The position numbers were made by a program, and so were the translations under genes. A stretch of 64,000 nt of DNA from positions 1 to 64,000 of the forward strand of contig JAUIGU010000019.1 of assembly GCA_030432595.1 (NCBI GenBank), given 5' to 3'. The DNA comes from Phycisphaerae bacterium. Its GTDB lineage: Bacteria; Planctomycetota; Phycisphaerae; Phycisphaerales; Phycisphaeraceae. The first letter of the stretch is position 1, and every line of letters starts with the position of its first letter. The notes under the pieces are model-generated. The model was not told the origin of the DNA. It saw nothing but the letters and a program-made list of their open reading frames with translations, and ran no database searches. Below are positions 1 through 64,000 of this stretch, one piece after another.

Positions 1-1
1 G

Positions 2-2824
2 GGCGACTTCGCGGTGCGCGGCGGGATCGTGGACGTGTTCCCGGTCGGCGGGTCGGCGTTGTTGCCGGGCGGGTCGCCGACCGCGCTGTCGCCGTTCCGC
101 CTGGACTTCTTCGGCGACGAGGTCGAATCCATCCACGCAATCGACCCCGAGCAACTCGGCTCGAAGCACAAGCTCGGACGTATCTCGCTGGTCGGCGGGT
201 CGGCGGTTCAGGTGCAGAGCGACGACCGGCGGGTGAACCTCATCGACCTGCTGCCCGAGCCCGTCGTCCCGATCCTGCACGAAACCCTCGAACTCACCGA
301 GCAGGCCCGCGGGTACTACGAACGCCTGACCAACCCGGCCGGCATCACCCAGCCAAACGACGTGTTCAAGAAGCTCACGCAGCGGACCCACGTCGAGGTC
401 AACGGGTATTCAAGCGGCAGCGCCGTGGGCGAGCAGGTCGCGCTGCCGGTCGAGCCGCTGCCGACGTTCGATACGGATGCGAAGAACGCGGTGGCCGAGC
501 TGGGCGAACTCGCGGCGGACGAGGCGAACCGCGTCGTGGTGCTGTGCGGCAACGAGGGAGAACGCGATCGTTTGTCGGAGCTGATCGCGGAGTTTGCGCC
601 GGATGCGAAGGAAATGATCGAGCTCGAGTTGGGCACGATTCACCGGGGTTTTGTGCTCAATCCGCCATCCGCCATCCGCCATCCGCCATCCGCCATCACA
701 CTGGTCCCCCACCACGAACTCTTCCACCGCTACGAAACCCGCCGCCGCGTCCGCAAGGTGTTCGGGCAGACCTCGACCGGCGGGGACGCGTTCTTCGACC
801 TCGAGGTCGGCGACTACGTGGTTCACATCGACCACGGCATCGCGAAGTTCACCGGCCTCAAAACCATGCGGCCGCGCAAGGGCGAGGCGGGCACGCAGGC
901 GGGCGAATACCTCACGCTGACCTTCGCCGAGGGCGCGCTGCTGCACGTGCCGGCGACGCAGATCGACCTGGTGCAGAAGTACGTCGGCGGGTTCGAGGGT
1001 CGGCCACCGCTGTCGCACCTGGGCGGCAAGAAGTGGAAGCGGCAGAAGCAGCAGGTCGGCGAGGCGGTCAAGGACCTCGCGAAAGAGTTGTTGCAGGTGC
1101 AGGCGGCGCGCGAGACGCAGCCGGGCATCCAGTACCCGGGCGACACCGCGTGGATGAAGGAGTTCGAGGCCGAGTTCCCGTACGACGAAACGGACGACCA
1201 GCTCGCGGCGATCACCGCGGTCAAGCGTGACATGTCCGAGCCGCAGCCGATGGACCGCCTGATCTGCGGCGACGTGGGCTTTGGCAAGACGGAGGTCGCG
1301 ATCCGCGCCGCGTTCAAGGCCGCCGAGTTCGGCAAGCAGGTCGCGGTGCTCGTGCCCACCACGGTGCTGGCGGAACAGCACGAGCGCACCTTCAAAGCGC
1401 GGATGGCGGACTACCCGTTCCGCGTCGAGTCGCTCTCGCGCTTCAAGACCGGCAAGGAGGCACGCAAGGTTCTCGACGACGCCGCGGCCGGCCGGGTCGA
1501 CATCCTCATCGGCACGCACCGGCTGCTCAGCGCCGACGTCAAGTTCGCCGACCTGGGGCTGGTCGTGATCGACGAGGAGCAACGCTTCGGCGTCGAACAC
1601 AAGAACAAGCTGCTCGCGTTCCGGCTCACGGCCGACGTGCTCACGCTCACGGCCACGCCGATCCCGCGCACGTTGCACATGTCGATGGTCGGGCTGCGCG
1701 ACATCTCGTCGCTGACCACCGCGCCCGTGGACCGCCGGGCGATCGTGACGGAGGTTGTGCCGTACTCGGAGCAACGCATCCAGCAGGCGCTGATCCGCGA
1801 ATTGAACCGCGACGGGCAGGCGTTCTTTGTGCATAACCGCGTGCACAATTTGCAGACCGTCGCCGACGATCTGCAACGGCTCGTCCCGGAAGCGCGGATC
1901 GTGATTGGGCACGGGCAGATGCCGCCGCGCGAGCTTGAGAAGGTCATGCTCACCTTCATGCGGCGCGAGGCGGACGTGCTCGTGTCCACCACCATCATCG
2001 AGTCTGGCATCGACATCCCGACCGCCAACACGATGTTCATCAACCAGGCGGACCACTTCGGGCTCGCCGAACTGCACCAGCTGCGCGGCCGGGTCGGGCG
2101 CTACAAGCACCGGGCGTACTGCTACCTGCTGCTGCCGCCGGACCGGTCGGTGAGCGAAGTGGCGACCAAGCGCCTCCGCGCCATCGAGAACTACTCGATG
2201 CTCGGCGCGGGTTTCAAGATCGCGATGCGCGACCTGGAGATCCGCGGCGCGGGCAACCTGCTCGGGGCCGAGCAGAGCGGGCACATCGCGGCGGTGGGGT
2301 ACGAGCTGTACTGCGTGCTGCTGGAGCGCGAGACACGCCGGCTCAAGGGCGAGGCCATCGCGGACGTGGCGCGCACGCACTTCGAGATGCCGCCGCCCAA
2401 GGGTGGCGCGTCTCTGCCCAAGCAGTTCATCCCGTCGGACAAGCACCGCATGGACGCGTACCGCCGGCTGACGCGCGTCAACACGCTCGCCGAACTCGAC
2501 GCGGTGATCGCCGACCTCACCGACGCCTACGGCGACCCGCCGGCGCCCGCGCAGAACTTCCTGGACGTCACCGAGGTCCGCGTCGCCGCCGCCACGCACG
2601 GCATCGGCAAGGTCCAACTCGAAACGCCCGACCTGATCTTCACCTCCGCCCGCCCCGACGGCACGCTCGCGCTGCTCGAAGCCGCCCCCGGAAGATCGAG
2701 TCGGATTGATCAAAACACGGTGTACTGGCGACCACCCGCCAACTACCTCGACGACCCGGACACCTTGTTGGCGGTGTTGCGCAAGCTGCTGGTGCGCCCG
2801 CTGCGGGAAGGGAAGCGTTCGTGA
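2..2824 (+). CDS. mfd: Transcription-repair coupling factor Mfd (5' end outside window)
   Basis: SF2 DNA translocase that removes RNA polymerase stalled at lesions and recruits UvrA. The frame is open from base 2 and reads GDFAVRGGIVDVFP, an internal Mfd/UvrB-like block, so the true start lies upstream. The visible 940 residues show the RNA-polymerase-interacting region (VVHIDHGIAKF), Walker A (GDVGFGKTEVA), the DEEQ box (VIDEEQRFGV), the TATPIPRTLHMS motif, motif VI (LRGRVGRYKHRAYCY) and the C-terminal UvrA-binding-like domain. A pure heptanucleotide repeat inserts about 11 residues near visible residue 225, before PHHELFHRY. The stop overlaps the next start by 4 bp (GTGA), so the two genes are probably cotranscribed. 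Identity is very secure. Confidence 0.97.
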   Translation, partial: GDFAVRGGIVDVFPVGGSALLPGGSPTALSPFRLDFFGDEVESIHAIDPEQLGSKHKLGRISLVGGSAVQVQSDDRRVNLIDLLPEPVVPILHETLELTEQARGYYERLTNPAGITQPNDVFKKLTQRTHVEVNGYSSGSAVGEQVALPVEPLPTFDTDAKNAVAELGELAADEANRVVVLCGNEGERDRLSELIAEFAPDAKEMIELELGTIHRGFVLNPPSAIRHPPSAITLVPHHELFHRYETRRRVRKVFGQTSTGGDAFFDLEVGDYVVHIDHGIAKFTGLKTMRPRKGEAGTQAGEYLTLTFAEGALLHVPATQIDLVQKYVGGFEGRPPLSHLGGKKWKRQKQQVGEAVKDLAKELLQVQAARETQPGIQYPGDTAWMKEFEAEFPYDETDDQLAAITAVKRDMSEPQPMDRLICGDVGFGKTEVAIRAAFKAAEFGKQVAVLVPTTVLAEQHERTFKARMADYPFRVESLSRFKTGKEARKVLDDAAAGRVDILIGTHRLLSADVKFADLGLVVIDEEQRFGVEHKNKLLAFRLTADVLTLTATPIPRTLHMSMVGLRDISSLTTAPVDRRAIVTEVVPYSEQRIQQALIRELNRDGQAFFVHNRVHNLQTVADDLQRLVPEARIVIGHGQMPPRELEKVMLTFMRREADVLVSTTIIESGIDIPTANTMFINQADHFGLAELHQLRGRVGRYKHRAYCYLLLPPDRSVSEVATKRLRAIENYSMLGAGFKIAMRDLEIRGAGNLLGAEQSGHIAAVGYELYCVLLERETRRLKGEAIADVARTHFEMPPPKGGASLPKQFIPSDKHRMDAYRRLTRVNTLAELDAVIADLTDAYGDPPAPAQNFLDVTEVRVAAATHGIGKVQLETPDLIFTSARPDGTLALLEAAPGRSSRIDQNTVYWRPPANYLDDPDTLLAVLRKLLVRPLREGKRS
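661..695 (+). repeat. Pure heptanucleotide array (TCCGCCA x5) inside mfd
   Basis: Five perfect copies of TCCGCCA run through an otherwise conserved region of mfd and keep the frame, encoding two rounds of PPSAI. The unit length matches the 7-nt units of the inverted-array elements elsewhere in the window, but I found no second inverted arm nearby. Perfect copies suggest recent expansion. Confidence 0.9.
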
Positions 2825-3873
2825 GTGTTGAACGATCCGAGGGCGCTTCCGCTTCCTCCGACACAGCGGTACCGAAACGTCGGGCAACCATCCCGCGACG
2901 ATATGTCGCGATGGCGGTATTGCTGGGACTGTCGGTGACCGCGGTGACCGTTCTGGGTTGTCTGGGTCGAGCATCGTGGCGGCTCGACTTGTTGGCGCAC
3001 TTCCGGCTGCAGTACGCGGTGCTGCTGCTGCCGCCCGTGCTGCTCACCGCGTTCGGCCGGCGTTGGCGGTGGTGCGGCCTGTTCACGGCAACGCTCGTGT
3101 TGAACCTCGCGTGGCTGGCGCCGTTTTGGTGGCCGCAACCAGGTGCCGTGAGCCGGGGAACGCCGCTGCGCGTCGTTCACATGAACGTCCTCACCGCCAA
3201 CACGCGTTTCGACGATGTTCTCACATGGGTCTTCGCACAGGACGCGGACGTGGTCGTGCTTCAGGAAGTCAACGCCGCGTGGATCGAGGCGATCGACGCC
3301 TTTGACACGGACTACCGCCGGCTGGACACGCCCAGCATCCGCGAAGACAACTTCGGCATGACCGTCCTTGTGCGTGACGAACTCACCACCGGTCCGCCCA
3401 CGACTTGGCACACGCCGGGCGACGTACCCGCGATCCGCGTGGATCTCGACATCGATGGTGCCGGGCTGGCGCTGTTCAGCGTCCACACGCTCCCGCCGGT
3501 CAACCGTGTGTACGGCCCGACCAACCGCGCGCAACTCAAAGACGCCGCCGCGCGCGTCAACGCCGTCGAGGGCCCGGTGATCCTGGTCGGCGACCTCAAC
3601 GCGACGCGCTGGGCGTACGCCATGCGGAAGCTCCGCCAAGACACCGGCCTGCGCGACGCCGCGCGCGGATTCGGCTACCACGGCACCTGGCCGACGTCGC
3701 TGTGGTGGACGGGCATGATCCCGATCGACCACGTGCTGGTTGGCGAGGGGGTCGGGGTCGCCGACCACCGCGTCGGGCCGGACATGGGTTCAGACCACCG
3801 GCCGGTGGTGGTCGATCTGCGGATCGGGGTTCGTGAGGGGCAAGCAACGACCGGCGAACCACCGTATCCATGA
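2821..3873 (+). CDS. Membrane-anchored endonuclease/exonuclease/phosphatase family protein
   Basis: 350 residues. Three hydrophobic segments fill roughly residues 25-115, followed by an EEP-fold catalytic domain. Visible active-site blocks are MNVLTANT (Asn), VVVLQEVN (Glu), VGDLNATRW (Asp/Asn) and GSDHRPVV (Asp-His). This topology is typical of planctomycete and proteobacterial EEP proteins that act at the membrane; the substrate (nucleic acid, phospholipid or other phosphodiester) cannot be read from sequence. The GTG start overlaps the mfd stop in GTGA, implying translational coupling. Confidence 0.85.
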   Translation: MSVERSEGASASSDTAVPKRRATIPRRYVAMAVLLGLSVTAVTVLGCLGRASWRLDLLAHFRLQYAVLLLPPVLLTAFGRRWRWCGLFTATLVLNLAWLAPFWWPQPGAVSRGTPLRVVHMNVLTANTRFDDVLTWVFAQDADVVVLQEVNAAWIEAIDAFDTDYRRLDTPSIREDNFGMTVLVRDELTTGPPTTWHTPGDVPAIRVDLDIDGAGLALFSVHTLPPVNRVYGPTNRAQLKDAAARVNAVEGPVILVGDLNATRWAYAMRKLRQDTGLRDAARGFGYHGTWPTSLWWTGMIPIDHVLVGEGVGVADHRVGPDMGSDHRPVVVDLRIGVREGQATTGEPPYP

Positions 3874-3919
3874 AGTAGCCCGCTTCGTAGAGCACTTGGG
3901 GGCTCGGTTGCGGGCGGTA

Positions 3920-4018
3920 CGCGCAGGCAAGGCTGCCTGCGGCTGTAGAGAATCGCACGTGTGTTGCCCCATCAAGTCGAGTCGTTCGGCTTCAGCCGCA
4001 GGCAGCCTTGCCTGCGCG
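3920..4018. repeat. REP family A, inverted pair upstream of RAYT1
   Basis: Two copies of an imperfect palindrome built on GCAGGCAAGGCTGCCTGC face each other (3920-3945 and 3993-4018), a REPIN-like arrangement directly before the first RAYT gene. A third copy follows the gene at 4543-4566 and a diverged one lies at 16350-16375. Confidence 0.85.
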
Positions 4019-4037
4019 TCTTGCGTACGCTGCGAGC

Positions 4038-4529
4038 ATGCCGGTCTGCCTCTTCACCTTCCACGCCCACGGCTCGTGGATGCCCGACCACACGCGAGGG
4101 TATGTCCAGCGCAAGAAGGGCGTGTTGCCACCGGACCCCGCCATGGCGGAGAACTATCGACGCCGGGCGCGTACTTCTGACGTCCGGTTCGACGATGAGA
4201 CACGCCCCTTGCTGATCGCTCTGGTGCGCGAAGCGTGCGAACACCAACAGCTCCGTCTGCACGGCGTCGCGACCGACCCGACTCATCTTCATCTGGTCGT
4301 CAGTTGGAAAGAAACGACGCAGGCCAAAAGCGTCCGAGCCAACCTTAAGCAATCCCTCACGCGTCGGCTGAACGAGCGGGTCGGGTCACGTGTCTGGTTC
4401 AGCCGGGGCGGGCACAGCCGAAAAGTCGAAGACGCGGAACACCTCCAGCACCTCCTTGAGACCTACCTGCCGGGGCATGTGGGGCCGAACTGGATTGCGG
4501 GGAAGGAAGAGGGCGACGGGGCGGGGTGA
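4038..4529 (+). CDS. RAYT1: REP-associated tyrosine transposase (Y1_Tnp, IS200-like)
   Basis: 163 residues. It has the Y1-transposase/RAYT layout: an N-terminal TFHAHGSWMPDHTRGYVQ block, the HUH-like metal motif as THLHLVVSW near residue 85, and a C-terminal segment ending LETYLPGHVGPNW. RAYT proteins are single-copy domesticated relatives of IS200/IS605 TnpA that act on REP palindromes. I chose the ATG at 4038 over an upstream TTG because the protein begins MPVCLFTFHAHG, matching RAYT3, and because TACGCT ends 6 nt before it. Flanked on both sides by REP family A. Confidence 0.88.
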   Translation: MPVCLFTFHAHGSWMPDHTRGYVQRKKGVLPPDPAMAENYRRRARTSDVRFDDETRPLLIALVREACEHQQLRLHGVATDPTHLHLVVSWKETTQAKSVRANLKQSLTRRLNERVGSRVWFSRGGHSRKVEDAEHLQHLLETYLPGHVGPNWIAGKEEGDGAG

Positions 4530-4542
4530 AGGATGCGCGAGA

Positions 4543-4566
4543 CGCGCAGGCAGGCTGCCTGCGGCT
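4543..4566. repeat. REP family A, single copy downstream of RAYT1
   Basis: GCGCAGGCAGGCTGCCTGCGGC, the same palindromic family as the pair upstream of RAYT1. Together they bracket the gene. Confidence 0.8.
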
Positions 4567-4581
4567 GCGGGGCACACGCAT

Positions 4582-4618
4582 AAAAAAACCGGGCCCGAGG
4601 AGGATTTCGGGGCCCGGT
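4582..4618 (-). terminator. Rho-independent terminator of the sigma factor gene
   Basis: Read on the minus strand, a 9-bp GC stem (ACCGGGCCC paired with GGGCCCGGT, 13-nt loop) is followed by a run of seven T. It lies 80-115 nt beyond the stop of the sigma factor gene. Confidence 0.8.
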
Positions 4619-4697
4619 CGGAGGATGAGAAGAGACACCTGTAATACGCCGTTGCGGCGGCCGGGTTCGGCCCGGGTCTCGGTTTTTCAACTTTTTT

Positions 4698-5702
4698 TTA
4701 CCGCAGCACGTCTTCTTCCATCGTGCTGCGGATCTTTTCCAGGGCCTTGTTCTGGATCTGACGGACGCGTTCCTTCGTGACACCGATCACCCGGCCGACC
4801 TGTTCGAGGGTCATGGGCTTGGGCTGGCCCTTGCTGTCGAGCTTGGCCGAGTCGCCGACGGCGAAACGCTGTTCAATGACGCCTTTTTCCATGTCGGAGA
4901 GGTCCGCCTTGTTGCCGGCGATGATGCGCTTGAGTTCGTCCACGAGGTCCTGCTCGTGCTGGTCGTTCTTTTCTTCCTGCCAGTTAGACTTTTCGTACTT
5001 GGGGTCGAAGTCCGTGGGGAAGATCGACTTGTACTTGCTGTGCTTGATCCCCTGGCGGGAGAAGGCCTTGAGGATCGCCCGGCAGGCGTAGGTCGAGAAC
5101 TTGAACCCGCGGGTGATGTCGAACTTATCGACCGAGCGGAGCAGGGCCATGTTCCCTTCGGAGATCATCTCGCCGAAGTCGTTGTCAAAGCCGCGGACGC
5201 GCTTGGCCATCGCGAGTACCAAGGCCAGGTTGAGCCCGGCGATCTGCTCGCGGTAGCCCTTGGCCTTGTGGTGCCAGTCGAGCATTTCGCGGATGACGGC
5301 CGGGTCCGGGTCGGCTTCATGCACGATCGTCTCGCGCAGCGTCGCCACGCGGAACCGGCAGTAGTTGTACTGGGCAAAAATCACCCGCTCCTCGGCGGCG
5401 GTCAGCGTCTTCGTCGCCGACTTGCCCAGCTTCGGCTCGTCCGCCCAGCTCATCGCGGGGTGGTACCAGCTCGTGTCCGGCTGGGCGATGGGGTCGGGCT
5501 CGTCGAAGATCTGCCGCTCGGCCTCGTCGGTCGCGAGGTCGAACAGCGGGTGGTCCATGTAGTCGTATTCGTCCGCGAGGATCGCCTCCAGCAGCGTGCG
5601 GTCCGCCTCGGACAGCGCGGCCTGGCGCGGCGATCGGCTACCCACGCCACGCAAACGGGCGGCCTGGGCCAGCGGAGAATCAGGGGCATAAAGGGAGGTC
5701 AT
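4698..5702 (-). CDS. Sigma-70 family RNA polymerase sigma factor
   Basis: 334 residues. Region 2 is clear around residues 150-205 (NLALVLAMAKRV, SEGNMALLRSVDKFD, GFKFSTYACRAI), and region 4 near 285-325 (TLEQVGRVIGVTKERVRQ, QNKALEKIRS). There is no RpoD-type region 1.1, and the linker between regions 2 and 4 is short, acidic and Lys/Glu-rich, so this looks like an alternative or planctomycete-specific group 2/3 factor rather than the main RpoD. No anti-sigma factor is adjacent. It is monocistronic with its own terminator and diverges from sodA. Confidence 0.93.
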   Translation of the reverse strand: MTSLYAPDSPLAQAARLRGVGSRSPRQAALSEADRTLLEAILADEYDYMDHPLFDLATDEAERQIFDEPDPIAQPDTSWYHPAMSWADEPKLGKSATKTLTAAEERVIFAQYNYCRFRVATLRETIVHEADPDPAVIREMLDWHHKAKGYREQIAGLNLALVLAMAKRVRGFDNDFGEMISEGNMALLRSVDKFDITRGFKFSTYACRAILKAFSRQGIKHSKYKSIFPTDFDPKYEKSNWQEEKNDQHEQDLVDELKRIIAGNKADLSDMEKGVIEQRFAVGDSAKLDSKGQPKPMTLEQVGRVIGVTKERVRQIQNKALEKIRSTMEEDVLR

Positions 5703-6095
5703 ATCGAGGGGTTCCTGTAAACCGTGGGGTCAGCCAGACGCCGTCGGGGGACGGACGCAAATCAACCCTCACACGGAACAAAGTCTGCCCGGCTTGACAG
5801 AACTACGCCGTAGCCGGGTGGTTTGTTCCCCTATCCCGGACAGTCTCCCAGATTACCCTCGGCCGAATCAAGACCAAATCGCTGAATGAACGGCATTTCA
5901 TGCAGATTTTTGGTTTTTGTCCGCTGCGCGATAGCACGGAAAATCAATAAATGACAACGGTTTAGACCACATTCAGCTGGTTCCGTCGTCACTCGGGGCC
6001 GATTCTTCCCCCCACCCCCGACACGGTCGGGCGGCTCGGCTAAGCTCTACCGTTCATCAGGGACCCCGCTTCAAACACACCGCAAGGACACCACC
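5703..6095. promoter_or_regulatory. Divergent promoter region between sigma factor and sodA
   Basis: 393 bp without a gene, with AT-richer stretches (5870-5960) unusual for this genome. A TACCGT hexamer at 6047-6052 fits a -10 element for sodA with a leader of about 40 nt. A TTGACA at 5793 has no matching -10. No riboswitch-like structure or tRNA was recognised. Confidence 0.45.
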
Positions 6096-6728
<633 letters not shown>

Positions 6729-6763
6729 GTCGTCCCGCGCCATCGCGATTGGATCAAAACTAT

Positions 6764-6796
6764 AAGAAGCCCACGTTCATTGAACGTGGGCTTCTT
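6764..6796. terminator. Bidirectional hairpin terminator after sodA
   Basis: Perfect 15-bp inverted repeat (AAGAAGCCCACGTTC / GAACGTGGGCTTCTT) with a 3-nt loop; T-rich sequence follows on the plus strand. It separates convergent sodA and the PilZ genes. A relative at 15665-15691 shares the AAGAAGCCCACG arm, so the sequence may also be a dispersed palindromic repeat. Confidence 0.75.
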
Positions 6797-6822
6797 TCTC
6801 GTTTGTTTGTGTTTTCGTGAGT

Positions 6823-7260
6823 TCACGCCGCGCGCAGGTGCGCATCAAGGTTCAGAGGTCGGTCGAACTTCACGCCCAGCTCGTAGACCACCGCGCCCTC
6901 GAAGCCGACCATCCCGACGCGGCGGGACCACGCGACGGTGCCGGGCATGATCGCTCCGAACCCGCCGTCGCCCTCCAAAGCGAGCACCACGTGCGTGCCG
7001 TCGTCGAGCGGCGTGCCGTGCAGCAGCGCGATGCCGCCGGGGCTGATGTTCCGCGTGCCGACCAGGAACACCTGGCCGTCGTCGAGGTCCTTGCCGACGC
7101 GCATGATGCAATGCACGCGGCGGTCGGTGCGGTCGTTCTCCCGGCTGGGCTGGTCCGACGTCCCGACGCGCCGGGGCAGCAGCGCCGCCTCGTGGTCGAT
7201 GCGCTGCAGCGCTGCGTGCCAGTCGTCTTCGGTGAGGATGCCCAGGGGGGTCGATGGCAT
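6823..7260 (-). CDS. PilZ-domain protein
   Basis: 145 residues from the ATG at 7260. A short N-terminal helix region (EDDWHAALQRIDHE) precedes a PilZ-like beta-barrel with RNISPGGIALLHGT and a C-terminal YELGVKFDRPLNL strand. PilZ domains usually bind cyclic di-GMP through RxxxR plus D/NxSxxG. Here the second motif reads NISPGG; the Arg motif upstream (RRVHC) is only approximate. Lies just downstream of a paralogue in the same orientation, probably one operon. Confidence 0.75.
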   Translation of the reverse strand: MPSTPLGILTEDDWHAALQRIDHEAALLPRRVGTSDQPSRENDRTDRRVHCIMRVGKDLDDGQVFLVGTRNISPGGIALLHGTPLDDGTHVVLALEGDGGFGAIMPGTVAWSRRVGMVGFEGAVVYELGVKFDRPLNLDAHLRAA

Positions 7261-7328
7261 GGCCGGGGGTTTCCGTGGCGTGATGGGGTCTGAAGGCTGA
7301 TTCGTTCCGGGGGAAACGGGCCGCGCGG

Positions 7329-7937
7329 TCAGGCGGCGTTGACGAACGGCGAGAGGTCCACCGGCTGATCGAACTGCACGCCGACCTCGAAGTCGATGGG
7401 GTCTTCGCCGCCGCGGTCGATCGCCCGGCACCACGCGACGCGGCCGGCCAGGACGATCCCCGGGCCTTGCGCCGGCTGCAGCGCGACGGTGCAGCGCACG
7501 CCCGACCGCAGCTCGCAGCTGTGGACGAACCCGATGCCGCCGCCGCCGATGTTGCGCGTCCGCACGGTGTAGACGCCGTGGTCGTCTTCGGGCTGGTCGG
7601 GGCTGCCCAGGCGGATCATGCAGCGGAAGTCGCCGGCCACGCGTTCGTGTTCGCGCTCGCCAGTGGCGTCGGACGCGCCGCCGGCAAAGCCGCCTGCTTC
7701 CCCCTGCTCGATGCGCTTGAGCATCGCGAGCCACTGCTGGTCCGACACCCACAGCCGCAGCGTGTCGGGTCGGCCCAGGCCGCCGGCGGGGCTGGCGTCG
7801 AAGTCGAAGTCGCGGTCGTCGGTGATGCGCAGCACGGGGCTCCCTTCCACGGCCGCGCCGATGCGACAGGGCCACGGAGGGTGGGTCGGCGTAATCACCC
7901 CGCCGCTGTAACGCCCGCCGGACCTTGCCGGCATCAA
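7329..7937 (-). CDS. PilZ-domain protein, paralogue of the downstream gene
   Basis: Up to 202 residues; the start is uncertain (a GTG around 7833, giving VLRITDDRDF, is plausible). It repeats the architecture of its neighbour: SDQQWLAMLKRIEQ helix, then RNIGGGGIGFVHS and FEVGVQFDQPVDLSPF. The PilZ D/NxSxxG motif is altered (NIGGGG), so nucleotide binding is doubtful. A tandem duplication with the next gene is the simplest reading. Confidence 0.7.
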   Translation of the reverse strand: MMPARSGGRYSGGVITPTHPPWPCRIGAAVEGSPVLRITDDRDFDFDASPAGGLGRPDTLRLWVSDQQWLAMLKRIEQGEAGGFAGGASDATGEREHERVAGDFRCMIRLGSPDQPEDDHGVYTVRTRNIGGGGIGFVHSCELRSGVRCTVALQPAQGPGIVLAGRVAWCRAIDRGGEDPIDFEVGVQFDQPVDLSPFVNAA

Positions 7938-8063
7938 GCCGGAATCTCGCGCGGTCTGTGCCGGTTGGGCGGGGTGGCCGGGCCCACACGCGACGCAAAT
8001 GTGAAGATCGCGCGGTCCCGCTTCGCTGTCCCGCGGCCCGGGCGGGCGTTATCGTGGCGAGGC

Positions 8064-9455
8064 ATGTCCGCGCCGCCCCCGCCCGAACCCAGCGACTCGC
8101 CCTCCGACGCCCCGGCCGACAACGCGGCCGACTCCGGCGAAACGCCCGACGCGCAGGACGCGCGGCCGACCCGGGACTACAGCCCCACCGGCAAACCCAA
8201 GACCCCGCTGTGGCGCGTCCGCTGGTTCCAGGTCACGCTGGGCGTTTTGCTGCTGCTGGCCGTCGCGTCGTACGTCGTGCCGGCCATCTTCCGGCTGGTC
8301 TACGCGACGCGGTCGGTGCTCACGCCCGTGCTCGTGGGCATCGCGCTGGCATACGTGCTCAACCCCGTGGTGACGTGGCTGCACGCGCGCTGGCGCATCC
8401 CGCGCCCGGTCACCGCGGCGACGATGCTGGGCTCGGCGCTGATTTCGGGCGCGGTGTTCGTGCTGGTGGTCGTGCCGCTGGTCCTGTTCCAGGCGTTGGA
8501 GTTGGTGCAACGCCTGCCCGGCGCGATCCGGGAGCTTTCTGCGCGCGACGATTTGCCGGTGGCGGTGCAGCCTTTCGTGAAGTGGCTCGCCGCGACGCTC
8601 ACCGAGATCGATGCGGCGGCCAAGGAGTTCTTCGACGGCACGCTCCGCCAGGCCGAGCAGGTCACACAGACCGGCACGGCCACCGCCGACGGCGCGGAGG
8701 ACGCCGCCGCGCCCGGCGTGTTCGACGGCATGATCGACTCGATCCGCGAGGTCGACTGGAAGGCCGTCGCCGAGATGTTCTCCACCGCGCTGGACCTGGG
8801 CGCCGGCACCGTCAGCTCCGTGTTCGGCACGATCGGTTATTTGTCGGTCGCGGTGGTGATCGTGTCGTTCGTGTTCTTCTTCACCGTCTGGAAGTTCCGC
8901 GACTTCGTGCTGTGGTTCGACCCGTACGTCCCGGCCAGCAAGAAAGAACGCGCCTACGCGATCCTGCACCGCATGGACGCCTCGGTGTCCGCGTTCATCC
9001 GCGGCCGGCTGATCCAGGCGACCATCATGGCCGTCGTGCTGACCATCGGGCTGCTGTTCACCGACGCCCGGCCGTACGCGCTGCTGCTGGGCGTGGCCGG
9101 CGGCATCCTCGGGCTCGTGCCGTACGTCGGGCTGGTCGTCTGGCCCGCCGCGGTGCTGGTCGCGGTGATCGTGAACCTGCAGAACGGCGAGTCGGTGTCG
9201 CTGGTCTGGGCGGTGATCGCGCCGTCGGTGGTGTTCTTTATCGCCCAGTCGCTGGACGCCTACGTCGTCGAGCCGGTCGTGCAGGGCAAGGCGACGAACC
9301 TCGACGCGCTCACCGTGCTGCTGGTGGTGCTGCTGGGCGGCTCGCTGGCCGGGCTGTTGGGTTTGCTGATCGCGATCCCCGCGGCGGCGTGTTTGAAGAT
9401 CCTCTGGGCCGAGGCGATCGCGCCGGAGTTGAAAGAAATCGCACGCCAAGCCTGA
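8064..9455 (+). CDS. AI-2E / PerM family transporter (UPF0118)
   Basis: 463 residues from the ATG at 8064. An acidic, Pro-rich cytoplasmic N-terminus (about 55 residues) precedes roughly eight hydrophobic helices. The family hallmarks are a large soluble insert (about residues 165-245) and the C-terminal block LFIAIPAAACLKILW-like (here LIAIPAAACLKILW). Family members have been linked to autoinducer-2 export or Na+/H+ antiport; the substrate here is not determinable. TATCGT lies 8 nt before the start. The stop codon directly abuts the left arm of the four-helix-bundle cassette. Confidence 0.85.
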   Translation: MSAPPPPEPSDSPSDAPADNAADSGETPDAQDARPTRDYSPTGKPKTPLWRVRWFQVTLGVLLLLAVASYVVPAIFRLVYATRSVLTPVLVGIALAYVLNPVVTWLHARWRIPRPVTAATMLGSALISGAVFVLVVVPLVLFQALELVQRLPGAIRELSARDDLPVAVQPFVKWLAATLTEIDAAAKEFFDGTLRQAEQVTQTGTATADGAEDAAAPGVFDGMIDSIREVDWKAVAEMFSTALDLGAGTVSSVFGTIGYLSVAVVIVSFVFFFTVWKFRDFVLWFDPYVPASKKERAYAILHRMDASVSAFIRGRLIQATIMAVVLTIGLLFTDARPYALLLGVAGGILGLVPYVGLVVWPAAVLVAVIVNLQNGESVSLVWAVIAPSVVFFIAQSLDAYVVEPVVQGKATNLDALTVLLVVLLGGSLAGLLGLLIAIPAAACLKILWAEAIAPELKEIARQA

Positions 9456-9940
9456 GGAAAACGCAGAAAAATCAGGAATCGCAAGAAACGCAGGAAAAGA
9501 AACCTTGCGTTATGGCTTTGGTTTTCTGTTGCGTCTGGTCCGCGCGACGATGGCCTTGGTGATGACGAGAAGCTGCTCCGCTTCGTCGCGCAGGTCCGCC
9601 AACCGGGCGGATTCGACGTATTCCATACGCTCGATCACACGTAGCCAGTAGCGGACTTCCGACAAATTCTTTGCCGCGATGCCCAGGCACTTTAAGAAGT
9701 CCCGCACACTCAACGACTCATCCGCCTCGGCAAATTGCGCCCCAGGGGACGAACCGGCGCCGACCAGTTGATCGATCAGGCGACGCGGACGCCGATCACT
9801 CTCCAACGCCTCCGCCAAACGCATCACGCGTACCGTGAATTCAATCGCACGCTCGTGCAGATCCCCCTAAAGCCTTCCATGGCTCACAGTCGGTTTTCCT
9901 GCGTTTCTTGCGTTTCCTGAATTTCCTGCGTTTCTGGATT
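9454..9940. mobile_element. Inverted-array element IA-2 carrying a four-helix-bundle gene
   Basis: The left arm (about 9454-9500) and right arm (about 9892-9940) each hold four or five copies of a 9-nt unit of CAGGAAACG type, oriented towards each other. Read inward the two arms align over about 36 nt (CAGGAA.CGCAAGAAACG). Between them lies one small gene. The right arm also forms the C-terminal tail (QEIQETQETQEN) of the neighbouring membrane protein. Confidence 0.75.
9510..9827 (-). CDS. Four-helix-bundle protein (23S rRNA IVP / S23 family), probable 5' frameshift
   Basis: 105 residues from the in-frame GTG. Resembles the small all-helical S23/IVP family (MRLAEALESDRRPRRLIDQL, FLKCLGIAAKNLSEVRYWL, RDEAEQLLVITKAIV). 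Family members have no known enzymatic activity. The first helix seems to begin upstream: the next codons read DLHERAIEFTVRV, in frame after a TAG, whereas a good ATG at 9878-9880 (MEGFRG) is in another frame. Restoring one base in the C5 run at 9863-9867 would join them, so the gene is either frameshifted, phase-variable or a sequencing artefact. It lies alone between inverted 9-nt arrays. Confidence 0.75.
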   Translation of the reverse strand: MMRLAEALESDRRPRRLIDQLVGAGSSPGAQFAEADESLSVRDFLKCLGIAAKNLSEVRYWLRVIERMEYVESARLADLRDEAEQLLVITKAIVARTRRNRKPKP

Positions 9941-10606
9941 CACATTCGCCACCGCCAGCTTGTAGATCGCCCCGGTCGCTTCACGGTCGAACTTCCAGTC
10001 GTCCAGCAGCAGCCGGCCCTCGCCACCCTGCGCGTCGTAACGCAGGTACGCGATGCCCTTGGTCTTCCAGCGGTCGTCCTCGATCGCGTTGACCTGGTCC
10101 CAGGTCAGGTTCACGCCTTTGTGGTTGCGGACGCCGTTGGGGTCGCCCTCGACCCAGCGCCGCCCGGCGAGCAGCCCGCCCACCAGGAAGTAAAGCCCGA
10201 CCGGCCCGCAAAGCCCCGCCATCACGAACTGCGACGGCGTGTCGAACTCGGCGCGCGACTTCACCTTGTTGGGGTTCTCGGCGTGCTTCTTCGAGTAGCC
10301 CTTCTCCAGCGCGTATTCCGTCCACCGGCTCTGCCAGTCGTCGTGTTGTTCCTTAAAGGCTTGGAGGTCGTTGTAGATCGCCTGCTCCTTGGGGTAGGTC
10401 AGCAGGCCGTCTTTGAGCGAAAGCCCGGTCCAGACGAGCAGGCCCAGCCCGATGACCAGCAGCCGGATGCGGTAGCCCTTGCTGATCGTCGCGCGCACCG
10501 GGCCGGTGGGCAGTTCGTCGGTCGGCGCGGGGGGCGGGACCGGGGCCGGGTCTTCATGGACGGGGTCAGCGGCGGGGTCTTGAGCTTGGGCGTCGTGGTC
10601 GGTCAT
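9884..10606 (-). CDS. Membrane protein of unknown function with repeat-derived C-terminus
   Basis: 240 residues. An acidic Pro-rich cytoplasmic N-terminus, a first membrane helix near residues 48-65 (LLVIGLGLLVWTGLSL), a charged loop of about 75 residues, a second helix near 130-150 (MAGLCGPVGLYFLVGGLLAG), then a soluble domain. No family recognised. The last 17 residues (ETQEIQETQETQEN) are encoded by the right array of element IA-2 and are unlikely to be ancestral. Confidence 0.7.
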   Translation of the reverse strand: MTDHDAQAQDPAADPVHEDPAPVPPPAPTDELPTGPVRATISKGYRIRLLVIGLGLLVWTGLSLKDGLLTYPKEQAIYNDLQAFKEQHDDWQSRWTEYALEKGYSKKHAENPNKVKSRAEFDTPSQFVMAGLCGPVGLYFLVGGLLAGRRWVEGDPNGVRNHKGVNLTWDQVNAIEDDRWKTKGIAYLRYDAQGGEGRLLLDDWKFDREATGAIYKLAVANVNPETQEIQETQETQENRL

Positions 10607-10808
10607 GGCGTCCGTACCTGGGCAGAGCGGCGTGAGCAGGAATGGAATTGGGTCAACAACAAGCGGCGCGGCGGGACACCGCCCAGACCCTAGATCGGCC
10701 GGGTTGTGGGGGGCACATCACCCCGGCCGGAAGGGGCAAGGGTAGCGGAAGGCCTTGTCGCAAGGACCGAAAAAAACGCGCCGCCGCAACTGTCCGCGGC
10801 CGCGCGGC

Positions 10809-11039
10809 TCAGCTCCGCACGCGGTCGATCGCGGTCTGCCACCAGTGGGCCGCCATCATCCGGGCCCCGGGCAGCCGCATCATCTCCGAGAAGCCGCCGC
10901 GATCGACCCGCCGGGTCGGGATGCGCGGCAGCGCACGGTCCTCGGTCAGGGCCCACTCCAGGAATGCGTTGTGGGTCGCGATCATCTGCTCCCGGGATTC
11001 GGGGCGGCGCGACGGGCCGAGCGAGACGGAAAAACCCAC
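10809..11039 (-). CDS. Small protein of unknown function
   Basis: 76 residues from the GTG at 11039, chosen because AAGGAG sits 5 nt upstream. The sequence (MGFSVSLGPSRRPESREQ..., ending AAHWWQTAIDRVRS) is basic, has no membrane segment and matches no family I know. Monocistronic in a 590-bp gap between two same-strand genes. Confidence 0.5.
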   Translation of the reverse strand: MGFSVSLGPSRRPESREQMIATHNAFLEWALTEDRALPRIPTRRVDRGGFSEMMRLPGARMMAAHWWQTAIDRVRS

Positions 11040-11199
11040 GGGCACTCCTTTCCACAGCCGGACAACAAAAAGCGGGCAACGGGCGTGAACCACGCCGAGA
11101 CGGGGTCAGCAGGCCGACCCATGATAGTCGGCAGGTCGGCATAGGCAGAACAAAAAGCCGGAGCCTCGTGGATTCGATCCCTGTATCACTGAATGCGGC

Positions 11200-11844
11200 T
11201 CACGGCGCCGGCTCCGCCCACAGCCCCACCCCGTCCCGCCGCGCCTGCCGCTCCAGCAGCGCGAACCGCTCGAGGTGCCGGTGCGGCCAGCGGTCGTCGG
11301 CCTCGGCCAGGCCCGCCAGCAGCAGACGCTCCGCCAGCAACCCGCCGTCGGCCAATTCGACGTGCGCGAGCAGCCGGCCGAAGTCGCCGCGCAGCCGCGT
11401 CCGCTCGAGGTGTACCGTCACCGTCTGCCCGGCCAGCAGTTGCGTGGTCAGCGCCGCGGCCGCGTCGGCGCCGGGCTCGGCGGGCTGCGCGTCACGCGTC
11501 GGCGTCGCGGGTTTCGCCGTCTCGGGCGTGTCGATGCCCCACACCCGGACGCGCGTCAGCGGCCGATCCACGGCACCGCCGGCAAGGTCGGGCACCGCGA
11601 GGTCGAGCGTGTCGCCGTCGATCACGCGCTGCACCAGGAACGTCCGGCCGTCGTACCGCCCCAGGTCGCCCCGCCCGGCCAACAGAAACCCGCCCCGGTC
11701 CAACACGATCAACACGACCAGCGTCAACGCCAGCGCCGCGAACCGCCACCACCACTTCCGCCGTCGCCGGCGCAGAAACGCCGGCACACCTTCAAAACGC
11801 GGCATGTCTGCTTCACCCTTGTTCTTGCGGCGTTTCGCGGTCAT
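11200..11844 (-). CDS. Membrane-anchored thermonuclease (SNase-like) family protein
   Basis: 214 residues. A basic stretch (RRRRRKWWWR) and one signal-anchor helix (about residues 36-52) place the SNase domain outside the cytoplasm. Domain hallmarks: VIDGDTLDL, RVRVWGIDTPE (Arg and Glu of the active site) and RGDFGRLLAHV (second Arg). Ca2+-dependent phosphodiester cleavage is expected from the family. It lies 7 bp after truB on the same strand, so the two are probably cotranscribed. Confidence 0.85.
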   Translation of the reverse strand: MTAKRRKNKGEADMPRFEGVPAFLRRRRRKWWWRFAALALTLVVLIVLDRGGFLLAGRGDLGRYDGRTFLVQRVIDGDTLDLAVPDLAGGAVDRPLTRVRVWGIDTPETAKPATPTRDAQPAEPGADAAAALTTQLLAGQTVTVHLERTRLRGDFGRLLAHVELADGGLLAERLLLAGLAEADDRWPHRHLERFALLERQARRDGVGLWAEPAP

Positions 11845-11851
11845 ACGCGCC

Positions 11852-12571
11852 TCATCCGTCCAGCGGGATCAGGTCGTCTTGCACGATCGCCTCTTCAAAC
11901 CGCTCGATCGGGTGGGCGCGTTCGAGCGTGAAGCCTCCGACCGCGGTGCGTCGCAGCGACGTGAGGAACCCGCCGGTCCCGAGCGCCCTGCCCAGGTCGC
12001 GCGCGAGGCTGCGGATGTACACGCCCTTGCCGCAGGTGACCCGCAAGCGCGCCGCCGGCCATTCGTAGCCGAGCACCTCGATCGCGTCGATATGAACCGC
12101 GCGCGGCTCGAGTTTCACGTCCTGCCCCTTGCGCGCCAGCGCGTACGCCCGCTGACCATTGACGTGCACGGCCGAGTAAATCGGCGGGACCTGTTTGATG
12201 TCGCCGACGAAGCCTTGGCAGGCGCGTTCTACGTCTTCCCGTTTTGGCGGATGTTCTTCATCCATTCCTTGTGGGGGTTCGGGCGGTGCCTCGGCGTCGT
12301 CGGTCGCGGTGAACGCGCTGAGGTCGATGCCCGCTTCGTACACCTTCGTCTGCCCCATGACCACGTCCATGCGTTTGGTCGCCTTGCCGATGCCGCACAC
12401 GACCACCCCCGTGGCGAGCGGGTCGAGCGTCCCGGCGTGCCCACACTTGACCTTGCCCCGGAAGTCGGGGTTCTGTTGCACCAGCCCCGCGCGGACGGCC
12501 CGGCGGACGTGGCGCACCACATCCATCGACGAAAGGTGCAGCGGCTTGTCCACGACGATCAGACCGTCCAT
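11852..12571 (-). CDS. truB: tRNA pseudouridine-55 synthase TruB
   Basis: Forms pseudouridine 55 in the tRNA T-loop. 239 residues with the N-terminal GLIVVDKPLHLSS block and the catalytic Asp50 in GHAGTLDPLATG. The thumb insertion is acidic and Pro-rich (DAEAPPEPPQG). The RLRVTCGKGVYIRSLARDLG block is typical. The C-terminal PUA-like domain is absent or very short. TAATCT ends 6 nt before the ATG and no Shine-Dalgarno is visible, suggesting a leaderless mRNA. Confidence 0.95.
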   Translation of the reverse strand: MDGLIVVDKPLHLSSMDVVRHVRRAVRAGLVQQNPDFRGKVKCGHAGTLDPLATGVVVCGIGKATKRMDVVMGQTKVYEAGIDLSAFTATDDAEAPPEPPQGMDEEHPPKREDVERACQGFVGDIKQVPPIYSAVHVNGQRAYALARKGQDVKLEPRAVHIDAIEVLGYEWPAARLRVTCGKGVYIRSLARDLGRALGTGGFLTSLRRTAVGGFTLERAHPIERFEEAIVQDDLIPLDG

Positions 12572-12577
12572 GCCCGC

Positions 12578-12583
12578 AGATTA
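12578..12583 (-). promoter_or_regulatory. Putative leaderless -10 element of truB
   Basis: TAATCT on the minus strand, 6 nt (GCGGGC) before the ATG. The same geometry recurs before many genes here. Confidence 0.55.
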
Positions 12584-12590
12584 CGGCGGT

Positions 12591-12670
12591 TCAACCGAGC
12601 CGGGAGCGTCAGCGACCGGTCGTGCTCCAACCCCGGCGGCATCCGATCGTTCACGCGCCCGGCTCGGTTG
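12591..12670. repeat. REP family B, inverted pair
   Basis: AACCGAGCCGGGAGCGTCAG and, about 45 nt later, its diverged inverse (GATCGTTCACGCGCCCGGCT). Same family as the copies around RAYT2 at 26.8-27.5 kb and at 19653-19769. Confidence 0.8.
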
Positions 12671-12694
12671 GGAATCCGCCCTTTCAAAAAGCCG

Positions 12695-12711
12695 ATATCG
12701 CGGTACGATAT
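12695..12711 (+). promoter_or_regulatory. Inverted repeat overlapping the Rrf2-regulator promoter
   Basis: ATATCG-N5-CGATAT, with the putative -10 TACGAT (12704-12709) lying across its right half and the start codon 8 nt further on. Its position suggests an autoregulatory operator for the Rrf2 protein encoded immediately downstream. Confidence 0.5.
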
Positions 12712-12717
12712 TCGCTT

Positions 12718-13200
12718 ATGCCGCTGCTCTACTCCACGACCTGTGCCTACGCGATCCGGGCGCTGTGCCGGCTGACCGTCATCGCCGGCGACCGCTACGT
12801 GCAGGTCGGCGACATCTGCGAGGGCACCGACCTGCCCGCGCCGTTCATCGCCAAGGTGCTGCGCGAACTCGTCGAGGCCAGGCTGCTCGTCAGCGCCAAA
12901 GGCCGCGGCGGCGGGTACGCGCTGGCCAAGAAGCCCGACAAGATCCGCCTCATGGACGTCGTCGAGGCCGTCGACGGCAAGGACCATTGCAACCGCTGCG
13001 TGGTCGGCCTCGCCGCGTGCAACGACAAGCAGCCCTGCCCCCAGCACGACGCCTTCAAACCCGTCCGCGAAGAGATCGTCACCTACCTCAAAGACACCAC
13101 CCTCGCGCAGATGGCCGAGGCCCTGGAACGCAAACTCGAACTCATCGGCCGCGGCATCCAAGACCCCGAGGGCGGCCGGCCGGTGGTGAAGCGGCAGTAG
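12718..13200 (+). CDS. Rrf2 family transcriptional regulator with cysteine cluster
   Basis: 160 residues. N-terminal winged helix (YAIRALCRLTVIAG, VGDICEGTDLPAPFIAKVL, GRGGGYALAKKPDKI), then a dimerisation helix. Cysteines in HCNRCVVGLAACNDKQPC match the region where IscR, NsrR and RirA ligate an Fe-S cluster, so iron, NO or redox sensing is a reasonable inference. The ATG at 12718 has TACGAT 8 nt upstream and no Shine-Dalgarno. An ATATCG/CGATAT palindrome overlaps the promoter. No Fe-S assembly genes are adjacent. Confidence 0.88.
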   Translation: MPLLYSTTCAYAIRALCRLTVIAGDRYVQVGDICEGTDLPAPFIAKVLRELVEARLLVSAKGRGGGYALAKKPDKIRLMDVVEAVDGKDHCNRCVVGLAACNDKQPCPQHDAFKPVREEIVTYLKDTTLAQMAEALERKLELIGRGIQDPEGGRPVVKRQ

Positions 13201-13221
13201 CCTGAATCAATGGTGATTGTG

Positions 13222-13288
13222 GGGTGCCACCGTCCCTTGCGACGGTGTTGTGGTTATCGAGCACGGTCGCAAGCAACCGTGGCACCCA
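13222..13288. repeat. REP family D, inverted pair
   Basis: GGGTGCCACCGTCCCTTGCG and its inverse CGCAAGCAACCGTGGCACCC face each other. The family recurs at 47565-47655. No RAYT gene is adjacent. Confidence 0.8.
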
Positions 13289-13309
13289 CAGTGTTTTACT
13301 AACGCAGAT

Positions 13310-14395
13310 TCACTCCGCCGGGTCTGGCTCGACGTGCCCTTGCCGCCGGTCTGCCCAGCGCATCAACAACAAACCGAACTCGAACAGCGCGTACAGCGGC
13401 ACCGACAGCACGACCATGCTCAAGAGGTCCGTCGGCGTCAGGATGCCGCCCAAGCACACGCACACAAACAGCGCGTACTTCCGGCCCTTCGCGAGCACGT
13501 CCGGGTCGATCAGCCCCGTCCAGCCGACCACGAGCATCAGCACCGGCACCTGGAACGCGGCGACCACGCCCAGCCCCAGGAACGCGGCGAAGCGGATGTA
13601 CTCATCGACCTTGGGCAGCGGCGTCATGAGTTGGCGCTGCGCCATCGCGAGGTCGACCACATTGCCGTGGATGACCGTGCGCACCGTGCGCGACGGGCCG
13701 TCGATCCACATCAGACCTTCGAGCAGCGGCTCCGGGCTGGCCGACAACACGGGCAGCGCGGGGATGACCGCGGTCGCCGGGTCTTCGAAGCTGGCCGGGT
13801 CGGGCGCGTCGCCGCCGTAGACGTGGGTCATCAGCGCGCCCGTTACCGCGTCGGGCGCGCCGACGTTGGGCGGCGGGTACAGCCGCGCGAACGTCATGAA
13901 AAACATCAGCGCCACCGGCAGCATCACGTAGTACGCGAACGCCACGCCCAACGCCGTCATCACCGTGCTGAACGGCACGAGGATGTGTACCGCCCGGCGC
14001 TCGTGCGAATACAGACCCACCGCGATGAACCGCCAGAGCTGGTACAGCACCCACGGCGACGCGATGATCAGCGCCGCGATGAAACCCACCGGCAGGTACA
14101 CGCTCGTGAACCCGGCCGTCGGGTCGGTCACGTACATCTGCGGCGCGTACCCCGTCTCGCGCAGCGCGGTGATCAGCGGCCGACAGATCCACGCGATCAG
14201 CCGCGTCGTGACCGGCGGCAGCACCACGACAAAGAACACGAGGAACACCCCGACCAACGCCCGGATCACGCAGCTACGCAGCTCTTCGAGGTGGTCGCCC
14301 AGCGGCATCGCCCGGTCGTCGTCGCCCGTATTGAACAGCGGCCGCGTCGCCTCCGTGGCGCGGGGGTCGTCGTCGTAGCCCTGGTCGAGCGGCAT
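13310..14395 (-). CDS. tatC: Twin-arginine translocase subunit TatC, with enlarged periplasmic loop
   Basis: Membrane receptor of the Tat export pathway. 361 residues against a usual 240-280. The N-terminal signature MPLGDHLEELRSCVIRAL, the six hydrophobic helices and the FAAFLGLGVVAAFQVP block are all present. The excess is a roughly 95-residue insertion (about residues 172-268, YPPPNVGAPDAV to PLPKVDEY) in the second periplasmic loop. TACCAT lies 7 nt before the start. No tatA/B gene is adjacent. Confidence 0.95.
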   Translation of the reverse strand: MPLDQGYDDDPRATEATRPLFNTGDDDRAMPLGDHLEELRSCVIRALVGVFLVFFVVVLPPVTTRLIAWICRPLITALRETGYAPQMYVTDPTAGFTSVYLPVGFIAALIIASPWVLYQLWRFIAVGLYSHERRAVHILVPFSTVMTALGVAFAYYVMLPVALMFFMTFARLYPPPNVGAPDAVTGALMTHVYGGDAPDPASFEDPATAVIPALPVLSASPEPLLEGLMWIDGPSRTVRTVIHGNVVDLAMAQRQLMTPLPKVDEYIRFAAFLGLGVVAAFQVPVLMLVVGWTGLIDPDVLAKGRKYALFVCVCLGGILTPTDLLSMVVLSVPLYALFEFGLLLMRWADRRQGHVEPDPAE

Positions 14396-14405
14396 GGCGT
14401 GGATG

Positions 14406-14502
14406 GTAGCCAGTAGCCGGGAGTCAGTAGTCTGTAGCGAAACATTCCGCGATCCGACTGATTTCTCGCTTCTGTCTACTGACTACTGTCTCCTGACTAC
14501 TC
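14406..14502. repeat. Inverted-array element IA-1 (7-nt units) between tatC and queA
   Basis: Left arm 14406-14440: GTAGCCA GTAGCCG and three more 7-nt units. Right arm 14466-14502, on the opposite strand: AGTAGTC AGGAGAC and three more. The arms are inverted, with about 25 nt between. The queA stop codon TAG falls inside the right arm. Confidence 0.7.
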
Positions 14503-15603
14503 ACAAAGAAGCATCGCGTCGCCGTACGAATAGAAGCGGTAGCCGTGCTCGATCGCTTCGCGGTACCACGCCAGCAGGTTTTCGAGCCCGACGCCCGGAA
14601 GCGCCGCGACCATGGCCAGCAGCGTCGAACGCGGCAGGTGGAAGTTGGTGAGCAAAGCATCGGTGTGCCGGAAGGTAAAGCCCGCGTCGGGCCGGATGAA
14701 GAGCCGCGTTTCGCCCGCGAGGCCGTCGGGGCGTTCGACGGCGTCTGGCAACGGGTGCGGCAGGGATTCGAGGGTGCGCACGGCGGTGGTGCCGACAACG
14801 AGGGTGCGCCCGCCGCGTTGCCGCGTGTCGTGCAACGCCGTGAGCGTGTCGGCGGGGACGTGGTACCGCTCGGCGTGCATGTCGTGGTCGTCGAGGTGGT
14901 CCGCGCGCACCGGCATGAACGTGCCCACGCCGACGTGCAGCGTGACACCGGCGCGTCGGACCTCGAGTTGATCGAGCCGGGTCAACAGTTCCGGCGTGAA
15001 GTGCAGGCCGGCCGTGGGCGCCGCGACCGAGCCCGGGTCGTCTGCGTAGACCGTGTTGTAGCGGGCCACGTCCGCCTCGTTGAGTTCGGGCAACCCGAGC
15101 GTCTTTCGCGCCTTGCGGATGTACGGCGGCAGCGGCGGCCGGCCGACGCGCTGCAGCGCCGCGAACGAACGGCCTTGATCCAGCGTTGCTCCAGTAGCGT
15201 TTCGCGGTTGCGCCGACCACATTCCCGGCGCGGTGCGCTTCAAGAGTTCGAGGTTCAGCTCGTCGCCGAGCGTGATGGTTTCGCCGGGTTCGGGCTTGCC
15301 GCGCGTCTCGATCATCAGTGACCACACCCCGTTCGGCTCGGTATCGAGAAACAACCCCGTGACCTTGCCGTCGGTTTTCGTCCGCACGCCTTCGAGGTAC
15401 GCGGGCAGCACCCGGCTGCGGTTGACCACCATGAGGTCGCCGGATTTCACCACGCCCAGCTCGGGCAGGTCGCGGACCCGGCGGTGCTCCAACGTCTGCG
15501 TCTCGCGATGGATCACCATCAGCCGGGCGCTGTCGCGCGGCTCGGCCGGCGTCGTCGCGATCAGGCCGTCGGGCAGGTCGAAGTCGAGGGCGTCGGTGCG
15601 CAC
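14497..15603 (-). CDS. queA: S-adenosylmethionine:tRNA ribosyltransferase-isomerase QueA
   Basis: Transfers and isomerises the ribosyl of SAM to make epoxyqueuosine in tRNA. 368 residues from the GTG at 15603 (MRTDALDFDLPDGLIATTPA); TACCCT lies 7 nt upstream. Conserved blocks are seen: SGDLMVVNRSRVLPA, YNTVYADDPGSVAAPTAGLH, LHVGVGTFMPVRADHLDDH, ERYHVPADT and TNFHLPRSTLLAMV. An upstream extension of the frame runs through a 7-nt G-rich array and was rejected. The stop codon lies in the array of IA-1. Confidence 0.95.
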   Translation of the reverse strand: MRTDALDFDLPDGLIATTPAEPRDSARLMVIHRETQTLEHRRVRDLPELGVVKSGDLMVVNRSRVLPAYLEGVRTKTDGKVTGLFLDTEPNGVWSLMIETRGKPEPGETITLGDELNLELLKRTAPGMWSAQPRNATGATLDQGRSFAALQRVGRPPLPPYIRKARKTLGLPELNEADVARYNTVYADDPGSVAAPTAGLHFTPELLTRLDQLEVRRAGVTLHVGVGTFMPVRADHLDDHDMHAERYHVPADTLTALHDTRQRGGRTLVVGTTAVRTLESLPHPLPDAVERPDGLAGETRLFIRPDAGFTFRHTDALLTNFHLPRSTLLAMVAALPGVGLENLLAWYREAIEHGYRFYSYGDAMLLCE

Positions 15604-15611
15604 GGGAAGCA

Positions 15612-15648
15612 GGGTACGGGGTACCGGGGTCCGGGGATTGGGGATCAG
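15612..15648. repeat. Single 7-nt G-rich array upstream of queA
   Basis: TACGGGG TACCGGGG TCCGGGG ATTGGGG: four G4 runs at a near 7-nt period. No inverted second arm within the neighbouring 300 bp. The unit type matches 38398-38494, 52453-52530 and 28225-28254, and the runs satisfy a G-quadruplex pattern. Confidence 0.7.
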
Positions 15649-15930
15649 GAAAACGAAACCGTAAAAGAAGCCCACGCTCTTTGAGCGTGGGTCTCAGCCC
15701 TGAAAGGGCTGGACATCCGTGAGGAGATTCTCGTTCACAGGCTTCGTCGTAAAACGCAGAATCAACTGTGGTGCTACCGCAACATCCCGTGCATCGGGTA
15801 TTTCCAAGACGCGAAGAGCCGGACACCACATGGTTCAACGCTGTCGGAAACAACTTCTTTTGCCGCAATTCCTCAATAACTGGCACCCTGCCGGATACGC
15901 CTTCGCCGACAGCGGTTTCGCGCGGCAACC
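15649..15930. other. Intergenic region with two palindromes and no confident gene
   Basis: Contains a hairpin CCCACGCTC/GAGCGTGGG (15671-15691, sharing the arm of the sodA terminator) and CAGCCCTGAAAGGGCTG (15695-15711). The remaining 220 bp is AT-richer than its surroundings and shows only short, unconvincing frames on either strand; it could be a decayed gene. Confidence 0.5.
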
Positions 15931-16281
15931 TTGCGGGTGGACTTCGCGCCCCGGCACAACCTGGCGATCGACGCGATCCGGGCCGAGCGCTTCGGGCCCG
16001 AGGCGCTGCTGGCCGAGGCCGTCGCACGCGGGCGATCCACCCTGGACGGCCCGCTGCTGCCCGGCCGGCCCGACGGCGACGCCGCGCAGGCCTGTAACCG
16101 CGGCGCAGACTGTGAACACACCGCCGTCTGGAGCACCGGCGACGCGTACGAGCCTTCGTGCCCCGCCGCCCCCGACACGTCGCCGCCCCACCCCGACCCA
16201 CCCGCCGAGTTTCCGCCGACCGGCGTCGAAAGCCTCGGCCTGGCTGCGCCGCCCGGCAGCTTGCTCGACGTATTCGCGTGA
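15931..16281 (+). CDS. Hypothetical protein
   Basis: 116 residues at most, from TTG 15931 or GTG 15937. Codon use is GC3-rich like true genes here, and the N-terminal half reads as a helix (APRHNLAIDAIRAERF, ALLAEAVARG). The C-terminal half is Pro-rich and probably disordered. No recognised domain and no Shine-Dalgarno. A real gene is more likely than not, but the start is unsupported. Confidence 0.4.
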   Translation: MRVDFAPRHNLAIDAIRAERFGPEALLAEAVARGRSTLDGPLLPGRPDGDAAQACNRGADCEHTAVWSTGDAYEPSCPAAPDTSPPHPDPPAEFPPTGVESLGLAAPPGSLLDVFA

Positions 16282-16349
16282 GACCACCGGTTGCGGAGTC
16301 CGCCGCGACCCAACGAGTCGCGCCGGCGATCCTTGGGCCATGGCGACGG

Positions 16350-16375
16350 ACGCGCAGGCCGTTGGCCTGCGGCTG
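16350..16375. repeat. REP family A, diverged single copy
   Basis: GCGCAGGCCGTTGGCCTGCGGC keeps the outer arms of the RAYT1-associated palindrome with a changed centre. Sits just beyond the 3' end of the DUF501 gene. Confidence 0.65.
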
Positions 16376-16379
16376 GAAG

Positions 16380-16922
16380 TCATTGTGTGCGCGGTTGACG
16401 CTTTGCGTGCAACCGTTCGTCCTCCGCGACGACACCCAACATCGTCAACACGGTTTCGCCTACGGGGTTGCCGCCGGGCTCCGCGATGGCGTGCGCCGCG
16501 TGGGCGTGGAGGCACTTGATGTGGTCGAAGCCCGCCACGCCGGCGACCCCGCCGCGGAAGGTTCGCAACAACGACGGCGCGGCTTCGACGACGGCGCGGT
16601 CTTCCGGCGTCAGCATCGCCCACCGCTGCGCCGCGTAACGCCGGTGCGCTTCGTGCAGTTGTTCACGCAGTTCAGGCTCGTCCTCGACACGTTGTTCGAG
16701 CTGTTTGATCCACCCCCGCCGTTCGAGGTCGGCGATCGCCGTGTGCAGGTCGCCCGGCAACAACCAGTAGATCGTGGGAAACGGAACAAAATGCCCGTGC
16801 TCACGACGCAGCGGGTAGACCGTTTCGATGTGGCGATCGGGTGATTCGGCGATCTGGCGATTTGCGGCAACAGACGAAAGCATCGATTCAGATCCTACGC
16901 GTCCCGTCATTTCAATCGCCAA
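16380..16922 (-). CDS. DUF501 family protein with array-derived N-terminus
   Basis: Up to 180 residues. From about residue 35 it matches DUF501: YPLRREHGHFVPFPTIYWLL, LHTAIADLERRGWIKQLE, then a His/Tyr-rich RRYAAQRWAMLTPEDRA and a Gly-rich HIKCLHAHAAHAIAEPGGN. The function of the family is unknown. The first 30 or so residues (NRQIAESPDRHIE) are encoded by the left 8-nt array of IA-4, so the native start is unclear (ATG at 16880 or a later codon). Confidence 0.75.
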   Translation of the reverse strand: MAIEMTGRVGSESMLSSVAANRQIAESPDRHIETVYPLRREHGHFVPFPTIYWLLPGDLHTAIADLERRGWIKQLEQRVEDEPELREQLHEAHRRYAAQRWAMLTPEDRAVVEAAPSLLRTFRGGVAGVAGFDHIKCLHAHAAHAIAEPGGNPVGETVLTMLGVVAEDERLHAKRQPRTQ

Positions 16923-16951
16923 ATCACGAGATCACTAGATCGCCAGATCAA
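16831..16951. repeat. Inverted-array element IA-4 (8-nt units)
   Basis: Left arm 16831-16866: TGGCGATC GGGTGATT CGGCGATC TGGCGATT. Right arm 16912-16951, on the other strand: TGGCGATC TAGTGATC TCGTGATT TGGCGATT. The left arm codes for the start of the DUF501 protein and the right arm supplies the TGA stop of the upstream gene (16948-16950). Confidence 0.7.
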
Positions 16952-17496
16952 ACCGGCTCGTGCCGTTCGACATAAAACATCGAATCAGTCGCGCGCGGCC
17001 CGAGCATGTGCCAGCTCAAGGGGAATTTCAGGCCCAAGTCGCAGTAGGTCTCGAAGATGTGGCGGGCCCACTGGTACTGCTGCTCGATGTTTTTTTCGAC
17101 TCGGCGGACGTCGGTGGGCGGGACGAAGCTGCAGGTCTGGTACGACCAGTTCGGGTCGAGGCGGACGATGAGGTGTCCCTCGTTCCACTCGATGGGGTAG
17201 CCGTGCAGCGGGCCGCTGCCGGTGTTGGGCGTGTGGAACCAGTAACAGACGAAGCGGTCCTTGTCGGCGGTGGACGTGTTTTGGCCGCCGCCCTTGAGCA
17301 GCTTGGCGTGGGAGACGCGTGAAGCGGGCGTGCCCCACTTGTTCTTGGCCAGCCAGAGCTGCCGGTCGTTGACGTCGTAGAGCCCGACGTGGGCGTAGTC
17401 GCCGCGCAATCGGGTGGTCGTGAACGAGCGGTTGATGACGCGCATCGGATCGACGGTGTCGGTCGAACGGTCGGTGTCGTGAACGGTGCGGGGCAT
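16948..17496 (-). CDS. Hypothetical protein
   Basis: About 182 residues from an ATG at 17496 (upstream ATGs at 17511 and 17559 are possible). It is aromatic-rich and charged (YAHVGLYDVNDRQLWLAKNK, FVCYWFHTPNTGSGPLHGYP, HIFETYCDLGLKFPLSWHML) without signal peptide or membrane helix. I recognise no family. The end, HEPV, runs into the IA-4 right arm, which provides the stop. Confidence 0.65.
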   Translation of the reverse strand: MPRTVHDTDRSTDTVDPMRVINRSFTTTRLRGDYAHVGLYDVNDRQLWLAKNKWGTPASRVSHAKLLKGGGQNTSTADKDRFVCYWFHTPNTGSGPLHGYPIEWNEGHLIVRLDPNWSYQTCSFVPPTDVRRVEKNIEQQYQWARHIFETYCDLGLKFPLSWHMLGPRATDSMFYVERHEPV

Positions 17497-17717
17497 CAAT
17501 ACGTCGCCCATGCAGAGGAAATGATCGGCCGATCCAACGGCATGCCGCCATCCTTGCACGCTCGCGGGGGACCGCGCGGGCCTTCCCTGGCACCGACGAC
17601 TATGTTATGGACCCCGCCGCCGGACACCAGCGTAAAGGCACGGATTCCGAGAATCTGCGGGTTTTTCTTAGCCCGCCCCGCCCCAAACCCCGACCGACCC
17701 CTCATGGGAGCGTCCTC

Positions 17718-18170
17718 ATGACCCCACCGACCCCGACCGCACCCGCCACCGGCCCCGCCACCGTCTGCCCGCCGACCGCCGGCACGCTCGTGGCCCGCGA
17801 CGGCGAACAGATCACCCTCGCCCTGCCCGGCTCGGATTATCGGATCGACCTCCAACTCGACGGCCGGCTCGAAGCCGACCTCGGCGACAAAGTCACCGGC
17901 ACGATCCACGCCCGGGCCCAGCGCGTCGACCGCGTCACCGGCGGCGGGCGCTACGTCGAGCCCGTGTTCGGCCGGCCGCGGCGCGTCCAGGGCGTCATCG
18001 TCGGCGGCGACCCGGGCGTCGGGCCGCGCGGCGCGATCTTCGTCGCCGCCGGCAAGGCCACGCTTTCCTGCGAACTCACCGACCCCCGGCAAGCGCTCGC
18101 CGACTTCACCCTGCACCAGATGGTCACCTTCGACGTCAAACGCGGGGCGGGCTTCAGGCCGGGCGGTTGA
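17718..18170 (+). CDS. Hypothetical protein, probably all-beta
   Basis: 150 residues from the ATG at 17718. After a disordered Thr/Pro/Ala-rich start, the pattern (GTLVARDGEQITLALPG, YRIDLQLDGRLEADLGDKV, RVQGVIVGGDP) suggests a small beta-barrel. No family or motif recognised. The stop TGA forms part of the boundary of the GxxExxY cassette (GGTTGAACC), so the last residues may be altered by that insertion. Confidence 0.65.
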   Translation: MTPPTPTAPATGPATVCPPTAGTLVARDGEQITLALPGSDYRIDLQLDGRLEADLGDKVTGTIHARAQRVDRVTGGGRYVEPVFGRPRRVQGVIVGGDPGVGPRGAIFVAAGKATLSCELTDPRQALADFTLHQMVTFDVKRGAGFRPGG

Positions 18171-18612
18171 ACCACAGATTTCACAGATTTCGCAGATCGG
18201 GAATCATGATGTCGGAGCGCGATCCCAGAACCTATGCCGTCATTGGGGCCGCGATGGAGGTGCATCGCGAGCTGGGTCCGGGCTATCTGGAACGGGTGTA
18301 TCAAGATGCGCTAGAAGTCGAATTCAAGGCGCGCGACATCCCTTATCAGCGTGAACGGGTCTTGGCGATCCGATACAAAAGCGTCGTCCTGCCAAGCAGT
18401 TATCGGTCAGACTATGTGTGTTTCGATGATTTGCTCGTGGAAACCAAGGCCCAGAAGGCTTTGACCGATATCGATGGTGCCCAGCTCATCAACTACTTGA
18501 AAGGCACGGGCTTTGAGATCGGCTTGCTGATCAACTTCGGCACGCCTTCGCTCGAGTACCGACGCATGATCCATAGTTCATCTGCGTCATCTGCGTAATC
18601 TGCGGTTGAACC
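18165..18612. mobile_element. Inverted-array element IA-3 carrying a GxxExxY gene
   Basis: Left arm GGTTGAACC then three 9-nt units of CACAGATTT/CGCAGATCG type (18165-18198). Right arm, inverted: GGTTCAACC then three units CGCAGATTA, CGCAGATGA, CGCAGATGA (18576-18612). The enclosed gene is visibly lower in GC than the genes on both sides, and its stop lies within the right arm. Confidence 0.8.
18206..18598 (+). CDS. GxxExxY protein (PD-(D/E)XK nuclease-like superfamily)
   Basis: About 130 residues. The naming motif is present (GYLERVY after HRELGP), as is the YRSDYVCFDDLLVETKAQ segment, whose D...ExK spacing matches the PD-(D/E)XK fold to which this family (PDDEXK_3) is assigned. The end ...GLLINFGTPSLEYRR is typical. 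Biochemical activity of the family is not established. The ATG is at 18206 or 18209. Codon use is AT-richer than neighbours, consistent with transfer. It lies alone between inverted 9-nt arrays, immediately before the UDP-glucuronate decarboxylase gene. Confidence 0.9.
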   Translation: MMSERDPRTYAVIGAAMEVHRELGPGYLERVYQDALEVEFKARDIPYQRERVLAIRYKSVVLPSSYRSDYVCFDDLLVETKAQKALTDIDGAQLINYLKGTGFEIGLLINFGTPSLEYRRMIHSSSASSA

Positions 18613-18615
18613 CCC

Positions 18616-19650
18616 ATGACCGACTCCCACAAACGCGTCCTCGTCACCGGCGGTGCCGGGTTCCTCGGCAGCCACCTCTGCGAACGCCTGGTCTCCGCCG
18701 GGCACGACGTCATCTGCCTGGACAACCTGTTCACCTCGCAGAAGCACAACATCGCCCACCTGCTCGACCAGCCCAACTTCGAGTTCGTCCGCCACGACGT
18801 CACCGAGCCCATCACGCTCGAGGTCGACCTCATCTACAACATGGCCTGCCCGGCGTCGCCCGTGCACTACCAGTACAACCCCATCAAGACCATGAAGGTC
18901 TCCGTCATGGGCGCGATCAACATGCTCGGCATGGCCAAACGCACCGGCGCCCGCATCCTCCAGGCCTCCACCTCCGAGGTCTACGGCGACCCCACCGCCG
19001 AGCACCACCCCCAGAAAGAAAGCTACCGCGGCAACGTCAACCCCATCGGCATCCGCGCCTGCTACGACGAGGGCAAACGCGCCGCCGAGACGCTCTTCTT
19101 CGACTATTGGCGCGAGCACAACGTCGACATCCGCGTCGTCCGCATCTTCAACACCTACGGCCCGCGGATGCACCCCTACGACGGCCGCGTCGTCACCAAT
19201 TTCATCGTCCAGGCCCTCAAGGGCGAGGACCTCACGCTCTACGGCGACGGCTCGCAGACCCGCTCGTTCTGCTACGTCGACGACCTCGTCGATGTCATCA
19301 TGGCCCACATGAACAACGACTCGAAGAGCGGCGACCCGCAGGACGCGTTCGTGGGCCCCGTGAACATCGGCAACCCCGGCGAGTTCACGATCAAACAGCT
19401 CGCCGAGAAGGTCATCGAACTCACGGGCAGCGGCTCCAAACTCACCACGCTGCCGCTCCCCAAAGACGACCCGCTCCAACGCAAGCCCGACATCTCACTG
19501 GCCAAAAAGGAACTCGGCTGGGAGCCCAAGGTCCCGCTCGAGGAAGGCCTGAAGAAAACCATCGCCTACTTCAAGTCCGTCGACCTCGACAGCTTCCGCC
19601 GCCCGACGGACCACACGGCCCACAAAAACAGCGAGCGGTCACGCATCTGA
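18616..19650 (+). CDS. uxs: UDP-glucuronate decarboxylase (UDP-xylose synthase), extended SDR
   Basis: Converts UDP-glucuronate to UDP-xylose. 344 residues. NAD-binding [11 protein letters not shown] at residues 11-21, the subfamily marker [16 protein letters not shown] near 83, STSEVYGDP, and the catalytic Tyr/Lys in [20 protein letters not shown] and [12 protein letters not shown] are also diagnostic. This suggests xylose-containing surface glycans. The start lies 4 nt beyond the cassette's right arm, so its original upstream region has probably been displaced by the insertion. Confidence 0.93.
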
Positions 19651-19652
19651 AC

Positions 19653-19769
19653 CGACAGAGCCGGGAGCGTCAGCGACCGGTCTGCTTGGGTCTTCGTGTG
19701 TCTTGTTGGATATTGCGCCTGGTGTTCAGATCAGACAACTCCCGTCGCTCACGCTCCGGGCTCTGATCA
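19653..19769. repeat. REP family B, inverted pair
   Basis: GACAGAGCCGGGAGCGTCAG and its inverse CGTCGCTCACGCTCCGGGCT, about 70 nt apart, between convergent genes. Same family as the copies around RAYT2. Confidence 0.8.
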
Positions 19770-19783
19770 CTGTCGCCGCGGGA

Positions 19784-20902
19784 TCACCGCAACCCCAGCA
19801 GCAACCGCCGCGGCCAGGGCCACGTCCAGCGCACGATCACCAGCTTCAACGCCACCGGCAGCAGCAGCCCCGCCGCGAGCATCCACACCACCAGCGCGGT
19901 CGGCGCCTCGACGCCCAGGAGGCGCGACGCCAGCACGAACCCCGCGTAGAACGCCACGCCGTGGAACAGGTACACCGCGTAGGCGTGGTGCCCCAACTCC
20001 GCCAGCCCCGGCACCGCCCGCCGCACGCGGAACAGCAGGAACGTCGCGCTCAACCCGAACGCCGTGATCACGCTTTTTTCCAGCAGCACCGCCGCGGCGC
20101 CCTGCGCCTTGCCCGACACCGACCCGGGCGTGATCGGGTGCAGCGGGATCAGCCACGCCTGGTGCGCGACCACCGCCGCGACGAACAAGCCCGCCACCGC
20201 CGCGGTGAGCTTCCGCCCGCGCAGCGCATCCCCAAAACGGTACAACCCCAGCCCCAGCACGAAGTACGGCAGGATGTACAGCGTGTCCCCCAGCGCCAGC
20301 CACGGCAGCATGTGCCGTTCGTTCCCCGCGACCGCCGTGCTGACCAGCGCCGTCCCGATCAGGATCAGCACCCACGGCCGAACGCGCTCGAGCACCTTGC
20401 CCGCGTCCAGCAGCATCGTGCCCGCGAAGATCCACAGCATCGCCTTGAGGTACCACAGGTGCCCCAGGTCCAGCGCGAAGATGCCGAACAGCGTCTCGCC
20501 GAGCTGGTTGAACGCCACGCCGTCGAACCGGTAGTCCAGGTACGCCGCGTCGATCAAGCCGACAAAGATGAACGGCAAGAGCACACGGCGCAGCTTGCCC
20601 AGCGCGAACTTCTTCTCCGCCCCGGCGCGGACCGGCCGCAGCGCGTAGACGTAGCCGGCGATCACCGTGAACAACGGCATCCGCAGGTACGACAGCGACT
20701 CGACGACGTACGCCACCGCGTGGTGGGAACTGAGCATGCCGCGGTGCCCCAGCTCCAACGCGACGTGGCCGAGCACGACCAGCACGATCGCGAGGCCGCG
20801 CAGCGTCTCGATGGACTCGTCCTTCGTGGAACTCGCGACGGCCACGGTCGCGGTCGGTCGGACCGGCCAGGCGCCGCGGCTGGGGGTGGTGATGGCGGTC
20901 AT
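19784..20902 (-). CDS. Membrane acyltransferase family 3 protein (OafA/YrhL-like)
   Basis: 372 residues with about ten hydrophobic helices. The family signature LRGLAIVLVVLGHVALEL with the catalytic His is at residues 34-50. Such enzymes O-acylate sugars or other envelope components; the acceptor is not predictable. Also recognisable are FTVIAGYVYALRP, GHLWYLKAMLWI and HHAYAVYLFHGVAFY. Stands alone between REP family B and a 220-bp gap in which I see nothing. Confidence 0.85.
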   Translation of the reverse strand: MTAITTPSRGAWPVRPTATVAVASSTKDESIETLRGLAIVLVVLGHVALELGHRGMLSSHHAVAYVVESLSYLRMPLFTVIAGYVYALRPVRAGAEKKFALGKLRRVLLPFIFVGLIDAAYLDYRFDGVAFNQLGETLFGIFALDLGHLWYLKAMLWIFAGTMLLDAGKVLERVRPWVLILIGTALVSTAVAGNERHMLPWLALGDTLYILPYFVLGLGLYRFGDALRGRKLTAAVAGLFVAAVVAHQAWLIPLHPITPGSVSGKAQGAAAVLLEKSVITAFGLSATFLLFRVRRAVPGLAELGHHAYAVYLFHGVAFYAGFVLASRLLGVEAPTALVVWMLAAGLLLPVALKLVIVRWTWPWPRRLLLGLR

Positions 20903-21125
20903 GAACAGCGATCCGGGGCCGGGTCTGGGCGCGGCGGGGATACAGCCGCCCGCGCCGGTGGTGGCGGTCTCGGTTCCGTCCGATAAAGGTTTTCGTCATT
21001 TCTCCGGCGGCGGGATCGCTTTTTCGCTCCCTCGCACCGCGGCGTCCTGCGGCGAAATGGTAGCAGAATCGTGCAAAAATTGTGGATAAAATGGTAAAAC
21101 CCGCCCCGGGACCGCTGGGTTGGCC

Positions 21126-22628
21126 TCAGGGCGCGTCCGCCGGCACCAGCCGCACGATCCGGTCCGGCTGGTTGAAGAGCACGTACACCTCGCCGCCGGG
21201 CCCAATATGCACGTCGCGGACCCGGCCCTGATCGCGGATCAGCTCCTCCTCCTCGGCAACCACCGGCGTCATACCCATGTCCCCGGGCCGCGGCCGGATC
21301 CGCAAGCGGCGCAGCGTCTGCCCGGCCAGGCCCGTCACCAGCAGGTCGTCTTTCCAGTTCGGGAACGCGTCGCCGGTCACGAACTCGGCACCGCAGACCG
21401 CGATGCTCGGGGTCCAGTGGTGGACGGGTGGTTCCATGCCCGGCGCGGCGGTCTGGTCGGTGATCGGTGTGCCGTCGTAGTTCATGCCGAAGGTCACGAC
21501 GGGCCAGCCGTAGTTCTTGCCCATGACGATTGTGTTGAGCTCGTCGCCGCCGCGCGGCCCGTGCTCGGTCGACCAGAGCTGCCCGGTATCGGGGTGGACC
21601 GCCGCGCCCTGCGGGTTGCGGTTGCCGTAGGTCCAGATGGTCGGCAGCGCGTCGGGGTGTTCGGGGTGATTGACGAACGGGTTGTCGTCGGGGATTCGCC
21701 CGTCGTCGTGCACACGGTGGAACTTGCCGTTGGGCACGGTGAGGTCCTGGGCCATGTCCTGCCGGCCGCGCTCGCCGATGGGGAAGAACACAAAGCCGCC
21801 GTCGAACGCCAGCCGCGTGCCGTAGTGGTGGCGCGTGCGCAGGTAGTGCTCGGGTTTGGCCTGGTAGATGACCTGCTCGTCGATCCAGCGGTGCGCATCG
21901 AAGTCGATCCGGCCGCGCACAACCTTGGTCATGGTGACCGCCTGGCCTTCGTGTTCGATCTCGTCGCTGAAGGCGAGGTAGACCCACCCGTTGCCGGGCT
22001 GCGCGTAGTCCGGGTGCAGCGCGACCTCGAGCAGGCCGCCCTGCCCCTGCGCATTGACCGCCGGAGTGCCCGCGATCGGCTCGGGGTGAAGCGTGCCGTC
22101 CGGTTCGACCACGCGCAACGCGCCGGGCTTCTCGCACACCAGCCAGCGCCCGTCGGGCAGGATCGCCATGGACCACGGCGTGTCCAGGCCCTCCACCGCG
22201 ACCTTCGCCAGAAAGCGGTGGTGCCGCGACGTGAAGATGCCGCGCTGAAACGGCACCGGCGTCGGCGCGCCCTCGCGCTCGTGCTTCTCCCGCAGCTCGC
22301 GGACGTAGATCACCATCGTCCGCAGCTGCGGGTCGGTCAACGCCCGCTTGAAGGGGGGCATCTGGCCCGTCGAATCGCCGAACTTGATGAGGTTGAACAT
22401 CTCCTGCGTGCCCGGGTGCTTGAGCGCATCTTCACCCAGCAGGGACGGCGCCGTCGCGCCCGCACCGCTCAGACCGTGACACGACGCACACATCCGGTTG
22501 AAGAACCGCTCGGCATTGAAACGCTCATCCACTTGCGCCGAAGCGCCCGGCCCCCACGCCGACACCATCACCCACGCGAGCAAAGCAACGACCCCGCCGC
22601 GAACCACAACAACCCGAGCCTGCAACAT
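21126..22628 (-). CDS. Exported cytochrome c / PQQ-dependent sugar dehydrogenase fusion
   Basis: 500 residues. A signal peptide (about 1-31, ending GPGASAQ) is followed by a monohaem cytochrome c domain with CASCH at 47-51 and the axial Met in GQMPPF. From about 140 on there is a soluble aldose (GSDH/YliI-type) beta-propeller: LDTPWSMAILPDGRWLVCEK, GQGGLLEVALHPDY, TYGNRNPQGAAVHP, WSTEHGPRGGDELN and GKNYGWPVVTFG. Periplasmic oxidation of sugars with direct electron transfer to the fused haem is inferred. GGAGAGGA precedes the ATG. Confidence 0.92.
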   Translation of the reverse strand: MLQARVVVVRGGVVALLAWVMVSAWGPGASAQVDERFNAERFFNRMCASCHGLSGAGATAPSLLGEDALKHPGTQEMFNLIKFGDSTGQMPPFKRALTDPQLRTMVIYVRELREKHEREGAPTPVPFQRGIFTSRHHRFLAKVAVEGLDTPWSMAILPDGRWLVCEKPGALRVVEPDGTLHPEPIAGTPAVNAQGQGGLLEVALHPDYAQPGNGWVYLAFSDEIEHEGQAVTMTKVVRGRIDFDAHRWIDEQVIYQAKPEHYLRTRHHYGTRLAFDGGFVFFPIGERGRQDMAQDLTVPNGKFHRVHDDGRIPDDNPFVNHPEHPDALPTIWTYGNRNPQGAAVHPDTGQLWSTEHGPRGGDELNTIVMGKNYGWPVVTFGMNYDGTPITDQTAAPGMEPPVHHWTPSIAVCGAEFVTGDAFPNWKDDLLVTGLAGQTLRRLRIRPRPGDMGMTPVVAEEEELIRDQGRVRDVHIGPGGEVYVLFNQPDRIVRLVPADAP

Positions 22629-22655
22629 CTCGATCCTCTCCGGCCGCGGCCTGTA

Positions 22656-22793
22656 TCAGTCCTGCGTCCACGCGGCCGCGACGTTGAACGTTCCCGTGGT
22701 GTCCTCGTGGATGTCGTCCTCGACGTGATCGATGACCGCGAACACGCGCCCGCCGTCGCACTCGCCCCGCCGGTCGGTGACCTGCTCTTTCAT
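22656..22793 (-). CDS. Small acidic protein of unknown function
   Basis: 45 residues (MKEQVTDRRGECDGGRVFAV ... ending VAAAWTQD). No family recognised. Support for reality comes from TACACT placed exactly 6 nt before the ATG, the leaderless-promoter geometry seen across this window, and from normal codon use. Lies upstream of the sugar dehydrogenase gene, in the same orientation. Confidence 0.5.
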   Translation of the reverse strand: MKEQVTDRRGECDGGRVFAVIDHVEDDIHEDTTGTFNVAAAWTQD

Positions 22794-22858
22794 GCCCGCA
22801 GTGTAGAACGGCCCCGGCGCGGCGGGCGGAACGACACCACACGCACCGGCAACACCGT

Positions 22859-24010
22859 TCAATACCCGTAATTGACCTGGCCGTACCCCGTCGGCGGCTG
22901 CGGCGCGACGTACGTGTTGACCGGCCCGGCCGGGTAGCCCGAGGGCACGGCCGGCACGATCCCGGGGCTCAGCGGAACCGCGCCCGGCGTCAACCGCGGC
23001 ACGCCCGACGGCGTCACCGGGTAGCCCTGGCCGAAGCGCGCGCCCATCGCGCCCACCGGGTTCGCCGGCGCCGCGTAGCCCGTGCCGAACTGCCCGTACG
23101 CCACGTTCGCCGGCAGCGGGCTAACCGGCGAGGTGTTCGTGATCCCTGTGCCGTAGAGGTTGCCGCGCAGCTCCGAGGGCAGCAGCGCCCGCTGCGACAC
23201 GTCGAACCGCCGCTCAGACGGCAACAACCCCACCGGTACCAACCGCGCAGACAGCGCCGGCGGCGGCGTCACCGTCAACGCCGGGAACGGAACCGCGCCG
23301 GGCGACACCGCCGTCCGCGCGTAGACGTTCGGATTGGCGTTCGCGGCGCCGAAGTTGAATGACCCCGCCTGCGGCGCTTGCACCTGCGCCACCGCCGCGC
23401 CGCCCCACGCCTGCCAGTCCACCAGCCCCTCGCGCCGGAACGACGACGGACGGCGCGCGTCGCGCCGTTCCTGCGGCTGCGCCTTGAGCCAGCCCGCCGG
23501 GTCCGTCAGCCGCGCCGACGCGTACGGGTCCTCGACCGGCTCGTTCGCCGGACTCTCCATCACCCCGTCCACCATCCCCCGCTCGAACGCCCGGTGGTCC
23601 AGCGCCGGCTTGATCGTCGCCGGCGTCGACAGCGCCGCCCACGCCCGCTCCAACGGATCGACCACGGCGTGCTTCGCCTCGCCCGGCCCGCCGTACCGAT
23701 CGAGCACCCGCGTCGCCGTCTCCGCCAACCGGTCCGCCGACGCCGACCGGCTCCACGACTCCCACGCCGCCGGGCCCGCGTCGAAGAACGCCGCCCACGA
23801 CGAAGCCGCGTCCGAAGCCGACGTCACCGTGTCCGCCCCGGCCCCCTCGCCCAACGACGCGACCACCTCCCGCACGTGCTGTTCCACCCGCGCCTGCTCC
23901 GACGCCGAACCTGACGCGGAAACCACCATCAAACCTGACGCCAACGCGCTCACCACGCCCGCCGCAATCAAGTCGAGCCGACGCTCGCGCAAAAGACTCC
24001 GCATCATCAA
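22859..24010 (-). CDS. Exported or membrane-anchored protein of unknown function, low-complexity C-terminus
   Basis: 383 residues. A signal or anchor sequence (about 13-35, LIAAGVVSALASGLMVV) is followed by a helical Ala/Ser-rich region and a C-terminal half rich in Pro, Gly, Ala and Val (GYPVTPSGVPRLTPGAVPLS). No catalytic motif or family recognised. The low-complexity tail ending in GYGQVNYGY suggests a structural or surface protein. Confidence 0.7.
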   Translation of the reverse strand: MMMRSLLRERRLDLIAAGVVSALASGLMVVSASGSASEQARVEQHVREVVASLGEGAGADTVTSASDAASSWAAFFDAGPAAWESWSRSASADRLAETATRVLDRYGGPGEAKHAVVDPLERAWAALSTPATIKPALDHRAFERGMVDGVMESPANEPVEDPYASARLTDPAGWLKAQPQERRDARRPSSFRREGLVDWQAWGGAAVAQVQAPQAGSFNFGAANANPNVYARTAVSPGAVPFPALTVTPPPALSARLVPVGLLPSERRFDVSQRALLPSELRGNLYGTGITNTSPVSPLPANVAYGQFGTGYAAPANPVGAMGARFGQGYPVTPSGVPRLTPGAVPLSPGIVPAVPSGYPAGPVNTYVAPQPPTGYGQVNYGY

Positions 24011-24165
24011 CGCCCCTTTGCCAAATGCCCGTCCAATTGCCCGTCAGAAACGGCCGGCCACGCCGACCCGGAAGCCAACCCAAGCAGGAGGTGACATCGG
24101 ATTATACGCGGGGCGCTTCCGAAAAAGAATGACCAAAACCAACCGGCGACGGCTCACTCTCGACC

Positions 24166-24240
24166 GCTGACGTACCGCGACCGTGAGGAAGCGGGCCACT
24201 GCCACTGGATACCCACTCCCTTACGGCCGCGGCTCGTCAG
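24166..24240. repeat. REP family E, inverted pair
   Basis: GCTGACGTACCGCGACCGTG and its inverse GGCCGCGGCTCGTCAG face each other. Nearly the same 75-bp structure occurs at 39163-39237, including the GAAGCGGGC segment. No RAYT gene is adjacent. Confidence 0.8.
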
Positions 24241-24248
24241 ATTGAACC

Positions 24249-25040
24249 TCAAAGCCCGCGTCGGAACCCCAGCCGCTCGCGCATCTTCTCCGCCCGACGA
24301 AGCATCCGTGTGCGTCGCCACCCCTTGAACGGCGGCAGCTCGCCCCACGTGTTCACGTACGCGCCCTTGAGCGTCATCCGGTACACCGTCTCGGTCGGCC
24401 CTTGCTCCGCTGTCCAGTACCCGCGCTCAACCTTGCGGTCCATCTCCTTACGGAGCTGCGCGACCAGCCACGCATCCACGGGTTGATCCGCGCGGGCCTT
24501 CTCGAACGACGTCCCGCCGGCCAACTCCGCGCAGATCGCGTCGTGCAACTCCAACAGCGCGGCCGCGTCCGACTCCTCGGGGAACACCCACGTCGATTTC
24601 TCGGGGTTCTGGTCCGCCGACACGCTGTCGGTCAGGTTGTTCGTGTTGATCTCCCGGCCGTCGCGCAGCTCGCTGGACAACTCGACACCGTACTTAGGTG
24701 GCTGCGGCTCGGCACCCTCGGGCGGGTCGGACCGCATCGCCGTCGCCATCGCCTCCGTGTGCGCCGTCGGGTGCCGGAACAGCGCAAAGGTCATCCGCGT
24801 GCGCGGCACCATCTCCTCGAGCCGGTACACCCCCACCGGCGCGTAACCGCGCGTCGCCAACGATTGACCGACGCGGCCGAAGTGCATCGCGTCTTCGGCC
24901 GCCAGCGTCGCCGGGTCCACGTCCACCGGCCCGCGGTCCAGCCGGAACACCATCTGCGCCTTGATCAGCAGCGGCAACAGCAGATACGCCAGCCCGACCA
25001 GCCCGACCACGACGCCCAGCATGATCCACAACCACATCAT
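24249..25040 (-). CDS. Membrane-anchored protein of unknown function
   Basis: 263 residues. One N-terminal helix (WLWIMLGVVVGLVGLAYLLL) then a soluble domain with YGVELSSELRDGREINTNNL and a basic C-terminus (GWRRTRMLRRAEKMRERLGF). No family recognised. TATGTT sits 9 nt before the first ATG and a GGAG overlaps, so either a leaderless or leadered start is possible. Confidence 0.7.
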   Translation of the reverse strand: MMWLWIMLGVVVGLVGLAYLLLPLLIKAQMVFRLDRGPVDVDPATLAAEDAMHFGRVGQSLATRGYAPVGVYRLEEMVPRTRMTFALFRHPTAHTEAMATAMRSDPPEGAEPQPPKYGVELSSELRDGREINTNNLTDSVSADQNPEKSTWVFPEESDAAALLELHDAICAELAGGTSFEKARADQPVDAWLVAQLRKEMDRKVERGYWTAEQGPTETVYRMTLKGAYVNTWGELPPFKGWRRTRMLRRAEKMRERLGFRRGL

Positions 25041-25084
25041 CTCCGCCGCAACATACCCGACATCCCGCCTTCACCCTCAAAGCA

Positions 25085-26647
25085 TCACGCCGGGGCCATC
25101 GACGCATGCACCACGTCCGGGGCCGGCAGCTCAGTCTGCCCGGTCAGGTACATGTCGATCGCCTGCGCCGCCAGCCGGCCCTCGGCGATGGCCCACACGA
25201 CCAGGCTCTGCCCGCGCCGACAGTCGCCGGCGACGAACACCTTGTCCACGTTGGTCGCGTGGTCGCCGTAGCGCGACGCGAAGTTGCTGCGGTGATCCTT
25301 CTCCAGCCCCAGCGCTTCACCGACCGCGCCCTCGGGGCCCAGGAACCCCATCGCCAGCAGCACGAGGTCGGCGTCGAACACCCGCTCGCTGCCGGGCACC
25401 TCGCTGAACGGGGCCTTGTCGCCCGGCTTGGTCCAGTCGATGCGCACGGTGCGGATGCCCTGGACGTGGCCCTTGCCGTCGTCGATGAATTCTTTGGAGA
25501 GGACCGCGAACTCGCGCGGGTCGTTGCCGAACGTCGCCGCCGCTTCCTGGTGCCCGTAGTCGGTCCGCAGGATCTTCGGCCACTGCGGCCAGGGGTTGCC
25601 GGGCGCGCGGTCCTCGGGCGGGATGTCGAGCAGTTCGAAGTTCGTCAGCGACCTGCACCCGTGCCGCATGGACGTGCCCAGGCAGTCGTTGCCGGTGTCG
25701 CCGCCGCCGATGACGATGACGCGCTTGTCCTGCGCGTCGATCAGGCGTTCGAACTCGGGGTTCAGGTCGTTGGTGTGCCCGGAGTCCACGAGCGTCTTCG
25801 TGTTGGCGTGCAGGAACTCCATCGCGAAATGGATGCCGCGCAACGCGCGCCCCGGGATCGGCAGGTCGCGCGGCCGCGTCGCGCCGGTGGCCAGAAGCAG
25901 CGCGTCGTTGTCTTCGAGCAATTGTTGCGGGTCGATGTATTGCACGCCATCGTCGTGGGGAGCCGCGCCGGCGGGTGTGTCGGCATTTCCGCCGACGAAC
26001 GCGCGGGTCACGAACTTCACGCCCTCCGCTTCAAGCTGATCGACCCGGCGTTGCACCGTGCCCTTGTCCAGCTTCATGTTCGGGATGCCGTAGTACAACA
26101 GCCCGCCGATCCGGTCGTGACGCTCGTAGACCGTGACGGTGTGTCCCGCGCGATTGAGCTGTTGCGCCGCCGCCAGACCCGCCGGACCCGAACCCACAAT
26201 CGCCACCGTCTTGCCCGTGCGACGCTCGGGCGGCTCGGGCACGATCCAGCCCTCGTGCCACGCCCGGTCCACGATCGCGTTCTCGATGTTCTTGATCGTC
26301 ACCGGCGTCTCGTAAAGCCCCGCACAACAACTCCCCTCGCACGGCGCGGGGCACACCCGACCGGTGAACTCCGGGAAGTTGTTCGTCCGGCTCAAGCGCT
26401 CCATCGCCTCGCGCCACTTGCCGTGGTACACCAGGTCGTTCCACTCCGGGATCAGATTGTCCAGCGGACACCCCGCGCCCGACATGCAGAACGGCACGCC
26501 GCAATCCATGCAGCGTGACCCCTGACGCGTGAGGTGGTCCTCCGGCACGGGCGTCAGAAACTCGTTGTAGTCCAGCAACCGCACCAGCGGGTCCTTGTAA
26601 GGAACCGCCTCGCGCTTGAAGTCACGAAAACCGGTGTGCAGACCCAT
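25085..26647 (-). CDS. gltD: Glutamate synthase (NADPH) small subunit GltD
   Basis: Delivers NADPH electrons to the GltB subunit for glutamate synthesis from glutamine and 2-oxoglutarate. 520 residues from the ATG at 26647 ([20 protein letters not shown]). N-terminal cysteine clusters ([33 protein letters not shown]) bind Fe-S; FAD site [15 protein letters not shown] site GGGDTGND; C-terminal [19 protein letters not shown] 52-residue upstream extension was rejected as lacking homology. gltB is not in the window. Confidence 0.96.
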
Positions 26648-26835
26648 GATGAATCGGGGTGAAGGAACCAAGCGGGTTTGAAGATCAGACACGGGCACGG
26701 CCCGCACCCGACACCAACCCACGGGACGAAATGAGCCCCGACGTTTTAGCCGGTGAGAACCGACCCCGCAAGAGAAAAACCCTCCACGTCCGCGAACCCC
26801 CACCATCGTTCTAGAACACCCGCCGTGACGCGCCG

Positions 26836-26926
26836 GACAGAGCCGGGAGCGTCAGCGACCGGTCAAGCCCCAACCGCCCCACCGGTCAACCACCACCCCA
26901 CCGGTCGCTCACGCTCCCGGCTCTGA
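26836..26926. repeat. REP family B, inverted pair at the 3' end of RAYT2
   Basis: GACAGAGCCGGGAGCGTCAG then its inverse CGGTCGCTCACGCTCCCGGC. The second copy contains the RAYT2 stop codon (read on the minus strand, the TGA of GCGTGAGCG). Confidence 0.85.
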
Positions 26927-27433
26927 CGAGACATCACTCTCGGGCCACCGTGCCATCGGTTGACCTTGTTCCTCAAGTGTGTATCTGACCGCCCTCCACA
27001 CCGACGCCTCTTCCCAGAGATAACGCGTGCTGCCGTGGTGCGCCCAGACCTTGGCGCCCGATTCCACCAAGCCCGCTTGGCGAAGTCGACGTGTCGCGTA
27101 CGCCTTGAGATCACTCAAAATTATCTCGGGGGAAGCATCCGAAACAACCACGGCATGCACGTGGCTTTCACGTACATGCACCGCATGCAACACCCAACCG
27201 CGGTGCTGACACGTTTCCTGCATCGCCGTCAACACCAGCGACCTTGCTGCCTCGCCGAGCGCCACCGCCTCCACCGGCATCCGGCCCATCGATGCTTCTT
27301 TACGTTCTACGTCCGGCTGCACGAACGGCGAACCGTACCGGCGGTGTTCGCGATCCACCGACCCGCGCTCGTGCCCATGTAACCAGGTGCCATATGTGTG
27401 CCACGTGAGAAAATAGGCGAGTGGCCGAGACAC
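26909..27433 (-). CDS. RAYT2: REP-associated tyrosine transposase (Y1_Tnp, IS200-like)
   Basis: 174 residues. RAYT layout: AYFLTWHTYGTWLHGHERGS start, HUH-like metal motif in ESHVHAVVVSD (about residue 90), LKAYATRRLR helix, and a C-terminal block VWAHHGSTRYLWEEASV. Only distantly similar to RAYT1 and RAYT3, so it is not a recent duplicate. The GTG at 27433 is preferred because TACGAT ends 6 nt before it and homologues begin near SRPLAYFLTWH. REP family B brackets the gene and contributes its stop codon. Confidence 0.85.
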   Translation of the reverse strand: MSRPLAYFLTWHTYGTWLHGHERGSVDREHRRYGSPFVQPDVERKEASMGRMPVEAVALGEAARSLVLTAMQETCQHRGWVLHAVHVRESHVHAVVVSDASPEIILSDLKAYATRRLRQAGLVESGAKVWAHHGSTRYLWEEASVWRAVRYTLEEQGQPMARWPESDVSSEPGA

Positions 27434-27478
27434 CAACTCATCGTATCGCCGAACCGCAAAGTCGCCGGCCCAAACCAA

Positions 27479-27544
27479 CCGGTCGCTTACGCTCCCGGCT
27501 CTGTCGATTCTTGTCTTACGGAGCCGTGAGCGTCAGCGACCGGT
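27479..27544. repeat. REP family B, pair upstream of RAYT2
   Basis: CGGTCGCTTACGCTCCCGGC and GAGCCGTGAGCGTCAGCGAC in opposed orientation. The second copy holds the stop (CGC TGA) of the neighbouring membrane protein gene. Confidence 0.8.
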
Positions 27545-28138
27545 GTGTTGCGACGCACGCCGCGACCACCCGCACTCCGAACACCCCCGCTCCAACCCCC
27601 GCACGTCGTAACGACACACCGGGCAGAGGTTGTCGGCCATACCCGTACGCTTCCAACGGAGCAGGCGGAGCCAGAGCCAGGGCAGCGCGAACATCAAAAA
27701 CAAGGGAAGCAATGGGACGCTCAGAATCAGATAGTGCACATGTCCCAAAGAAGATGAACGACCGTAGCCGATCCCCGACGAATGCAGCACTGACCATATC
27801 CAGCGATGAACCCCCCCATCCGGTCGATGGGTCAGTGCAATGAACACGTTCAGGTCGCTGGCACGAAGGGGTGCTTCTGTAATCCAATCGAAAGTCAGGT
27901 CCCATGATCGCTTGAGTACATACGTCGGATCCCGAACATGCTGCTCATCGCGATGCGCGGTTAAACAACCGTTGCCGACGGCAACACGGTGCGTGACGAT
28001 GTATGGCCCGCTTTGGCTCAACGCATGCCACGAGATGCTGACATCACCCACAAAGGTCACAAACACCCACAACCCCAGGCACACCCACCCCGGCAGCGCC
28101 CACCACCACGCCCAGCGTTCCGCCCGGGTCGGTTTCAT
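27533..28138 (-). CDS. Membrane protein with C-terminal zinc ribbon, unknown function
   Basis: 201 residues from the ATG at 28138. Helix near residues 9-32 (WAWWWALPGWVCLGLWVFVT), a soluble central part, a second helix near 135-158 (ILSVPLLPLFLMFALPWLWL), then CPVCRYDVRGLERGCSECGW, a four-cysteine ribbon of the type widespread on planctomycete membrane proteins. GC content is lower than neighbours. Its last residues (QHTGR) and stop come from a REP family B copy. Confidence 0.7.
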   Translation of the reverse strand: MKPTRAERWAWWWALPGWVCLGLWVFVTFVGDVSISWHALSQSGPYIVTHRVAVGNGCLTAHRDEQHVRDPTYVLKRSWDLTFDWITEAPLRASDLNVFIALTHRPDGGVHRWIWSVLHSSGIGYGRSSSLGHVHYLILSVPLLPLFLMFALPWLWLRLLRWKRTGMADNLCPVCRYDVRGLERGCSECGWSRRASQHTGR

Positions 28139-28224
28139 GCCTTCTCTATGCCGGCCGCCGCGCCGCGGTTCGCGAATTGGTACGGTAAACACCCGCGCCG
28201 TCGCATTTCCGGATGCCTCGGCCC

Positions 28225-28254
28225 GTACCCCGTACCCAGCACCCCGAACCCAGA
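28225..28254. repeat. Single 7-nt C-rich array just before the SDR gene
   Basis: TACCCCG TACCCAG CACCCCG AACCCAG, ending 6 nt before the SDR start codon. The reverse strand has the same unit type as the arrays at 15612, 38398 and 52453. No second arm found. Confidence 0.65.
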
Positions 28255-28260
28255 CCGCCC

Positions 28261-29097
28261 ATGCCCATCGCCACCGACCTCTTCGACCTCACCGGAAAGT
28301 CCGCCCTGATCACCGGCGGGGCGTCGGGCATCGGGCTCGCCATCGCCGAAGCCTTCGTCATGCACGGCGCCCGCGTGATCGTCGGCTCGCGCACCGCCGA
28401 CAAAGTGAACGCCGCCGCCCAACAGTTGAACAAACTCGAGCCGCCGGTCCACCACGGCCCCGACGACCCCGCGGCCGTGGGCGTGCCGCTCGACGTCGAG
28501 GACGACAAGTCCGTCGACCACGCGATCAAGAAGTCGCTCGACCTGCTCGGCGGGCTGGACATCGTCGTCAACTCGGCCGGCATCATGTGCAAGACCGACA
28601 CGTTCGACCTCAGCCCCGAGCAGATGAACCAGCTCTACAACATCCACGTCACCGGCGCGCTGCGTGTGAGCAAGGCAGCCGGCCACGTCTTCCGCGAGCA
28701 GCACGACGGCTGCATCATCAACATCGCCTCGATCTCCAGCTACGTCGACCTTACCGGCGTCACCGCCTACGCCGCCGCCAAGAACGCCCTGCTCGGGCTC
28801 ACCCGCAGCCTCGCCAACGAGTGGGCCAAGTTCGGCATCCGCTGCAACGGCATCGCCCCCGGGTTCATCCCCACCGACATCAACCGCAAGATGATCGAGG
28901 GCACCGACCGCGGCCGACGCATCATCGAACACACTCCGATGCAGCGCTTCGGCACGGCCGACGAGATCGCCGGCGCCGCCGTCTATCTCGCGTCCCCGGC
29001 GGGCAAGTTCGTCAACGGCCACACAATCGTCGTCGACGGCGGCTACCTCGCGTCCGGCATCGGCGACAGCGTGGCGCCGTGGGCGGGCGAGGCTTGA
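28261..29097 (+). CDS. SDR family oxidoreductase
   Basis: 278 residues from the ATG at 28261. Classical SDR: TGGASGIGLAIAEAF nucleotide site (residues about 18-32), VVNSAGIM, catalytic Ser-Tyr-Lys as IASISSY and YAAAKNALL, and the C-terminal VDGGYLASG. Resembles gluconate 5-dehydrogenase or 3-oxoacyl reductases; the substrate is not determinable. A 16-codon upstream extension reads through a 7-nt array and is not believed. Confidence 0.88.
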   Translation: MPIATDLFDLTGKSALITGGASGIGLAIAEAFVMHGARVIVGSRTADKVNAAAQQLNKLEPPVHHGPDDPAAVGVPLDVEDDKSVDHAIKKSLDLLGGLDIVVNSAGIMCKTDTFDLSPEQMNQLYNIHVTGALRVSKAAGHVFREQHDGCIINIASISSYVDLTGVTAYAAAKNALLGLTRSLANEWAKFGIRCNGIAPGFIPTDINRKMIEGTDRGRRIIEHTPMQRFGTADEIAGAAVYLASPAGKFVNGHTIVVDGGYLASGIGDSVAPWAGEA

Positions 29098-29152
29098 AGT
29101 CGCGGCGCGCCTAACGTGTGCCCAACTCAAGCGGACACACGCGAGGTGCAGC

Positions 29153-29449
29153 ATGCCCGAACCGTTAAACAAAGACCAGATTGAATCCGCCCTCAAGAAC
29201 TTGCCCGACTGGTCGCTCGAGGGCGATGTCATTCAGAAGACGTTCACGCTGGGTGATTTCAAAGAAGCGTTCGCGTTTATGACCGCCGTGGCGTTCGAGG
29301 CGGAGGCGATGGGGCACCACCCGTCGTGGCACAACGTGTACAAGACCGTTCGCATCTCGCTGAACACCCACGACGCCGGGGACAAGGTCACGCAGCTGGA
29401 CCTGGACCTGGCGGCCGCGATCGAGCGCGTCGCCCCGACGACCGAGTGA
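29153..29449 (+). CDS. phhB: 4a-hydroxytetrahydrobiopterin dehydratase (PCD/DCoH family)
   Basis: 98 residues, normal length. Family blocks: LPDWSLEGDVIQKTF, FKEAFAFMTAVAF, and the active site MGHHPSWHNVYKTVRI with its two catalytic His, then LNTHDAGDKVTQLD. Normally recycles the pterin cofactor of aromatic amino acid hydroxylases; no phhA is adjacent, and such orphans may serve in molybdopterin or other pterin metabolism. GAGG lies 8 nt before the ATG. Confidence 0.93.
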   Translation: MPEPLNKDQIESALKNLPDWSLEGDVIQKTFTLGDFKEAFAFMTAVAFEAEAMGHHPSWHNVYKTVRISLNTHDAGDKVTQLDLDLAAAIERVAPTTE

Positions 29450-29549
29450 AGCCGACACGACCGGCGCAGAACCCCGGTTTTACCGGCCTTTTCCGGCGTA
29501 TTTCCGGGATGGGCTGTCTCGTCCGACGTGACGGGTCGATAACCCGCAC

Positions 29550-30749
29550 ATGCTGTCCGTGTACACGCCGAAGCTCAAGCCGGGGATGTCGCTCGCGCTG
29601 CCGGTGATGCACCCCGAGTCGCCGTCGGCGGTGCTGCTCAAGGCGGGGTACGACCTGACGGAGCGGGCGATCGAACGGCTGAACGAGCTGCGCGTCCGCA
29701 AGGTCTGGGTCGACACGCCGGGCATCGAGTTCCTCGAACAGTACGTCAGCGCAGAAGTCTCCGCCGCCCAGCGTGAGGTGTTCTCGAACATCGCCGAGGC
29801 GGTCGGCGGCGCCCAGAATGACGCCACGCCCAAGCTGGAATACAACGCCTACACCGACGCGGTCGGCACCCTCGTCTCCGAGCTGCTGGGCAACCCCCGG
29901 GCGGCGCTCTTCATGGGCGACCTCTTCGACGCCGGCGACGACCTGATGCGGCACAGCGGGACGGTCGCGTACCTCTCGATCCTGATGGGCCTCAAGCTCG
30001 AGCCGTACCTGGTCAAACAGCGTAAACACGTCGCGCCGCAGCGCGCCAAGGACGTGTCGAGCCTGGGCGTGGGGGCGATGCTGCACGACCTGGGCGTCAC
30101 GCAGGTCGACCCCGACGCGAAGGAGCGGTACCTCCGCGACGGCGACGACACCGACCCCGCGTGGCGCGAACACCCGGCCCTGGGCTTCCGCATGGTGCGC
30201 GGCCAGATCGACCCCACCGCCGCCGCGGTCGTGCTCCATCACCACCAGCACTTCGACGGCAGCGGCTACGCCGGCGCCGACTTCCCGGTGTCCGGCGGCG
30301 AGTCGATCCACGTCTTCGCCCGCATCGCCGCGGTGGCCGACCGGTTCGACCGCCTGCGCTGCCCGCCGAACCTGCCGGAGCAGCCGGCCATCTTCGCGCT
30401 GCGGGCGATGCGCGAGCCGAAGGCCCGGGCGTGGTTCGACCCTGCCGTGCTCGACGCGCTGTACCAGGTCGTCCCCGCGTTCCCGCCGGGATCGCGCGTC
30501 GTGCTCAGCGACGGCCAGGCGGCGCTTGTGCGTGAGCCGCACGCCGAGCAGCCCTGCCGACCGACCGTGCAGTTCGTCGACTCGCTCGACGCCCTCGACG
30601 AGCCCGGCGTGGTCGTGGACGGCGCCACCGTCGATCTGCGCGAACAACCCAATTCGCTCTACATCAAGCAGTGCGAAGGCGTGGCGGTCGGCGCGTTCAA
30701 CTTCGAGCTGGACGAGAAAGAAACCAAAAGCCAGAACCGCGCCGCCTGA
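29550..30749 (+). CDS. HD-GYP domain protein, candidate c-di-GMP phosphodiesterase
   Basis: 399 residues. The N-terminal part (about 1-70) resembles the DUF3391-like region found ahead of HD-GYP domains (LKPGMSLALPVMHPES). The catalytic core shows RHSGTVAYLSILMG, the HD pair in MLHDLGV (about residues 181-182) and HHHQHFDGSGYAG near 230. The signature GYP is GYA here, which may weaken activity or partner binding. Together with the PilZ proteins it suggests c-di-GMP signalling in this organism, although no GGDEF gene is in the window. Confidence 0.88.
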   Translation: MLSVYTPKLKPGMSLALPVMHPESPSAVLLKAGYDLTERAIERLNELRVRKVWVDTPGIEFLEQYVSAEVSAAQREVFSNIAEAVGGAQNDATPKLEYNAYTDAVGTLVSELLGNPRAALFMGDLFDAGDDLMRHSGTVAYLSILMGLKLEPYLVKQRKHVAPQRAKDVSSLGVGAMLHDLGVTQVDPDAKERYLRDGDDTDPAWREHPALGFRMVRGQIDPTAAAVVLHHHQHFDGSGYAGADFPVSGGESIHVFARIAAVADRFDRLRCPPNLPEQPAIFALRAMREPKARAWFDPAVLDALYQVVPAFPPGSRVVLSDGQAALVREPHAEQPCRPTVQFVDSLDALDEPGVVVDGATVDLREQPNSLYIKQCEGVAVGAFNFELDEKETKSQNRAA

Positions 30750-30755
30750 CCGGCG

Positions 30756-33700
30756 TCAACCCGCCCCACGCCGACGCCGACGCCGAGTCCACGCGAGGGC
30801 GACACACAACAAGGCACCGATCGCGGGCTCGGGCACGATCAGGCCCTGCACCGCCGCGCCCGCGTAGCGCCGCATGATCATCGCGTCGCGGAAGTCCACG
30901 TCGCCGTCGAGGTCGAAGTCGCCGTTGCTCCACCCACTGCCGACCTTGTAGGCCGCGTTGAGCGCCGCAACATCGTGCAGGTCGATGTCGCCGTCGAGGT
31001 CCGCGTCGCCGGGCGTGGTGCCCTTGATCGCCAGCCACAACGTGAGGTCGTCGTCGTCGATGTCGCCGTCCTGGTCCACGTCCGCCTGCGACTGCGCGCC
31101 ATTGGTCTGCAACACAAACGCCAGTGCGTCCAGGTCGGCCGCGTCCAGCAGCGCATCGCCGTTGATGTCCGCCATGAGCAGACCGAGCGACACGAGAAAG
31201 AACTCGCTGCTCTCGAGGTCGCCGTCGGTGTCGAGGTTGTCGCCGACCGACGAAAGCCGGTCCAGCGCCCCGCCGTCCGGCGAGTCGAACGCCCCGACCG
31301 CCAGATACAACTCGCTCGGCACCACGCCGAACTGCCCCGCCAGGTCAAGCAGGCCTTCGAGCACGCCGCCGTTGGGCCCGGTCGTCGCCTCGGTGATCGC
31401 GGCCGCGTCGAACCAGCCCTCGTAGTCGTTGTCGTTCTCGTCCGCGAGGAACGCCGACCACTGCGCGACCTCAGCCGCCTTCGCCCAGTTCGCGCTCACA
31501 AGGTTGCCCGCGGCGTCGGCGACGTAGATGAACACGTCCTCCCCCTCGCCCGCGTCGTCTGCCGCGACGTAGAGGTCGCCGTTCCGCACGTCCGCGTAGA
31601 GCGAACGCGTCCCGTCGGGCGAGGTGCCGATCATCGTCACGCCCGCATCGACCGTGCCGTCCATCGTGAACGCCGGTCCCCCGCCGACCGTGCCGCCGTC
31701 CACCGCGAAATGCCAGTCCGCCCCGTTGTTGTTGTCCCACGTGCCCGCGCCGTCGTTGAACACCAGGTCCAGCAGCGTCGCCGACCCCGGCAGCTCCAAC
31801 GCCAACGCCCACACGTTCTCCGTGCTGTCAAACGTCATCGCCAGGTCGCTGGGCAGCACCGTCTCCCAGTTGTCGAAGCCGACGTGCGCGAAGACCGACG
31901 ACGCACCGCTCAACGGCCCGCCTGCTGCGTCGTACGTCACCGTCACCGTCTCCCCCGCCACCGCCGGGTCCGGCATCAGCGTCACACGCTCTCCGCCCCC
32001 GGGCGTCGAACCCGCGCCGACGTACACGTGCTGGATGTCCGTCCGCGTCACGTTGCCCAAGGCATCGACCGCCTCGACGTAGTAATCGACCAAGACGTCT
32101 TCGAGCCCCTCGACCATCGCGCTGTATTTCGGCGCCCGTACCGTGGCTTGCAGGATGCCCGTCGGCGGGGCGACGTCGCTGGCGCTCATGTCCAGCGTCA
32201 CCCACCCGCCGACCTCCGGCCCGCCGGCGTACGTCTCGTTCTGCACCGAGTCCAGCGGGTTGAACCCGTCGCCGTCCACCCGGTACTTGAGTTGCACACT
32301 CCGCAACCCCGACACGTCGTACGCGAACGTCCACACCTCGAAGTCGCTCGGCTCCGGCTGACCGTCCCACTCGAACCCGCCGGGGTTGTAGCTCTCACGC
32401 TGCGGGACGAACACCGTCGGCGCCGTGCTCTCGCCGCTCAGCCCGTTGACGATCGAATCCACCGCCGCGACCGCCGCGTTGCTGCCGCGCGTCACGTTGC
32501 TGTCCCACACCTCCGTGCCGTCCCAGTACCAGTGGTCCGACGCCTGGGCCTGCAACAGCGTGTGCCACGCCCGCTCGGTCGCGCTGCCCGTGCCGTGGAT
32601 GATGTTGTCCAGGTTCGTCGCCGGCTGGACGTCGTCGGCCGTGTAAACATGGTTCTTCGCCGCGGTCAGCACGGCCCACGAGTTGCGGTCCGGGCTCCAG
32701 CCCGTGTTCGGATCGGGGTCGCCGAGCCACTTCTTGAACTCAGGGTCGCCGTTGTCCGCCCCGGCCCAACTGCCGTTCTCGACGTGCACGACGTTGTTCG
32801 CGGCCACCGGAAAACGATCCAGGTAATCCTGCACGGTCGACACGTTGTAGTTCGGGTTGCCCTGCGCCCACGACACCATGTTCTGAAAGTTGCCGTGGTA
32901 GTAGCTCTCGCTGCCGCCGCCGAAGTTGTCGCCGTCATGGTGCAGCAGCACGAACATCGGGTGGGCCGGGTCGGTGTTGTATTGGCGGTACTGCTCGAAC
33001 ACCTGCTCGTACTGCAGCGCACCGAAGCCGCCCCGGCCGTCCTCGTTGCCCTCGTACCGCGCCGCGGGGACGGCGATGATCTGCTCGACCTGACCCGTCT
33101 CGGGGTCCACGTGCTGCACGTGAGCCGGCCGATACGCGAAGCCCGCGCCGACCTGGCTCGGCGCCCACAGGTTGTTGAGCTGGACCCACGCGTTCGTCGT
33201 GCCGTCGAGCGCCGGGTTGATCTGGTCCGCACGGTTCGGAGCGTAGAGGTTCGACGCGTTGGTGTGCGGGTAGCCCTGCGTCGCGCGTTCGAGGTGGATC
33301 GAATCGACGATCGCCCACTCGATGCCCTCCGACTTGAGCGCCGGGATGATCCGCGTCGAGAACGCCGTCTCCGGCGGGAAGATGCCCTTGCTGAACGGCA
33401 CGCCCGGCCCCCACGTCTGCTCGTGAATCCGCTTCTGCAGCTTCACCTGCATCACGATGTCGCGCTCGTCCAGCAGCGGCATCAGCGGGTGGTTGAACCC
33501 GAAGTTCACCAGGTCCAATCGCGCGTTGCCCTCGGCCGTGTTCCATTGCGCGGCTTGCCGGTACGCGCCGTCCCAGTTGTTCCACTGCCCGCCGTTCACG
33601 CCGGCGCTTTCCAGGTCGTTGAGGTTGCGGATCAGCGAGCCGGAGAAACTCACCTGCGCCCCGAGGTTCGGCAACGCCAGCCCCGACTGGATCGCGTCGC

Positions 33701-33947
33701 GCGGCCAGGTCGTGTACGGCCCGAGCCGCTGGTTGTGCACGTCCGTGAGGCTGAACGAGAAGTGCCCGTTGGCGTCGGTCTGCAGGATCGTCTCGCCGGG
33801 GATGTAGGTCGGCTGGTGCATGTGCCAGAGGAACCCGACCTCGATCGGGGCGGGCGTCTGCGCCATCGCCGACGTGCCGCCGAGCATCATCAGGCACGGC
33901 GCCACGCAACCGGTCCACCGCCTCGACACGACATCCTTCTCAGACAT
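30756..33947 (-). CDS. Secreted GH57-like glycosidase with starch-binding, dockerin-like and PEP-CTERM modules
   Basis: 1,063 residues from the ATG at 33947. Signal peptide about 1-29. The catalytic part starts with FLWHMHQPTYIP (H42/H44, GH57 region 1), then GIFPPETAFS near 190 and LLHHDGDNFGGGS near 335, in the order of GH57 conserved regions. Around 680-750 a CBM25-like module (VFAHVGFDNWE, VFNDGAGTWDNNNG) suggests alpha-glucan binding. Residues about 917-1022 hold four dockerin-like Ca-loops (DINGDALLDAADL, DVDQDGDIDDDDL, DADLDGDIDLHDV, DFDLDGDVDFRDA). The end is VPEPAIGALLCVALAW plus RRRRRRG, a PEP-CTERM sorting signal. The exact substrate is unproven. Confidence 0.85.
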   Translation of the reverse strand: MSEKDVVSRRWTGCVAPCLMMLGGTSAMAQTPAPIEVGFLWHMHQPTYIPGETILQTDANGHFSFSLTDVHNQRLGPYTTWPRDAIQSGLALPNLGAQVSFSGSLIRNLNDLESAGVNGGQWNNWDGAYRQAAQWNTAEGNARLDLVNFGFNHPLMPLLDERDIVMQVKLQKRIHEQTWGPGVPFSKGIFPPETAFSTRIIPALKSEGIEWAIVDSIHLERATQGYPHTNASNLYAPNRADQINPALDGTTNAWVQLNNLWAPSQVGAGFAYRPAHVQHVDPETGQVEQIIAVPAARYEGNEDGRGGFGALQYEQVFEQYRQYNTDPAHPMFVLLHHDGDNFGGGSESYYHGNFQNMVSWAQGNPNYNVSTVQDYLDRFPVAANNVVHVENGSWAGADNGDPEFKKWLGDPDPNTGWSPDRNSWAVLTAAKNHVYTADDVQPATNLDNIIHGTGSATERAWHTLLQAQASDHWYWDGTEVWDSNVTRGSNAAVAAVDSIVNGLSGESTAPTVFVPQRESYNPGGFEWDGQPEPSDFEVWTFAYDVSGLRSVQLKYRVDGDGFNPLDSVQNETYAGGPEVGGWVTLDMSASDVAPPTGILQATVRAPKYSAMVEGLEDVLVDYYVEAVDALGNVTRTDIQHVYVGAGSTPGGGERVTLMPDPAVAGETVTVTYDAAGGPLSGASSVFAHVGFDNWETVLPSDLAMTFDSTENVWALALELPGSATLLDLVFNDGAGTWDNNNGADWHFAVDGGTVGGGPAFTMDGTVDAGVTMIGTSPDGTRSLYADVRNGDLYVAADDAGEGEDVFIYVADAAGNLVSANWAKAAEVAQWSAFLADENDNDYEGWFDAAAITEATTGPNGGVLEGLLDLAGQFGVVPSELYLAVGAFDSPDGGALDRLSSVGDNLDTDGDLESSEFFLVSLGLLMADINGDALLDAADLDALAFVLQTNGAQSQADVDQDGDIDDDDLTLWLAIKGTTPGDADLDGDIDLHDVAALNAAYKVGSGWSNGDFDLDGDVDFRDAMIMRRYAGAAVQGLIVPEPAIGALLCVALAWTRRRRRRGAG

Positions 33948-34251
33948 CCAACGCAACCTCGACCGGGCGACACCAGACACGAACACCGTAAAACCACGAA
34001 GTGAAACGGTTAAATCAGGCCCGGTCAGTGTATCAGACCCACGGCGATCCACCAAGCCCACCGCCGAACGCCTCGAAACGCGGTCTGCTCGCGCAGCCGG
34101 AGCGTGACACGCTCCGGACCGGAACCCGCCGGGTTCCGGCTATCCGTGCAAGAAACACGGAAGATTGTGGGGACGACAACGCCCCTCGCATTCACTTGTG
34201 AAAGAACACCGTGACCCCCGGAAGTTGAAGCGGATGGTGCCGACGGTTCTC

Positions 34252-34321
34252 GGGTGCCACGGACTTCAGTCCGTGCTGCTCGGCCTCTGGAACTCGGCAC
34301 GGACTGAAGTCCGTGGCACCC
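34252..34321. repeat. REP family F, inverted pair
   Basis: GGTGCCACGGACTTCAGTCC and its exact inverse GGACTGAAGTCCGTGGCACC flank about 25 nt. Each arm is itself palindromic around ACTTCAGT. The GGTGCCACG end resembles family D. Confidence 0.8.
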
Positions 34322-34681
34322 AGAAAACCGACCACCCGACGAACACACACCACCACGCTCAACCTCCGAAGCTTCCGGGGGCGGGACCGCCGTCGCGATC
34401 CTCAAGCCCCGGCCGGCGTCGGTTTTGCAACCCGCCGTCACCGCGCTTCGGATGGGACTCACTCGGGGGGTTCCGGCGGGAGGCGGCGTGCGATCGGGCT
34501 CCATCCCGACCCACCCGCGTCCAAGGCCGCGTGTCGTTTCACGATTAAGGAACTCAAGCCCTCACCCACCTGGCACCCACGCGGAGGCCACGCCCTTCAA
34601 CCTGCACCTACATTTTACCCGCAGGTCAACACGAGCCCTCGAAGTCGCGGGCAGACCGTGCGCAGGAGACGTCTCGATCTT

Positions 34682-34755
34682 TAGCTGCGACGCCACGCGT
34701 CGCAGCCGAGCGCAGGCGGCCGACGAGCATCTGCGACGCGTGGCGTCGCAGCTAA
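34682..34755. repeat. REP family G, inverted pair
   Basis: AGCTGCGACGCCACGCGTCG and its inverse CGACGCGTGGCGTCGCAGCT flank about 25 nt. Each arm is a near-perfect hairpin. Confidence 0.8.
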
Positions 34756-34945
34756 CAGAAGAAGAACGCGACACGTTCGAGCACCCACACGATGAAACGC
34801 CGTCGTCCGTGTCGTTGCCTCGCCGCGGTCGCATCGCCGACTGTGCCCCCGCCGCCTTCACCGGGATGACCTTCGGCGTTATCGCGGCAAACGGGGCCGA
34901 ACGGGTTTTGATCATCACCCTTGACGCCGCGGGGTCGCCCGCGCG

Positions 34946-35956
34946 ATGATGGGGCCGATGGGCACCGGGTTTGCCATTGTGATGATCGTGTACTGGCTGT
35001 TCGCCCTGGCGGTGCCGGCCGCGTGTGTGGTGGGGCTGGTCTGGCTGTGGGTGCGGGTGCTGCGGAACCGCAAGGGCAACGAGGAGGCGTGCTGCCGGGC
35101 GTGCAACTACTCGGTGCGCGGGGCGCGTGAGTTCATCTGCGTCGAGTGCGGGGCCGACCTGCGCGTCGTCGGCATCAAGACGCCCACGCAGAACAAGGTG
35201 CCCGGCGTGATCTTGTTCCTGCTGCTCTGGACGTTCCTGCTGCCGCTGCCCGCGTGTACCGGCGCGGGGATCATGATCGTCGCCGGGCCCAAGACCAGCG
35301 CGCACACCTCCAACGTGTCGCTGACGCCGACGTCGGGCCAGTACCTCAACGTCGATATCGACAACGACGCGTACGGCTTCATGTGGCTCGAGCAGTTGTT
35401 CGGGATGTCCACCTACATGGACCCGGTGAGCCTGTCGCTGGAGGACAACCAGAACAACTACGGGTGGATGCAGATCGACCCGGCGACGATGACGTACGAC
35501 ACGACGATGCACGGGCTGAGTGTGAGCGCGTCGGGGACGGCGGCAGGCGGGTCGGGTTCGGGCGGTTCGGTGACGGTCACGGCGGGGCCGGGCTCACACC
35601 GCGCCCCGTTCGACCGCGCCGCGGTGCTGGCGTGGTTTGACCAGACCAGCGGCGGCGACATCGACATCACCGACGCGGCCGTGATCGCCGAGGCCGACGA
35701 GCTGCTGGTGATCGCCAAGCAGTTCGACACGACCGCGCCGGTGACGTTCACGGCGAGCCAGTTCACGGTGGGCCACACCTACAGCAGCAACCAGGACTGG
35801 CCGGCCGGCTGGTGGATCGTCGTGGTGCTCGTGTTCTGGGTGTTGGTGTACGCCGGCGGGATCGTGCTGTACTTCGTCATCCGGGCGCGGCGGTCACGGG
35901 CCGCGCTGCCCGAGTCCGACCCGTACGGCCCGGCGCGGTTCGCGCCGCCGGCATAG
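34946..35956 (+). CDS. Membrane protein with zinc ribbon, unknown function
   Basis: 336 residues. First helix about 8-38 (FAIVMIVYWLFALAVPAACV), then CRACNYSVRGAREFICVECG (four-cysteine ribbon, about 50-70), a second helix near 92-112 (VILFLLLWTFLLPLPAC), a large Ser/Thr/Gly-rich extracytoplasmic domain, and a final helix near 292-315. No family recognised. Ribbon and topology recall the products at 27533-28138 and 42018-42962. The TAG stop is immediately followed by a REP family C palindrome. Confidence 0.72.
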   Translation: MMGPMGTGFAIVMIVYWLFALAVPAACVVGLVWLWVRVLRNRKGNEEACCRACNYSVRGAREFICVECGADLRVVGIKTPTQNKVPGVILFLLLWTFLLPLPACTGAGIMIVAGPKTSAHTSNVSLTPTSGQYLNVDIDNDAYGFMWLEQLFGMSTYMDPVSLSLEDNQNNYGWMQIDPATMTYDTTMHGLSVSASGTAAGGSGSGGSVTVTAGPGSHRAPFDRAAVLAWFDQTSGGDIDITDAAVIAEADELLVIAKQFDTTAPVTFTASQFTVGHTYSSNQDWPAGWWIVVVLVFWVLVYAGGIVLYFVIRARRSRAALPESDPYGPARFAPPA

Positions 35957-35976
35957 CCCCGCAAACGCTTGCGGGG
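35957..35976. repeat. REP family C, copy upstream of RAYT3
   Basis: CCCCGCAAACGCTTGCGGGG, a nearly perfect 20-bp palindrome directly after a TAG stop. The identical sequence follows RAYT3 at 36550-36569. Confidence 0.85.
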
Positions 35977-36003
35977 CCTGCCCCGTCGTCTTACGTTTCT
36001 CGC

Positions 36004-36549
36004 ATGCCCGTCTACCACCTCACGCTCCACGCCTACGGCTCGTGGACCGAGGACCACCCCGACGGGTACGTGCAACGCGACGAGGGTTTGAAACAACCGA
36101 ACCCGAAACTCAACGAAGCGCGGCGCAAACTGCAGAAGCAGGAAGCAGCGCGGTTTGATGCGGCGTATCACGAAATGCTTTACGACGAATGGATGAACGT
36201 GTGCGAAAGAAATGAGGCCACGTTGCACGGCGTCGCCATCACGCCCACGCATATCCACGTCGTGTTGTCGTTCCAAAGCCCCGCATGCGCATGCGGGGCT
36301 ATGACCTACTGCCGTAAAGCCTGTCCGGCTTATCGGCACTCGGCCGACCTCGCGACACGTTTCAAGAAGAACGCCGGCATGGCTTTGCGTCGGGCGACGG
36401 GGGAACAAGGCCGGAAGTGGTTTTCACGCGGCTGGCACCTCGTGCCGGTGCGCGGCCACCCACACTACCACCGCCTGCTGCACGGCTACCTGCCCCAACA
36501 TCGCGGCGAAGCCGGCACCGTCTGGATCAACAACAAACGCCACCCATAG
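36004..36549 (+). CDS. RAYT3: REP-associated tyrosine transposase (Y1_Tnp), with internal palindrome
   Basis: 181 residues. Starts MPVYHLTLHAYGSW like RAYT1 (MPVCLFTFHAHGSW) and shares TEDHPDGYVQRD. HUH-like motif THIHVVLSF is near residue 84, and the C-terminus reads HYHRLLHGYLPQHRGEAGTV. Immediately after the HUH motif an in-frame insertion of about 20 residues (SPACACGAMTYCRKACPAY) is encoded by a family C palindrome plus a second hairpin. TACGTT lies 6 nt before the ATG. Identical REP C copies flank the gene, the downstream one beginning right after its TAG. Confidence 0.85.
   Translation: MPVYHLTLHAYGSWTEDHPDGYVQRDEGLKQPNPKLNEARRKLQKQEAARFDAAYHEMLYDEWMNVCERNEATLHGVAITPTHIHVVLSFQSPACACGAMTYCRKACPAYRHSADLATRFKKNAGMALRRATGEQGRKWFSRGWHLVPVRGHPHYHRLLHGYLPQHRGEAGTVWINNKRHP
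36277..36300. repeat. REP family C-like palindrome inside RAYT3
   Basis: Perfect palindrome AGCCCCGCATGCGCATGCGGGGCT (shown in two halves: AGCCCCGCATGC and GCATGCGGGGCT). It keeps the frame of the transposase gene. Confidence 0.8.
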
Positions 36550-36569
36550 CCCCGCAAACGCTTGCGGGG
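36550..36569. repeat. REP family C, copy downstream of RAYT3
   Basis: Identical to the copy at 35957-35976 and placed directly after the stop codon of RAYT3. Confidence 0.85.
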
Positions 36570-36598
36570 TGTGACGTCACGGCAAGTGCGCAGCACAA

Positions 36599-37810
36599 TT
36601 ATTCTGACGCCACGGGCTGCTGCTGGCTCAAACAGTGCAGCGCGCCCAGACCGACGACCAACCACTCGGCGCGGATCGGGACGATCTGAAGGTGCGGCGC
36701 GGCCTGTTCGATGGCTTTAATGGCCGCGTCGTCGGTGGGTCGGCCGAAGGTGGGGAAGAAGAGGTGGCCGTTGGCGATGAAGAAGTTGGCGTAGCTGGCG
36801 GGGACGAGGCCGCCGCCGGAAGGCTTCTCACTGATCACCCTCTGGTTTTTGTAATCCGGGTCGACGGGGTAGTAGAGCGGGGGGTCGACGACGGGGAGCG
36901 GGGCGAGGTTGAGTTTGTTTCCCGCCTGGTCGCGGGCGTGTTCGAGAGCTTTCCAGTTGGCGAGCAGGGCGTCGTGGTCGTGGTGATCGACGGGCGCGCG
37001 GACGGCGGCGACGGTGTCGGGGTTGACGAACTGGGCGAGGTCGTCGATGTGGCCGTCGGTGTCGTCGCCTTCGAGGCCGTGGGGCAGCCAGGTGATGTGG
37101 GTGACGCCGAGCGTGGCTTCGAGGTGGGCTTCGAGCGTTTGTTTGCCGAGGGTGGGGTTGCGGTTGGGGTGGAGGAGGCAGGCGTCGGTGGTGAGGAGGG
37201 TGCCCTTGCCGTTAACGGAGATGCTGCCGCCTTCGAGGACCATGTCGTGGGTCCAGGTGGGGACGGATTCACCGCGCTCGTGCGCAACGAAGTCGGCGAC
37301 GAACAGCGGCGTGTCGTTCATGCGGTCCCACGGCGGGTACTTCTCGCCCCATGAGTTGAAGCGGAAGTTGTTGAGGGCGAGGTTGCCCTGGTCGTCGACG
37401 AGGAAAATGGGGCCGTAGTCGCGGACCCAGGCGTCCTCGGGCGCGATGCCGACGGACTGCGTGGGCTTGACGTCGACCACTTTCTGCATCGCGCCGCACC
37501 AGGCGGCGTGTTGTTCCTGGGCGCGGTCGAGGCAGCCGGGCCAGGTGTCGGGGTTGGTGGGCGTGGTGACCCAGACGCGTTGTTGCGGCTCGAACTCGGC
37601 GGGCATGCGGAAGCCGAGCTCGGCGGGCGAGGGTGCGCCGGGGCCGACGACGAAGGAGTCGCCCGAGCGTTTGATCGGTTTGCCGGCGAAGCGCTGGAGC
37701 GGGCGCGGCGGGGTGGGTCCGACGCCCATGCGCTGGCGGTAGAGCGGGTCGTCGAGGGGGACGTTGGCGGGGCGCGCGAAGGCGTTTTCGCGGAGGTTCT
37801 TGCGGGGCAT
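36599..37810 (-). CDS. aguA: Agmatine deiminase AguA
   Basis: Hydrolyses agmatine to N-carbamoylputrescine. 403 residues from the ATG at 37810. PAD-fold blocks: FEPQQRVWVTTPTNPDTWPG, APEDAWVRDYGPIF (catalytic Asp), LEGGSISVNGKG, GDDTDGHIDDLAQF (catalytic His) and the nucleophilic Cys in GLGALHCLSQQQP near the C-terminus. Follows aguB on the same strand; element IA-7 fills most of the 153-bp gap. Completes the arginine-derived putrescine route with aguB. Confidence 0.95.
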   Translation of the reverse strand: MPRKNLRENAFARPANVPLDDPLYRQRMGVGPTPPRPLQRFAGKPIKRSGDSFVVGPGAPSPAELGFRMPAEFEPQQRVWVTTPTNPDTWPGCLDRAQEQHAAWCGAMQKVVDVKPTQSVGIAPEDAWVRDYGPIFLVDDQGNLALNNFRFNSWGEKYPPWDRMNDTPLFVADFVAHERGESVPTWTHDMVLEGGSISVNGKGTLLTTDACLLHPNRNPTLGKQTLEAHLEATLGVTHITWLPHGLEGDDTDGHIDDLAQFVNPDTVAAVRAPVDHHDHDALLANWKALEHARDQAGNKLNLAPLPVVDPPLYYPVDPDYKNQRVISEKPSGGGLVPASYANFFIANGHLFFPTFGRPTDDAAIKAIEQAAPHLQIVPIRAEWLVVGLGALHCLSQQQPVASE

Positions 37811-37856
37811 GGGGTGGGGGTTGGCGTGGAAACGGCGGGAAGGTGACACAGGTAAG

Positions 37857-37958
37857 GATTGATGATTGATGAGAGATGATTGATGAATTCAGCACGAATC
37901 TGGGCATACCGCTTTTCGTGCCTTCATTCATCACTCATCAATCAGCATTCATCGATCA
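37857..37958. repeat. Inverted-array element IA-7 (7-nt units) between aguB and aguA
   Basis: Left arm 37857-37890: TTGATGA TTGATGA GAGATGA TTGATGA. Right arm about 37925-37958, inverted: TCGATGA ATGCTGA TTGATGA GTGATGA. The core contains a hairpin GCACGAA...TTCGTGC (37892-37921). Sits inside a probable operon, starting directly after the aguB stop. Confidence 0.75.
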
Positions 37959-37963
37959 GTCCG

Positions 37964-39022
37964 TCACGTCCCGTCCAGGTACCGGTGCAGCAACCCCGCG
38001 TAAGCATCGACGCGGCGGTCGCGGAGGAACGGCCAGCCCTGGCGGTTTTTATCGATGAGCAAGAGGTCGCAGTCGGCAACGAGGACGGCGTCTTCGTCGG
38101 CGGGGGCCTGGGCGAGGATCGCGCCGCCGGGCGCAGCGATGAACGATGAACCCCAGAAGGTGATGTCGTCTTCGCGGCCGTGCCGGTTGACGGCGGCGAC
38201 GAACACGCCGTTGGCGATGGCGTGGCTGCGCTGGATGGTGACCCACGCGTCGCGCTGGCGCTGGTGCTCGGCGGCGTCGTCCTCGGGCTGCCAGCCGATG
38301 GCGGTGGGGTAGCAGATCAGTTGTGCGCCTTGGAGCGCGGTGAGGCGGGCGGCCTCGGGGTACCACTGGTCCCAGCAGACGAGCAGGCCTGTCTTCAGGG
38401 TCTGGGGGCTGGGGCTTGGGGTTTGGGGTTGCGTTCCGGAGTTCGCTTGGGCTTGTGATGTCTGCCCGACCCCAAGCCCCAGCCCCCGAACCCGCGCGAT
38501 GTCGAGGTCGAAGACTTTCCATCCGCCGCGGCGCTCATAGTCGTCGCCGCACGAGGGCGCGTCGCCGGGCGTGAAGTAGTACTTCTCGTAGAAGCGCGGG
38601 TCGTCGGGGATGTGCATCTTGCGGTAGATGCCCATGATGCTTCCCGACGGGTCGATCATGACGGAGGTGTTGTGGTAGAGCCCGGGGGCGCGTTTCTCGA
38701 AGCACGAGCCGGTGAGGAAGATGCCGAGGTCTTTGGCGAGGTCGCAGAGGAATTGCGTGCGCTTTCCCGGGATCGGCTCGGCGAACTTGAAGGCTTCGTC
38801 GCTCTCGACCTGCGGGAAGTACGGGCCGTCGAAGAGTTCCTGGGTGACGACGAGTTGCGCACCCTGCGCCGCCGCGTCGCGGATCATGTCCGCGGCGGTC
38901 TGCCGGTTCTGCTCGACGGTGTGGGTCGGCGGGCAGGCGTGCTGAGTCAACCCGACGCGCACGACACCCCCGGAAGAATCCGCAGAAGTCTTGCTTGATG
39001 ATGTAGACGGTCCGGCCGGCAC
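37964..39022 (-). CDS. aguB: N-carbamoylputrescine amidase AguB, with in-frame repeat insertion
   Basis: Nitrilase-family enzyme converting N-carbamoylputrescine to putrescine. Up to 352 residues (GTG 39022; a start near VVRVGLTQHACP is also possible). Catalytic triad: Glu in VVTQELFDGPYF, Lys in GIYRKMHIPDD, Cys in GLLVCWDQWYPEAARL. Between WKVFDLDIARV and KTGLLVCWDQW about 32 extra residues (roughly 176-208, GLGLGVGQTSQAQANSG onward) are encoded by element IA-8, just before the nucleophile. Family members lack this loop, so activity may be affected. Confidence 0.92.
   Translation of the reverse strand: MPAGPSTSSSKTSADSSGGVVRVGLTQHACPPTHTVEQNRQTAADMIRDAAAQGAQLVVTQELFDGPYFPQVESDEAFKFAEPIPGKRTQFLCDLAKDLGIFLTGSCFEKRAPGLYHNTSVMIDPSGSIMGIYRKMHIPDDPRFYEKYYFTPGDAPSCGDDYERRGGWKVFDLDIARVRGLGLGVGQTSQAQANSGTQPQTPSPSPQTLKTGLLVCWDQWYPEAARLTALQGAQLICYPTAIGWQPEDDAAEHQRQRDAWVTIQRSHAIANGVFVAAVNRHGREDDITFWGSSFIAAPGGAILAQAPADEDAVLVADCDLLLIDKNRQGWPFLRDRRVDAYAGLLHRYLDGT
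38398..38494. repeat. Inverted-array element IA-8 (7-nt G-rich units) inserted in aguB
   Basis: Left arm 38398-38431: TCTGGGG GCTGGGG CTTGGGG TTTGGGG. Right arm 38466-38494, inverted: TTCGGGG GCTGGGG CTTGGGG TCGGG. The insertion keeps the aguB frame without a stop. Each arm has four G runs spaced by 3 nt, a strong G-quadruplex pattern. Confidence 0.85.
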
Positions 39023-39162
39023 GGGGCACCCGAATTCGCAACGCTGCGGTTCGCGTCGGCGCCTCAGTCATCCAAGACCCGGCCGGCTCGACGGTTTCAT
39101 TCTAACGGGCGGCACCGCGGAAACCAACACCCGTGCAAGTCGGTGGCGGTTGACTTTCGATC

Positions 39163-39237
39163 GCTGACGAGCCGCGACCGTCAGGAAGCGGGCAAACGCC
39201 ACCGAAAACCCGCGCCCTGACGGTCGCGGCTCGTCAG
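39163..39237. repeat. REP family E, inverted pair
   Basis: CTGACGAGCCGCGACCGTCA and its inverse TGACGGTCGCGGCTCGTCAG. Nearly identical to 24166-24240. The rest of the 39023-39406 gap shows no gene. Confidence 0.85.
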
Positions 39238-39406
39238 AATGAACCTCTATCTGCAAGTCCGTCAAAACAGACACAGGTCCGTTGGATCGACGGGTTCATC
39301 CAGGAGCCCAGCCGTTATCAGGGCGGGGTACCCACGGCCGGAGACCGTGCGCTTCAAGTGAATTGGACTCTCGACCAACCTTCGACCCACCATCCCGACA
39401 GGCCGA

Positions 39407-39838
39407 TCAGTCCTCAACGTCGAGCATCTGGTTCGAGTAGCCGCGGCTGACGGGCGCTTCTTCCCCGTCGCCGGCGCCTTCGTTCTTGCGGACAGCGCCG
39501 CCGTCGTCGTCGGTCTGGTTGCTGTAGCCGGCGGACTCGCCGTAGCTGGTGGTGCTGCTGGTGAACCCGGTGCTGCCGCCGGTGGTGCCGGTGCCGCGTG
39601 GGCGGGCCTCGTTGATGGTGAGCGGCCGGCCGTTCCACTCCTCGCCGGCGAGGGCCTCGATGGCTTTGGTGCCCTCGGCGTGGTCGACCATCTCGACGAA
39701 GCCGAAGCCGCGCGAGCGCCCGGTGACGCGGTCCATCACGATGCTCGAGCGTTCGACCTTGCCGAACTTGGAGAACAACTCGGCGAGGTCGGCCTCGCTG
39801 GTCTTGTACGGGAGGTTGCCGACGTAGATATTGATCAC
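39407..39838 (-). CDS. RNA-binding protein with one RRM domain
   Basis: 143 residues. RRM at about 1-80: RNP2 is INIYVGNLPY and RNP1 is RSRGFGFVEM, with EALAGEEWNGRPLTINEARP closing the domain. The tail is Gly/Ser/Thr-rich, then acidic, and repeats GYSNQ twice (AGYSNQTDDD, RGYSNQMLDVED). Resembles the small cold-inducible glycine-rich RNA-binding proteins of cyanobacteria and planctomycetes. Start is GTG at 39838. Confidence 0.92.
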   Translation of the reverse strand: MINIYVGNLPYKTSEADLAELFSKFGKVERSSIVMDRVTGRSRGFGFVEMVDHAEGTKAIEALAGEEWNGRPLTINEARPRGTGTTGGSTGFTSSTTSYGESAGYSNQTDDDGGAVRKNEGAGDGEEAPVSRGYSNQMLDVED

Positions 39839-40055
39839 AGCCCTACACCTTTGTCTGGGGACCCGGCCGAAGCACTTCGTTAACGAACCAGTCGGAATCC
39901 GGGGTACGCGGTCAAGCAGGCCGCACGATTCGGACTAACACGACCGATTGTACGCGCGACCGCCGCGGACGGCAAAAGGTTGCGGGGTAGAAAACTTCAA
40001 CACCACGCCGACCGCACGAACGCCGGAGCCCGTCCCCGGCCGCGCGTGGAGCCCG

Positions 40056-40061
40056 TACACT
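40056..40061 (+). promoter_or_regulatory. Putative leaderless -10 element of nusB
   Basis: TACACT exactly 6 nt before the GTG at 40068, with no Shine-Dalgarno. This fixes the start against an upstream in-frame ATG at 39948. Confidence 0.55.
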
Positions 40062-40067
40062 GCCGCC

Positions 40068-40643
40068 GTGCCCCCGGACGACGCCGACCAACCCGACGCC
40101 CCGAAGCTGCACCCGCAGATCCGCATGCGCGACGTGCGCCGGCTGGCGGTGCAGGCGCTGTACCTGATCGACGCGACCGGCAACGCGGATGCCGACACCC
40201 CGCCCACGCCGGACGACCTGCACGAGGCGCTCGACGAGCCGTTCGACGACGGCGACACGCCCGTGCCGGTCGAGCCGAAGCAACCCGCGATCGAGCTCGC
40301 GCTGTCCGCGTGGGCCCGGCATGAAGAGGCCGACGCCCAGATCAACCGCTTCGCCGAGGACTGGCCCACGCACCGGCAGCCGCCGGTGGACCGCGCGATC
40401 CTCCGCCTCGCCTGGTTCGAGATGGCGACCCGGCGCAACGACAACGGCGTCATCATCAACGAGGCCGTCGAGCTGGCCAAACAGTTCAGCAACGAGCACG
40501 CCCCCAAGTTCATCAACGGCGTCCTCGACCGCCTCGCCAAGCGCTACCCCGACGGGAAGGAAGACGGCGCGGTCGAAGGCGACACGGCCACGCCGGCACC
40601 GATCACGGGCGACGGGTGGTTGGACGATGCATTGAAGCCGTGA
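40068..40643 (+). CDS. nusB: Transcription antitermination factor NusB
   Basis: All-helical partner of NusE (S10) in rRNA antitermination. 191 residues from the GTG at 40068. Family blocks: MRDVRRLAVQALYLID, the INRFAEDWPTHRQPPVDRAI segment, LRLAWFEMATR, and VIINEAVELAKQFSNEHAPKFINGVLDRL. A low-complexity insert (about residues 35-75, PPTPDDLHEALDEPFDDGDT) and an acidic tail make it longer than usual. Confidence 0.92.
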   Translation: MPPDDADQPDAPKLHPQIRMRDVRRLAVQALYLIDATGNADADTPPTPDDLHEALDEPFDDGDTPVPVEPKQPAIELALSAWARHEEADAQINRFAEDWPTHRQPPVDRAILRLAWFEMATRRNDNGVIINEAVELAKQFSNEHAPKFINGVLDRLAKRYPDGKEDGAVEGDTATPAPITGDGWLDDALKP

Positions 40644-40724
40644 AACGGCGCCGGACCGGCAAGCATCCGCATCGCCACGCGGTGTTCCGTTCAATCGATT
40701 GAGTCTCGCCACGGAGACGAAACC

Positions 40725-41759
40725 ATGCCCCTGAAACCTGCCGCGTTGCTGGTGGCCGTCGTCGCGGGCTTCCTGTTTCCCGGTCGCGCCTCCGCCCACC
40801 CGCACCACGAAACCGACCCACCCGACTCGGCACATGTCGAGATCGATCCGCAAGTCGTCACGTCCGCGCAGCGCGTCCAGCCGGAGGTGACGATCGAAAC
40901 GCAGGGCGACCGGCGGATCATCACGGCCAACGGCCTCCCCGACCACGCGACCGGGCGCTTCCCAAACAGGCACAACCCACACGCGGTGAGGCCGCAGCGA
41001 TACCGCTTCGAGATGCCGTTGACGCCGGAGAGGAGCGACGCCCCGACCGACGCGCGCGGCATGCCGTTCGGCGTCGCGATCAACGGCGTGCCCTTCGACC
41101 CCGGCACCGCGGAGAACTGGACGCCCCACGGCCTGCAGCGCGGCGGATTGCCCACGGACTGGACCTACGAAGCGCTCGGCGGGGCCGTGGACCTCGGCGT
41201 TGATCCGAGCAACGCGCACGTGCAACCCAGCGGCGCGTACCACTACCACGGCGTGCCCCACGGGTTGCTGCAACGCATCGTCGCCCTGCGTCGCGCCAAG
41301 GTCGGCCCGGTGCTGCTGGGTTACGCCGCCGACGGGTTCCCGATCTATCACGCCGAGGGCTACGTAGACCCACAGGACGCGCAGAGCAACGTCGTCGCGC
41401 TGCGGCCTTCGTACCGGCTCAAGCAAGGCCAACGCCCGGACGAACACGCCGACCCGCCCGGCCCCGGCGGAAACCACGACGGCGCGTTCGCGCAGGACTA
41501 CGAATACGTCGAAGGCCTCGGCGACCTGGATGAATGCAACGGCCGGTTCGCCGTCACGCCCGAGTACCCCGAGGGCACGTACCACTACATGCTGACCGAC
41601 GCGTTCCCGTTTGTGCCACGGATGTTCCGCGGCACGCCGGACGACAGCTTCCGCCGTCGCGGGCCGGGCCCGAACAACGGCGAGCGCGACCGTGAGCGCC
41701 GAAACGGACGCGGCGACCGGCCCCCACCGGACCGCCGACAGCCTCCTCCTCCGCGATAG
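40725..41759 (+). CDS. Exported YHYH-domain protein
   Basis: 344 residues with a signal peptide (about 1-25, VVAGFLFPGRASA). The YHYH domain is clear: GVAINGVPFDPGTAENW, HVQPSGAYHYHGVPHGL, LGYAADGFPIYHAEGY, GDLDECNGRFAVTPEYPEGT and YHYMLTDAFPFVPR. The His-rich pattern suggests metal binding, but the family's function is unknown. The C-terminus is a charged Arg/Pro-rich tail (RRRGPGPNNGERDRERRNG). Confidence 0.88.
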   Translation: MPLKPAALLVAVVAGFLFPGRASAHPHHETDPPDSAHVEIDPQVVTSAQRVQPEVTIETQGDRRIITANGLPDHATGRFPNRHNPHAVRPQRYRFEMPLTPERSDAPTDARGMPFGVAINGVPFDPGTAENWTPHGLQRGGLPTDWTYEALGGAVDLGVDPSNAHVQPSGAYHYHGVPHGLLQRIVALRRAKVGPVLLGYAADGFPIYHAEGYVDPQDAQSNVVALRPSYRLKQGQRPDEHADPPGPGGNHDGAFAQDYEYVEGLGDLDECNGRFAVTPEYPEGTYHYMLTDAFPFVPRMFRGTPDDSFRRRGPGPNNGERDRERRNGRGDRPPPDRRQPPPPR

Positions 41760-41779
41760 AACCCGAGGCTTCTTTTGCC

Positions 41780-41809
41780 GATCAGCCGGAAGCCGACGGC
41801 TTCCGGATC
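41780..41809. repeat. Palindromic repeat (REP-like)
   Basis: CCGGAAGCC and GGCTTCCGG separated by 2-4 nt and extended by GATC ends. Lies 20 bp after the YHYH gene and could act as a terminator stem. A second smaller palindrome (ACCGGC...GCCGGT) lies near 41922-41940. No gene in the 258-bp gap. Confidence 0.6.
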
Positions 41810-42017
41810 GGTGGCGGCCCGCCACCCGCCAAGGATCACGGGGCTTCGAGCGGCCTCTCAAATGTTGCGGCTTTTCATTCGGCGGAGGCGAAGACATCCC
41901 TGGTCGTCCTGTCGGCCGACCACCGGCAAGAGGCCGGTGCCACGACGAGCAGTGTGATCCAACACGCTCATTTCCTTTTCTGTGTGGATTCGCGCACCTC
42001 CACGGTAAAATCGGGGG

Positions 42018-42962
42018 ATGTCCGCGGTCACGCCTTCCGGTCTTGGTGACGCGTCACGATTCTGTCTGTCGTGTCGGTATTGCCTCAACGGGGTAGAAGA
42101 AGCCTGCCCCGAGTGCGGTCGCGCGTTCTGCTCGGCGGACCCGTCGACGTGGAGCGCTCAACCCTCGCCTTCGATCACGTCCCGAGCGTTGGAGGCGTGG
42201 CCCATCCTGGGTTTTTCGGCGGTCTGGGGCAGTCTGGTGGTGGTGCCGTTTGCCTGGCCGTGGTTGTTTCTTGGTGTGCTTGCGGCATGTCTGTGCCATC
42301 GCCGCTGGGTATGGGCGGGGATCGTGTTTTTCATTTCTCCGTTCATGATCACGGTGGTGATGGCCATGTCGGATTACCACCGGGGCGAGCTGCGGGGCAT
42401 GCGATCGGGCCCCCTACCCGCCGACATGCACTACAAGAGCATGGACCCCGTGACGCGGTCGCCCGCGCCGTATTCGGGCTGTCTCATTTATGGCGGTGAG
42501 TGGGCCTTCGACCTGACCCGGCAGGGCGTGGGCGTGTCCATGCACACGATGTTTGGCCCGTCGTCGAATGCTTACCACGGGCCCTACCCGGATCGCGCCG
42601 CCGCCGAGCAGGCTCTGCAACAACCTGTCCCCGTAGATTGGGAAGACCTGGACAACGACACCGTGCCTCTTTCGACCGGTGTGGTCACACTCGATCAAGG
42701 TCAAGGCCACGCATTGCTGCGTGGCACCCTCAACTACCGCCTCGGCATTTGGCCGAATCCGAACCCTTCGCCACGCGCCGCAATGATCGGCACGGATTGC
42801 CTGGTCCTGGCCGTGCCCGGCTTCGAGATCCAGTACGCCGGCCAACCGAGGCAAATCCACGAAGCCATTTTCCTGATTGACACGCAACGCGGTCAGGCGT
42901 TCGCGGCGTATTGCGACGACCCCAACGCCCTGGACCGCATGACGATCCGCTGGGGGTTCTGA
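42018..42962 (+). CDS. Membrane protein with N-terminal zinc ribbon, unknown function
   Basis: 314 residues. CLSCRYCLNGVEEACPECGR (about residues 16-35) is a four-cysteine ribbon of the same type as in the products at 27533 and 34946. Two or three helices follow (about 62-112, FAWPWLFLGVLAACLC, VWAGIVFFISPFMITVVMA), then a soluble domain of about 190 residues. No family recognised. GC content is lower than neighbours. TAAAAT lies 6 nt before the ATG. Confidence 0.72.
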   Translation: MSAVTPSGLGDASRFCLSCRYCLNGVEEACPECGRAFCSADPSTWSAQPSPSITSRALEAWPILGFSAVWGSLVVVPFAWPWLFLGVLAACLCHRRWVWAGIVFFISPFMITVVMAMSDYHRGELRGMRSGPLPADMHYKSMDPVTRSPAPYSGCLIYGGEWAFDLTRQGVGVSMHTMFGPSSNAYHGPYPDRAAAEQALQQPVPVDWEDLDNDTVPLSTGVVTLDQGQGHALLRGTLNYRLGIWPNPNPSPRAAMIGTDCLVLAVPGFEIQYAGQPRQIHEAIFLIDTQRGQAFAAYCDDPNALDRMTIRWGF

Positions 42963-43000
42963 GCCGAGGTTCCGCATCGCGTCGCTACACTGCCGCCCCT

Positions 43001-43951
43001 ATGGCGATCTTCAAGGGCACGTTTGACAAGCTGCGGCGCGGGTTGTCGAAGACTTCGAGCGGCACCGGCGGGACCATCCGCAACCTGCTGCTGGGCAAGA
43101 CGCTCAGCAAGGAACTGCTGCGCGACCTGGAGAAGGCGCTCGTGCAGGCGGACGTCGGCGTCAAGACGGCGATCGAGCTGCGCAAGGACATCGAGGCGAT
43201 GTGGGAGCGCGGCGAGATCAGCACGGGCGACGAGGCGTGGCCGATGCTCAAGAGCCAACTCGTCGCGTACTTCCCGGACGAGGACCGCACGCTCAACTTC
43301 GCGGCCCACGGAAGCGAGCCGACGGTGATCCTGGTGTGCGGGATCAACGGCGCGGGCAAGACCACGAGCATCGCGAAGCTGTGCAAGACGCTGCGCGATC
43401 AGGACAAGACGGTGCTGCTGGCGGCGTGCGACACGTTCCGCGCGGCGGCGGTGGAGCAGTTGACGGTGTGGGCGACGCGGCTGGGCGTGGATATTGTGCG
43501 CGGCCAGCAGGGCGGCGACCCGGCGGCGGTGGCGTTTGATGCGTGCAAGGCCGCGAAGTCGCGCGGGACGGACGTGCTCATCCTGGACACGGCCGGGCGT
43601 CTGCACACGCAGTCGCACCTGATGGATCAGCTCTCGAAGATCAGACGGGTCGTGGAGAAGCAACTCCCCACGCCGGAAGGCGTTCCGGGGGCACCGCACG
43701 AGGTGCTGCTGGTGATCGACGCGACGACCGGCACCAACGGCGTGAACCAGGCGAAGGTCTTCGCCGCCGCGACGGACGTGACGGGCATCTTCCTGGCCAA
43801 GCTCGACGGCTCGGCGCGCGGCGGGATCGTGGTGGCCATCCGCGAGGCGCTGAACATCCCGGTGAAGTTCGTCGGCGTGGGCGAGACGCCGGCAGATGTG
43901 GAGCCCTTCGACCCCGAGAGTTTTGTGGAGGCGATGTTCGCGGAGTCGTGA
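43001..43951 (+). CDS. ftsY: Signal recognition particle receptor FtsY
   Basis: GTPase that docks SRP-ribosome complexes at the membrane. 316 residues; the variable acidic A domain is almost absent, as in many short bacterial FtsY. NG domain: P-loop GINGAGKTTSIAKL near residue 114, LAACDTFRAAAVEQL, LDTAGRLHTQSHLMDQL, LLVIDATTGTNG and FLAKLDGSARGG, with GVGETPADVEPFDPESF at the end. TACACT lies 9 nt before the ATG. Next to lepB, so both genes serve protein export. Confidence 0.97.
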   Translation: MAIFKGTFDKLRRGLSKTSSGTGGTIRNLLLGKTLSKELLRDLEKALVQADVGVKTAIELRKDIEAMWERGEISTGDEAWPMLKSQLVAYFPDEDRTLNFAAHGSEPTVILVCGINGAGKTTSIAKLCKTLRDQDKTVLLAACDTFRAAAVEQLTVWATRLGVDIVRGQQGGDPAAVAFDACKAAKSRGTDVLILDTAGRLHTQSHLMDQLSKIRRVVEKQLPTPEGVPGAPHEVLLVIDATTGTNGVNQAKVFAAATDVTGIFLAKLDGSARGGIVVAIREALNIPVKFVGVGETPADVEPFDPESFVEAMFAES

Positions 43952-44020
43952 CGGTCCTGCGATGCGCGCCTTCGGTGGCGCGGCTAAGGTGTGTTTCCCG
44001 GTCTACACGTTGTAACTGCC

Positions 44021-45100
44021 ATGCCCGACGACGAAACACAAACAAACGAAGCCGCCCCGCCGCCGCCGGGTTCGGACGAACCCAAGTCGGCCGACACGCA
44101 GGACGAAGCGCCGCCGCGCGGGTTCTTCGGCAAGCTCTGGCACGACTGGGTCAAGCCGCTGGGGCTGGTGATCCTGGTGGTCACCGCGGTGCGTTCGTCG
44201 CTTTTTGATTGGAATGACGTGCCTTCGGGGTCGATGAAGCCCACGATCCTTGAGGGCGACCGGATCGTGGTGAACAAGCTGGCGTACGGGTTCAACCTGC
44301 CGTTCAACGGGCCGAAGATCGACCTGCCGCTGCTACCGACGTTCAACAACCCGTTGGACTTCTTGCCGGGGTGGCAGTGGAGCCAACCGAAGCGCGGCGA
44401 CATCGTGACGTTCTGGAACCCCACGCCGGACGAGGTGCCGGACACGTCCACGCAGGACGAGGACGACACGCGTCCGAACCCCTCGTCGGGCATCCGCATG
44501 GTCAAGCGCATCGTCGGCGTGCCGGGCGACACGATCCGCGTGACCAACGGCCGGCTATCGATCGTGGACAAGGACGGCAACCTGGTGGACGTGTCGTACC
44601 TCGACACCGAGTACCGGCCGTACAAGGCGGAGGAGACCGTGGTGCAACGCCGAACCGCCCAGGGCTGGGTGCCCGTGGTGGAGCGCGGCCCCACCGGCCA
44701 GGTGCAGGCCAAGCCCGTAGACATGCCGGTTTCGTTTTACCTCGAGAGGCTCGGCGGCGTGGACCACTTCATCCAGTTTCTCGACGAGTCGAGCGGCATG
44801 CGGCCCAACGGGCACCAGTTCCGCGACGTGCCGAACGACGGCAGCTCGATCACGCTGCTGGACTCGGACAACCTGGCCGAGTGCGAGTACTTCATGGTCG
44901 GCGACAACCGGGACAACTCGGCGGACTCGCGGTTCTACGACCGCGACTTCGACGGTCTGCGCGTCCGCGGCGACCAGATCACCGGCAAGGCGAAGTTCAT
45001 CGCGGTGTCGTTCGACGGGTCGTGGTTCAGCCCGGCGTGGGGGCGGTTCTTCCGGGGGTTCGACAAGGAAGCGCAGCAGGCGGCGGCGGGCTCGGAATAG
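44021..45100 (+). CDS. lepB: Signal peptidase I
   Basis: Cleaves signal peptides of exported proteins. 359 residues. Acidic N-terminal tail, one membrane helix (about 46-60), catalytic Ser71 in VPSGSMKPT, catalytic Lys near 161 in MVKRIVGVPGDTI and box E GDNRDNSADSRFY. Boxes D and E are separated by a roughly 120-residue insertion including DVSYLDTEYRPYKAEETVVQ, larger than in E. coli LepB. Follows ftsY by 69 bp on the same strand. Confidence 0.95.
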   Translation: MPDDETQTNEAAPPPPGSDEPKSADTQDEAPPRGFFGKLWHDWVKPLGLVILVVTAVRSSLFDWNDVPSGSMKPTILEGDRIVVNKLAYGFNLPFNGPKIDLPLLPTFNNPLDFLPGWQWSQPKRGDIVTFWNPTPDEVPDTSTQDEDDTRPNPSSGIRMVKRIVGVPGDTIRVTNGRLSIVDKDGNLVDVSYLDTEYRPYKAEETVVQRRTAQGWVPVVERGPTGQVQAKPVDMPVSFYLERLGGVDHFIQFLDESSGMRPNGHQFRDVPNDGSSITLLDSDNLAECEYFMVGDNRDNSADSRFYDRDFDGLRVRGDQITGKAKFIAVSFDGSWFSPAWGRFFRGFDKEAQQAAAGSE

Positions 45101-45424
45101 ACATGGGGTCGGGCCGGGACGCCGGGCGCAGTGGGCTTGCGGGCCCGTTTCGTTTCGTCCATCGGCGACGCTCCGAAGCCGCCCTGAAGCCGTCTCGGTG
45201 TTTAGAAAATCGATTTTCCTTGGCGTCACGCCGATTTTCGTCTACACTTGGCGGCATCGAAGGGGCCGGGCGTTGGGCATGTCGTCGTGACGCCCCGCCT
45301 TTGTGTCTGTTTTTGGTCTGGCCCCGTCGGGAATCGCCTTCATCTTTGTCGGGCCGGTCGCCCCTGCCCGAGTCGCCGCCCTTTCTGGCTTCCGGGGTGC
45401 GGATCGCCCGCCGCAGGAGAAACC
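45101..45424 (+). promoter_or_regulatory. Upstream region of the GH10 xylanase gene
   Basis: 324 bp without a gene. A perfect 14-bp palindrome GAAAATCGATTTTC (45205-45218) lies 24 nt upstream of a -10-like TACACT (45243-45248). The leader would be about 170 nt, with AGGAGA 6 nt before the ATG. The palindrome is AT-rich in a GC-rich background and is placed where a LacI-type repressor would bind. Confidence 0.5.
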
Positions 45425-47530
45425 ATGCCCGCTGCCCCCTCCCGGATTGTCTGTTCGCTCCGCCGCGTGATGCTCGCCGGCGTGGCCGCGCTCGTGACGG
45501 CCGGCGCGTCCGTGTTCCCCGCAGGCGCGGTCGTCCTCGCCGACTTCAACGGCACCGGGTTCGACTCGCTCTTCGACGACTTCAACCAGCAGGTCGGCCC
45601 GACGTCGGTCCGGCTCACCGACACCATCAACGGCTGGGGCGGCGGTGTCCTCGAGTACCAGCCCAACCAGAACTTCACGCCGTACCTCGACGAGTTCTTC
45701 GAGGTCGAGTACACCGTCCACAACGGGCACGGCACCGACATCTTCACCCTCGAGCTCTACGACTCGGACAACGGCGACCGCAGCGTCAAGTACGACATCC
45801 CCACGACCGGCGGGTCCGTCGGCCAGCCGCGCACCTACACCGTGCCCGTGCCCATCGGCCAGCCGACCTACGGCAACAGCGACTGGCAGAACTTCAACTT
45901 CGGCAACGTCGATCGCCTTCAGGTCCTCGGCCAGTGGCAGGACGCCGGGCCCTTCGACGTCACCATCGACGAGATCCGCATCACCGGCGACGCGCCCCCG
46001 GCCTACGGCGGCGCCGCGCCCGACGCCGCGTGGCGCACCGAGGCCGCGACGCGCATCGACCAGAACCGCAAGGCCGACCTCAGCGTCGTCCTCACGCGTG
46101 GCGACGGCACGCCGATCCAGAACGCCGACGTCCGCGTCATGCAGCAGGAGCACGCGTTCAAGTTCGGCACCGCCGTGGCCGTCAACTCCATCCTCGGCAA
46201 TGACGGCAACAGCCAGCAGTACCGCCAGAAGCTCCTGGACCTGGGCTTCAACACCGCCACGCTCGAGAACGGCCTGAAGTGGCAGGCGCTCGAAGGCGAG
46301 TTCGGCCCGTCGTTCACGCTCCAGCGCGCCCTGGACACGATCGACTGGCTCAACAACAACGGGCTCGACGTCCGCGGGCACGTCCTCGTCTGGCCCGGCG
46401 TGAACAACCTGCCCAACAGCATCGACACACTTATTCAGCAGACCAACAACAACGTCCCAGGCGCCCGCGACCAACTCGAACAGGCCGTCCTCGACCACAT
46501 CGACGAGGTCGCCGGCGCGACCGCGGGCAAGCTCATCGACTGGGACGTCATCAACGAGATCGGCACCAACAACGACCTGCTGAACATCTTCGGCGACGCC
46601 GTCATGGACGACTGGTTCGCCCGCGCCCGCGCCGCCGACCCCACCACCCAGAACTTCATCAACGAGTTCAACATCATCTCCGACCAGCAGCGCAGCAAAC
46701 GCCAGAGCTACCTCAACCAGATCCTCGGCCTGGTCGGCCGCGGCGCGGAGATCGACGGCGTCGGGATGCAGGGGCACTTCAGCGCCAGCTCGCTGACCGA
46801 CCTCGAAGCCGGCAACGACCCGCAGACCGTGTGGGACGTGCTCGACCAGTTCCACGACGCGACGGGCCTGCCCATCTCGATCACCGAGTACGACCTGAAC
46901 ACCACCGACGAGCAGCTCAAGGCCGACTACCTGCGCGACTTCCTGACCGCGGTGTTCGCGCACGAGGCCGTGACCGAGTTCATCATGTGGGGCTTCTGGG
47001 AAGGCCGGCACTGGCGCCCCGACGCGGCGATGATCAACCAGGACTTCTCCGAAACCGAGATGGCCGCGGTCTGGCGGCAGCTCGTCATGGAAGAGTGGTG
47101 GACCGATGAGGAAGCCGCCACCGCCGCCGACGGCACGCTCGACCTGCGCGTCTTCCAGGGCGACTACGTCATCGAGGTCGACGTGGACGGAGAGACGCTC
47201 ACCTACAACGTCACCATCGGGCCCGAGGGCTACACGCTGGAGGAAATGATCGCGGCCGCCCTGGCCGGGGACTACAACGGCAATGGGCAGGTCGAGCAGG
47301 GCGATCTGGACTTCGTCCTCCAGAACTGGGGCCTCGACACCACGGGCAACGTCCCGGGCGGCTGGATCAACGACCTGCCCGATGGGCTGGTCGATCAGGC
47401 CGAGTTGGACAAGGTGTTGGCGAACTGGGGCAGCAGCGCGACACCGGACTTCCGTAACGCGTCGGTGCCGGAGCCGGCGGCGGCGGTGATGTTGCTTGGT
47501 GCTTCGGCGATGGCGACGCGACGACGTTGA
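45425..47530 (+). CDS. Secreted GH10 endo-1,4-beta-xylanase with dockerin-like repeats and PEP-CTERM tail
   Basis: 701 residues. Signal peptide about 1-36. Residues about 37-190 form a beta-sandwich, probably carbohydrate-binding. GH10 barrel at about 230-560: acid/base Glu near 378 in DWDVINEIG, nucleophile Glu near 488 in ISITEYDL, and GFWEGRHWRPDAA. The usual RGHxLVWH reads GHVLVWPG, so one substrate-site His is replaced. Then two Ca-loop segments (DYNGNGQVEQGDLDFVLQNW; DLPDGLVDQAELDKVLANW), and VPEPAAAVMLLGASA plus RRR as sorting signal. Together with the GH57 enzyme it points to polysaccharide degradation at the cell surface. Confidence 0.92.
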   Translation: MPAAPSRIVCSLRRVMLAGVAALVTAGASVFPAGAVVLADFNGTGFDSLFDDFNQQVGPTSVRLTDTINGWGGGVLEYQPNQNFTPYLDEFFEVEYTVHNGHGTDIFTLELYDSDNGDRSVKYDIPTTGGSVGQPRTYTVPVPIGQPTYGNSDWQNFNFGNVDRLQVLGQWQDAGPFDVTIDEIRITGDAPPAYGGAAPDAAWRTEAATRIDQNRKADLSVVLTRGDGTPIQNADVRVMQQEHAFKFGTAVAVNSILGNDGNSQQYRQKLLDLGFNTATLENGLKWQALEGEFGPSFTLQRALDTIDWLNNNGLDVRGHVLVWPGVNNLPNSIDTLIQQTNNNVPGARDQLEQAVLDHIDEVAGATAGKLIDWDVINEIGTNNDLLNIFGDAVMDDWFARARAADPTTQNFINEFNIISDQQRSKRQSYLNQILGLVGRGAEIDGVGMQGHFSASSLTDLEAGNDPQTVWDVLDQFHDATGLPISITEYDLNTTDEQLKADYLRDFLTAVFAHEAVTEFIMWGFWEGRHWRPDAAMINQDFSETEMAAVWRQLVMEEWWTDEEAATAADGTLDLRVFQGDYVIEVDVDGETLTYNVTIGPEGYTLEEMIAAALAGDYNGNGQVEQGDLDFVLQNWGLDTTGNVPGGWINDLPDGLVDQAELDKVLANWGSSATPDFRNASVPEPAAAVMLLGASAMATRRR

Positions 47531-47564
47531 TAGCGAAGATGTCACGGAATAATGTCGTACCCGA

Positions 47565-47655
47565 GGTGCCACGGTTGCTTGCAACCGTGTTCTTCATGTT
47601 CGACAAACAGCAGCGTTTTGCGTGGACCGCACGGTCGCAAGCGACCGTGGCACCC
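47565..47655. repeat. REP family D, inverted pair
   Basis: GGTGCCACGGTTGCTTGCAA and its inverse TCGCAAGCGACCGTGGCACC, about 45 nt apart. Same family as 13222-13288. May serve as terminator between the convergent xylanase and LEA genes. Confidence 0.85.
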
Positions 47656-47731
47656 GGCATGGTTCTTCTTGATTGCATCTCGTTACCACACGGCAACGTT
47701 GTGATGCGCGCATGATCACGAACGTTTGACG

Positions 47732-48235
47732 TCACTCCCCCAACACCCCCGACGCCTCCGCCACCGTGAACGGCAACGGGATGCCCGAGTCGGTCAGGAT
47801 CGCCCGCACCTCGCCCGGCGGGACCCAGTGCGACGTCACCCGCACCGTGTAGCCACGCCCCGCCAACGACGCGCCGCCCCCCGCACCCTGACCCAACGGC
47901 AACGCCGCCCGCACCGTCATCGACTGCGAACCCTCCGGCGGCAACACCACCGTCGGCGGCGTCGGCGAGGCGAACCGGCCCACGCCGTCCACCTCCACCA
48001 CCACGTCCACCGCGTCCAGCGGCAGCGCGACCGGGTTCGGGTTGCTCAGCGCCACGGTGGTCTCGACCGCCACGCCCTGCTCGGTCTGCTCAATAACCTC
48101 GACCGCCGTCACTTCGCTCGTGGGCGCCGCGACGATCCCCTCCTTCACCGCCTCCGCCGCGTCGTCGACGATGCAGCCGGACAACAGTGTCAAACCCAAG
48201 GACCACGACACGATCAAGGCCGACATGTTTCGCAT
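47732..48235 (-). CDS. LEA14-like (WHy domain) lipoprotein
   Basis: 167 residues from the ATG at 48235, which has TATGAT exactly 6 nt upstream. Lipoprotein signal with lipobox LTLLSGC (about residues 14-20). The remaining domain is an immunoglobulin-like WHy/LEA2 fold (VETTVALSNPNPVALPLDAV, VDVVVEVDGVGRFAS). Such lipoproteins are linked to envelope stress or desiccation tolerance; the role here is inferred. Confidence 0.78.
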   Translation of the reverse strand: MRNMSALIVSWSLGLTLLSGCIVDDAAEAVKEGIVAAPTSEVTAVEVIEQTEQGVAVETTVALSNPNPVALPLDAVDVVVEVDGVGRFASPTPPTVVLPPEGSQSMTVRAALPLGQGAGGGASLAGRGYTVRVTSHWVPPGEVRAILTDSGIPLPFTVAEASGVLGE

Positions 48236-48272
48236 CGCCGCATCATATGGAAACGACGCCGCGCCATCATTC

Positions 48273-48384
48273 AGCCCCGGGCGAGTCGTCCGGGGCCGAC
48301 CCGCATCAACCAAGCAGGATGCGCATCGGCCCATCGCACGATCGCCGCACTTATCCACCGACCCCGGGCCATTGGCCCGGGGCT
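48273..48384. repeat. Pair of palindromes (REP-like, family H)
   Basis: AGCCCCGGGCGAGTCGTCCG... and GACCCCGGGCCATTGGCCCG... are hairpins sharing the CCCCGGGC arm, 62 nt apart between two same-strand genes. The second may terminate cstA transcription. Confidence 0.65.
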
Positions 48385-48412
48385 AAGTGATCCAATGAAG
48401 TGCCGCGGTCTT

Positions 48413-50707
48413 TCACACCGGTGTTGCCGCCGCGTTCCCCGCGTGGTCCAGCGCGCCGCGCTCCACCACGCCCTTCACGCGTGGCCATAGCAGCGCAGCC
48501 TCCACCAGCATCCACGCCTCCAGCGCCAGCGTCGCCACCGCGATCACGATCAGCAGCCAGTTCCGCCCGCCCAGCGAATCGGGCGCCCACCACGCCGGCA
48601 ACTGCGACAGCATCGCCCACGCCGGCATCACCAGCATGAACAGCATCGGCAACACCAAGAACCACACCGGCTTGCCCCGCCGCCACAACCAGAACCCGAT
48701 CACCAGAAACGCCAACCCCCCGAGCAACTGATTCGTCGCGCCGAACATCGGCCAGAGGATGAGGCCGCCTTTGCCTCCGTAAGTGCTCAGCCACAGATAA
48801 GCCGCGTAAAACCCAGGTTCAACTACTTCCGGGATGTATTTCCCACCTCGTGGCTCTTCCTGATAACCAGTTGTCCACGCGCCCCAAAAAGTCGTGAAAC
48901 GATATCCTCCCGGCGCCGGCATCGCCGCCATCACCGCCGCGACCAGCACCGCGAACACCGTCGCCCCGTGCTTGTTCCGCAGCCACGCCAACGGGTTCAA
49001 CACGTTTAGCGGGCGACGCGCAGCGTCCCGCGTCCCCGCCTGCGTGCCGTCCCGCGCTTCCGCCCCCGCCACCCCCGCAGGACGCTGCGCGTCACCCGCT
49101 AAACCGAGGTCGGCGCCGCACTCGGGGCATACGCCGCTGACGTTCATCGTCAGGTCGTAGCCGCACTGCGCGCACTCGCGTGGGCCGGGTTGGCGGATGA
49201 ACGTGGCCGCGAGTTCCTGCACGACGTAGCGCTGCAGCCGGCAGGCCGTGTCCAGCGTCGTCCCCGCGAACGACGCGACCAGCACGCCCATGAGCGCCAC
49301 CGCCACCCCGGCCGGCAGACCGATCGCTTTCAGAAAGTTCGCCGCGCCGTCGACGAACGCGCCGACCTTTGCCGCCAGCCCGTTCGCCGCGCCCCACGAG
49401 CCGTAGCGGGTGTCCCACGCGGCGACGCCGGCGGTCGTCGTGGTCAACGTCGCGCCGTCGGCGCTGAGCGAGTCCCAGACATCCGAATCGCCGACGCGCA
49501 CGGTCTGGCCCGCCACCGCGCCGCCGCCGGTCACGCTGTCGACCACCGCCCCGTCGGCTGTCAACGACAAACCGCCGAACGTGTTTACCGCTTGCGACTT
49601 GCTGACGCCAAGCCCCAACCCCGCGACGCACGCCAGGATCACCAGCGTCGCGAGGAAGCCTTCCGTCAGCATCGCCCCGTACCCCACGAACCGCGCGTCC
49701 GGCTCGTGCTCCAATTGCTTGCTGCTCGTGCCGCTGCTGACCAGGCAGTGAAACCCGCTGATCGCCCCGCACGCGATGGTGATGAACAAAAACGGGAACA
49801 GCAGCGGCGCACCCTCCGGATCAAACTTGAACGCCGGCGCCACGATCCGAAGCTCCTGCCCCGCCACGCCCGGCCCCGGCGACGCCCCGCCCACGAACGC
49901 GGCCACGCCGAGCCCCAACACGATCAACCCCAGCGCCGTGAGCAACTGCAACGAGTTGATGTAATCCCGCGGTTGCAGCAGCGTCCACACCGGCAGCACC
50001 GACGCGACGTAGCTGTACAGCAACAACACCGCTACCCACACCACGATGGGCCAGGACGCAAGCCACATGTTGATGCTGTGCAGGAAACCGACGTCGCCGA
50101 ACACGACCGTGAGGTACATCACCGCCAGCGCGATGAGCGAAGGCAGCAACAGGTTCACGCCCTTGCGGTGCAGCCAGAGCCCGATGACCACGGCGATGGG
50201 CACTTGGATCAGGCACGGGAAGATCGACGCGGGGTAGAGCTTGAAGACGTTGCCGATGACCAGGCCGAAGATCGCGAGCACGACGGTCAGGGCCATGAAC
50301 AGCACGATCAGGAACAGCAGCCGGACGCGTTTGTTGAGGACGCGCCCCGCGATGTCGCCGACGGTCTGGCCGTTGTTGCGCAGCGACACCACGAGCGCAC
50401 CGAAGTCGTGGACGGCGCCGATGAAAATGCTGCCGAAGACGACCCACAAGAGCGCCGGCACCCAGCCCCAGATCACGGCGATGGCGGGCCCGACGATGGG
50501 CCCGGTGCCGGCGATGGAGGTGAAGTGGTGCCCGAACACGATGCCGCGTTTCGTGGGCACGTAGTCCTGGTCGTCGCGCAGGCGCACGGACGGGCACACC
50601 GCGTCGGCGGCGAGGTTGAAGACCTTCCGCCCCAGCCACTTGCCGTAGGTGTGGTACGCCACGAGGAACGCGACCCCGGCGGCAATGGCGATGAGCAGGA
50701 CTTGCAT
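48413..50707 (-). CDS. cstA: Carbon starvation protein CstA (peptide/pyruvate transporter) with zinc-ribbon and REPIN insertion
   Basis: 764 residues, about 15 or more membrane helices. CstA hallmarks: PTKRGIVFGHHFTSIAGTGP, GPAIAVIWGWVPALLWVVFG, HDFGALVVSLRNNG, CGAISGFHCLVSSGTSSKQL and GTTLDTACRLQRYVVQEL. The C-terminal part keeps WPMFGATNQLLGGLAFLVI. Between QRYVVQEL and PLAWLRNKHGATVFAV there is an extra ribbon (CAQCGYDLTMNVSGVCPECG, about 510-530) and then residues encoded by an inverted repeat pair (about 534-568). Likely takes up pyruvate or peptides during starvation. Confidence 0.93.
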   Translation of the reverse strand: MQVLLIAIAAGVAFLVAYHTYGKWLGRKVFNLAADAVCPSVRLRDDQDYVPTKRGIVFGHHFTSIAGTGPIVGPAIAVIWGWVPALLWVVFGSIFIGAVHDFGALVVSLRNNGQTVGDIAGRVLNKRVRLLFLIVLFMALTVVLAIFGLVIGNVFKLYPASIFPCLIQVPIAVVIGLWLHRKGVNLLLPSLIALAVMYLTVVFGDVGFLHSINMWLASWPIVVWVAVLLLYSYVASVLPVWTLLQPRDYINSLQLLTALGLIVLGLGVAAFVGGASPGPGVAGQELRIVAPAFKFDPEGAPLLFPFLFITIACGAISGFHCLVSSGTSSKQLEHEPDARFVGYGAMLTEGFLATLVILACVAGLGLGVSKSQAVNTFGGLSLTADGAVVDSVTGGGAVAGQTVRVGDSDVWDSLSADGATLTTTTAGVAAWDTRYGSWGAANGLAAKVGAFVDGAANFLKAIGLPAGVAVALMGVLVASFAGTTLDTACRLQRYVVQELAATFIRQPGPRECAQCGYDLTMNVSGVCPECGADLGLAGDAQRPAGVAGAEARDGTQAGTRDAARRPLNVLNPLAWLRNKHGATVFAVLVAAVMAAMPAPGGYRFTTFWGAWTTGYQEEPRGGKYIPEVVEPGFYAAYLWLSTYGGKGGLILWPMFGATNQLLGGLAFLVIGFWLWRRGKPVWFLVLPMLFMLVMPAWAMLSQLPAWWAPDSLGGRNWLLIVIAVATLALEAWMLVEAALLWPRVKGVVERGALDHAGNAAATPV
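49004..49105. repeat. REPIN-like inverted pair inserted in the cstA coding region
   Basis: GTTTAGCGGGCGACGCGCAG... and ...CTGCGCGTCACCCGCTAAAC form arms of about 24-26 nt separated by about 50 nt. The frame is preserved, adding a Gly/Ala/Arg-rich stretch (AGVAGAEARDGTQAGTRD) to a cytoplasmic loop. Confidence 0.8.
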
Positions 50708-50726
50708 GGTGAGTCAGACCGGAGAA

Positions 50727-50828
50727 ATGGCCACAAAAAGCACAGAAACGGAAAACACCCGACGACCTCCAAGATACCGCCTGATGCTGCTTTTTCCTTT
50801 TCTGTTCCTTCTGTGCCTTTTGTGGCCA
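50727..50828. repeat. Inverted-array element IA-9 between plsC-like gene and cstA
   Basis: Left arm 50727-50755: TGGCCACAAAAAGCACAGAA then ACGGAAAA. Right arm 50790-50828, inverted: TGGCCACAAAAGGCACAGAA then GGAACAGAAAAGG. Units are 9-10 nt (GCACAGAAAC type). About 34 nt of unrelated sequence lies between, without a gene. Confidence 0.75.
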
Positions 50829-50840
50829 AACGCATCCAAG

Positions 50841-51521
50841 CTATCGCCTGAGCTTGACCGCCAACTGTTCCCGCAGGGACGCCACCGTGTCGCGCAAGTG
50901 GGTCAGCGCCGCGTCGTTTCCCATGGCCAGCAGTTCGTCGGGGTCGACCGGGTCTCCGTAGACGCAGCCGATGGTGCCGGTGAGCTTCGGCAGCTTCCGT
51001 CCTTTGGGCCAGGCGTCGAACGAGCCCTCGAGCGCCACCGGCACGACCTTGGGCTTGGCGCGTTTGATCAGGAGCATGACGCCGGGCTGGAAGTCGTGGA
51101 CGTGGCCGTCTTCGGTGCGGCCGCCCTCGGGAAACACGAGGACGGCGTGGCCCTGCTTGAGCTTCTCGATGCAGGCCTTCATCGCCTTGAGGTCGCCGGC
51201 CCCGGAGTCCTGGTCGACCGGGATGGCGTCGAAGGGGATGACCAGCGCGCGGTACAGCGCCGAGTCCCACAGGGTTTTTCGCGCGAGCGGCCGGAACTGG
51301 CGTTTGCTGCCGCCGAGGCCGACGACGATGGGGTCGAGGTAGCTCTGGTGGTTGGCGAGCAGGAGCACGGGCCCGGTGTCGGGAATGTTCCGCACGCCGT
51401 AGGCCCGGAACCGGTAGCACGCGACGAACCAGACGAAGGTGATGAAGTGATAGCCCTGCCACCACAGGATGCGGTGGATCGGCGTGCCGGGTTGGCGGGC
51501 GCGGAGGCGGGTCAGAAGCAT
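50841..51521 (-). CDS. plsC: Lysophospholipid acyltransferase (PlsC-like)
   Basis: 226 residues. 1-acylglycerol-3-phosphate acyltransferase-type domain: catalytic HX4D as NHQSYLD (H58, D63), RPLARKTLWDSALYRALV block and VFPEGGRTEDG (substrate Glu). One hydrophobic segment (about 20-35) associates it with the membrane. Probably acts in phospholipid synthesis. Both flanks are inverted-array elements (IA-9 and IA-10). No Shine-Dalgarno or leaderless hexamer is evident. Confidence 0.88.
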   Translation of the reverse strand: MLLTRLRARQPGTPIHRILWWQGYHFITFVWFVACYRFRAYGVRNIPDTGPVLLLANHQSYLDPIVVGLGGSKRQFRPLARKTLWDSALYRALVIPFDAIPVDQDSGAGDLKAMKACIEKLKQGHAVLVFPEGGRTEDGHVHDFQPGVMLLIKRAKPKVVPVALEGSFDAWPKGRKLPKLTGTIGCVYGDPVDPDELLAMGNDAALTHLRDTVASLREQLAVKLRR

Positions 51522-51526
51522 TGGAA

Positions 51527-51728
51527 ACCACAGATGAACACAGATGAACGCAGATTAAGAACGAGAAAAGTCAGCACTCAATCCCGTGAACGCGGAGCAA
51601 ACATCCGTTGACGTCCGACTTCATGGCCTTGCCACCCAATAAGTTCCCGGAGTTCAATCTGTGAACATCTGCGGAATCTGCGGATAAACCAATCATCCGT
51701 GTGTATCGGCGTTCATCGGTGGTTTCAT
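51527..51728. repeat. Inverted-array element IA-10 (CACAGAT units) between plsC and cmk
   Basis: Left arm 51527-51559: ACCACAGATGAACACAGATG then AACGCAGATTAAG. Right side 51654-51728 carries two inverted sub-arrays: GCAGATTCCGCAGATGTTCA-type and ACCACCGATGAACGCCGATA-type. Same unit as IA-3 (CACAGAT) but the roughly 95 bp between holds no gene, as if emptied. The right end encodes the last residues of cytidylate kinase (KPPMNADTHG). Confidence 0.75.
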
Positions 51729-52397
51729 ACTGGCTTTCACACGGTTCTCTAATTCATCCAGCACCTCGTCCAGCGTCATGGCGCTGGTGTCGATGCGCTC
51801 GGCGTCTTCGGGGCAGATGAGCGGCGCGGTCTTGCGGGTGGAGTCTTTGCGGTCGCGCTGGGTGATCTGCCGGCGGATCTCGGCGACGTCGGCGATGCGG
51901 CCCGCTTCCCGCAGTTGGGCGGCGCGGCGCTGGGCGCGGACGGTGGCGTTGGCGTCGAGGTAGAACTTCACGTCCGCGTCGGGGAACACGACCGAGCCCT
52001 GGTCCCGGCCCTCGGTGACCAGGCGCGGGTGGTCCCGGCCGATCTGTTGTTGTTCGCGCACAAGGACGTCGCGCACCCCCGACAGCGCGGCGACGTCGGA
52101 GACGCCGGCCGTCACGTCGGGATCACGAAGCCGGTCGGTGACGTCCTGATCGCGGACGTACAGCCGGGGCGGGTCGGTGTCCCAGTCGAAGCGGAGCGGG
52201 CAGTTGCGGGCAAGCTCGACGACGTAGTAGGGCTCGTCGGCGACCTCGATCCCGCGCGCGAGGGCCATGGCGGTGACGCCGCGGTACATCGCCCCGGTGT
52301 CGAGGAACTCCAGGCCCAGGCGTCGGGCGAGGCGGCGGGCGACCGACGACTTGCCGGAGCCTGCGGGGCCATCGAGCGTAACGATCAGGCGGTCCAT
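51693..52397 (-). CDS. cmk: Cytidylate kinase
   Basis: Phosphorylates CMP and dCMP. 234 residues from the ATG at 52397, which has TACATT 8 nt upstream. P-loop LDGPAGSGKSSVARRLA at residues 8-24, FLDTGAMYRGVT, LVTEGRDQGSVVFPDADVKF and QRDRKDSTRKTAPL. The C-terminal tail after ENRVKA is encoded by array IA-10. An upstream extension of the frame runs through array IA-11 and was rejected. Confidence 0.95.
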   Translation of the reverse strand: MDRLIVTLDGPAGSGKSSVARRLARRLGLEFLDTGAMYRGVTAMALARGIEVADEPYYVVELARNCPLRFDWDTDPPRLYVRDQDVTDRLRDPDVTAGVSDVAALSGVRDVLVREQQQIGRDHPRLVTEGRDQGSVVFPDADVKFYLDANATVRAQRRAAQLREAGRIADVAEIRRQITQRDRKDSTRKTAPLICPEDAERIDTSAMTLDEVLDELENRVKASMKPPMNADTHG

Positions 52398-52452
52398 CAC
52401 CGGGGAATGTAGCGGCTCGGGATTGCGGTGGGTTGAGGGAGACGCTCGCGCG

Positions 52453-52530
52453 GGTCTGGGGCTTGGGGGATGGGGTCTGGACGAACCATCCGAACGCTCT
52501 GCATTCCCAAGCCCCAGACCCCATACCCAC
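52453..52530. repeat. Inverted-array element IA-11 (7-nt G-rich units) between cmk and the M50 gene
   Basis: Left arm 52453-52480: TCTGGGG CTTGGGG GATGGGG TCTGG. Right arm 52505-52530, inverted: TATGGGG TCTGGGG CTTGGGA. The same G-rich unit family as IA-8. It lies between divergent start codons, near both promoters. Confidence 0.8.
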
Positions 52531-52594
52531 GCCACGAGCGTTCTGACGTAGTGGTCACCCCGCAGCCCCGGGCCGCAACCGATACCCTTTGCCC

Positions 52595-53257
52595 ATGCAG
52601 TTGTTCATCACGCACCTGTTCAGCGAGAACCCGGCGGATCGGTTCTTCTTTTTCTGCGTCGTGATTGCGGTGGTGGTGAGCATCGTGCTGCACGAGTTGG
52701 CGCACGGGTGGATGGCGATCCGGCTGGGGGACGACACGCCGATCCGGCTGGGGCGGATGACGGGGAATCCGCTGGTACACATGGGGCCGTGGTCGCTGCT
52801 GGCGTTGGCGATCGCGGGGATCGCGTGGGGGCAGATGCCGATCGACCCCAGCCGACTCCGGGGCCGGTACGGCGGGACCAAGGTCGCGCTGGCGGGGCCG
52901 GCGATGAACCTGCTGCTGGCGGTCGTTTGCCTGACGGCGTTTGCGGTGTGGGTCGGTCTTGGCGGCAACGCGACAGACGGGACGGTCGCAGGCAACGGTC
53001 AGCAGATGCTCTGGATCGGCGGGATGATCAACTTGGTGTTGATGTGCTTCAACCTGATGCCGATCCCGCCGCTGGACGGCAGCCACGTCGCGGCGGACTT
53101 GAGCGCCGGGTACCGCCGGTTTGTCAGCGACCCGGCGAACCAGGGGGCGCTGATGATCGGGTTCTTCTTCGCGTTCGCGATGAGCCAGCCGTTGATGATC
53201 TTGTGTACGCGCGTGGCGGTGAACTACATCGGGCTGATCCGCGGAGTCGTGTCGTAA
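52595..53257 (+). CDS. Site-2-protease-like membrane peptidase (M50 family)
   Basis: 220 residues from the ATG at 52595, with TACCCT 6 nt upstream. Zinc site HELAHGW (H33, E34, H37) in the first helix region; the third ligand is the Asp in NLMPIPPLDGSHV (about residue 160). Compact M50 of the YwhC/FtsH-independent type with about five helices and no PDZ domain. Substrates are unknown; intramembrane cleavage of regulators such as anti-sigma factors is the family role. Confidence 0.88.
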   Translation: MQLFITHLFSENPADRFFFFCVVIAVVVSIVLHELAHGWMAIRLGDDTPIRLGRMTGNPLVHMGPWSLLALAIAGIAWGQMPIDPSRLRGRYGGTKVALAGPAMNLLLAVVCLTAFAVWVGLGGNATDGTVAGNGQQMLWIGGMINLVLMCFNLMPIPPLDGSHVAADLSAGYRRFVSDPANQGALMIGFFFAFAMSQPLMILCTRVAVNYIGLIRGVVS

Positions 53258-53288
53258 GCGTTCGGCCGACCGTGCGCGGAGAAAGTGT

Positions 53289-53930
53289 TTACGCGGCCTT
53301 GGCTTCGTCGTCTTTGCGCTGCCGCAGGTGGGTGCGGAGCATGTCGTAGGCCTGCTGGAGTTCGACGAAGCGTTCCTGGCTCTCGGGTTTGTCGCAGACG
53401 TCGGGGTGGCAGGTGCGGACCAGCCGGCGGTGGGCGTCGCGGACCTGTTCGGGCGTCGCGTCGTCGGGCAGCTCGAGGGTCTTGAGGTAAGGCGAGAGGT
53501 CGAGCTCGGCGGTGATCTTCGGAGCAGGTTTGCCGTTGGAATCGCCGTTGGACTGGCCGTCGCTGGTGCCGGCGTCGCGGTCGTCTTCGGGCAGGAAGCC
53601 GAACTTGGCGATCTTGCCGATGCGCACGGCCTGCTGTTCGGTGATGCCGATGAACTTGAGCCCGATCTCGTGGCCCTTGATCCAGCCGGTCTTGCGGACC
53701 CAGCAGCAGCGGGCGTTGACGGACTCGACGCCGGCGGCGGTGCGCAGCTTGATCGCCGCGGCCGTGCCCGGCTGCAGCGCCGGCTTGCCGGAACACGCGA
53801 CGCGCATCCCCCCGGCCGACACGTCGAGCACGTCGCCCAGCGGGCACTTCACCTTGCCCTTGGCGCTGTGGCGTTCGTGGCGGCGCTCGGCCTTGCCGGC
53901 CTTTCCTTTCTTGTCTCCGGCTTTACCCAT
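53289..53930 (-). CDS. PilZ-domain / J-domain fusion protein
   Basis: 213 residues from the ATG at 53930. A Lys/Gly-rich start (MGKAGDKKGKAGKAERRHER), then a PilZ-like domain (GDVLDVSAGGMRVACSG matches DxSxxG; VRKTGWIKGHEIGLKFIGI closes it), a linker rich in Asp/Ser/Gly, and a C-terminal J domain (SPYLKTLELPDDATPEQVRD, RTCHPDVCDKPESQERFVEL, AYDMLRTHLR) with the HPD motif intact near residue 175. J domains stimulate Hsp70 (DnaK); PilZ domains often bind c-di-GMP. A c-di-GMP-tuned co-chaperone is the inference. Confidence 0.85.
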   Translation of the reverse strand: MGKAGDKKGKAGKAERRHERHSAKGKVKCPLGDVLDVSAGGMRVACSGKPALQPGTAAAIKLRTAAGVESVNARCCWVRKTGWIKGHEIGLKFIGITEQQAVRIGKIAKFGFLPEDDRDAGTSDGQSNGDSNGKPAPKITAELDLSPYLKTLELPDDATPEQVRDAHRRLVRTCHPDVCDKPESQERFVELQQAYDMLRTHLRQRKDDEAKAA

Positions 53931-54080
53931 GCAAGGGTTATCGACACGCGGCAGAGGCGGCTTGACGTGAGTCGGGAAAGCAGCGGGTCCGGGAATAAGC
54001 CCGCGGATCGTGCAGCGAACGGGTCTGCGGGCGGGTCCATCGATCGATCGCAGCGTGGGCCGTGTCAATCCTCACGAGGT

Positions 54081-55361
54081 TCATGGGGTGGCGTGGGGTG
54101 GCGGTGCTGCCCGGTTTGTCGCGTTCGTGCCGTAGAGGAACACCAGAACCTCGCCGAAGCGCCGGGCCCACGCCGCCTCGTTGTGCTCGCCGCCTTCCAC
54201 GAGGGCCCAGCGCACGTCTACGTCGCGCTCACGCAACCGTTCGGCCAACGTCTCGGCGTGTCGGACATGCCGGCTCAACTCCTCGGCCGCCCCGCCGCCC
54301 TCTCGGTCGCCCATGTCGATCCAGTACCGCGCGTCGTCCGGCAGTGTTTCGCCGTAGCCCTCGACCAGCGCCTCGGGCGCGACCCACAACGCCGGCGACA
54401 TCGCCACGGCCGCACCGAAGCGCTCGGGGTACGCATCGACCAGGTGCAGCGCGATCACGCCGCCCAGCGAGCTGCCGCCGGTCGCGCGGTTGGCCCGGCC
54501 CTCCGCAACGCGGTATTCCGCTTCGAGCGTCGGCAGTACGTCATTGATGACCCACGCCGCGTAGTCGTCGCCCCGGCCGCCCAGTTCCATGGCGCGGGGC
54601 GGGTCGCCGCGCTGAAGCGTCACCGCCGGGCCGAGGTATTCCTGTGCCCGGGCCGCGCCGGCGTTGTCGATGCCGACGAGGATGACCGGTTCGATCTTGC
54701 TTGCCTCGATCAGCGCCGTCGCGGTTTCGTCGGCCCGCCACTCCGTACCGAACGCGCTGGTCGCCGCGTCGAAGAGGTTCTGGCCGTCGTGCATGAGCAG
54801 GAGCGGGTACCGGCGATCCGCGTTGGTCTGCTCGTTGTAACCGGGCGGCAGCCAGACGCGCACGATCCGGCCCGGGATGTCGCCCTGGCCCTCGACGCGG
54901 TGCAGGCGGAGGTCGCCCGTGACCGTCGAAGCCGGCCGCGCCGGTTCATCATCGTTTGGCGCGCGCCAGCGCTCGACGCGCAGGTCAAGCGTCTCGTACC
55001 CGGCCACCGTGTGTGTGCGGTTTGGGCGTTCGCCGCCGTCGGCGGTTTTCTCGACGGTGTCCCAGCTCCCGAGGGTGACTTTGAATTCCAGGGTTGTGCT
55101 CAATTGAACAGGCAGTCGGCCACGGAACACGCCGTCGTCCCCGCGTTCCAGCACCAACCCGCGTCCGGACCACTCGCCCAGCAGCACATGGTTGCCGCTG
55201 AGATGGATCTCCGCATCGTCGGGCGTGTCGTCGGGCATGTGCGCCACGAAACGCAGCACGACCTCGCCTTCGGGGACCAGCGATGCGTCGTCGGCGGATA
55301 CCGAAAACACCCAACCCCACACCGCCAGCCATACGAACATACGGAACGCGGTCTGCATCAC
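54081..55361 (-). CDS. Exported esterase (esterase D/Fes-like) with N-terminal starch-binding-like domain
   Basis: 426 residues. Signal peptide about 1-23. Residues about 30-125 resemble a CBM20/CBM48-like beta-sandwich (VVLRFVAHMPDDTP, IHLSGNHVLLGEWSGRGLVL, LEFKVTLGSWDTVEK). The alpha/beta-hydrolase domain follows: RYPLLLMHDGQNLFD, nucleophile Ser in TGGSSLGGVIALH, Asp in WIDMGDREGGG, His in VEGGEHNEAAWARR. Feruloyl or acetyl esterase activity on polysaccharide is plausible. The start overlaps the haemoglobin gene stop (GTGATG), indicating cotranslation. Confidence 0.85.
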   Translation of the reverse strand: MMQTAFRMFVWLAVWGWVFSVSADDASLVPEGEVVLRFVAHMPDDTPDDAEIHLSGNHVLLGEWSGRGLVLERGDDGVFRGRLPVQLSTTLEFKVTLGSWDTVEKTADGGERPNRTHTVAGYETLDLRVERWRAPNDDEPARPASTVTGDLRLHRVEGQGDIPGRIVRVWLPPGYNEQTNADRRYPLLLMHDGQNLFDAATSAFGTEWRADETATALIEASKIEPVILVGIDNAGAARAQEYLGPAVTLQRGDPPRAMELGGRGDDYAAWVINDVLPTLEAEYRVAEGRANRATGGSSLGGVIALHLVDAYPERFGAAVAMSPALWVAPEALVEGYGETLPDDARYWIDMGDREGGGAAEELSRHVRHAETLAERLRERDVDVRWALVEGGEHNEAAWARRFGEVLVFLYGTNATNRAAPPPHATP

Positions 55362-55756
55362 CGGTTCATCATAAAGCTCGCGACGTCCGCGAAGAAGGGG
55401 CGGAGGACGTCGATCACCTGGCCGGGGATTTCGGCCTCCGCGAGCGCGGCGTCCATGTGCGAGACCCAGCGGTCGCGGGCCCGCCGGTCGATGGGGAAGG
55501 GCATGTGGCGCATGCGGAGTCGCGGGTGCCCGCGCTGCTCAATGTAACGCGGCGGGCCGCCGAACCGGAAGACGAGGAAGTCGCGCAAACGCTGTTCCGC
55601 GCCGGCCCAGTCGTCGGCCGGGTACATGGGCGAGAGCACGTCGTCTTCGTGCACGCGTCGGTAGAACGCGGCGACCAGCCGGGCGAAGCCGTCTTCGCCA
55701 ATCACGTTGAAAACGGTTACCTCGGGTGGGTCGTGTGTACCGTCTGTGCCGGTCAT
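55358..55756 (-). CDS. glbO: Truncated haemoglobin, group II
   Basis: 132 residues from the ATG at 55756. TACGTT ends 7 nt upstream. Group II features: FARLVAAFYRRVHEDDVLSP, the FRFGGPPRYIEQRGHPRLRM block and the proximal haem His in RMRHMPFPI, then RDRWVSHMDAALAE. These proteins bind O2 or NO and are usually linked to redox or NO detoxification. First gene of a two-gene unit with the esterase. Confidence 0.92.
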   Translation of the reverse strand: MTGTDGTHDPPEVTVFNVIGEDGFARLVAAFYRRVHEDDVLSPMYPADDWAGAEQRLRDFLVFRFGGPPRYIEQRGHPRLRMRHMPFPIDRRARDRWVSHMDAALAEAEIPGQVIDVLRPFFADVASFMMNR

Positions 55757-55847
55757 GACGCCGAACGTAACGACACAACGCCTTGACGACAAAAGGAGAA
55801 CACCAAAAACGAACACCGGACGCGCGAACCGGCGCGGGGGCGCGGCG

Positions 55848-55853
55848 TACAAT
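55848..55853 (+). promoter_or_regulatory. Putative -10 element of hpf
   Basis: TACAAT, followed by a leader of about 20 nt and a clear AGGAG (55870-55874) before the ATG at 55881. A conventional leadered promoter, in contrast to the divergent glbO start. Confidence 0.5.
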
Positions 55854-55880
55854 GGTCTGATTCCCCAACAGGAGACGGCC

Positions 55881-56195
55881 ATGCAGATCCAGATCAACTT
55901 CGGCAGCGTTAAGAACAGTGAAGCGATCGAGCAGCGTGTGGAAGACGCGGTGCAGCGGGCGTTCGAGCACTTCGCGGACCGGGTGACCCGCGTCGAGGTG
56001 CACCTGCACGACGACAACGCCAAGAAGGCCGGGCCGCACGACAAACGCGTGGTGATGGAGGCCCGGCCCGCGGGCTTCGACCCCCTGGCCGTCGAGCACG
56101 GCGGCGACGATCTGTACAAGGTCATCGACGAGACGGCCGGCAAGCTCGGGCGCGCGGTGAAGAACAAGCTCGAGCGGGCGGGGGCGAAGGCGTAA
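55881..56195 (+). CDS. hpf: Ribosome hibernation-promoting factor, short form (HPF/RaiA family)
   Basis: 104 residues. Beta-alpha-beta fold of the S30AE family: MQIQINFGSVKNSEAIEQRV, FEHFADRVTRVEVHLHDDN, DKRVVMEARPAGFDPLAVE and LYKVIDETAGKLGRAVKNKL. Binds the 30S subunit and blocks mRNA/tRNA sites during stationary phase. Lacks the long-form C-terminal domain, so 100S dimer formation would need other factors. Divergent from glbO. Confidence 0.88.
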   Translation: MQIQINFGSVKNSEAIEQRVEDAVQRAFEHFADRVTRVEVHLHDDNAKKAGPHDKRVVMEARPAGFDPLAVEHGGDDLYKVIDETAGKLGRAVKNKLERAGAKA

Positions 56196-56311
56196 CGCTC
56201 AATCGAAACGACGGCGAACACATGTCGACTTGAGATGTCGTTCGGTGGTCGCCGCGGGATTCACGCTGAAGACACGCGGGGTTTGCGTTCTGCGCAGGCA
56301 CCCTCCCCCGG

Positions 56312-56330
56312 CCCCTCCCATGGGGAGGGG
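56312..56330. repeat. CCCCTCCC/GGGAGGGG hairpin
   Basis: An 8-bp GC stem with a 3-nt loop between convergent hpf and the M55 peptidase gene, preceded by a related CCCTCCCCCGG. Could act as a terminator stem, but no T run follows on either strand. Confidence 0.5.
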
Positions 56331-56358
56331 AGTTCATTTTCGCACACGATGAGGCGGA

Positions 56359-57171
56359 TCAGTACGGCCAGAACTGGTCCCACGCGGTCATCCAGTCGTC
56401 GGCTTTAGACTTGACTTCGAGCGGGCCGGTGAGTTCGACGCCCGTGCGACCCATGAAGCGGTTGGCGGTGTCGGCGGTAGAGAGGTCGATCGTGATGGTC
56501 GTGGGTTTGGCGGGGACGTAGGGCTTCGTTTTGATCGGTGAGGTCAGCGCTTTCTTTGTGCCTTCCTCGATCATCGTCCGGGCCTTGGCGGGCGAGAAGT
56601 GACGGGCGGAGTAGCGGGTGAGGCCGTGCTTGACGGCGACGGTGTGCAGGCCGTCGCCGAGCAGTTCGACGCCCTCGCGACACGTCGCGGTGTCGCCGGT
56701 GATCAACACAACCGGAACGCCGTAGTGCCCGCAGAGCGCGGCGTTGATGCCGAACTCGCCGACCTCGTCGTCGTTGAACATGACACGTCGCCAGGTGGTG
56801 GTGGAGATGGTGTGGCACATGACGCCGTCGGGCGTGTTGGAGCGGGCGTGCATGCCGACCATGAGCGCGGCGTCGCAGCCGTCCTCGAAGATCTCGACGT
56901 AGCGGCCCCACTCGTGCCCGGTGACCCATTCGAGGTCGTCGTGCAGGAGCTCGGGGACCCAGGAGTTGAACGTGCCGTCGCCGCCGGCGCCGTGGCAATC
57001 GACGGCGACGACGCGCGTCGCGCCGGCGGCGAAGGCGCCGCGCGCCGCGGCGCTGATCTCTTCGGTGTAGAGGCGTCGGCCTTCTTCGTAACGCGGGGCG
57101 TTGTAGTTGACCTGGTCCCAGCGGGTGATGCCCGCCACGCCTTCCATGTCCGCCATGATGAGGATGCGCAT
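56359..57171 (-). CDS. M55 family metallopeptidase (D-aminopeptidase DppA-like)
   Basis: 270 residues. Zinc-binding residues start with Asp8 and Glu10 in MADMEGVAGI; DCHGAGGDGTFN and the His in GMHARSNTPDGVMCHT follow, with GVPVVLITGDTATCREG. In Bacillus DppA cleaves D-Ala-containing peptides; the preferred substrate here is unknown. TAGACT ends 6 nt before the ATG, and the gene diverges from cls with only 35 bp between start codons. Confidence 0.9.
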   Translation of the reverse strand: MRILIMADMEGVAGITRWDQVNYNAPRYEEGRRLYTEEISAAARGAFAAGATRVVAVDCHGAGGDGTFNSWVPELLHDDLEWVTGHEWGRYVEIFEDGCDAALMVGMHARSNTPDGVMCHTISTTTWRRVMFNDDEVGEFGINAALCGHYGVPVVLITGDTATCREGVELLGDGLHTVAVKHGLTRYSARHFSPAKARTMIEEGTKKALTSPIKTKPYVPAKPTTITIDLSTADTANRFMGRTGVELTGPLEVKSKADDWMTAWDQFWPY

Positions 57172-57206
57172 GGCCGGAGTCTAAGCGGTGGAGATACGAT
57201 CTGGCC
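57172..57206. promoter_or_regulatory. 35-bp divergent promoter region (dppA-like / cls)
   Basis: Holds two outward-facing hexamers: TAGACT for the minus-strand gene (57178-57183) and TACGAT for cls (57195-57200), each exactly 6 nt before its start codon. The -10 elements are 11 bp apart, so each -35 region lies in or beyond the other promoter. Confidence 0.6.
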
Positions 57207-58700
57207 ATGCCGCCCCCTGGTTACACCCTGGCCGCCGTATCTGACTTTTCGTGGTTGGCCGCCTTGGTCTTTGCGCTCGACTGGGCGTTGCGGCTGGGGA
57301 CGGCGGTGCGCATCGTGATGCGGCGTCAACCGGTGGAGGTGGCGCTGTCGTGGCTGGCGTTGGTGATGCTGCTGCCGATCGTGGGGGTGATCGCGTACTG
57401 GACGCTGAGCGAGGTGCGGATCGGTCGCAAGCAGGCGCGGAAGTTCTTCGCGGTCCACGCGGCGTACGAACGTTTCATCGGCACGCTGCGCGGCCACCCC
57501 GAAACCGGCCGCGCGGACGAGACGCTCGACGCGCGGTTCACGCACCTGGCCCGCCAGGCTGAGCAGGTCGCGGGCATCCCCGCCCTGCCCGGCAACGCGC
57601 TCGAGCTGATCCCCCACACCACCGATGCGCTCAACGACATCGCCGCGGCGATCGGGCGGGCGAAGCGGCGCGTCGACATGGTGTACTACATCTTCCTGGA
57701 CGGGCGGGCCTCGCAGCCGGTGCTCGATGCGCTGGCGGACGCGGCGCAGCGCGGCGTGACGTGCCGGGTGCTGGTGGACGCCATCGGCAGCCGGCCGTTC
57801 CTCAAGTCGCCCCACGCCGACGCCTTGCGAACCGCCGGCGTCGACCTGCGCGCCGCGCTGCCCGCGCGTCTGTGGCGCGTGCTCATCCAGCGGATCGACC
57901 TGCGGAACCACCGCAAGCTCACGGTGATCGACGGGGAGGTCGCGTACACCGGCTCGATGAATCTCGTCGGTCCCCGGCGGCTCAAACGCGCCACGAACGT
58001 CGGGCCCTGGATCGACGCGGTGGTGAAGGTCACGGGCCCGGCGGTCGCGCCGCTGTACGCGATGTTCCTTGAGGACTGGGAGGCCGAGACCGGCGACACG
58101 ACCGACGACCTCGACGACGTCACCGCCGACGCCATGCCGCGGCGCGACGGCCCGGCGTGGGTGCAGGTCGTGCCCAGCGGCCCGCACGTCCAGGGCCAGT
58201 CGATCCGCGAGTTGGTGATCTCGACCATCTACGCGGCGCGGGAGAAGATCACGCTGACCACGCCGTACTTCGCGCCCGACGATGCGCTGCTGACCTCACT
58301 CACCTCGGCGGCGGCACGGGGGGTCAAGGTGACGCTGATCCTCCCCGACCGCGGCGACTCCGTGATCGCCTACCACGCCGGCAACGCTCACCTGGCGCAG
58401 CTCATGGAGGCGGGTGTGCAGGTCGCGCGGTTCCGCGGCGGCGTGCTGCACACGAAGTCGCTCACCGTCGATGAAGACGCGACGCTCATCGGCACGGTCA
58501 ACTTCGACATGCGCAGCTTCTACCTCAACTTCGAGCTGAGCCTGCTGGTCTATGACGCCGCGTTCGCGCGACAGATGATCGCGCTCCAACAGGCGTACTT
58601 GGACCGATCCACGCTGATCGACCTGGAGGGCTGGGCGGCCCGGCCGTGGTCGCAGCGGCTACTGGAGAACACGCTGCGGCTGGCGGGCCCGATCGTCTAG
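57207..58700 (+). CDS. cls: Cardiolipin synthase (phospholipase D family)
   Basis: Condenses two phosphatidylglycerols into cardiolipin. 497 residues. Two N-terminal helices (about 10-30 and 45-65) anchor it in the membrane. HKD motif 1 is NHRKLTVIDG near residue 234 and HKD motif 2 is HTKSLTVDED near 414. The supporting blocks VAYTGSMNL and GTVNFDMRSFYLNFE follow each. Leaderless start as described for the divergent region. Length and topology match bacterial ClsA. Confidence 0.95.
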   Translation: MPPPGYTLAAVSDFSWLAALVFALDWALRLGTAVRIVMRRQPVEVALSWLALVMLLPIVGVIAYWTLSEVRIGRKQARKFFAVHAAYERFIGTLRGHPETGRADETLDARFTHLARQAEQVAGIPALPGNALELIPHTTDALNDIAAAIGRAKRRVDMVYYIFLDGRASQPVLDALADAAQRGVTCRVLVDAIGSRPFLKSPHADALRTAGVDLRAALPARLWRVLIQRIDLRNHRKLTVIDGEVAYTGSMNLVGPRRLKRATNVGPWIDAVVKVTGPAVAPLYAMFLEDWEAETGDTTDDLDDVTADAMPRRDGPAWVQVVPSGPHVQGQSIRELVISTIYAAREKITLTTPYFAPDDALLTSLTSAAARGVKVTLILPDRGDSVIAYHAGNAHLAQLMEAGVQVARFRGGVLHTKSLTVDEDATLIGTVNFDMRSFYLNFELSLLVYDAAFARQMIALQQAYLDRSTLIDLEGWAARPWSQRLLENTLRLAGPIV

Positions 58701-58919
58701 CCACCGGAGGGCCGGATCGGACTGCTGGAATTCCGCCCGAGTTTCCAGGGTTGGCGCTAGGCCCGAGAAGCCGGAACGCCCCCGCAAAAACCGCCGCCCC
58801 GCCGTCGGATCGCGGTACAATCCCCGGTTCCCCGTTTGCGTCTGCGCGTCGAGCCCGGTCGGCCTCCCGATCACGTCCCGGCCCGACGCCGACCTGACGC
58901 CGAATTGGAGTTTTGCCCG
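58701..58919 (+). promoter_or_regulatory. Leader region of the P-type ATPase gene
   Basis: No gene seen. TACAAT at 58816-58821 is the best -10 candidate and would give a leader of roughly 90 nt. TTGGAG lies 9 nt before the start codon. Confidence 0.4.
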
Positions 58920-61019
58920 ATGTCCAGCGCCCCCGCCACGCCCGCCAACGCCCCGCTCGACCCCGCCGACGCGCCCGCGCCGACCTCCGGCAGCGCGCCA
59001 AACGCCGCCGCCAAGGACCAGGGCCAGGGCCGGATCGACACCCAGATCGTCGCCGTCCTCGCCGGCTGCGTGCTGCTAATCGTCGCCGTCATCGCGCGGT
59101 TCACCTGGGACAACCAGGACTACGCCGAGTACGTCGCGATGCTCTCCGCCCTGCTGCTGGGCGTGCCGATCGTCTTCGGCGCCGCCAAGTCGCTGTGGAC
59201 CGGCCGGTGCTCGCACGACGACGGGAGCTGCGCCCACGACCACGATCACGACCACGGCGGCTCGCACATGGAAGAGCTCGTCGCGCTCGCGATCATCGCC
59301 AGCTTCGTGCTGGGCGAATACCTCGAGTGCGCGGCGGTGGCGTTCTTCATGCTCATCGCGTCGCTCATCGAACACCGCACCGCCGTGGGCGCGCTCCGCG
59401 ACATCGAAGCACTGGTGAAGATCACGCCGACCAAGGCGATGCGCCTCGGCAACGACGGCCAGGAATCCGAGGTCCCCGCGTCGCAGCTCACGCCCGGCGA
59501 CCGCGTCGTCGTCCGGCCCGGCGACAACATCCCCGCCGACGGCCGCGTCGTCTCCGGGCAGTCCACCGTCAATCAGGCCAACATCACCGGCGAGTCCGTC
59601 CCGGTCGAAAAGGCCATCGACGACGAGGTCTTCGCGGGCACGATCAACGAGTCGGGGCGCATGGAAGTCGAGGTCACCCGCGCCGGCGAGGATTCGACGC
59701 TCGGTAAGGTGCAGTCGCTGATTCTCCAGGCCGCGCAGACCCGCCCGGCCGTGGTGCGCGAGCTGAGCAAGTACACCGCGTACTACACGCCGGTCGTGCT
59801 GATGCTCGCGTTCGTGATCTGGTTCTTCACCGAGGACGCGCGGTCGGCGATCTCCCTGCTCCTGATTGCTTGCCCGTGTGCGCTCATCCTCTGTGCGCCG
59901 ACGGCCATCGTGGCGGCGCTGTCGTCGGCGTCGCGCCTGGGCGTGTACGTCAAGTCCGTCGCGGACCTGGAAGTCGTGCGCCGGGTCACCGCGTTCGTCT
60001 TCGACAAGACCGGCACACTCACCACGGGCCGGCTCACCGTCACCCGCATGAAGCCCGTGGACGGCGTGGACGGCGCGGAGTTGCTCAAGCTCACCGCCTC
60101 GGCCGAGCAGAACTCCAAGCACCCGGTCGCCAAGGCCGTGATGGCCATCGCGAACAAGGCAAAGGTGTCGCCGCTGCACGTCGAGCACTTCGAAGAGGTC
60201 GCCGGCCGCGGCGTCGAAGCGCGCACATCCGAGGGCACGATCCTCGTCGGGCGCGAAGCCTTCCTCGCCGAGCGCGGCGTCAACCTGTCCGTGCTCGACA
60301 CCGCGGGCACCGAGGGCTCGTCGCTGCTGTTCGTCGCCAAAGACGGCCGGGCCATCGGCTGGGTCGCGCTGGCGGACACGCTGCGGCACGGCTCGGCCCA
60401 GGCGATCGGCGACCTCGCCGAACTCGGCGTCAAGCAACGCGTCATGATCACCGGCGACCGCAAGGGACCCGCCGAACGCATCGCCCAGCAACTCCACCTG
60501 ACTGGATACACGGCGGAAGCCCTGCCCGGCGACAAGCTCACGCTGGTGGAGCAACTCAAGAACGCCGGACACACCGTTGCGGTCATCGGCGACGGTGTGA
60601 ACGACGGCCCCGCGCTCGCGGCCGGCCACGTCTCGCTGGCGATGGGCGCCGCCGGCTCGGACGTCGCGGTCGACGCCGCGTCGATTGCGCTGATGAACAA
60701 CGAGCTCAACCGGCTGCCGTTTCTGGTCCGGCTGTCGCGCCGCACGGTCAACGTCATCCGCCAGAACCTCGTGTTCACCGGGCTCTACATCGTGTTCATG
60801 CTCGTGCTGCTGGGGCTCGGCTGGCTGACCCCGATGTGGGCCGCGATCGGTCACGGCATCAGCTCGATCGTCGTGATCTTCAACTCCGCCCGGCTGGTCC
60901 GCGAGGGCGAAGACGTCGAGCACCTCGACGCCAAGCTCGCCGCGCCCGACAAACCCGCCGCCAAGCCGATCACGCCCGTGCGGGCCGAGCCGGTGGGCGC
61001 GGTGCCGGCGACGGCGTAA
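58920..61019 (+). CDS. Heavy-metal translocating P-type ATPase (P1B)
   Basis: 699 residues. No N-terminal HMA domain; instead an Ala/Pro-rich tail and, between early helices, a His-rich loop DDGSCAHDHDHDHGGSH (about 100-117). Actuator TGESVPVEKA, transmembrane CPC in ACPCALILCAPTA (about 316), phosphorylation site DKTGTLTTGRL (Asp near 361), HP motif SKHPVAKA, and GDGVNDGPALA. CPC plus the His-rich loop favours Zn2+/Cd2+/Co2+ export over Cu+, but the metal is not proven. No metal-responsive regulator is adjacent. Confidence 0.93.
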   Translation: MSSAPATPANAPLDPADAPAPTSGSAPNAAAKDQGQGRIDTQIVAVLAGCVLLIVAVIARFTWDNQDYAEYVAMLSALLLGVPIVFGAAKSLWTGRCSHDDGSCAHDHDHDHGGSHMEELVALAIIASFVLGEYLECAAVAFFMLIASLIEHRTAVGALRDIEALVKITPTKAMRLGNDGQESEVPASQLTPGDRVVVRPGDNIPADGRVVSGQSTVNQANITGESVPVEKAIDDEVFAGTINESGRMEVEVTRAGEDSTLGKVQSLILQAAQTRPAVVRELSKYTAYYTPVVLMLAFVIWFFTEDARSAISLLLIACPCALILCAPTAIVAALSSASRLGVYVKSVADLEVVRRVTAFVFDKTGTLTTGRLTVTRMKPVDGVDGAELLKLTASAEQNSKHPVAKAVMAIANKAKVSPLHVEHFEEVAGRGVEARTSEGTILVGREAFLAERGVNLSVLDTAGTEGSSLLFVAKDGRAIGWVALADTLRHGSAQAIGDLAELGVKQRVMITGDRKGPAERIAQQLHLTGYTAEALPGDKLTLVEQLKNAGHTVAVIGDGVNDGPALAAGHVSLAMGAAGSDVAVDAASIALMNNELNRLPFLVRLSRRTVNVIRQNLVFTGLYIVFMLVLLGLGWLTPMWAAIGHGISSIVVIFNSARLVREGEDVEHLDAKLAAPDKPAAKPITPVRAEPVGAVPATA

Positions 61020-61076
61020 CACCGAACCGCAAACACGAACGTCGTGTGGATCGTCCGGGTTCCGTAGACTCGCGTC

Positions 61077-62243
61077 GTGGATGCCCCGCCCGGAAGCTTC
61101 GCCGACCGCGTCGCCGGCGCTCTCGCGCTGTCGGCGTTGGGCGACGCGCTGGGCCTGCCGAACGAAGCCCGCGGGTTGCGCGGCGAAATCTCGCCGTGGC
61201 CCGACGAGAACGACGACCCCTGGCCGCTTCCCGTTGCCGACACCTTCCGGGAGCCCGAGAGCAACCCGTGGAACATCTGGGCACCGCCGGAGGTCACGGC
61301 CGGGATGCGCGGGGTGGTGTCGGACGACACGGCGATCAAGATCGTGCTGATCGAGCCCTGGCTTGCGGACGCGCGGGCGCGCGGTGCAACGCCCGACGAA
61401 GACGATTTCATTGCGTGGCTGCGACGGCGGCCCCCGGAAGCCGAGCCGTGGCGCGAAGCGATGGCCGCAGAGCAAGCGAGGCAATGGATCGACATGTTTG
61501 CCGGCAGCACGCACGACGCGGCGTGCGACCCCGACGAGGTTGCCCCCTGCTTCTACCGCCCCGGCGAACCCGTCTGTTTCGGCCCGTTCCTCTATCTCGA
61601 AACGGCGTTGCTGGACACCGGCCTTTCCGCCCCCGACGTGTTTCGGAAGTTCACGGGCTTCTGCTGTCTGGATCAAGACCACGGCCACGCCATCACGGGC
61701 ATGCTGGCGGCCTGGCTTTGTGCCGTCGGACGTGACGGCCCGCAGCGCCCGCTGCTCGAACGCTGGGACGAGACCTTCACCCAAATCGACGCCGCCGAAA
61801 AACTGTCGCCATGGCGCACCAAAGTTCTTCACGACGCACGCTGGGTCCTCGCCGGCGCAACCCCCACGTCGCGGCCCGATGTATTCCTCGACATCATCAA
61901 GCGGCATTTGTTTGAGCTTGCACCCGCCGAGTGTGACCACTCGCTCAAAGCCTTCGATCCGCAGCTACAACTCGCACAAATGCTCGCGTGTCTTTCGTTC
62001 AGCGGTGGCGACGGGTTGTTGGCGATGCGTCTGCTGGCCCACGGCGCCGGCGACACCGACACGCTCGCCGCGACGCTGGGATTGATCGTGGGTGCGCACT
62101 TGGGATACTGGGCGCTTCTCAACTCCCCGGCCGGAGGCGCGTTGCAGGTGGTGGAGGAAACCACCGGGAAACTTTTTGACCGATCCCTCGCCCAGCGCGT
62201 CGCCGTGTTCACGGGCCACACAAACAGCAAGACGCTCACCTAA
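61077..62243 (+). CDS. ADP-ribosylglycohydrolase family protein (DraG-like)
   Basis: 388 residues from the GTG at 61077, with TAGACT exactly 6 nt upstream. N-terminal GALALSALGDALGLPNEA helix, the Mg-binding SDDTAIKIVLI (about residue 81) and the C-terminal GAGDTDTLAATLGLIVGAHL with its paired Asp. Acidic inserts (PDENDDPWPLPVADTF) are unusual. Removes ADP-ribose from proteins or small molecules; the target is unknown. The stop codon forms part of a 32-bp perfect palindrome. Confidence 0.88.
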   Translation: MDAPPGSFADRVAGALALSALGDALGLPNEARGLRGEISPWPDENDDPWPLPVADTFREPESNPWNIWAPPEVTAGMRGVVSDDTAIKIVLIEPWLADARARGATPDEDDFIAWLRRRPPEAEPWREAMAAEQARQWIDMFAGSTHDAACDPDEVAPCFYRPGEPVCFGPFLYLETALLDTGLSAPDVFRKFTGFCCLDQDHGHAITGMLAAWLCAVGRDGPQRPLLERWDETFTQIDAAEKLSPWRTKVLHDARWVLAGATPTSRPDVFLDIIKRHLFELAPAECDHSLKAFDPQLQLAQMLACLSFSGGDGLLAMRLLAHGAGDTDTLAATLGLIVGAHLGYWALLNSPAGGALQVVEETTGKLFDRSLAQRVAVFTGHTNSKTLT

Positions 62244-62272
62244 AGCCCGGAGATGGCCATCTCCGGGCTTTA
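62241..62272. terminator. 32-bp perfect palindrome, terminator-like
   Basis: TAAAGCCCGGAGATGG and its exact complement CCATCTCCGGGCTTTA, beginning with the TAA stop of the preceding gene. Can form a 14-16-bp hairpin between convergent genes. Also resembles the stop-overlapping REP palindromes seen elsewhere here. Confidence 0.65.
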
Positions 62273-62308
62273 ACCAAGCTGAAAACGTGCGTGGTCTCCC
62301 CTGAAGCC

Positions 62309-64000
62309 CTACCGGCTGATCTCGACGATCGCCGTGTCGGCGTTGAGGTTCGGGTCATCGTCGGCGTCGATCGTGATCCCCGCGGTGGTGTCGAGGTAGA
62401 CGCAGCGGTGGATCGTCAGGCCGCGACCGCGGCAGAAGTCCGCGAAGTCGGCGATGGAGGGGAAGCGGCGGTTGGGCGTGTCGTGCCACTCGTAGCCGTA
62501 GTTCCCGCCGGCGACGTCGGCCTTGGGGCTGCGGCCCTGCTCGTTGAACATCTTGCGGAAGTCGCGGTAGGCGAAGTTCGAGAAACTCACGACGGCGCGT
62601 CGGCCCACGCGGGTCATCTCGTCGATCAACTCGCCGATGTTCTCGATGATCTGCAGGGTCGCGCTGAGCAGGACGACGTCGAATTGGTCGTCGCCGAACG
62701 CGGGCAGGCCGGCGTTGAGGTCCAGGTCGATGACGTCCAAACCACGGCGCACGGCCGCGATGAGCTTGTCCTGCGCGACCTCGACGCCGACGAGCGTGTC
62801 GTGCCCCCGGCCGCGCAGCTCGGCCAGGACGCGCCCCGAGCCGCAGCCCAGGTCCAAGACCGACGCGCCGGCGGGGATGAAGTCCAGCAGGTGCCGGTCG
62901 TGGTCGCGCAAAGCCGGCGCGGCGGGGTCGGTGTCGCCGAGCTTGGCGGCGACGAGCGGGCCGTAGCGCGCGATCTCGTCGTCGAGCAGGAAGCCGTCGT
63001 GGCCCGCAGCGCTGGTGATCTCGGTGTAGGACACCGCCCGACCCAGCCGCGTCAGCGCATCGACGATCTGCCGGGACTGCGCGGGCGTGAACAGCCAGTC
63101 CGTCGAGAAGCTCACGAGCAACCAGTCGCACCTGCTCGGCGCGAGCGTACGCCGCAGTGCGGCGGGGTCTGCGCCCAGGTCGAAGCGGTCCATCGCCAGC
63201 GAGATCGCGACGTAGCTGTTGGCGTCGAAGCGATCGACGAACTTCTGGCCCTGGTGGGCGAGGTAGCTGCCGACGCTGAAGCGTTTCTCGAAGCCGGTCT
63301 TGACGTCGCGCGGGTCGTTGCGGTCGCGCTCGAACTTGGCGTCCATCGCGGCGGGCGAGAGGTAGGTGATGTGCCCGAGCATTCGCGCGATCGCCAGCCC
63401 GGTGTCGGGTTGGTGCGGCTGCCCGTAGTACTGCCCGCCGGCGAAGTGCGGGTCGGTCTGGATCGCGTTGCGGGCGACGACGTCAAACGCCAGCGCCTGC
63501 GAGGTCAGGCGCGGCGACGTCGCGATCGCGACGCAGGTCTGCACGGCGTCGGGGTGGCGCGTCGCCCAGGTCAGCGCCTGGTGCCCGCCCAGCGAGCCGC
63601 CCACGACCCCGCGCAACTTCTTAATGCCTAAATGTTCGAGCAGCCGGCGTTGCGCCTCGACCATGTCGGCGAGGGTGATCGCCGGGAAGTCCGCGCCGTA
63701 GGGTTGGCCGGTGTCGGGGTTGGTAGTTCCGGGCCCGGTGGTGCCGCGGCAGCCGCCGAGCACGTTGGTGCAGACGACAAAGAGTTTGTCGGTGTCGAGC
63801 GCCTTTCCGGGCCCGATGAGGCCGTCCCACCAACCCGGATCGTCGTCGGGGTCGTCGGGGTGGGCGGCGGCGTGGGAGTCGCCGGAGATCGCGTGGCAGA
63901 CCAGGACCGCGTTGGACTTGTCGGCATCGAGCGTGCCCCAGGTCTCGTACGCCACGGTCAGCGACGGCAACGCACCGCCCAGTTCGAGCGGCATCGGCTC
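62309..64000 (-). CDS. MetX-MetW fusion: homoserine O-acetyltransferase plus methyltransferase-like MetW (5' end outside window)
   Basis: 563 visible residues; the frame stays open beyond the ATG at 63994 and homologues start earlier. Residues 1 to about 365 are MetX: VCHAISGDSHAA, the GVVGGSLGGHQAL nucleophile Ser, STDWLFTPAQ Asp and SAAGHDGFLL His, which acetylates homoserine for methionine synthesis. From about 370 on is MetW: ASVLDLGCGSGRVLAEL, VVLLSATLQIIENIGELIDE, VVSFSNFAYRDFRKMF and NRRFPSIADFADFC. The two are usually adjacent separate genes (metXW), so fusion is notable though functionally consistent. Confidence 0.93.
   Translation of the reverse strand, partial: EPMPLELGGALPSLTVAYETWGTLDADKSNAVLVCHAISGDSHAAAHPDDPDDDPGWWDGLIGPGKALDTDKLFVVCTNVLGGCRGTTGPGTTNPDTGQPYGADFPAITLADMVEAQRRLLEHLGIKKLRGVVGGSLGGHQALTWATRHPDAVQTCVAIATSPRLTSQALAFDVVARNAIQTDPHFAGGQYYGQPHQPDTGLAIARMLGHITYLSPAAMDAKFERDRNDPRDVKTGFEKRFSVGSYLAHQGQKFVDRFDANSYVAISLAMDRFDLGADPAALRRTLAPSRCDWLLVSFSTDWLFTPAQSRQIVDALTRLGRAVSYTEITSAAGHDGFLLDDEIARYGPLVAAKLGDTDPAAPALRDHDRHLLDFIPAGASVLDLGCGSGRVLAELRGRGHDTLVGVEVAQDKLIAAVRRGLDVIDLDLNAGLPAFGDDQFDVVLLSATLQIIENIGELIDEMTRVGRRAVVSFSNFAYRDFRKMFNEQGRSPKADVAGGNYGYEWHDTPNRRFPSIADFADFCRGRGLTIHRCVYLDTTAGITIDADDDPNLNADTAIVEISR

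Follow-up and report, generated by a model that had tools for sequence, protein, structure and literature searches.

The window (the whole stretch of 64,000 nucleotides analysed, from a Phycisphaerae bacterium) contains, between two co-directional protein-coding genes, a gene of the GxxExxY family that is framed on both sides by short inverted arrays (Table 1). The left array reads GGTTGAACC-ACAGATTTC-ACAGATTTC-GCAGAT and the right array, read inward, GGTTCAACC-GCAGATTAC-GCAGATGAC-GCAGAT. The RCAGAT core is common to both arms, the spacers being unlike (TTC and TTC on the left, TAC and GAC on the right), and GGTTGAACC occurs twice on the + strand, identically and in direct orientation; regarded as an inverted repeat, the two copies have one central mismatch. 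The sequence RCAGATNNCRCAGAT occurs five times in the window (four times in these arrays and once in the array pair IA-10), compared with 0 expected from 100 dinucleotide-preserving shuffles. The GxxExxY reading frame extends from an ATG at 18206 to a TAA at 18596-18598 and its GC content is 54.5%, against 67.1% for the window. The TGA stop codon of the upstream gene sits within the GGTTGAACC of the left end and 5 nt separate the right end from the start codon (ATG) of the epimerase gene downstream; hence, the cassette fills the gap between the two genes. The inverted ends on both sides of the gene resemble terminal inverted repeats of the insertion sequence (IS) type. An initial annotation, made from the sequence alone, had placed a GxxExxY gene of lower GC content between inverted arrays, and in both respects it was correct. 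Its description of the right arm as (CACAGATTT)n does not hold, the RCAGAT core being kept there with other spacers, nor does the gene end short of the right array, as had been stated, for its last codons run into it. A TTGAAC-like sequence is found at both ends of the element (18165-18173 and 18602-18610) and also in or near empty sites of the genomes G136 and G001, which may possibly reflect a target preference.

Table 1. Array-bearing features of the window and the host genes that adjoin the GxxExxY element.
Feature	Position	Strand	Remarks
Upstream host gene	17607..18170	+	No Pfam family matched; annotated start uncertain; stop codon in left end of element
Left inverted array	18165..18197	+	GGTTGAACC end, then 3 RCAGAT units at 9-nt spacing
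GxxExxY gene, TIGR04256 / PF13366 (PDDEXK_3), intact	18206..18598	+	D69-E79-x-K81 motif; predicted Cas4/lambda-exonuclease-like fold
Right inverted array	18578..18610	-	3 GCAGAT units, then GGTTGAACC end; overlaps last codons of gene
Downstream host gene, NAD-dependent epimerase (PF01370/PF16363)	18616..19650	+
PF05635 (23S_rRNA_IVP) sister-type element	9459..9933		Inverted 9-nt arrays (AAACGCAGG); gene match 9567-9854, minus strand
Gene-less inverted 7-nt arrays (CAGTAGT)	14406..14500		Unit shared with PF05635 element L010
Gene-less inverted 7-nt arrays (GATTGAT)	37857..37957		Unit shared with PF05635 element L011
Gene-less inverted 7-nt arrays (GGGGCTTGGGG)	38398..38493		Unit shared with PF05635 element L009; absent at orthologous site of G001
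IA-10, gene-less RCAGAT/RCSGAT inverted pair	51520..51727		Absent at orthologous site of G001 (same genus)

The GxxExxY protein is matched by TIGR04256 with 131.2 bits (cut-off 35) and by PF13366 with 122.7 bits (cut-off 22), and its residues D69, E79 and K81, which are invariant among 56 sequences, form on the fold the D...E-x-K motif of PD-(D/E)XK enzymes. The solved folds nearest to its structure model (pLDDT 92) are those of Cas4 (SSO0001, 4IC1) and lambda exonuclease, the best Foldseek match, to Cas4 4IC1 (E 2.7e-4, Z 9.0), being a modest one. GxxExxY shares with both enzymes the D-ExK core and a conserved Q; however, at ~130 aa it is much smaller than either, it is only ~19% identical to Cas4, and the partners of these enzymes are not found nearby. 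On the basis of this model, GxxExxY is predicted to be a minimal Cas4/lambda-exonuclease-like PD-(D/E)XK nuclease. The values of dN/dS between GxxExxY orthologues (0.07-0.11) show that the protein is under purifying selection.

Our analyses have identified seven GxxExxY copies in the source genome (the window copy and six more), of which six, the window copy included, are flanked by inverted short-period arrays, while at the seventh (L002) an inverted pair forms a hairpin just downstream. Each copy has a unit of its own (viz. CAGAT, CAGAG/CGGAG, CGGAG, CGAAG, ACGGAG, and CACAAGAA). The seven proteins are at most ~60% identical to one another, and near-identical recent copies are absent. The same genome contains 10 genes for the four-helix-bundle protein PF05635 (S23, the protein of 23S rRNA intervening sequences or IVSs), nine of which are framed by inverted arrays consisting mostly of 7-nt units, each different; flanking inverted repeats are present at 76% of PF05635 genes, compared with 2% in the null. 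A third small gene (~120 aa), which has no match in Pfam or NCBIfam and only distant plasmid homologues, is located between inverted CGAT/CGGAT arrays in genome G000 (C38 143505-143939, L301). In two other genomes, G018 (L324) and G139 (L444), a gene recognised by sequence motifs as DNA polymerase III alpha-like harbours a PF05635 element with inverted arrays; the polymerase frame is open through the whole insert, with the four-helix-bundle gene in another frame, the array units differ between the two genomes, and the insert is absent in G013 and G137 (empty sites L445/L446).

Beyond the source genome, 80 relatives of the window protein (50-64% identical, from about 13 phyla) mostly carry RCAGATT, a core shared with the window element, and a phylum-wide set found with TIGR04256, in which 190 loci were scored, contains further cores that share the general form CC-RC-NNAK. 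For the 80 loci the cross-paired null is too high, as one core is common to most of them, and the phylum-wide set took their place. A flank-to-flank inverted-repeat score of at least 20 is found at 74% of the 190 GxxExxY loci versus 8% of cross-paired flanks, and flanking inverted repeats are present in 76% of the 145 independent contexts to which these loci collapse. By comparison, they occur in none of 253 shifted windows (80-locus set) and in 10% of the genes of the control family ParE. The initial annotation had proposed that its interpretation be checked by asking whether homologues in other genomes lack flanking arrays; these proportions show that most of them do not, and the observation made at the window locus is confirmed and extends far beyond the window. 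The GxxExxY gene has the same strand as both neighbours at 111 loci and is opposite to both at 13, the neighbours in this count being the longest open frames, which adds noise. GxxExxY is nearly absent from plasmids (8 of 72,556 records), has 0 matches in phages, and a protein-pattern search found no relative in viral contigs; a phage or plasmid origin has been rejected on these grounds, and a defence system has been rejected for want of any PADLOC match. Three-unit RCAGATT arrays occur in IMG/VR in 42 stretches of viral-contig DNA (L459-L500), which may be of host or viral origin.

The two arms of an element are related to each other and to the protein encoded between them. When the core is called separately in each arm, the two calls coincide in 53 of 97 elements, compared with 8.5 (maximum 17) after permutation, and on the protein tree, the rows of which are independent contexts, the AGAT core (50 independent sites, about 13 phyla) shows 2 changes versus 31.6 when shuffled. 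Copies in one genome have different cores, and hence the core goes with the protein rather than with the host; judged from these comparisons, the unit core follows the protein clade whatever the host phylum. The orthologous elements L180 and L196 at the MoxR-DUF58 junction of genus g13 (G018 versus G099) differ by AG to GA in the units of both arms with the spacers unchanged, and this alteration of every unit represents a concerted change of the repeat core. The arm sequence TTGAACGCGAAGGTCGCGAAGGGCTCGAAG of the same genus (L274-L293) is present in many dispersed solo copies of ~30 nt, some of them head to head.

Arrays of the same kind are also common without a gene. IA-10, which the initial annotation had described as a gene-less pair with the unit of the window element and likened to a non-autonomous derivative, is a real pair with that core, and its shared core, lack of a gene and absence from the orthologous G001 site fit this description well. 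A permissive scan of 0.84 Mb of genome G000, which includes some GC-rich coding repeats, yielded 113 candidate gene-less pairs, several of which are missing at orthologous sites of the sister species G001; no GxxExxY remnants were detected inside gene-less pairs by HMM. Thus one genome can hold both a gene-bearing copy and gene-less copies with its ends, as for MITEs, and gene-less pairs and solo arms together outnumber gene-bearing elements. Array pairs in G000 are also nested within one another more often than expected (16 versus ~4.4, ~14 of them genuine by inspection), at five sites or more and in up to four layers. G001 shares the outer pair at C17 106881-107134 but lacks the inner RCAGAT pair, which points directly to insertion into a pair already in place. 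Nests of three or four layers with differing cores are seen at C17 102325-102670 (L239:2325-2670), C38 7026-7277 and C38 229842-230079, and the order CAGAG > CAGAT > CAGGAT recurs twice.

The predominance of gene-less pairs and solo arms, together with the finding that two protein families with no relation to each other, and a third small gene, occupy like frames, could be accounted for if the arrays themselves were the mobile part, moved by another enzyme of a host or element as in REP-type hairpins, with GxxExxY, the four-helix-bundle gene and others as trapped passengers. We consider this explanation unlikely, since the unit core tracks the GxxExxY clade across phyla and contexts, whereas a random passenger would be neither conserved with a single core nor so enriched, the value for ParE being only 10%.

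A second alternative places the function of the arrays in RNA, with a stem in the transcript isolating or removing the insert, as in RNase III-cut 23S rRNA intervening sequences, and the arrays retained for pairing. It draws on the relationship of PF05635 elements to S23p IVS elements, on the Coxiella 23S rRNA IVS, in which GACAGAT tandem heptamers precede the S23p ORF, with inverted repeats and excision by RNase III (PMC4990558), and on the presence of the cassettes in operons in the sense direction. However, pairing would demand like bases in the spacers, and only the lengths are kept: in register, the spacers of the two arms are equally long in 164 of 175 cases, compared with 60% between elements with the same core, whereas the spacer bases are alike at 0.51 in register and 0.55 when crossed. 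RNA pairing as the source of arm symmetry has been rejected for this lack of an in-register excess, and the tight link between core and clade is not predicted by the alternative as a whole, which we hold to be quite improbable. The matching of spacer lengths but not of spacer bases instead suggests a protein reading spaced sites rather than a stem maintained by base-pairing, and the retention of geometry without base-pairing is, at the sequence level, what we would take as the mark of protein reading. The end-to-end symmetry extends 5-6 nt past the first unit, and the A/T at position -2 is identical at both ends in 95% of cases versus 41% by chance.

Comparisons of orthologous sites bear on the inheritance of these elements. 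At the window locus the two host genes adjoin in G001, G010, G004 and G009, with neither GxxExxY nor arrays between them. The MoxR-DUF58 junction carries orthologous GxxExxY copies (81% identical) in G018 and G099, no insert in G136 and G139, unrelated inserts in G013 and G138, and non-orthologous GxxExxY copies (41-50% identical) in G000 and a Phycisphaerae genome; another junction has the element in G018 and G099 and is without it in G013, G138 and G139. At the gltB-gltD junction of Verrucomicrobia, seven GxxExxY copies form nearly one clade, an example of insertions that are old and fixed, at one locus through a clade. Inheritance at a fixed locus, which the initial annotation had named as contrary to its proposal, accordingly describes some insertions and does not apply generally. 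The view that GxxExxY is an ordinary vertically inherited accessory gene, its arrays arising by slippage or serving as terminators or attenuators, draws on such fixed locations but is disfavoured and most improbable in the light of the empty orthologous sites in close relatives, the 145 different contexts among 190 loci, and the sharing of core and geometry by the arms of one element but not by the elements of one genome. Target-site duplications were not found (direct repeats of at least 5 nt, 5 own versus 3.2 permuted; 113 elements), and the closest empty sites (~85-94% identity) are too divergent between the genes to fix the exact ends of the elements.

We conclude that the unit at 18165-18612 is probably a small mobile-element-like cassette, the arrays of which are its ends, read by its own GxxExxY protein, with gene-less pairs as derivatives, and the combined evidence points to array-framed GxxExxY genes as small, self-contained mobile elements of a family not described before. 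In the mechanism that we propose, the cassette would consist of an inverted array, the GxxExxY nuclease gene and a second inverted array, each end comprising TTNAWCC and then some three short units, at fixed spacing, of a single core, and the core would be recognised by the element's own protein, which presumably binds and cuts the arrays and drives movement. The cassette would enter tight gaps between co-directional genes, leaving the operon unbroken and able to transcribe the nuclease. Pairs that have this core but no gene would be non-autonomous derivatives, MITE- or REPIN-like, acted on by the protein in trans, and insertion apparently prefers sites that are symmetric or prone to form hairpins, among them the loop of an older array pair. 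This model is supported by the association, the match of core and clade, the presence and absence at orthologous sites, the gene-less relatives, the nesting, the purifying selection and the intact active-site motif. Against it count the lack of target-site duplication and of near-identical copies, the loci fixed in clades, the near-absence from plasmids and phages, the presence of PF05635 and the third gene in like frames, and the modest fold match. The suggestion of the initial annotation that GxxExxY is a candidate for the mobility or repeat copying of the family is favoured by its association with the arrays, but the unrelated four-helix-bundle PF05635, which is not a nuclease, shares the type of frame and hence the nuclease cannot alone drive every array of this kind. 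Overall, that interpretation is partly supported: sequence comparison gives good support, in anatomy and evolution, to a mobile cassette that carries a nuclease and has derivatives without a gene, while its mechanism is a proposal. More tentatively, and with rather less than even confidence, GxxExxY and S23-type proteins could drive two parallel undescribed classes of mobile elements, in which the ends are arrays of units read by the cognate protein, both arms shift with its specificity, and insertion into loops gives rise to nested hairpins.

GxxExxY and the S23/IVP four-helix-bundle family are widespread small proteins, and the unit-specific array frame gives both a testable role, each element being, owing to the tight match of protein clade and core, a ready test of the DNA read by its protein. 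Many gene-less short-repeat hairpins would be explained as derivatives of the two families. The results also bear on the old question of the origin and mobility of 23S rRNA intervening sequences, which, if the two-class reading is true, would be special cases of one class. In the open literature, the scope of our search (which did not extend to subscription papers, preprints and curators' family notes), no prior description of these repeats or families was found and GxxExxY is named by two papers only, in passing in each.

Among known systems, the heptanucleotide repeats of marine Beggiatoaceae, such as TAACTGA, likewise form short arrays of 7-nt units in intergenic DNA near start codons (PMC4679880); unlike the window arrays, they are almost all direct, with one unit per genome, have been read as regulatory, and have no link to a gene family. 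IS elements and MITEs resemble the elements described here in having a gene between two inverted ends, copies that keep these ends but have no gene, and presence or absence at orthologous sites, but here there is no DDE/DDD transposase and no detectable target-site duplication, and the ends are unit arrays that vary from element to element. The 23S rRNA IVSs with S23p are similar in their small ORF within inverted arms, in the heptamer repeats before the ORF, and in being a suspected mobile element (PMC4990558), whereas the window element carries GxxExxY in place of an S23p/PF05635 ORF and is located between protein genes and not inside an rRNA gene. The PF05635 elements are closer kin of the IVSs and, going by its published description, the Coxiella 23S IVS has the appearance of a PF05635 element within an rRNA gene (PMC4990558). 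With the REP/REPIN and RAYT systems (PMC2817692, PMC3116915), these elements share dispersed short intergenic inverted repeats, a repeat matched to a protein, and gene-less copies that are far commoner; however, the protein here is a predicted PD-(D/E)XK nuclease and not a tyrosine transposase, and the gene itself is enclosed, at each end, by a tandem array whose unit is specific to the element.
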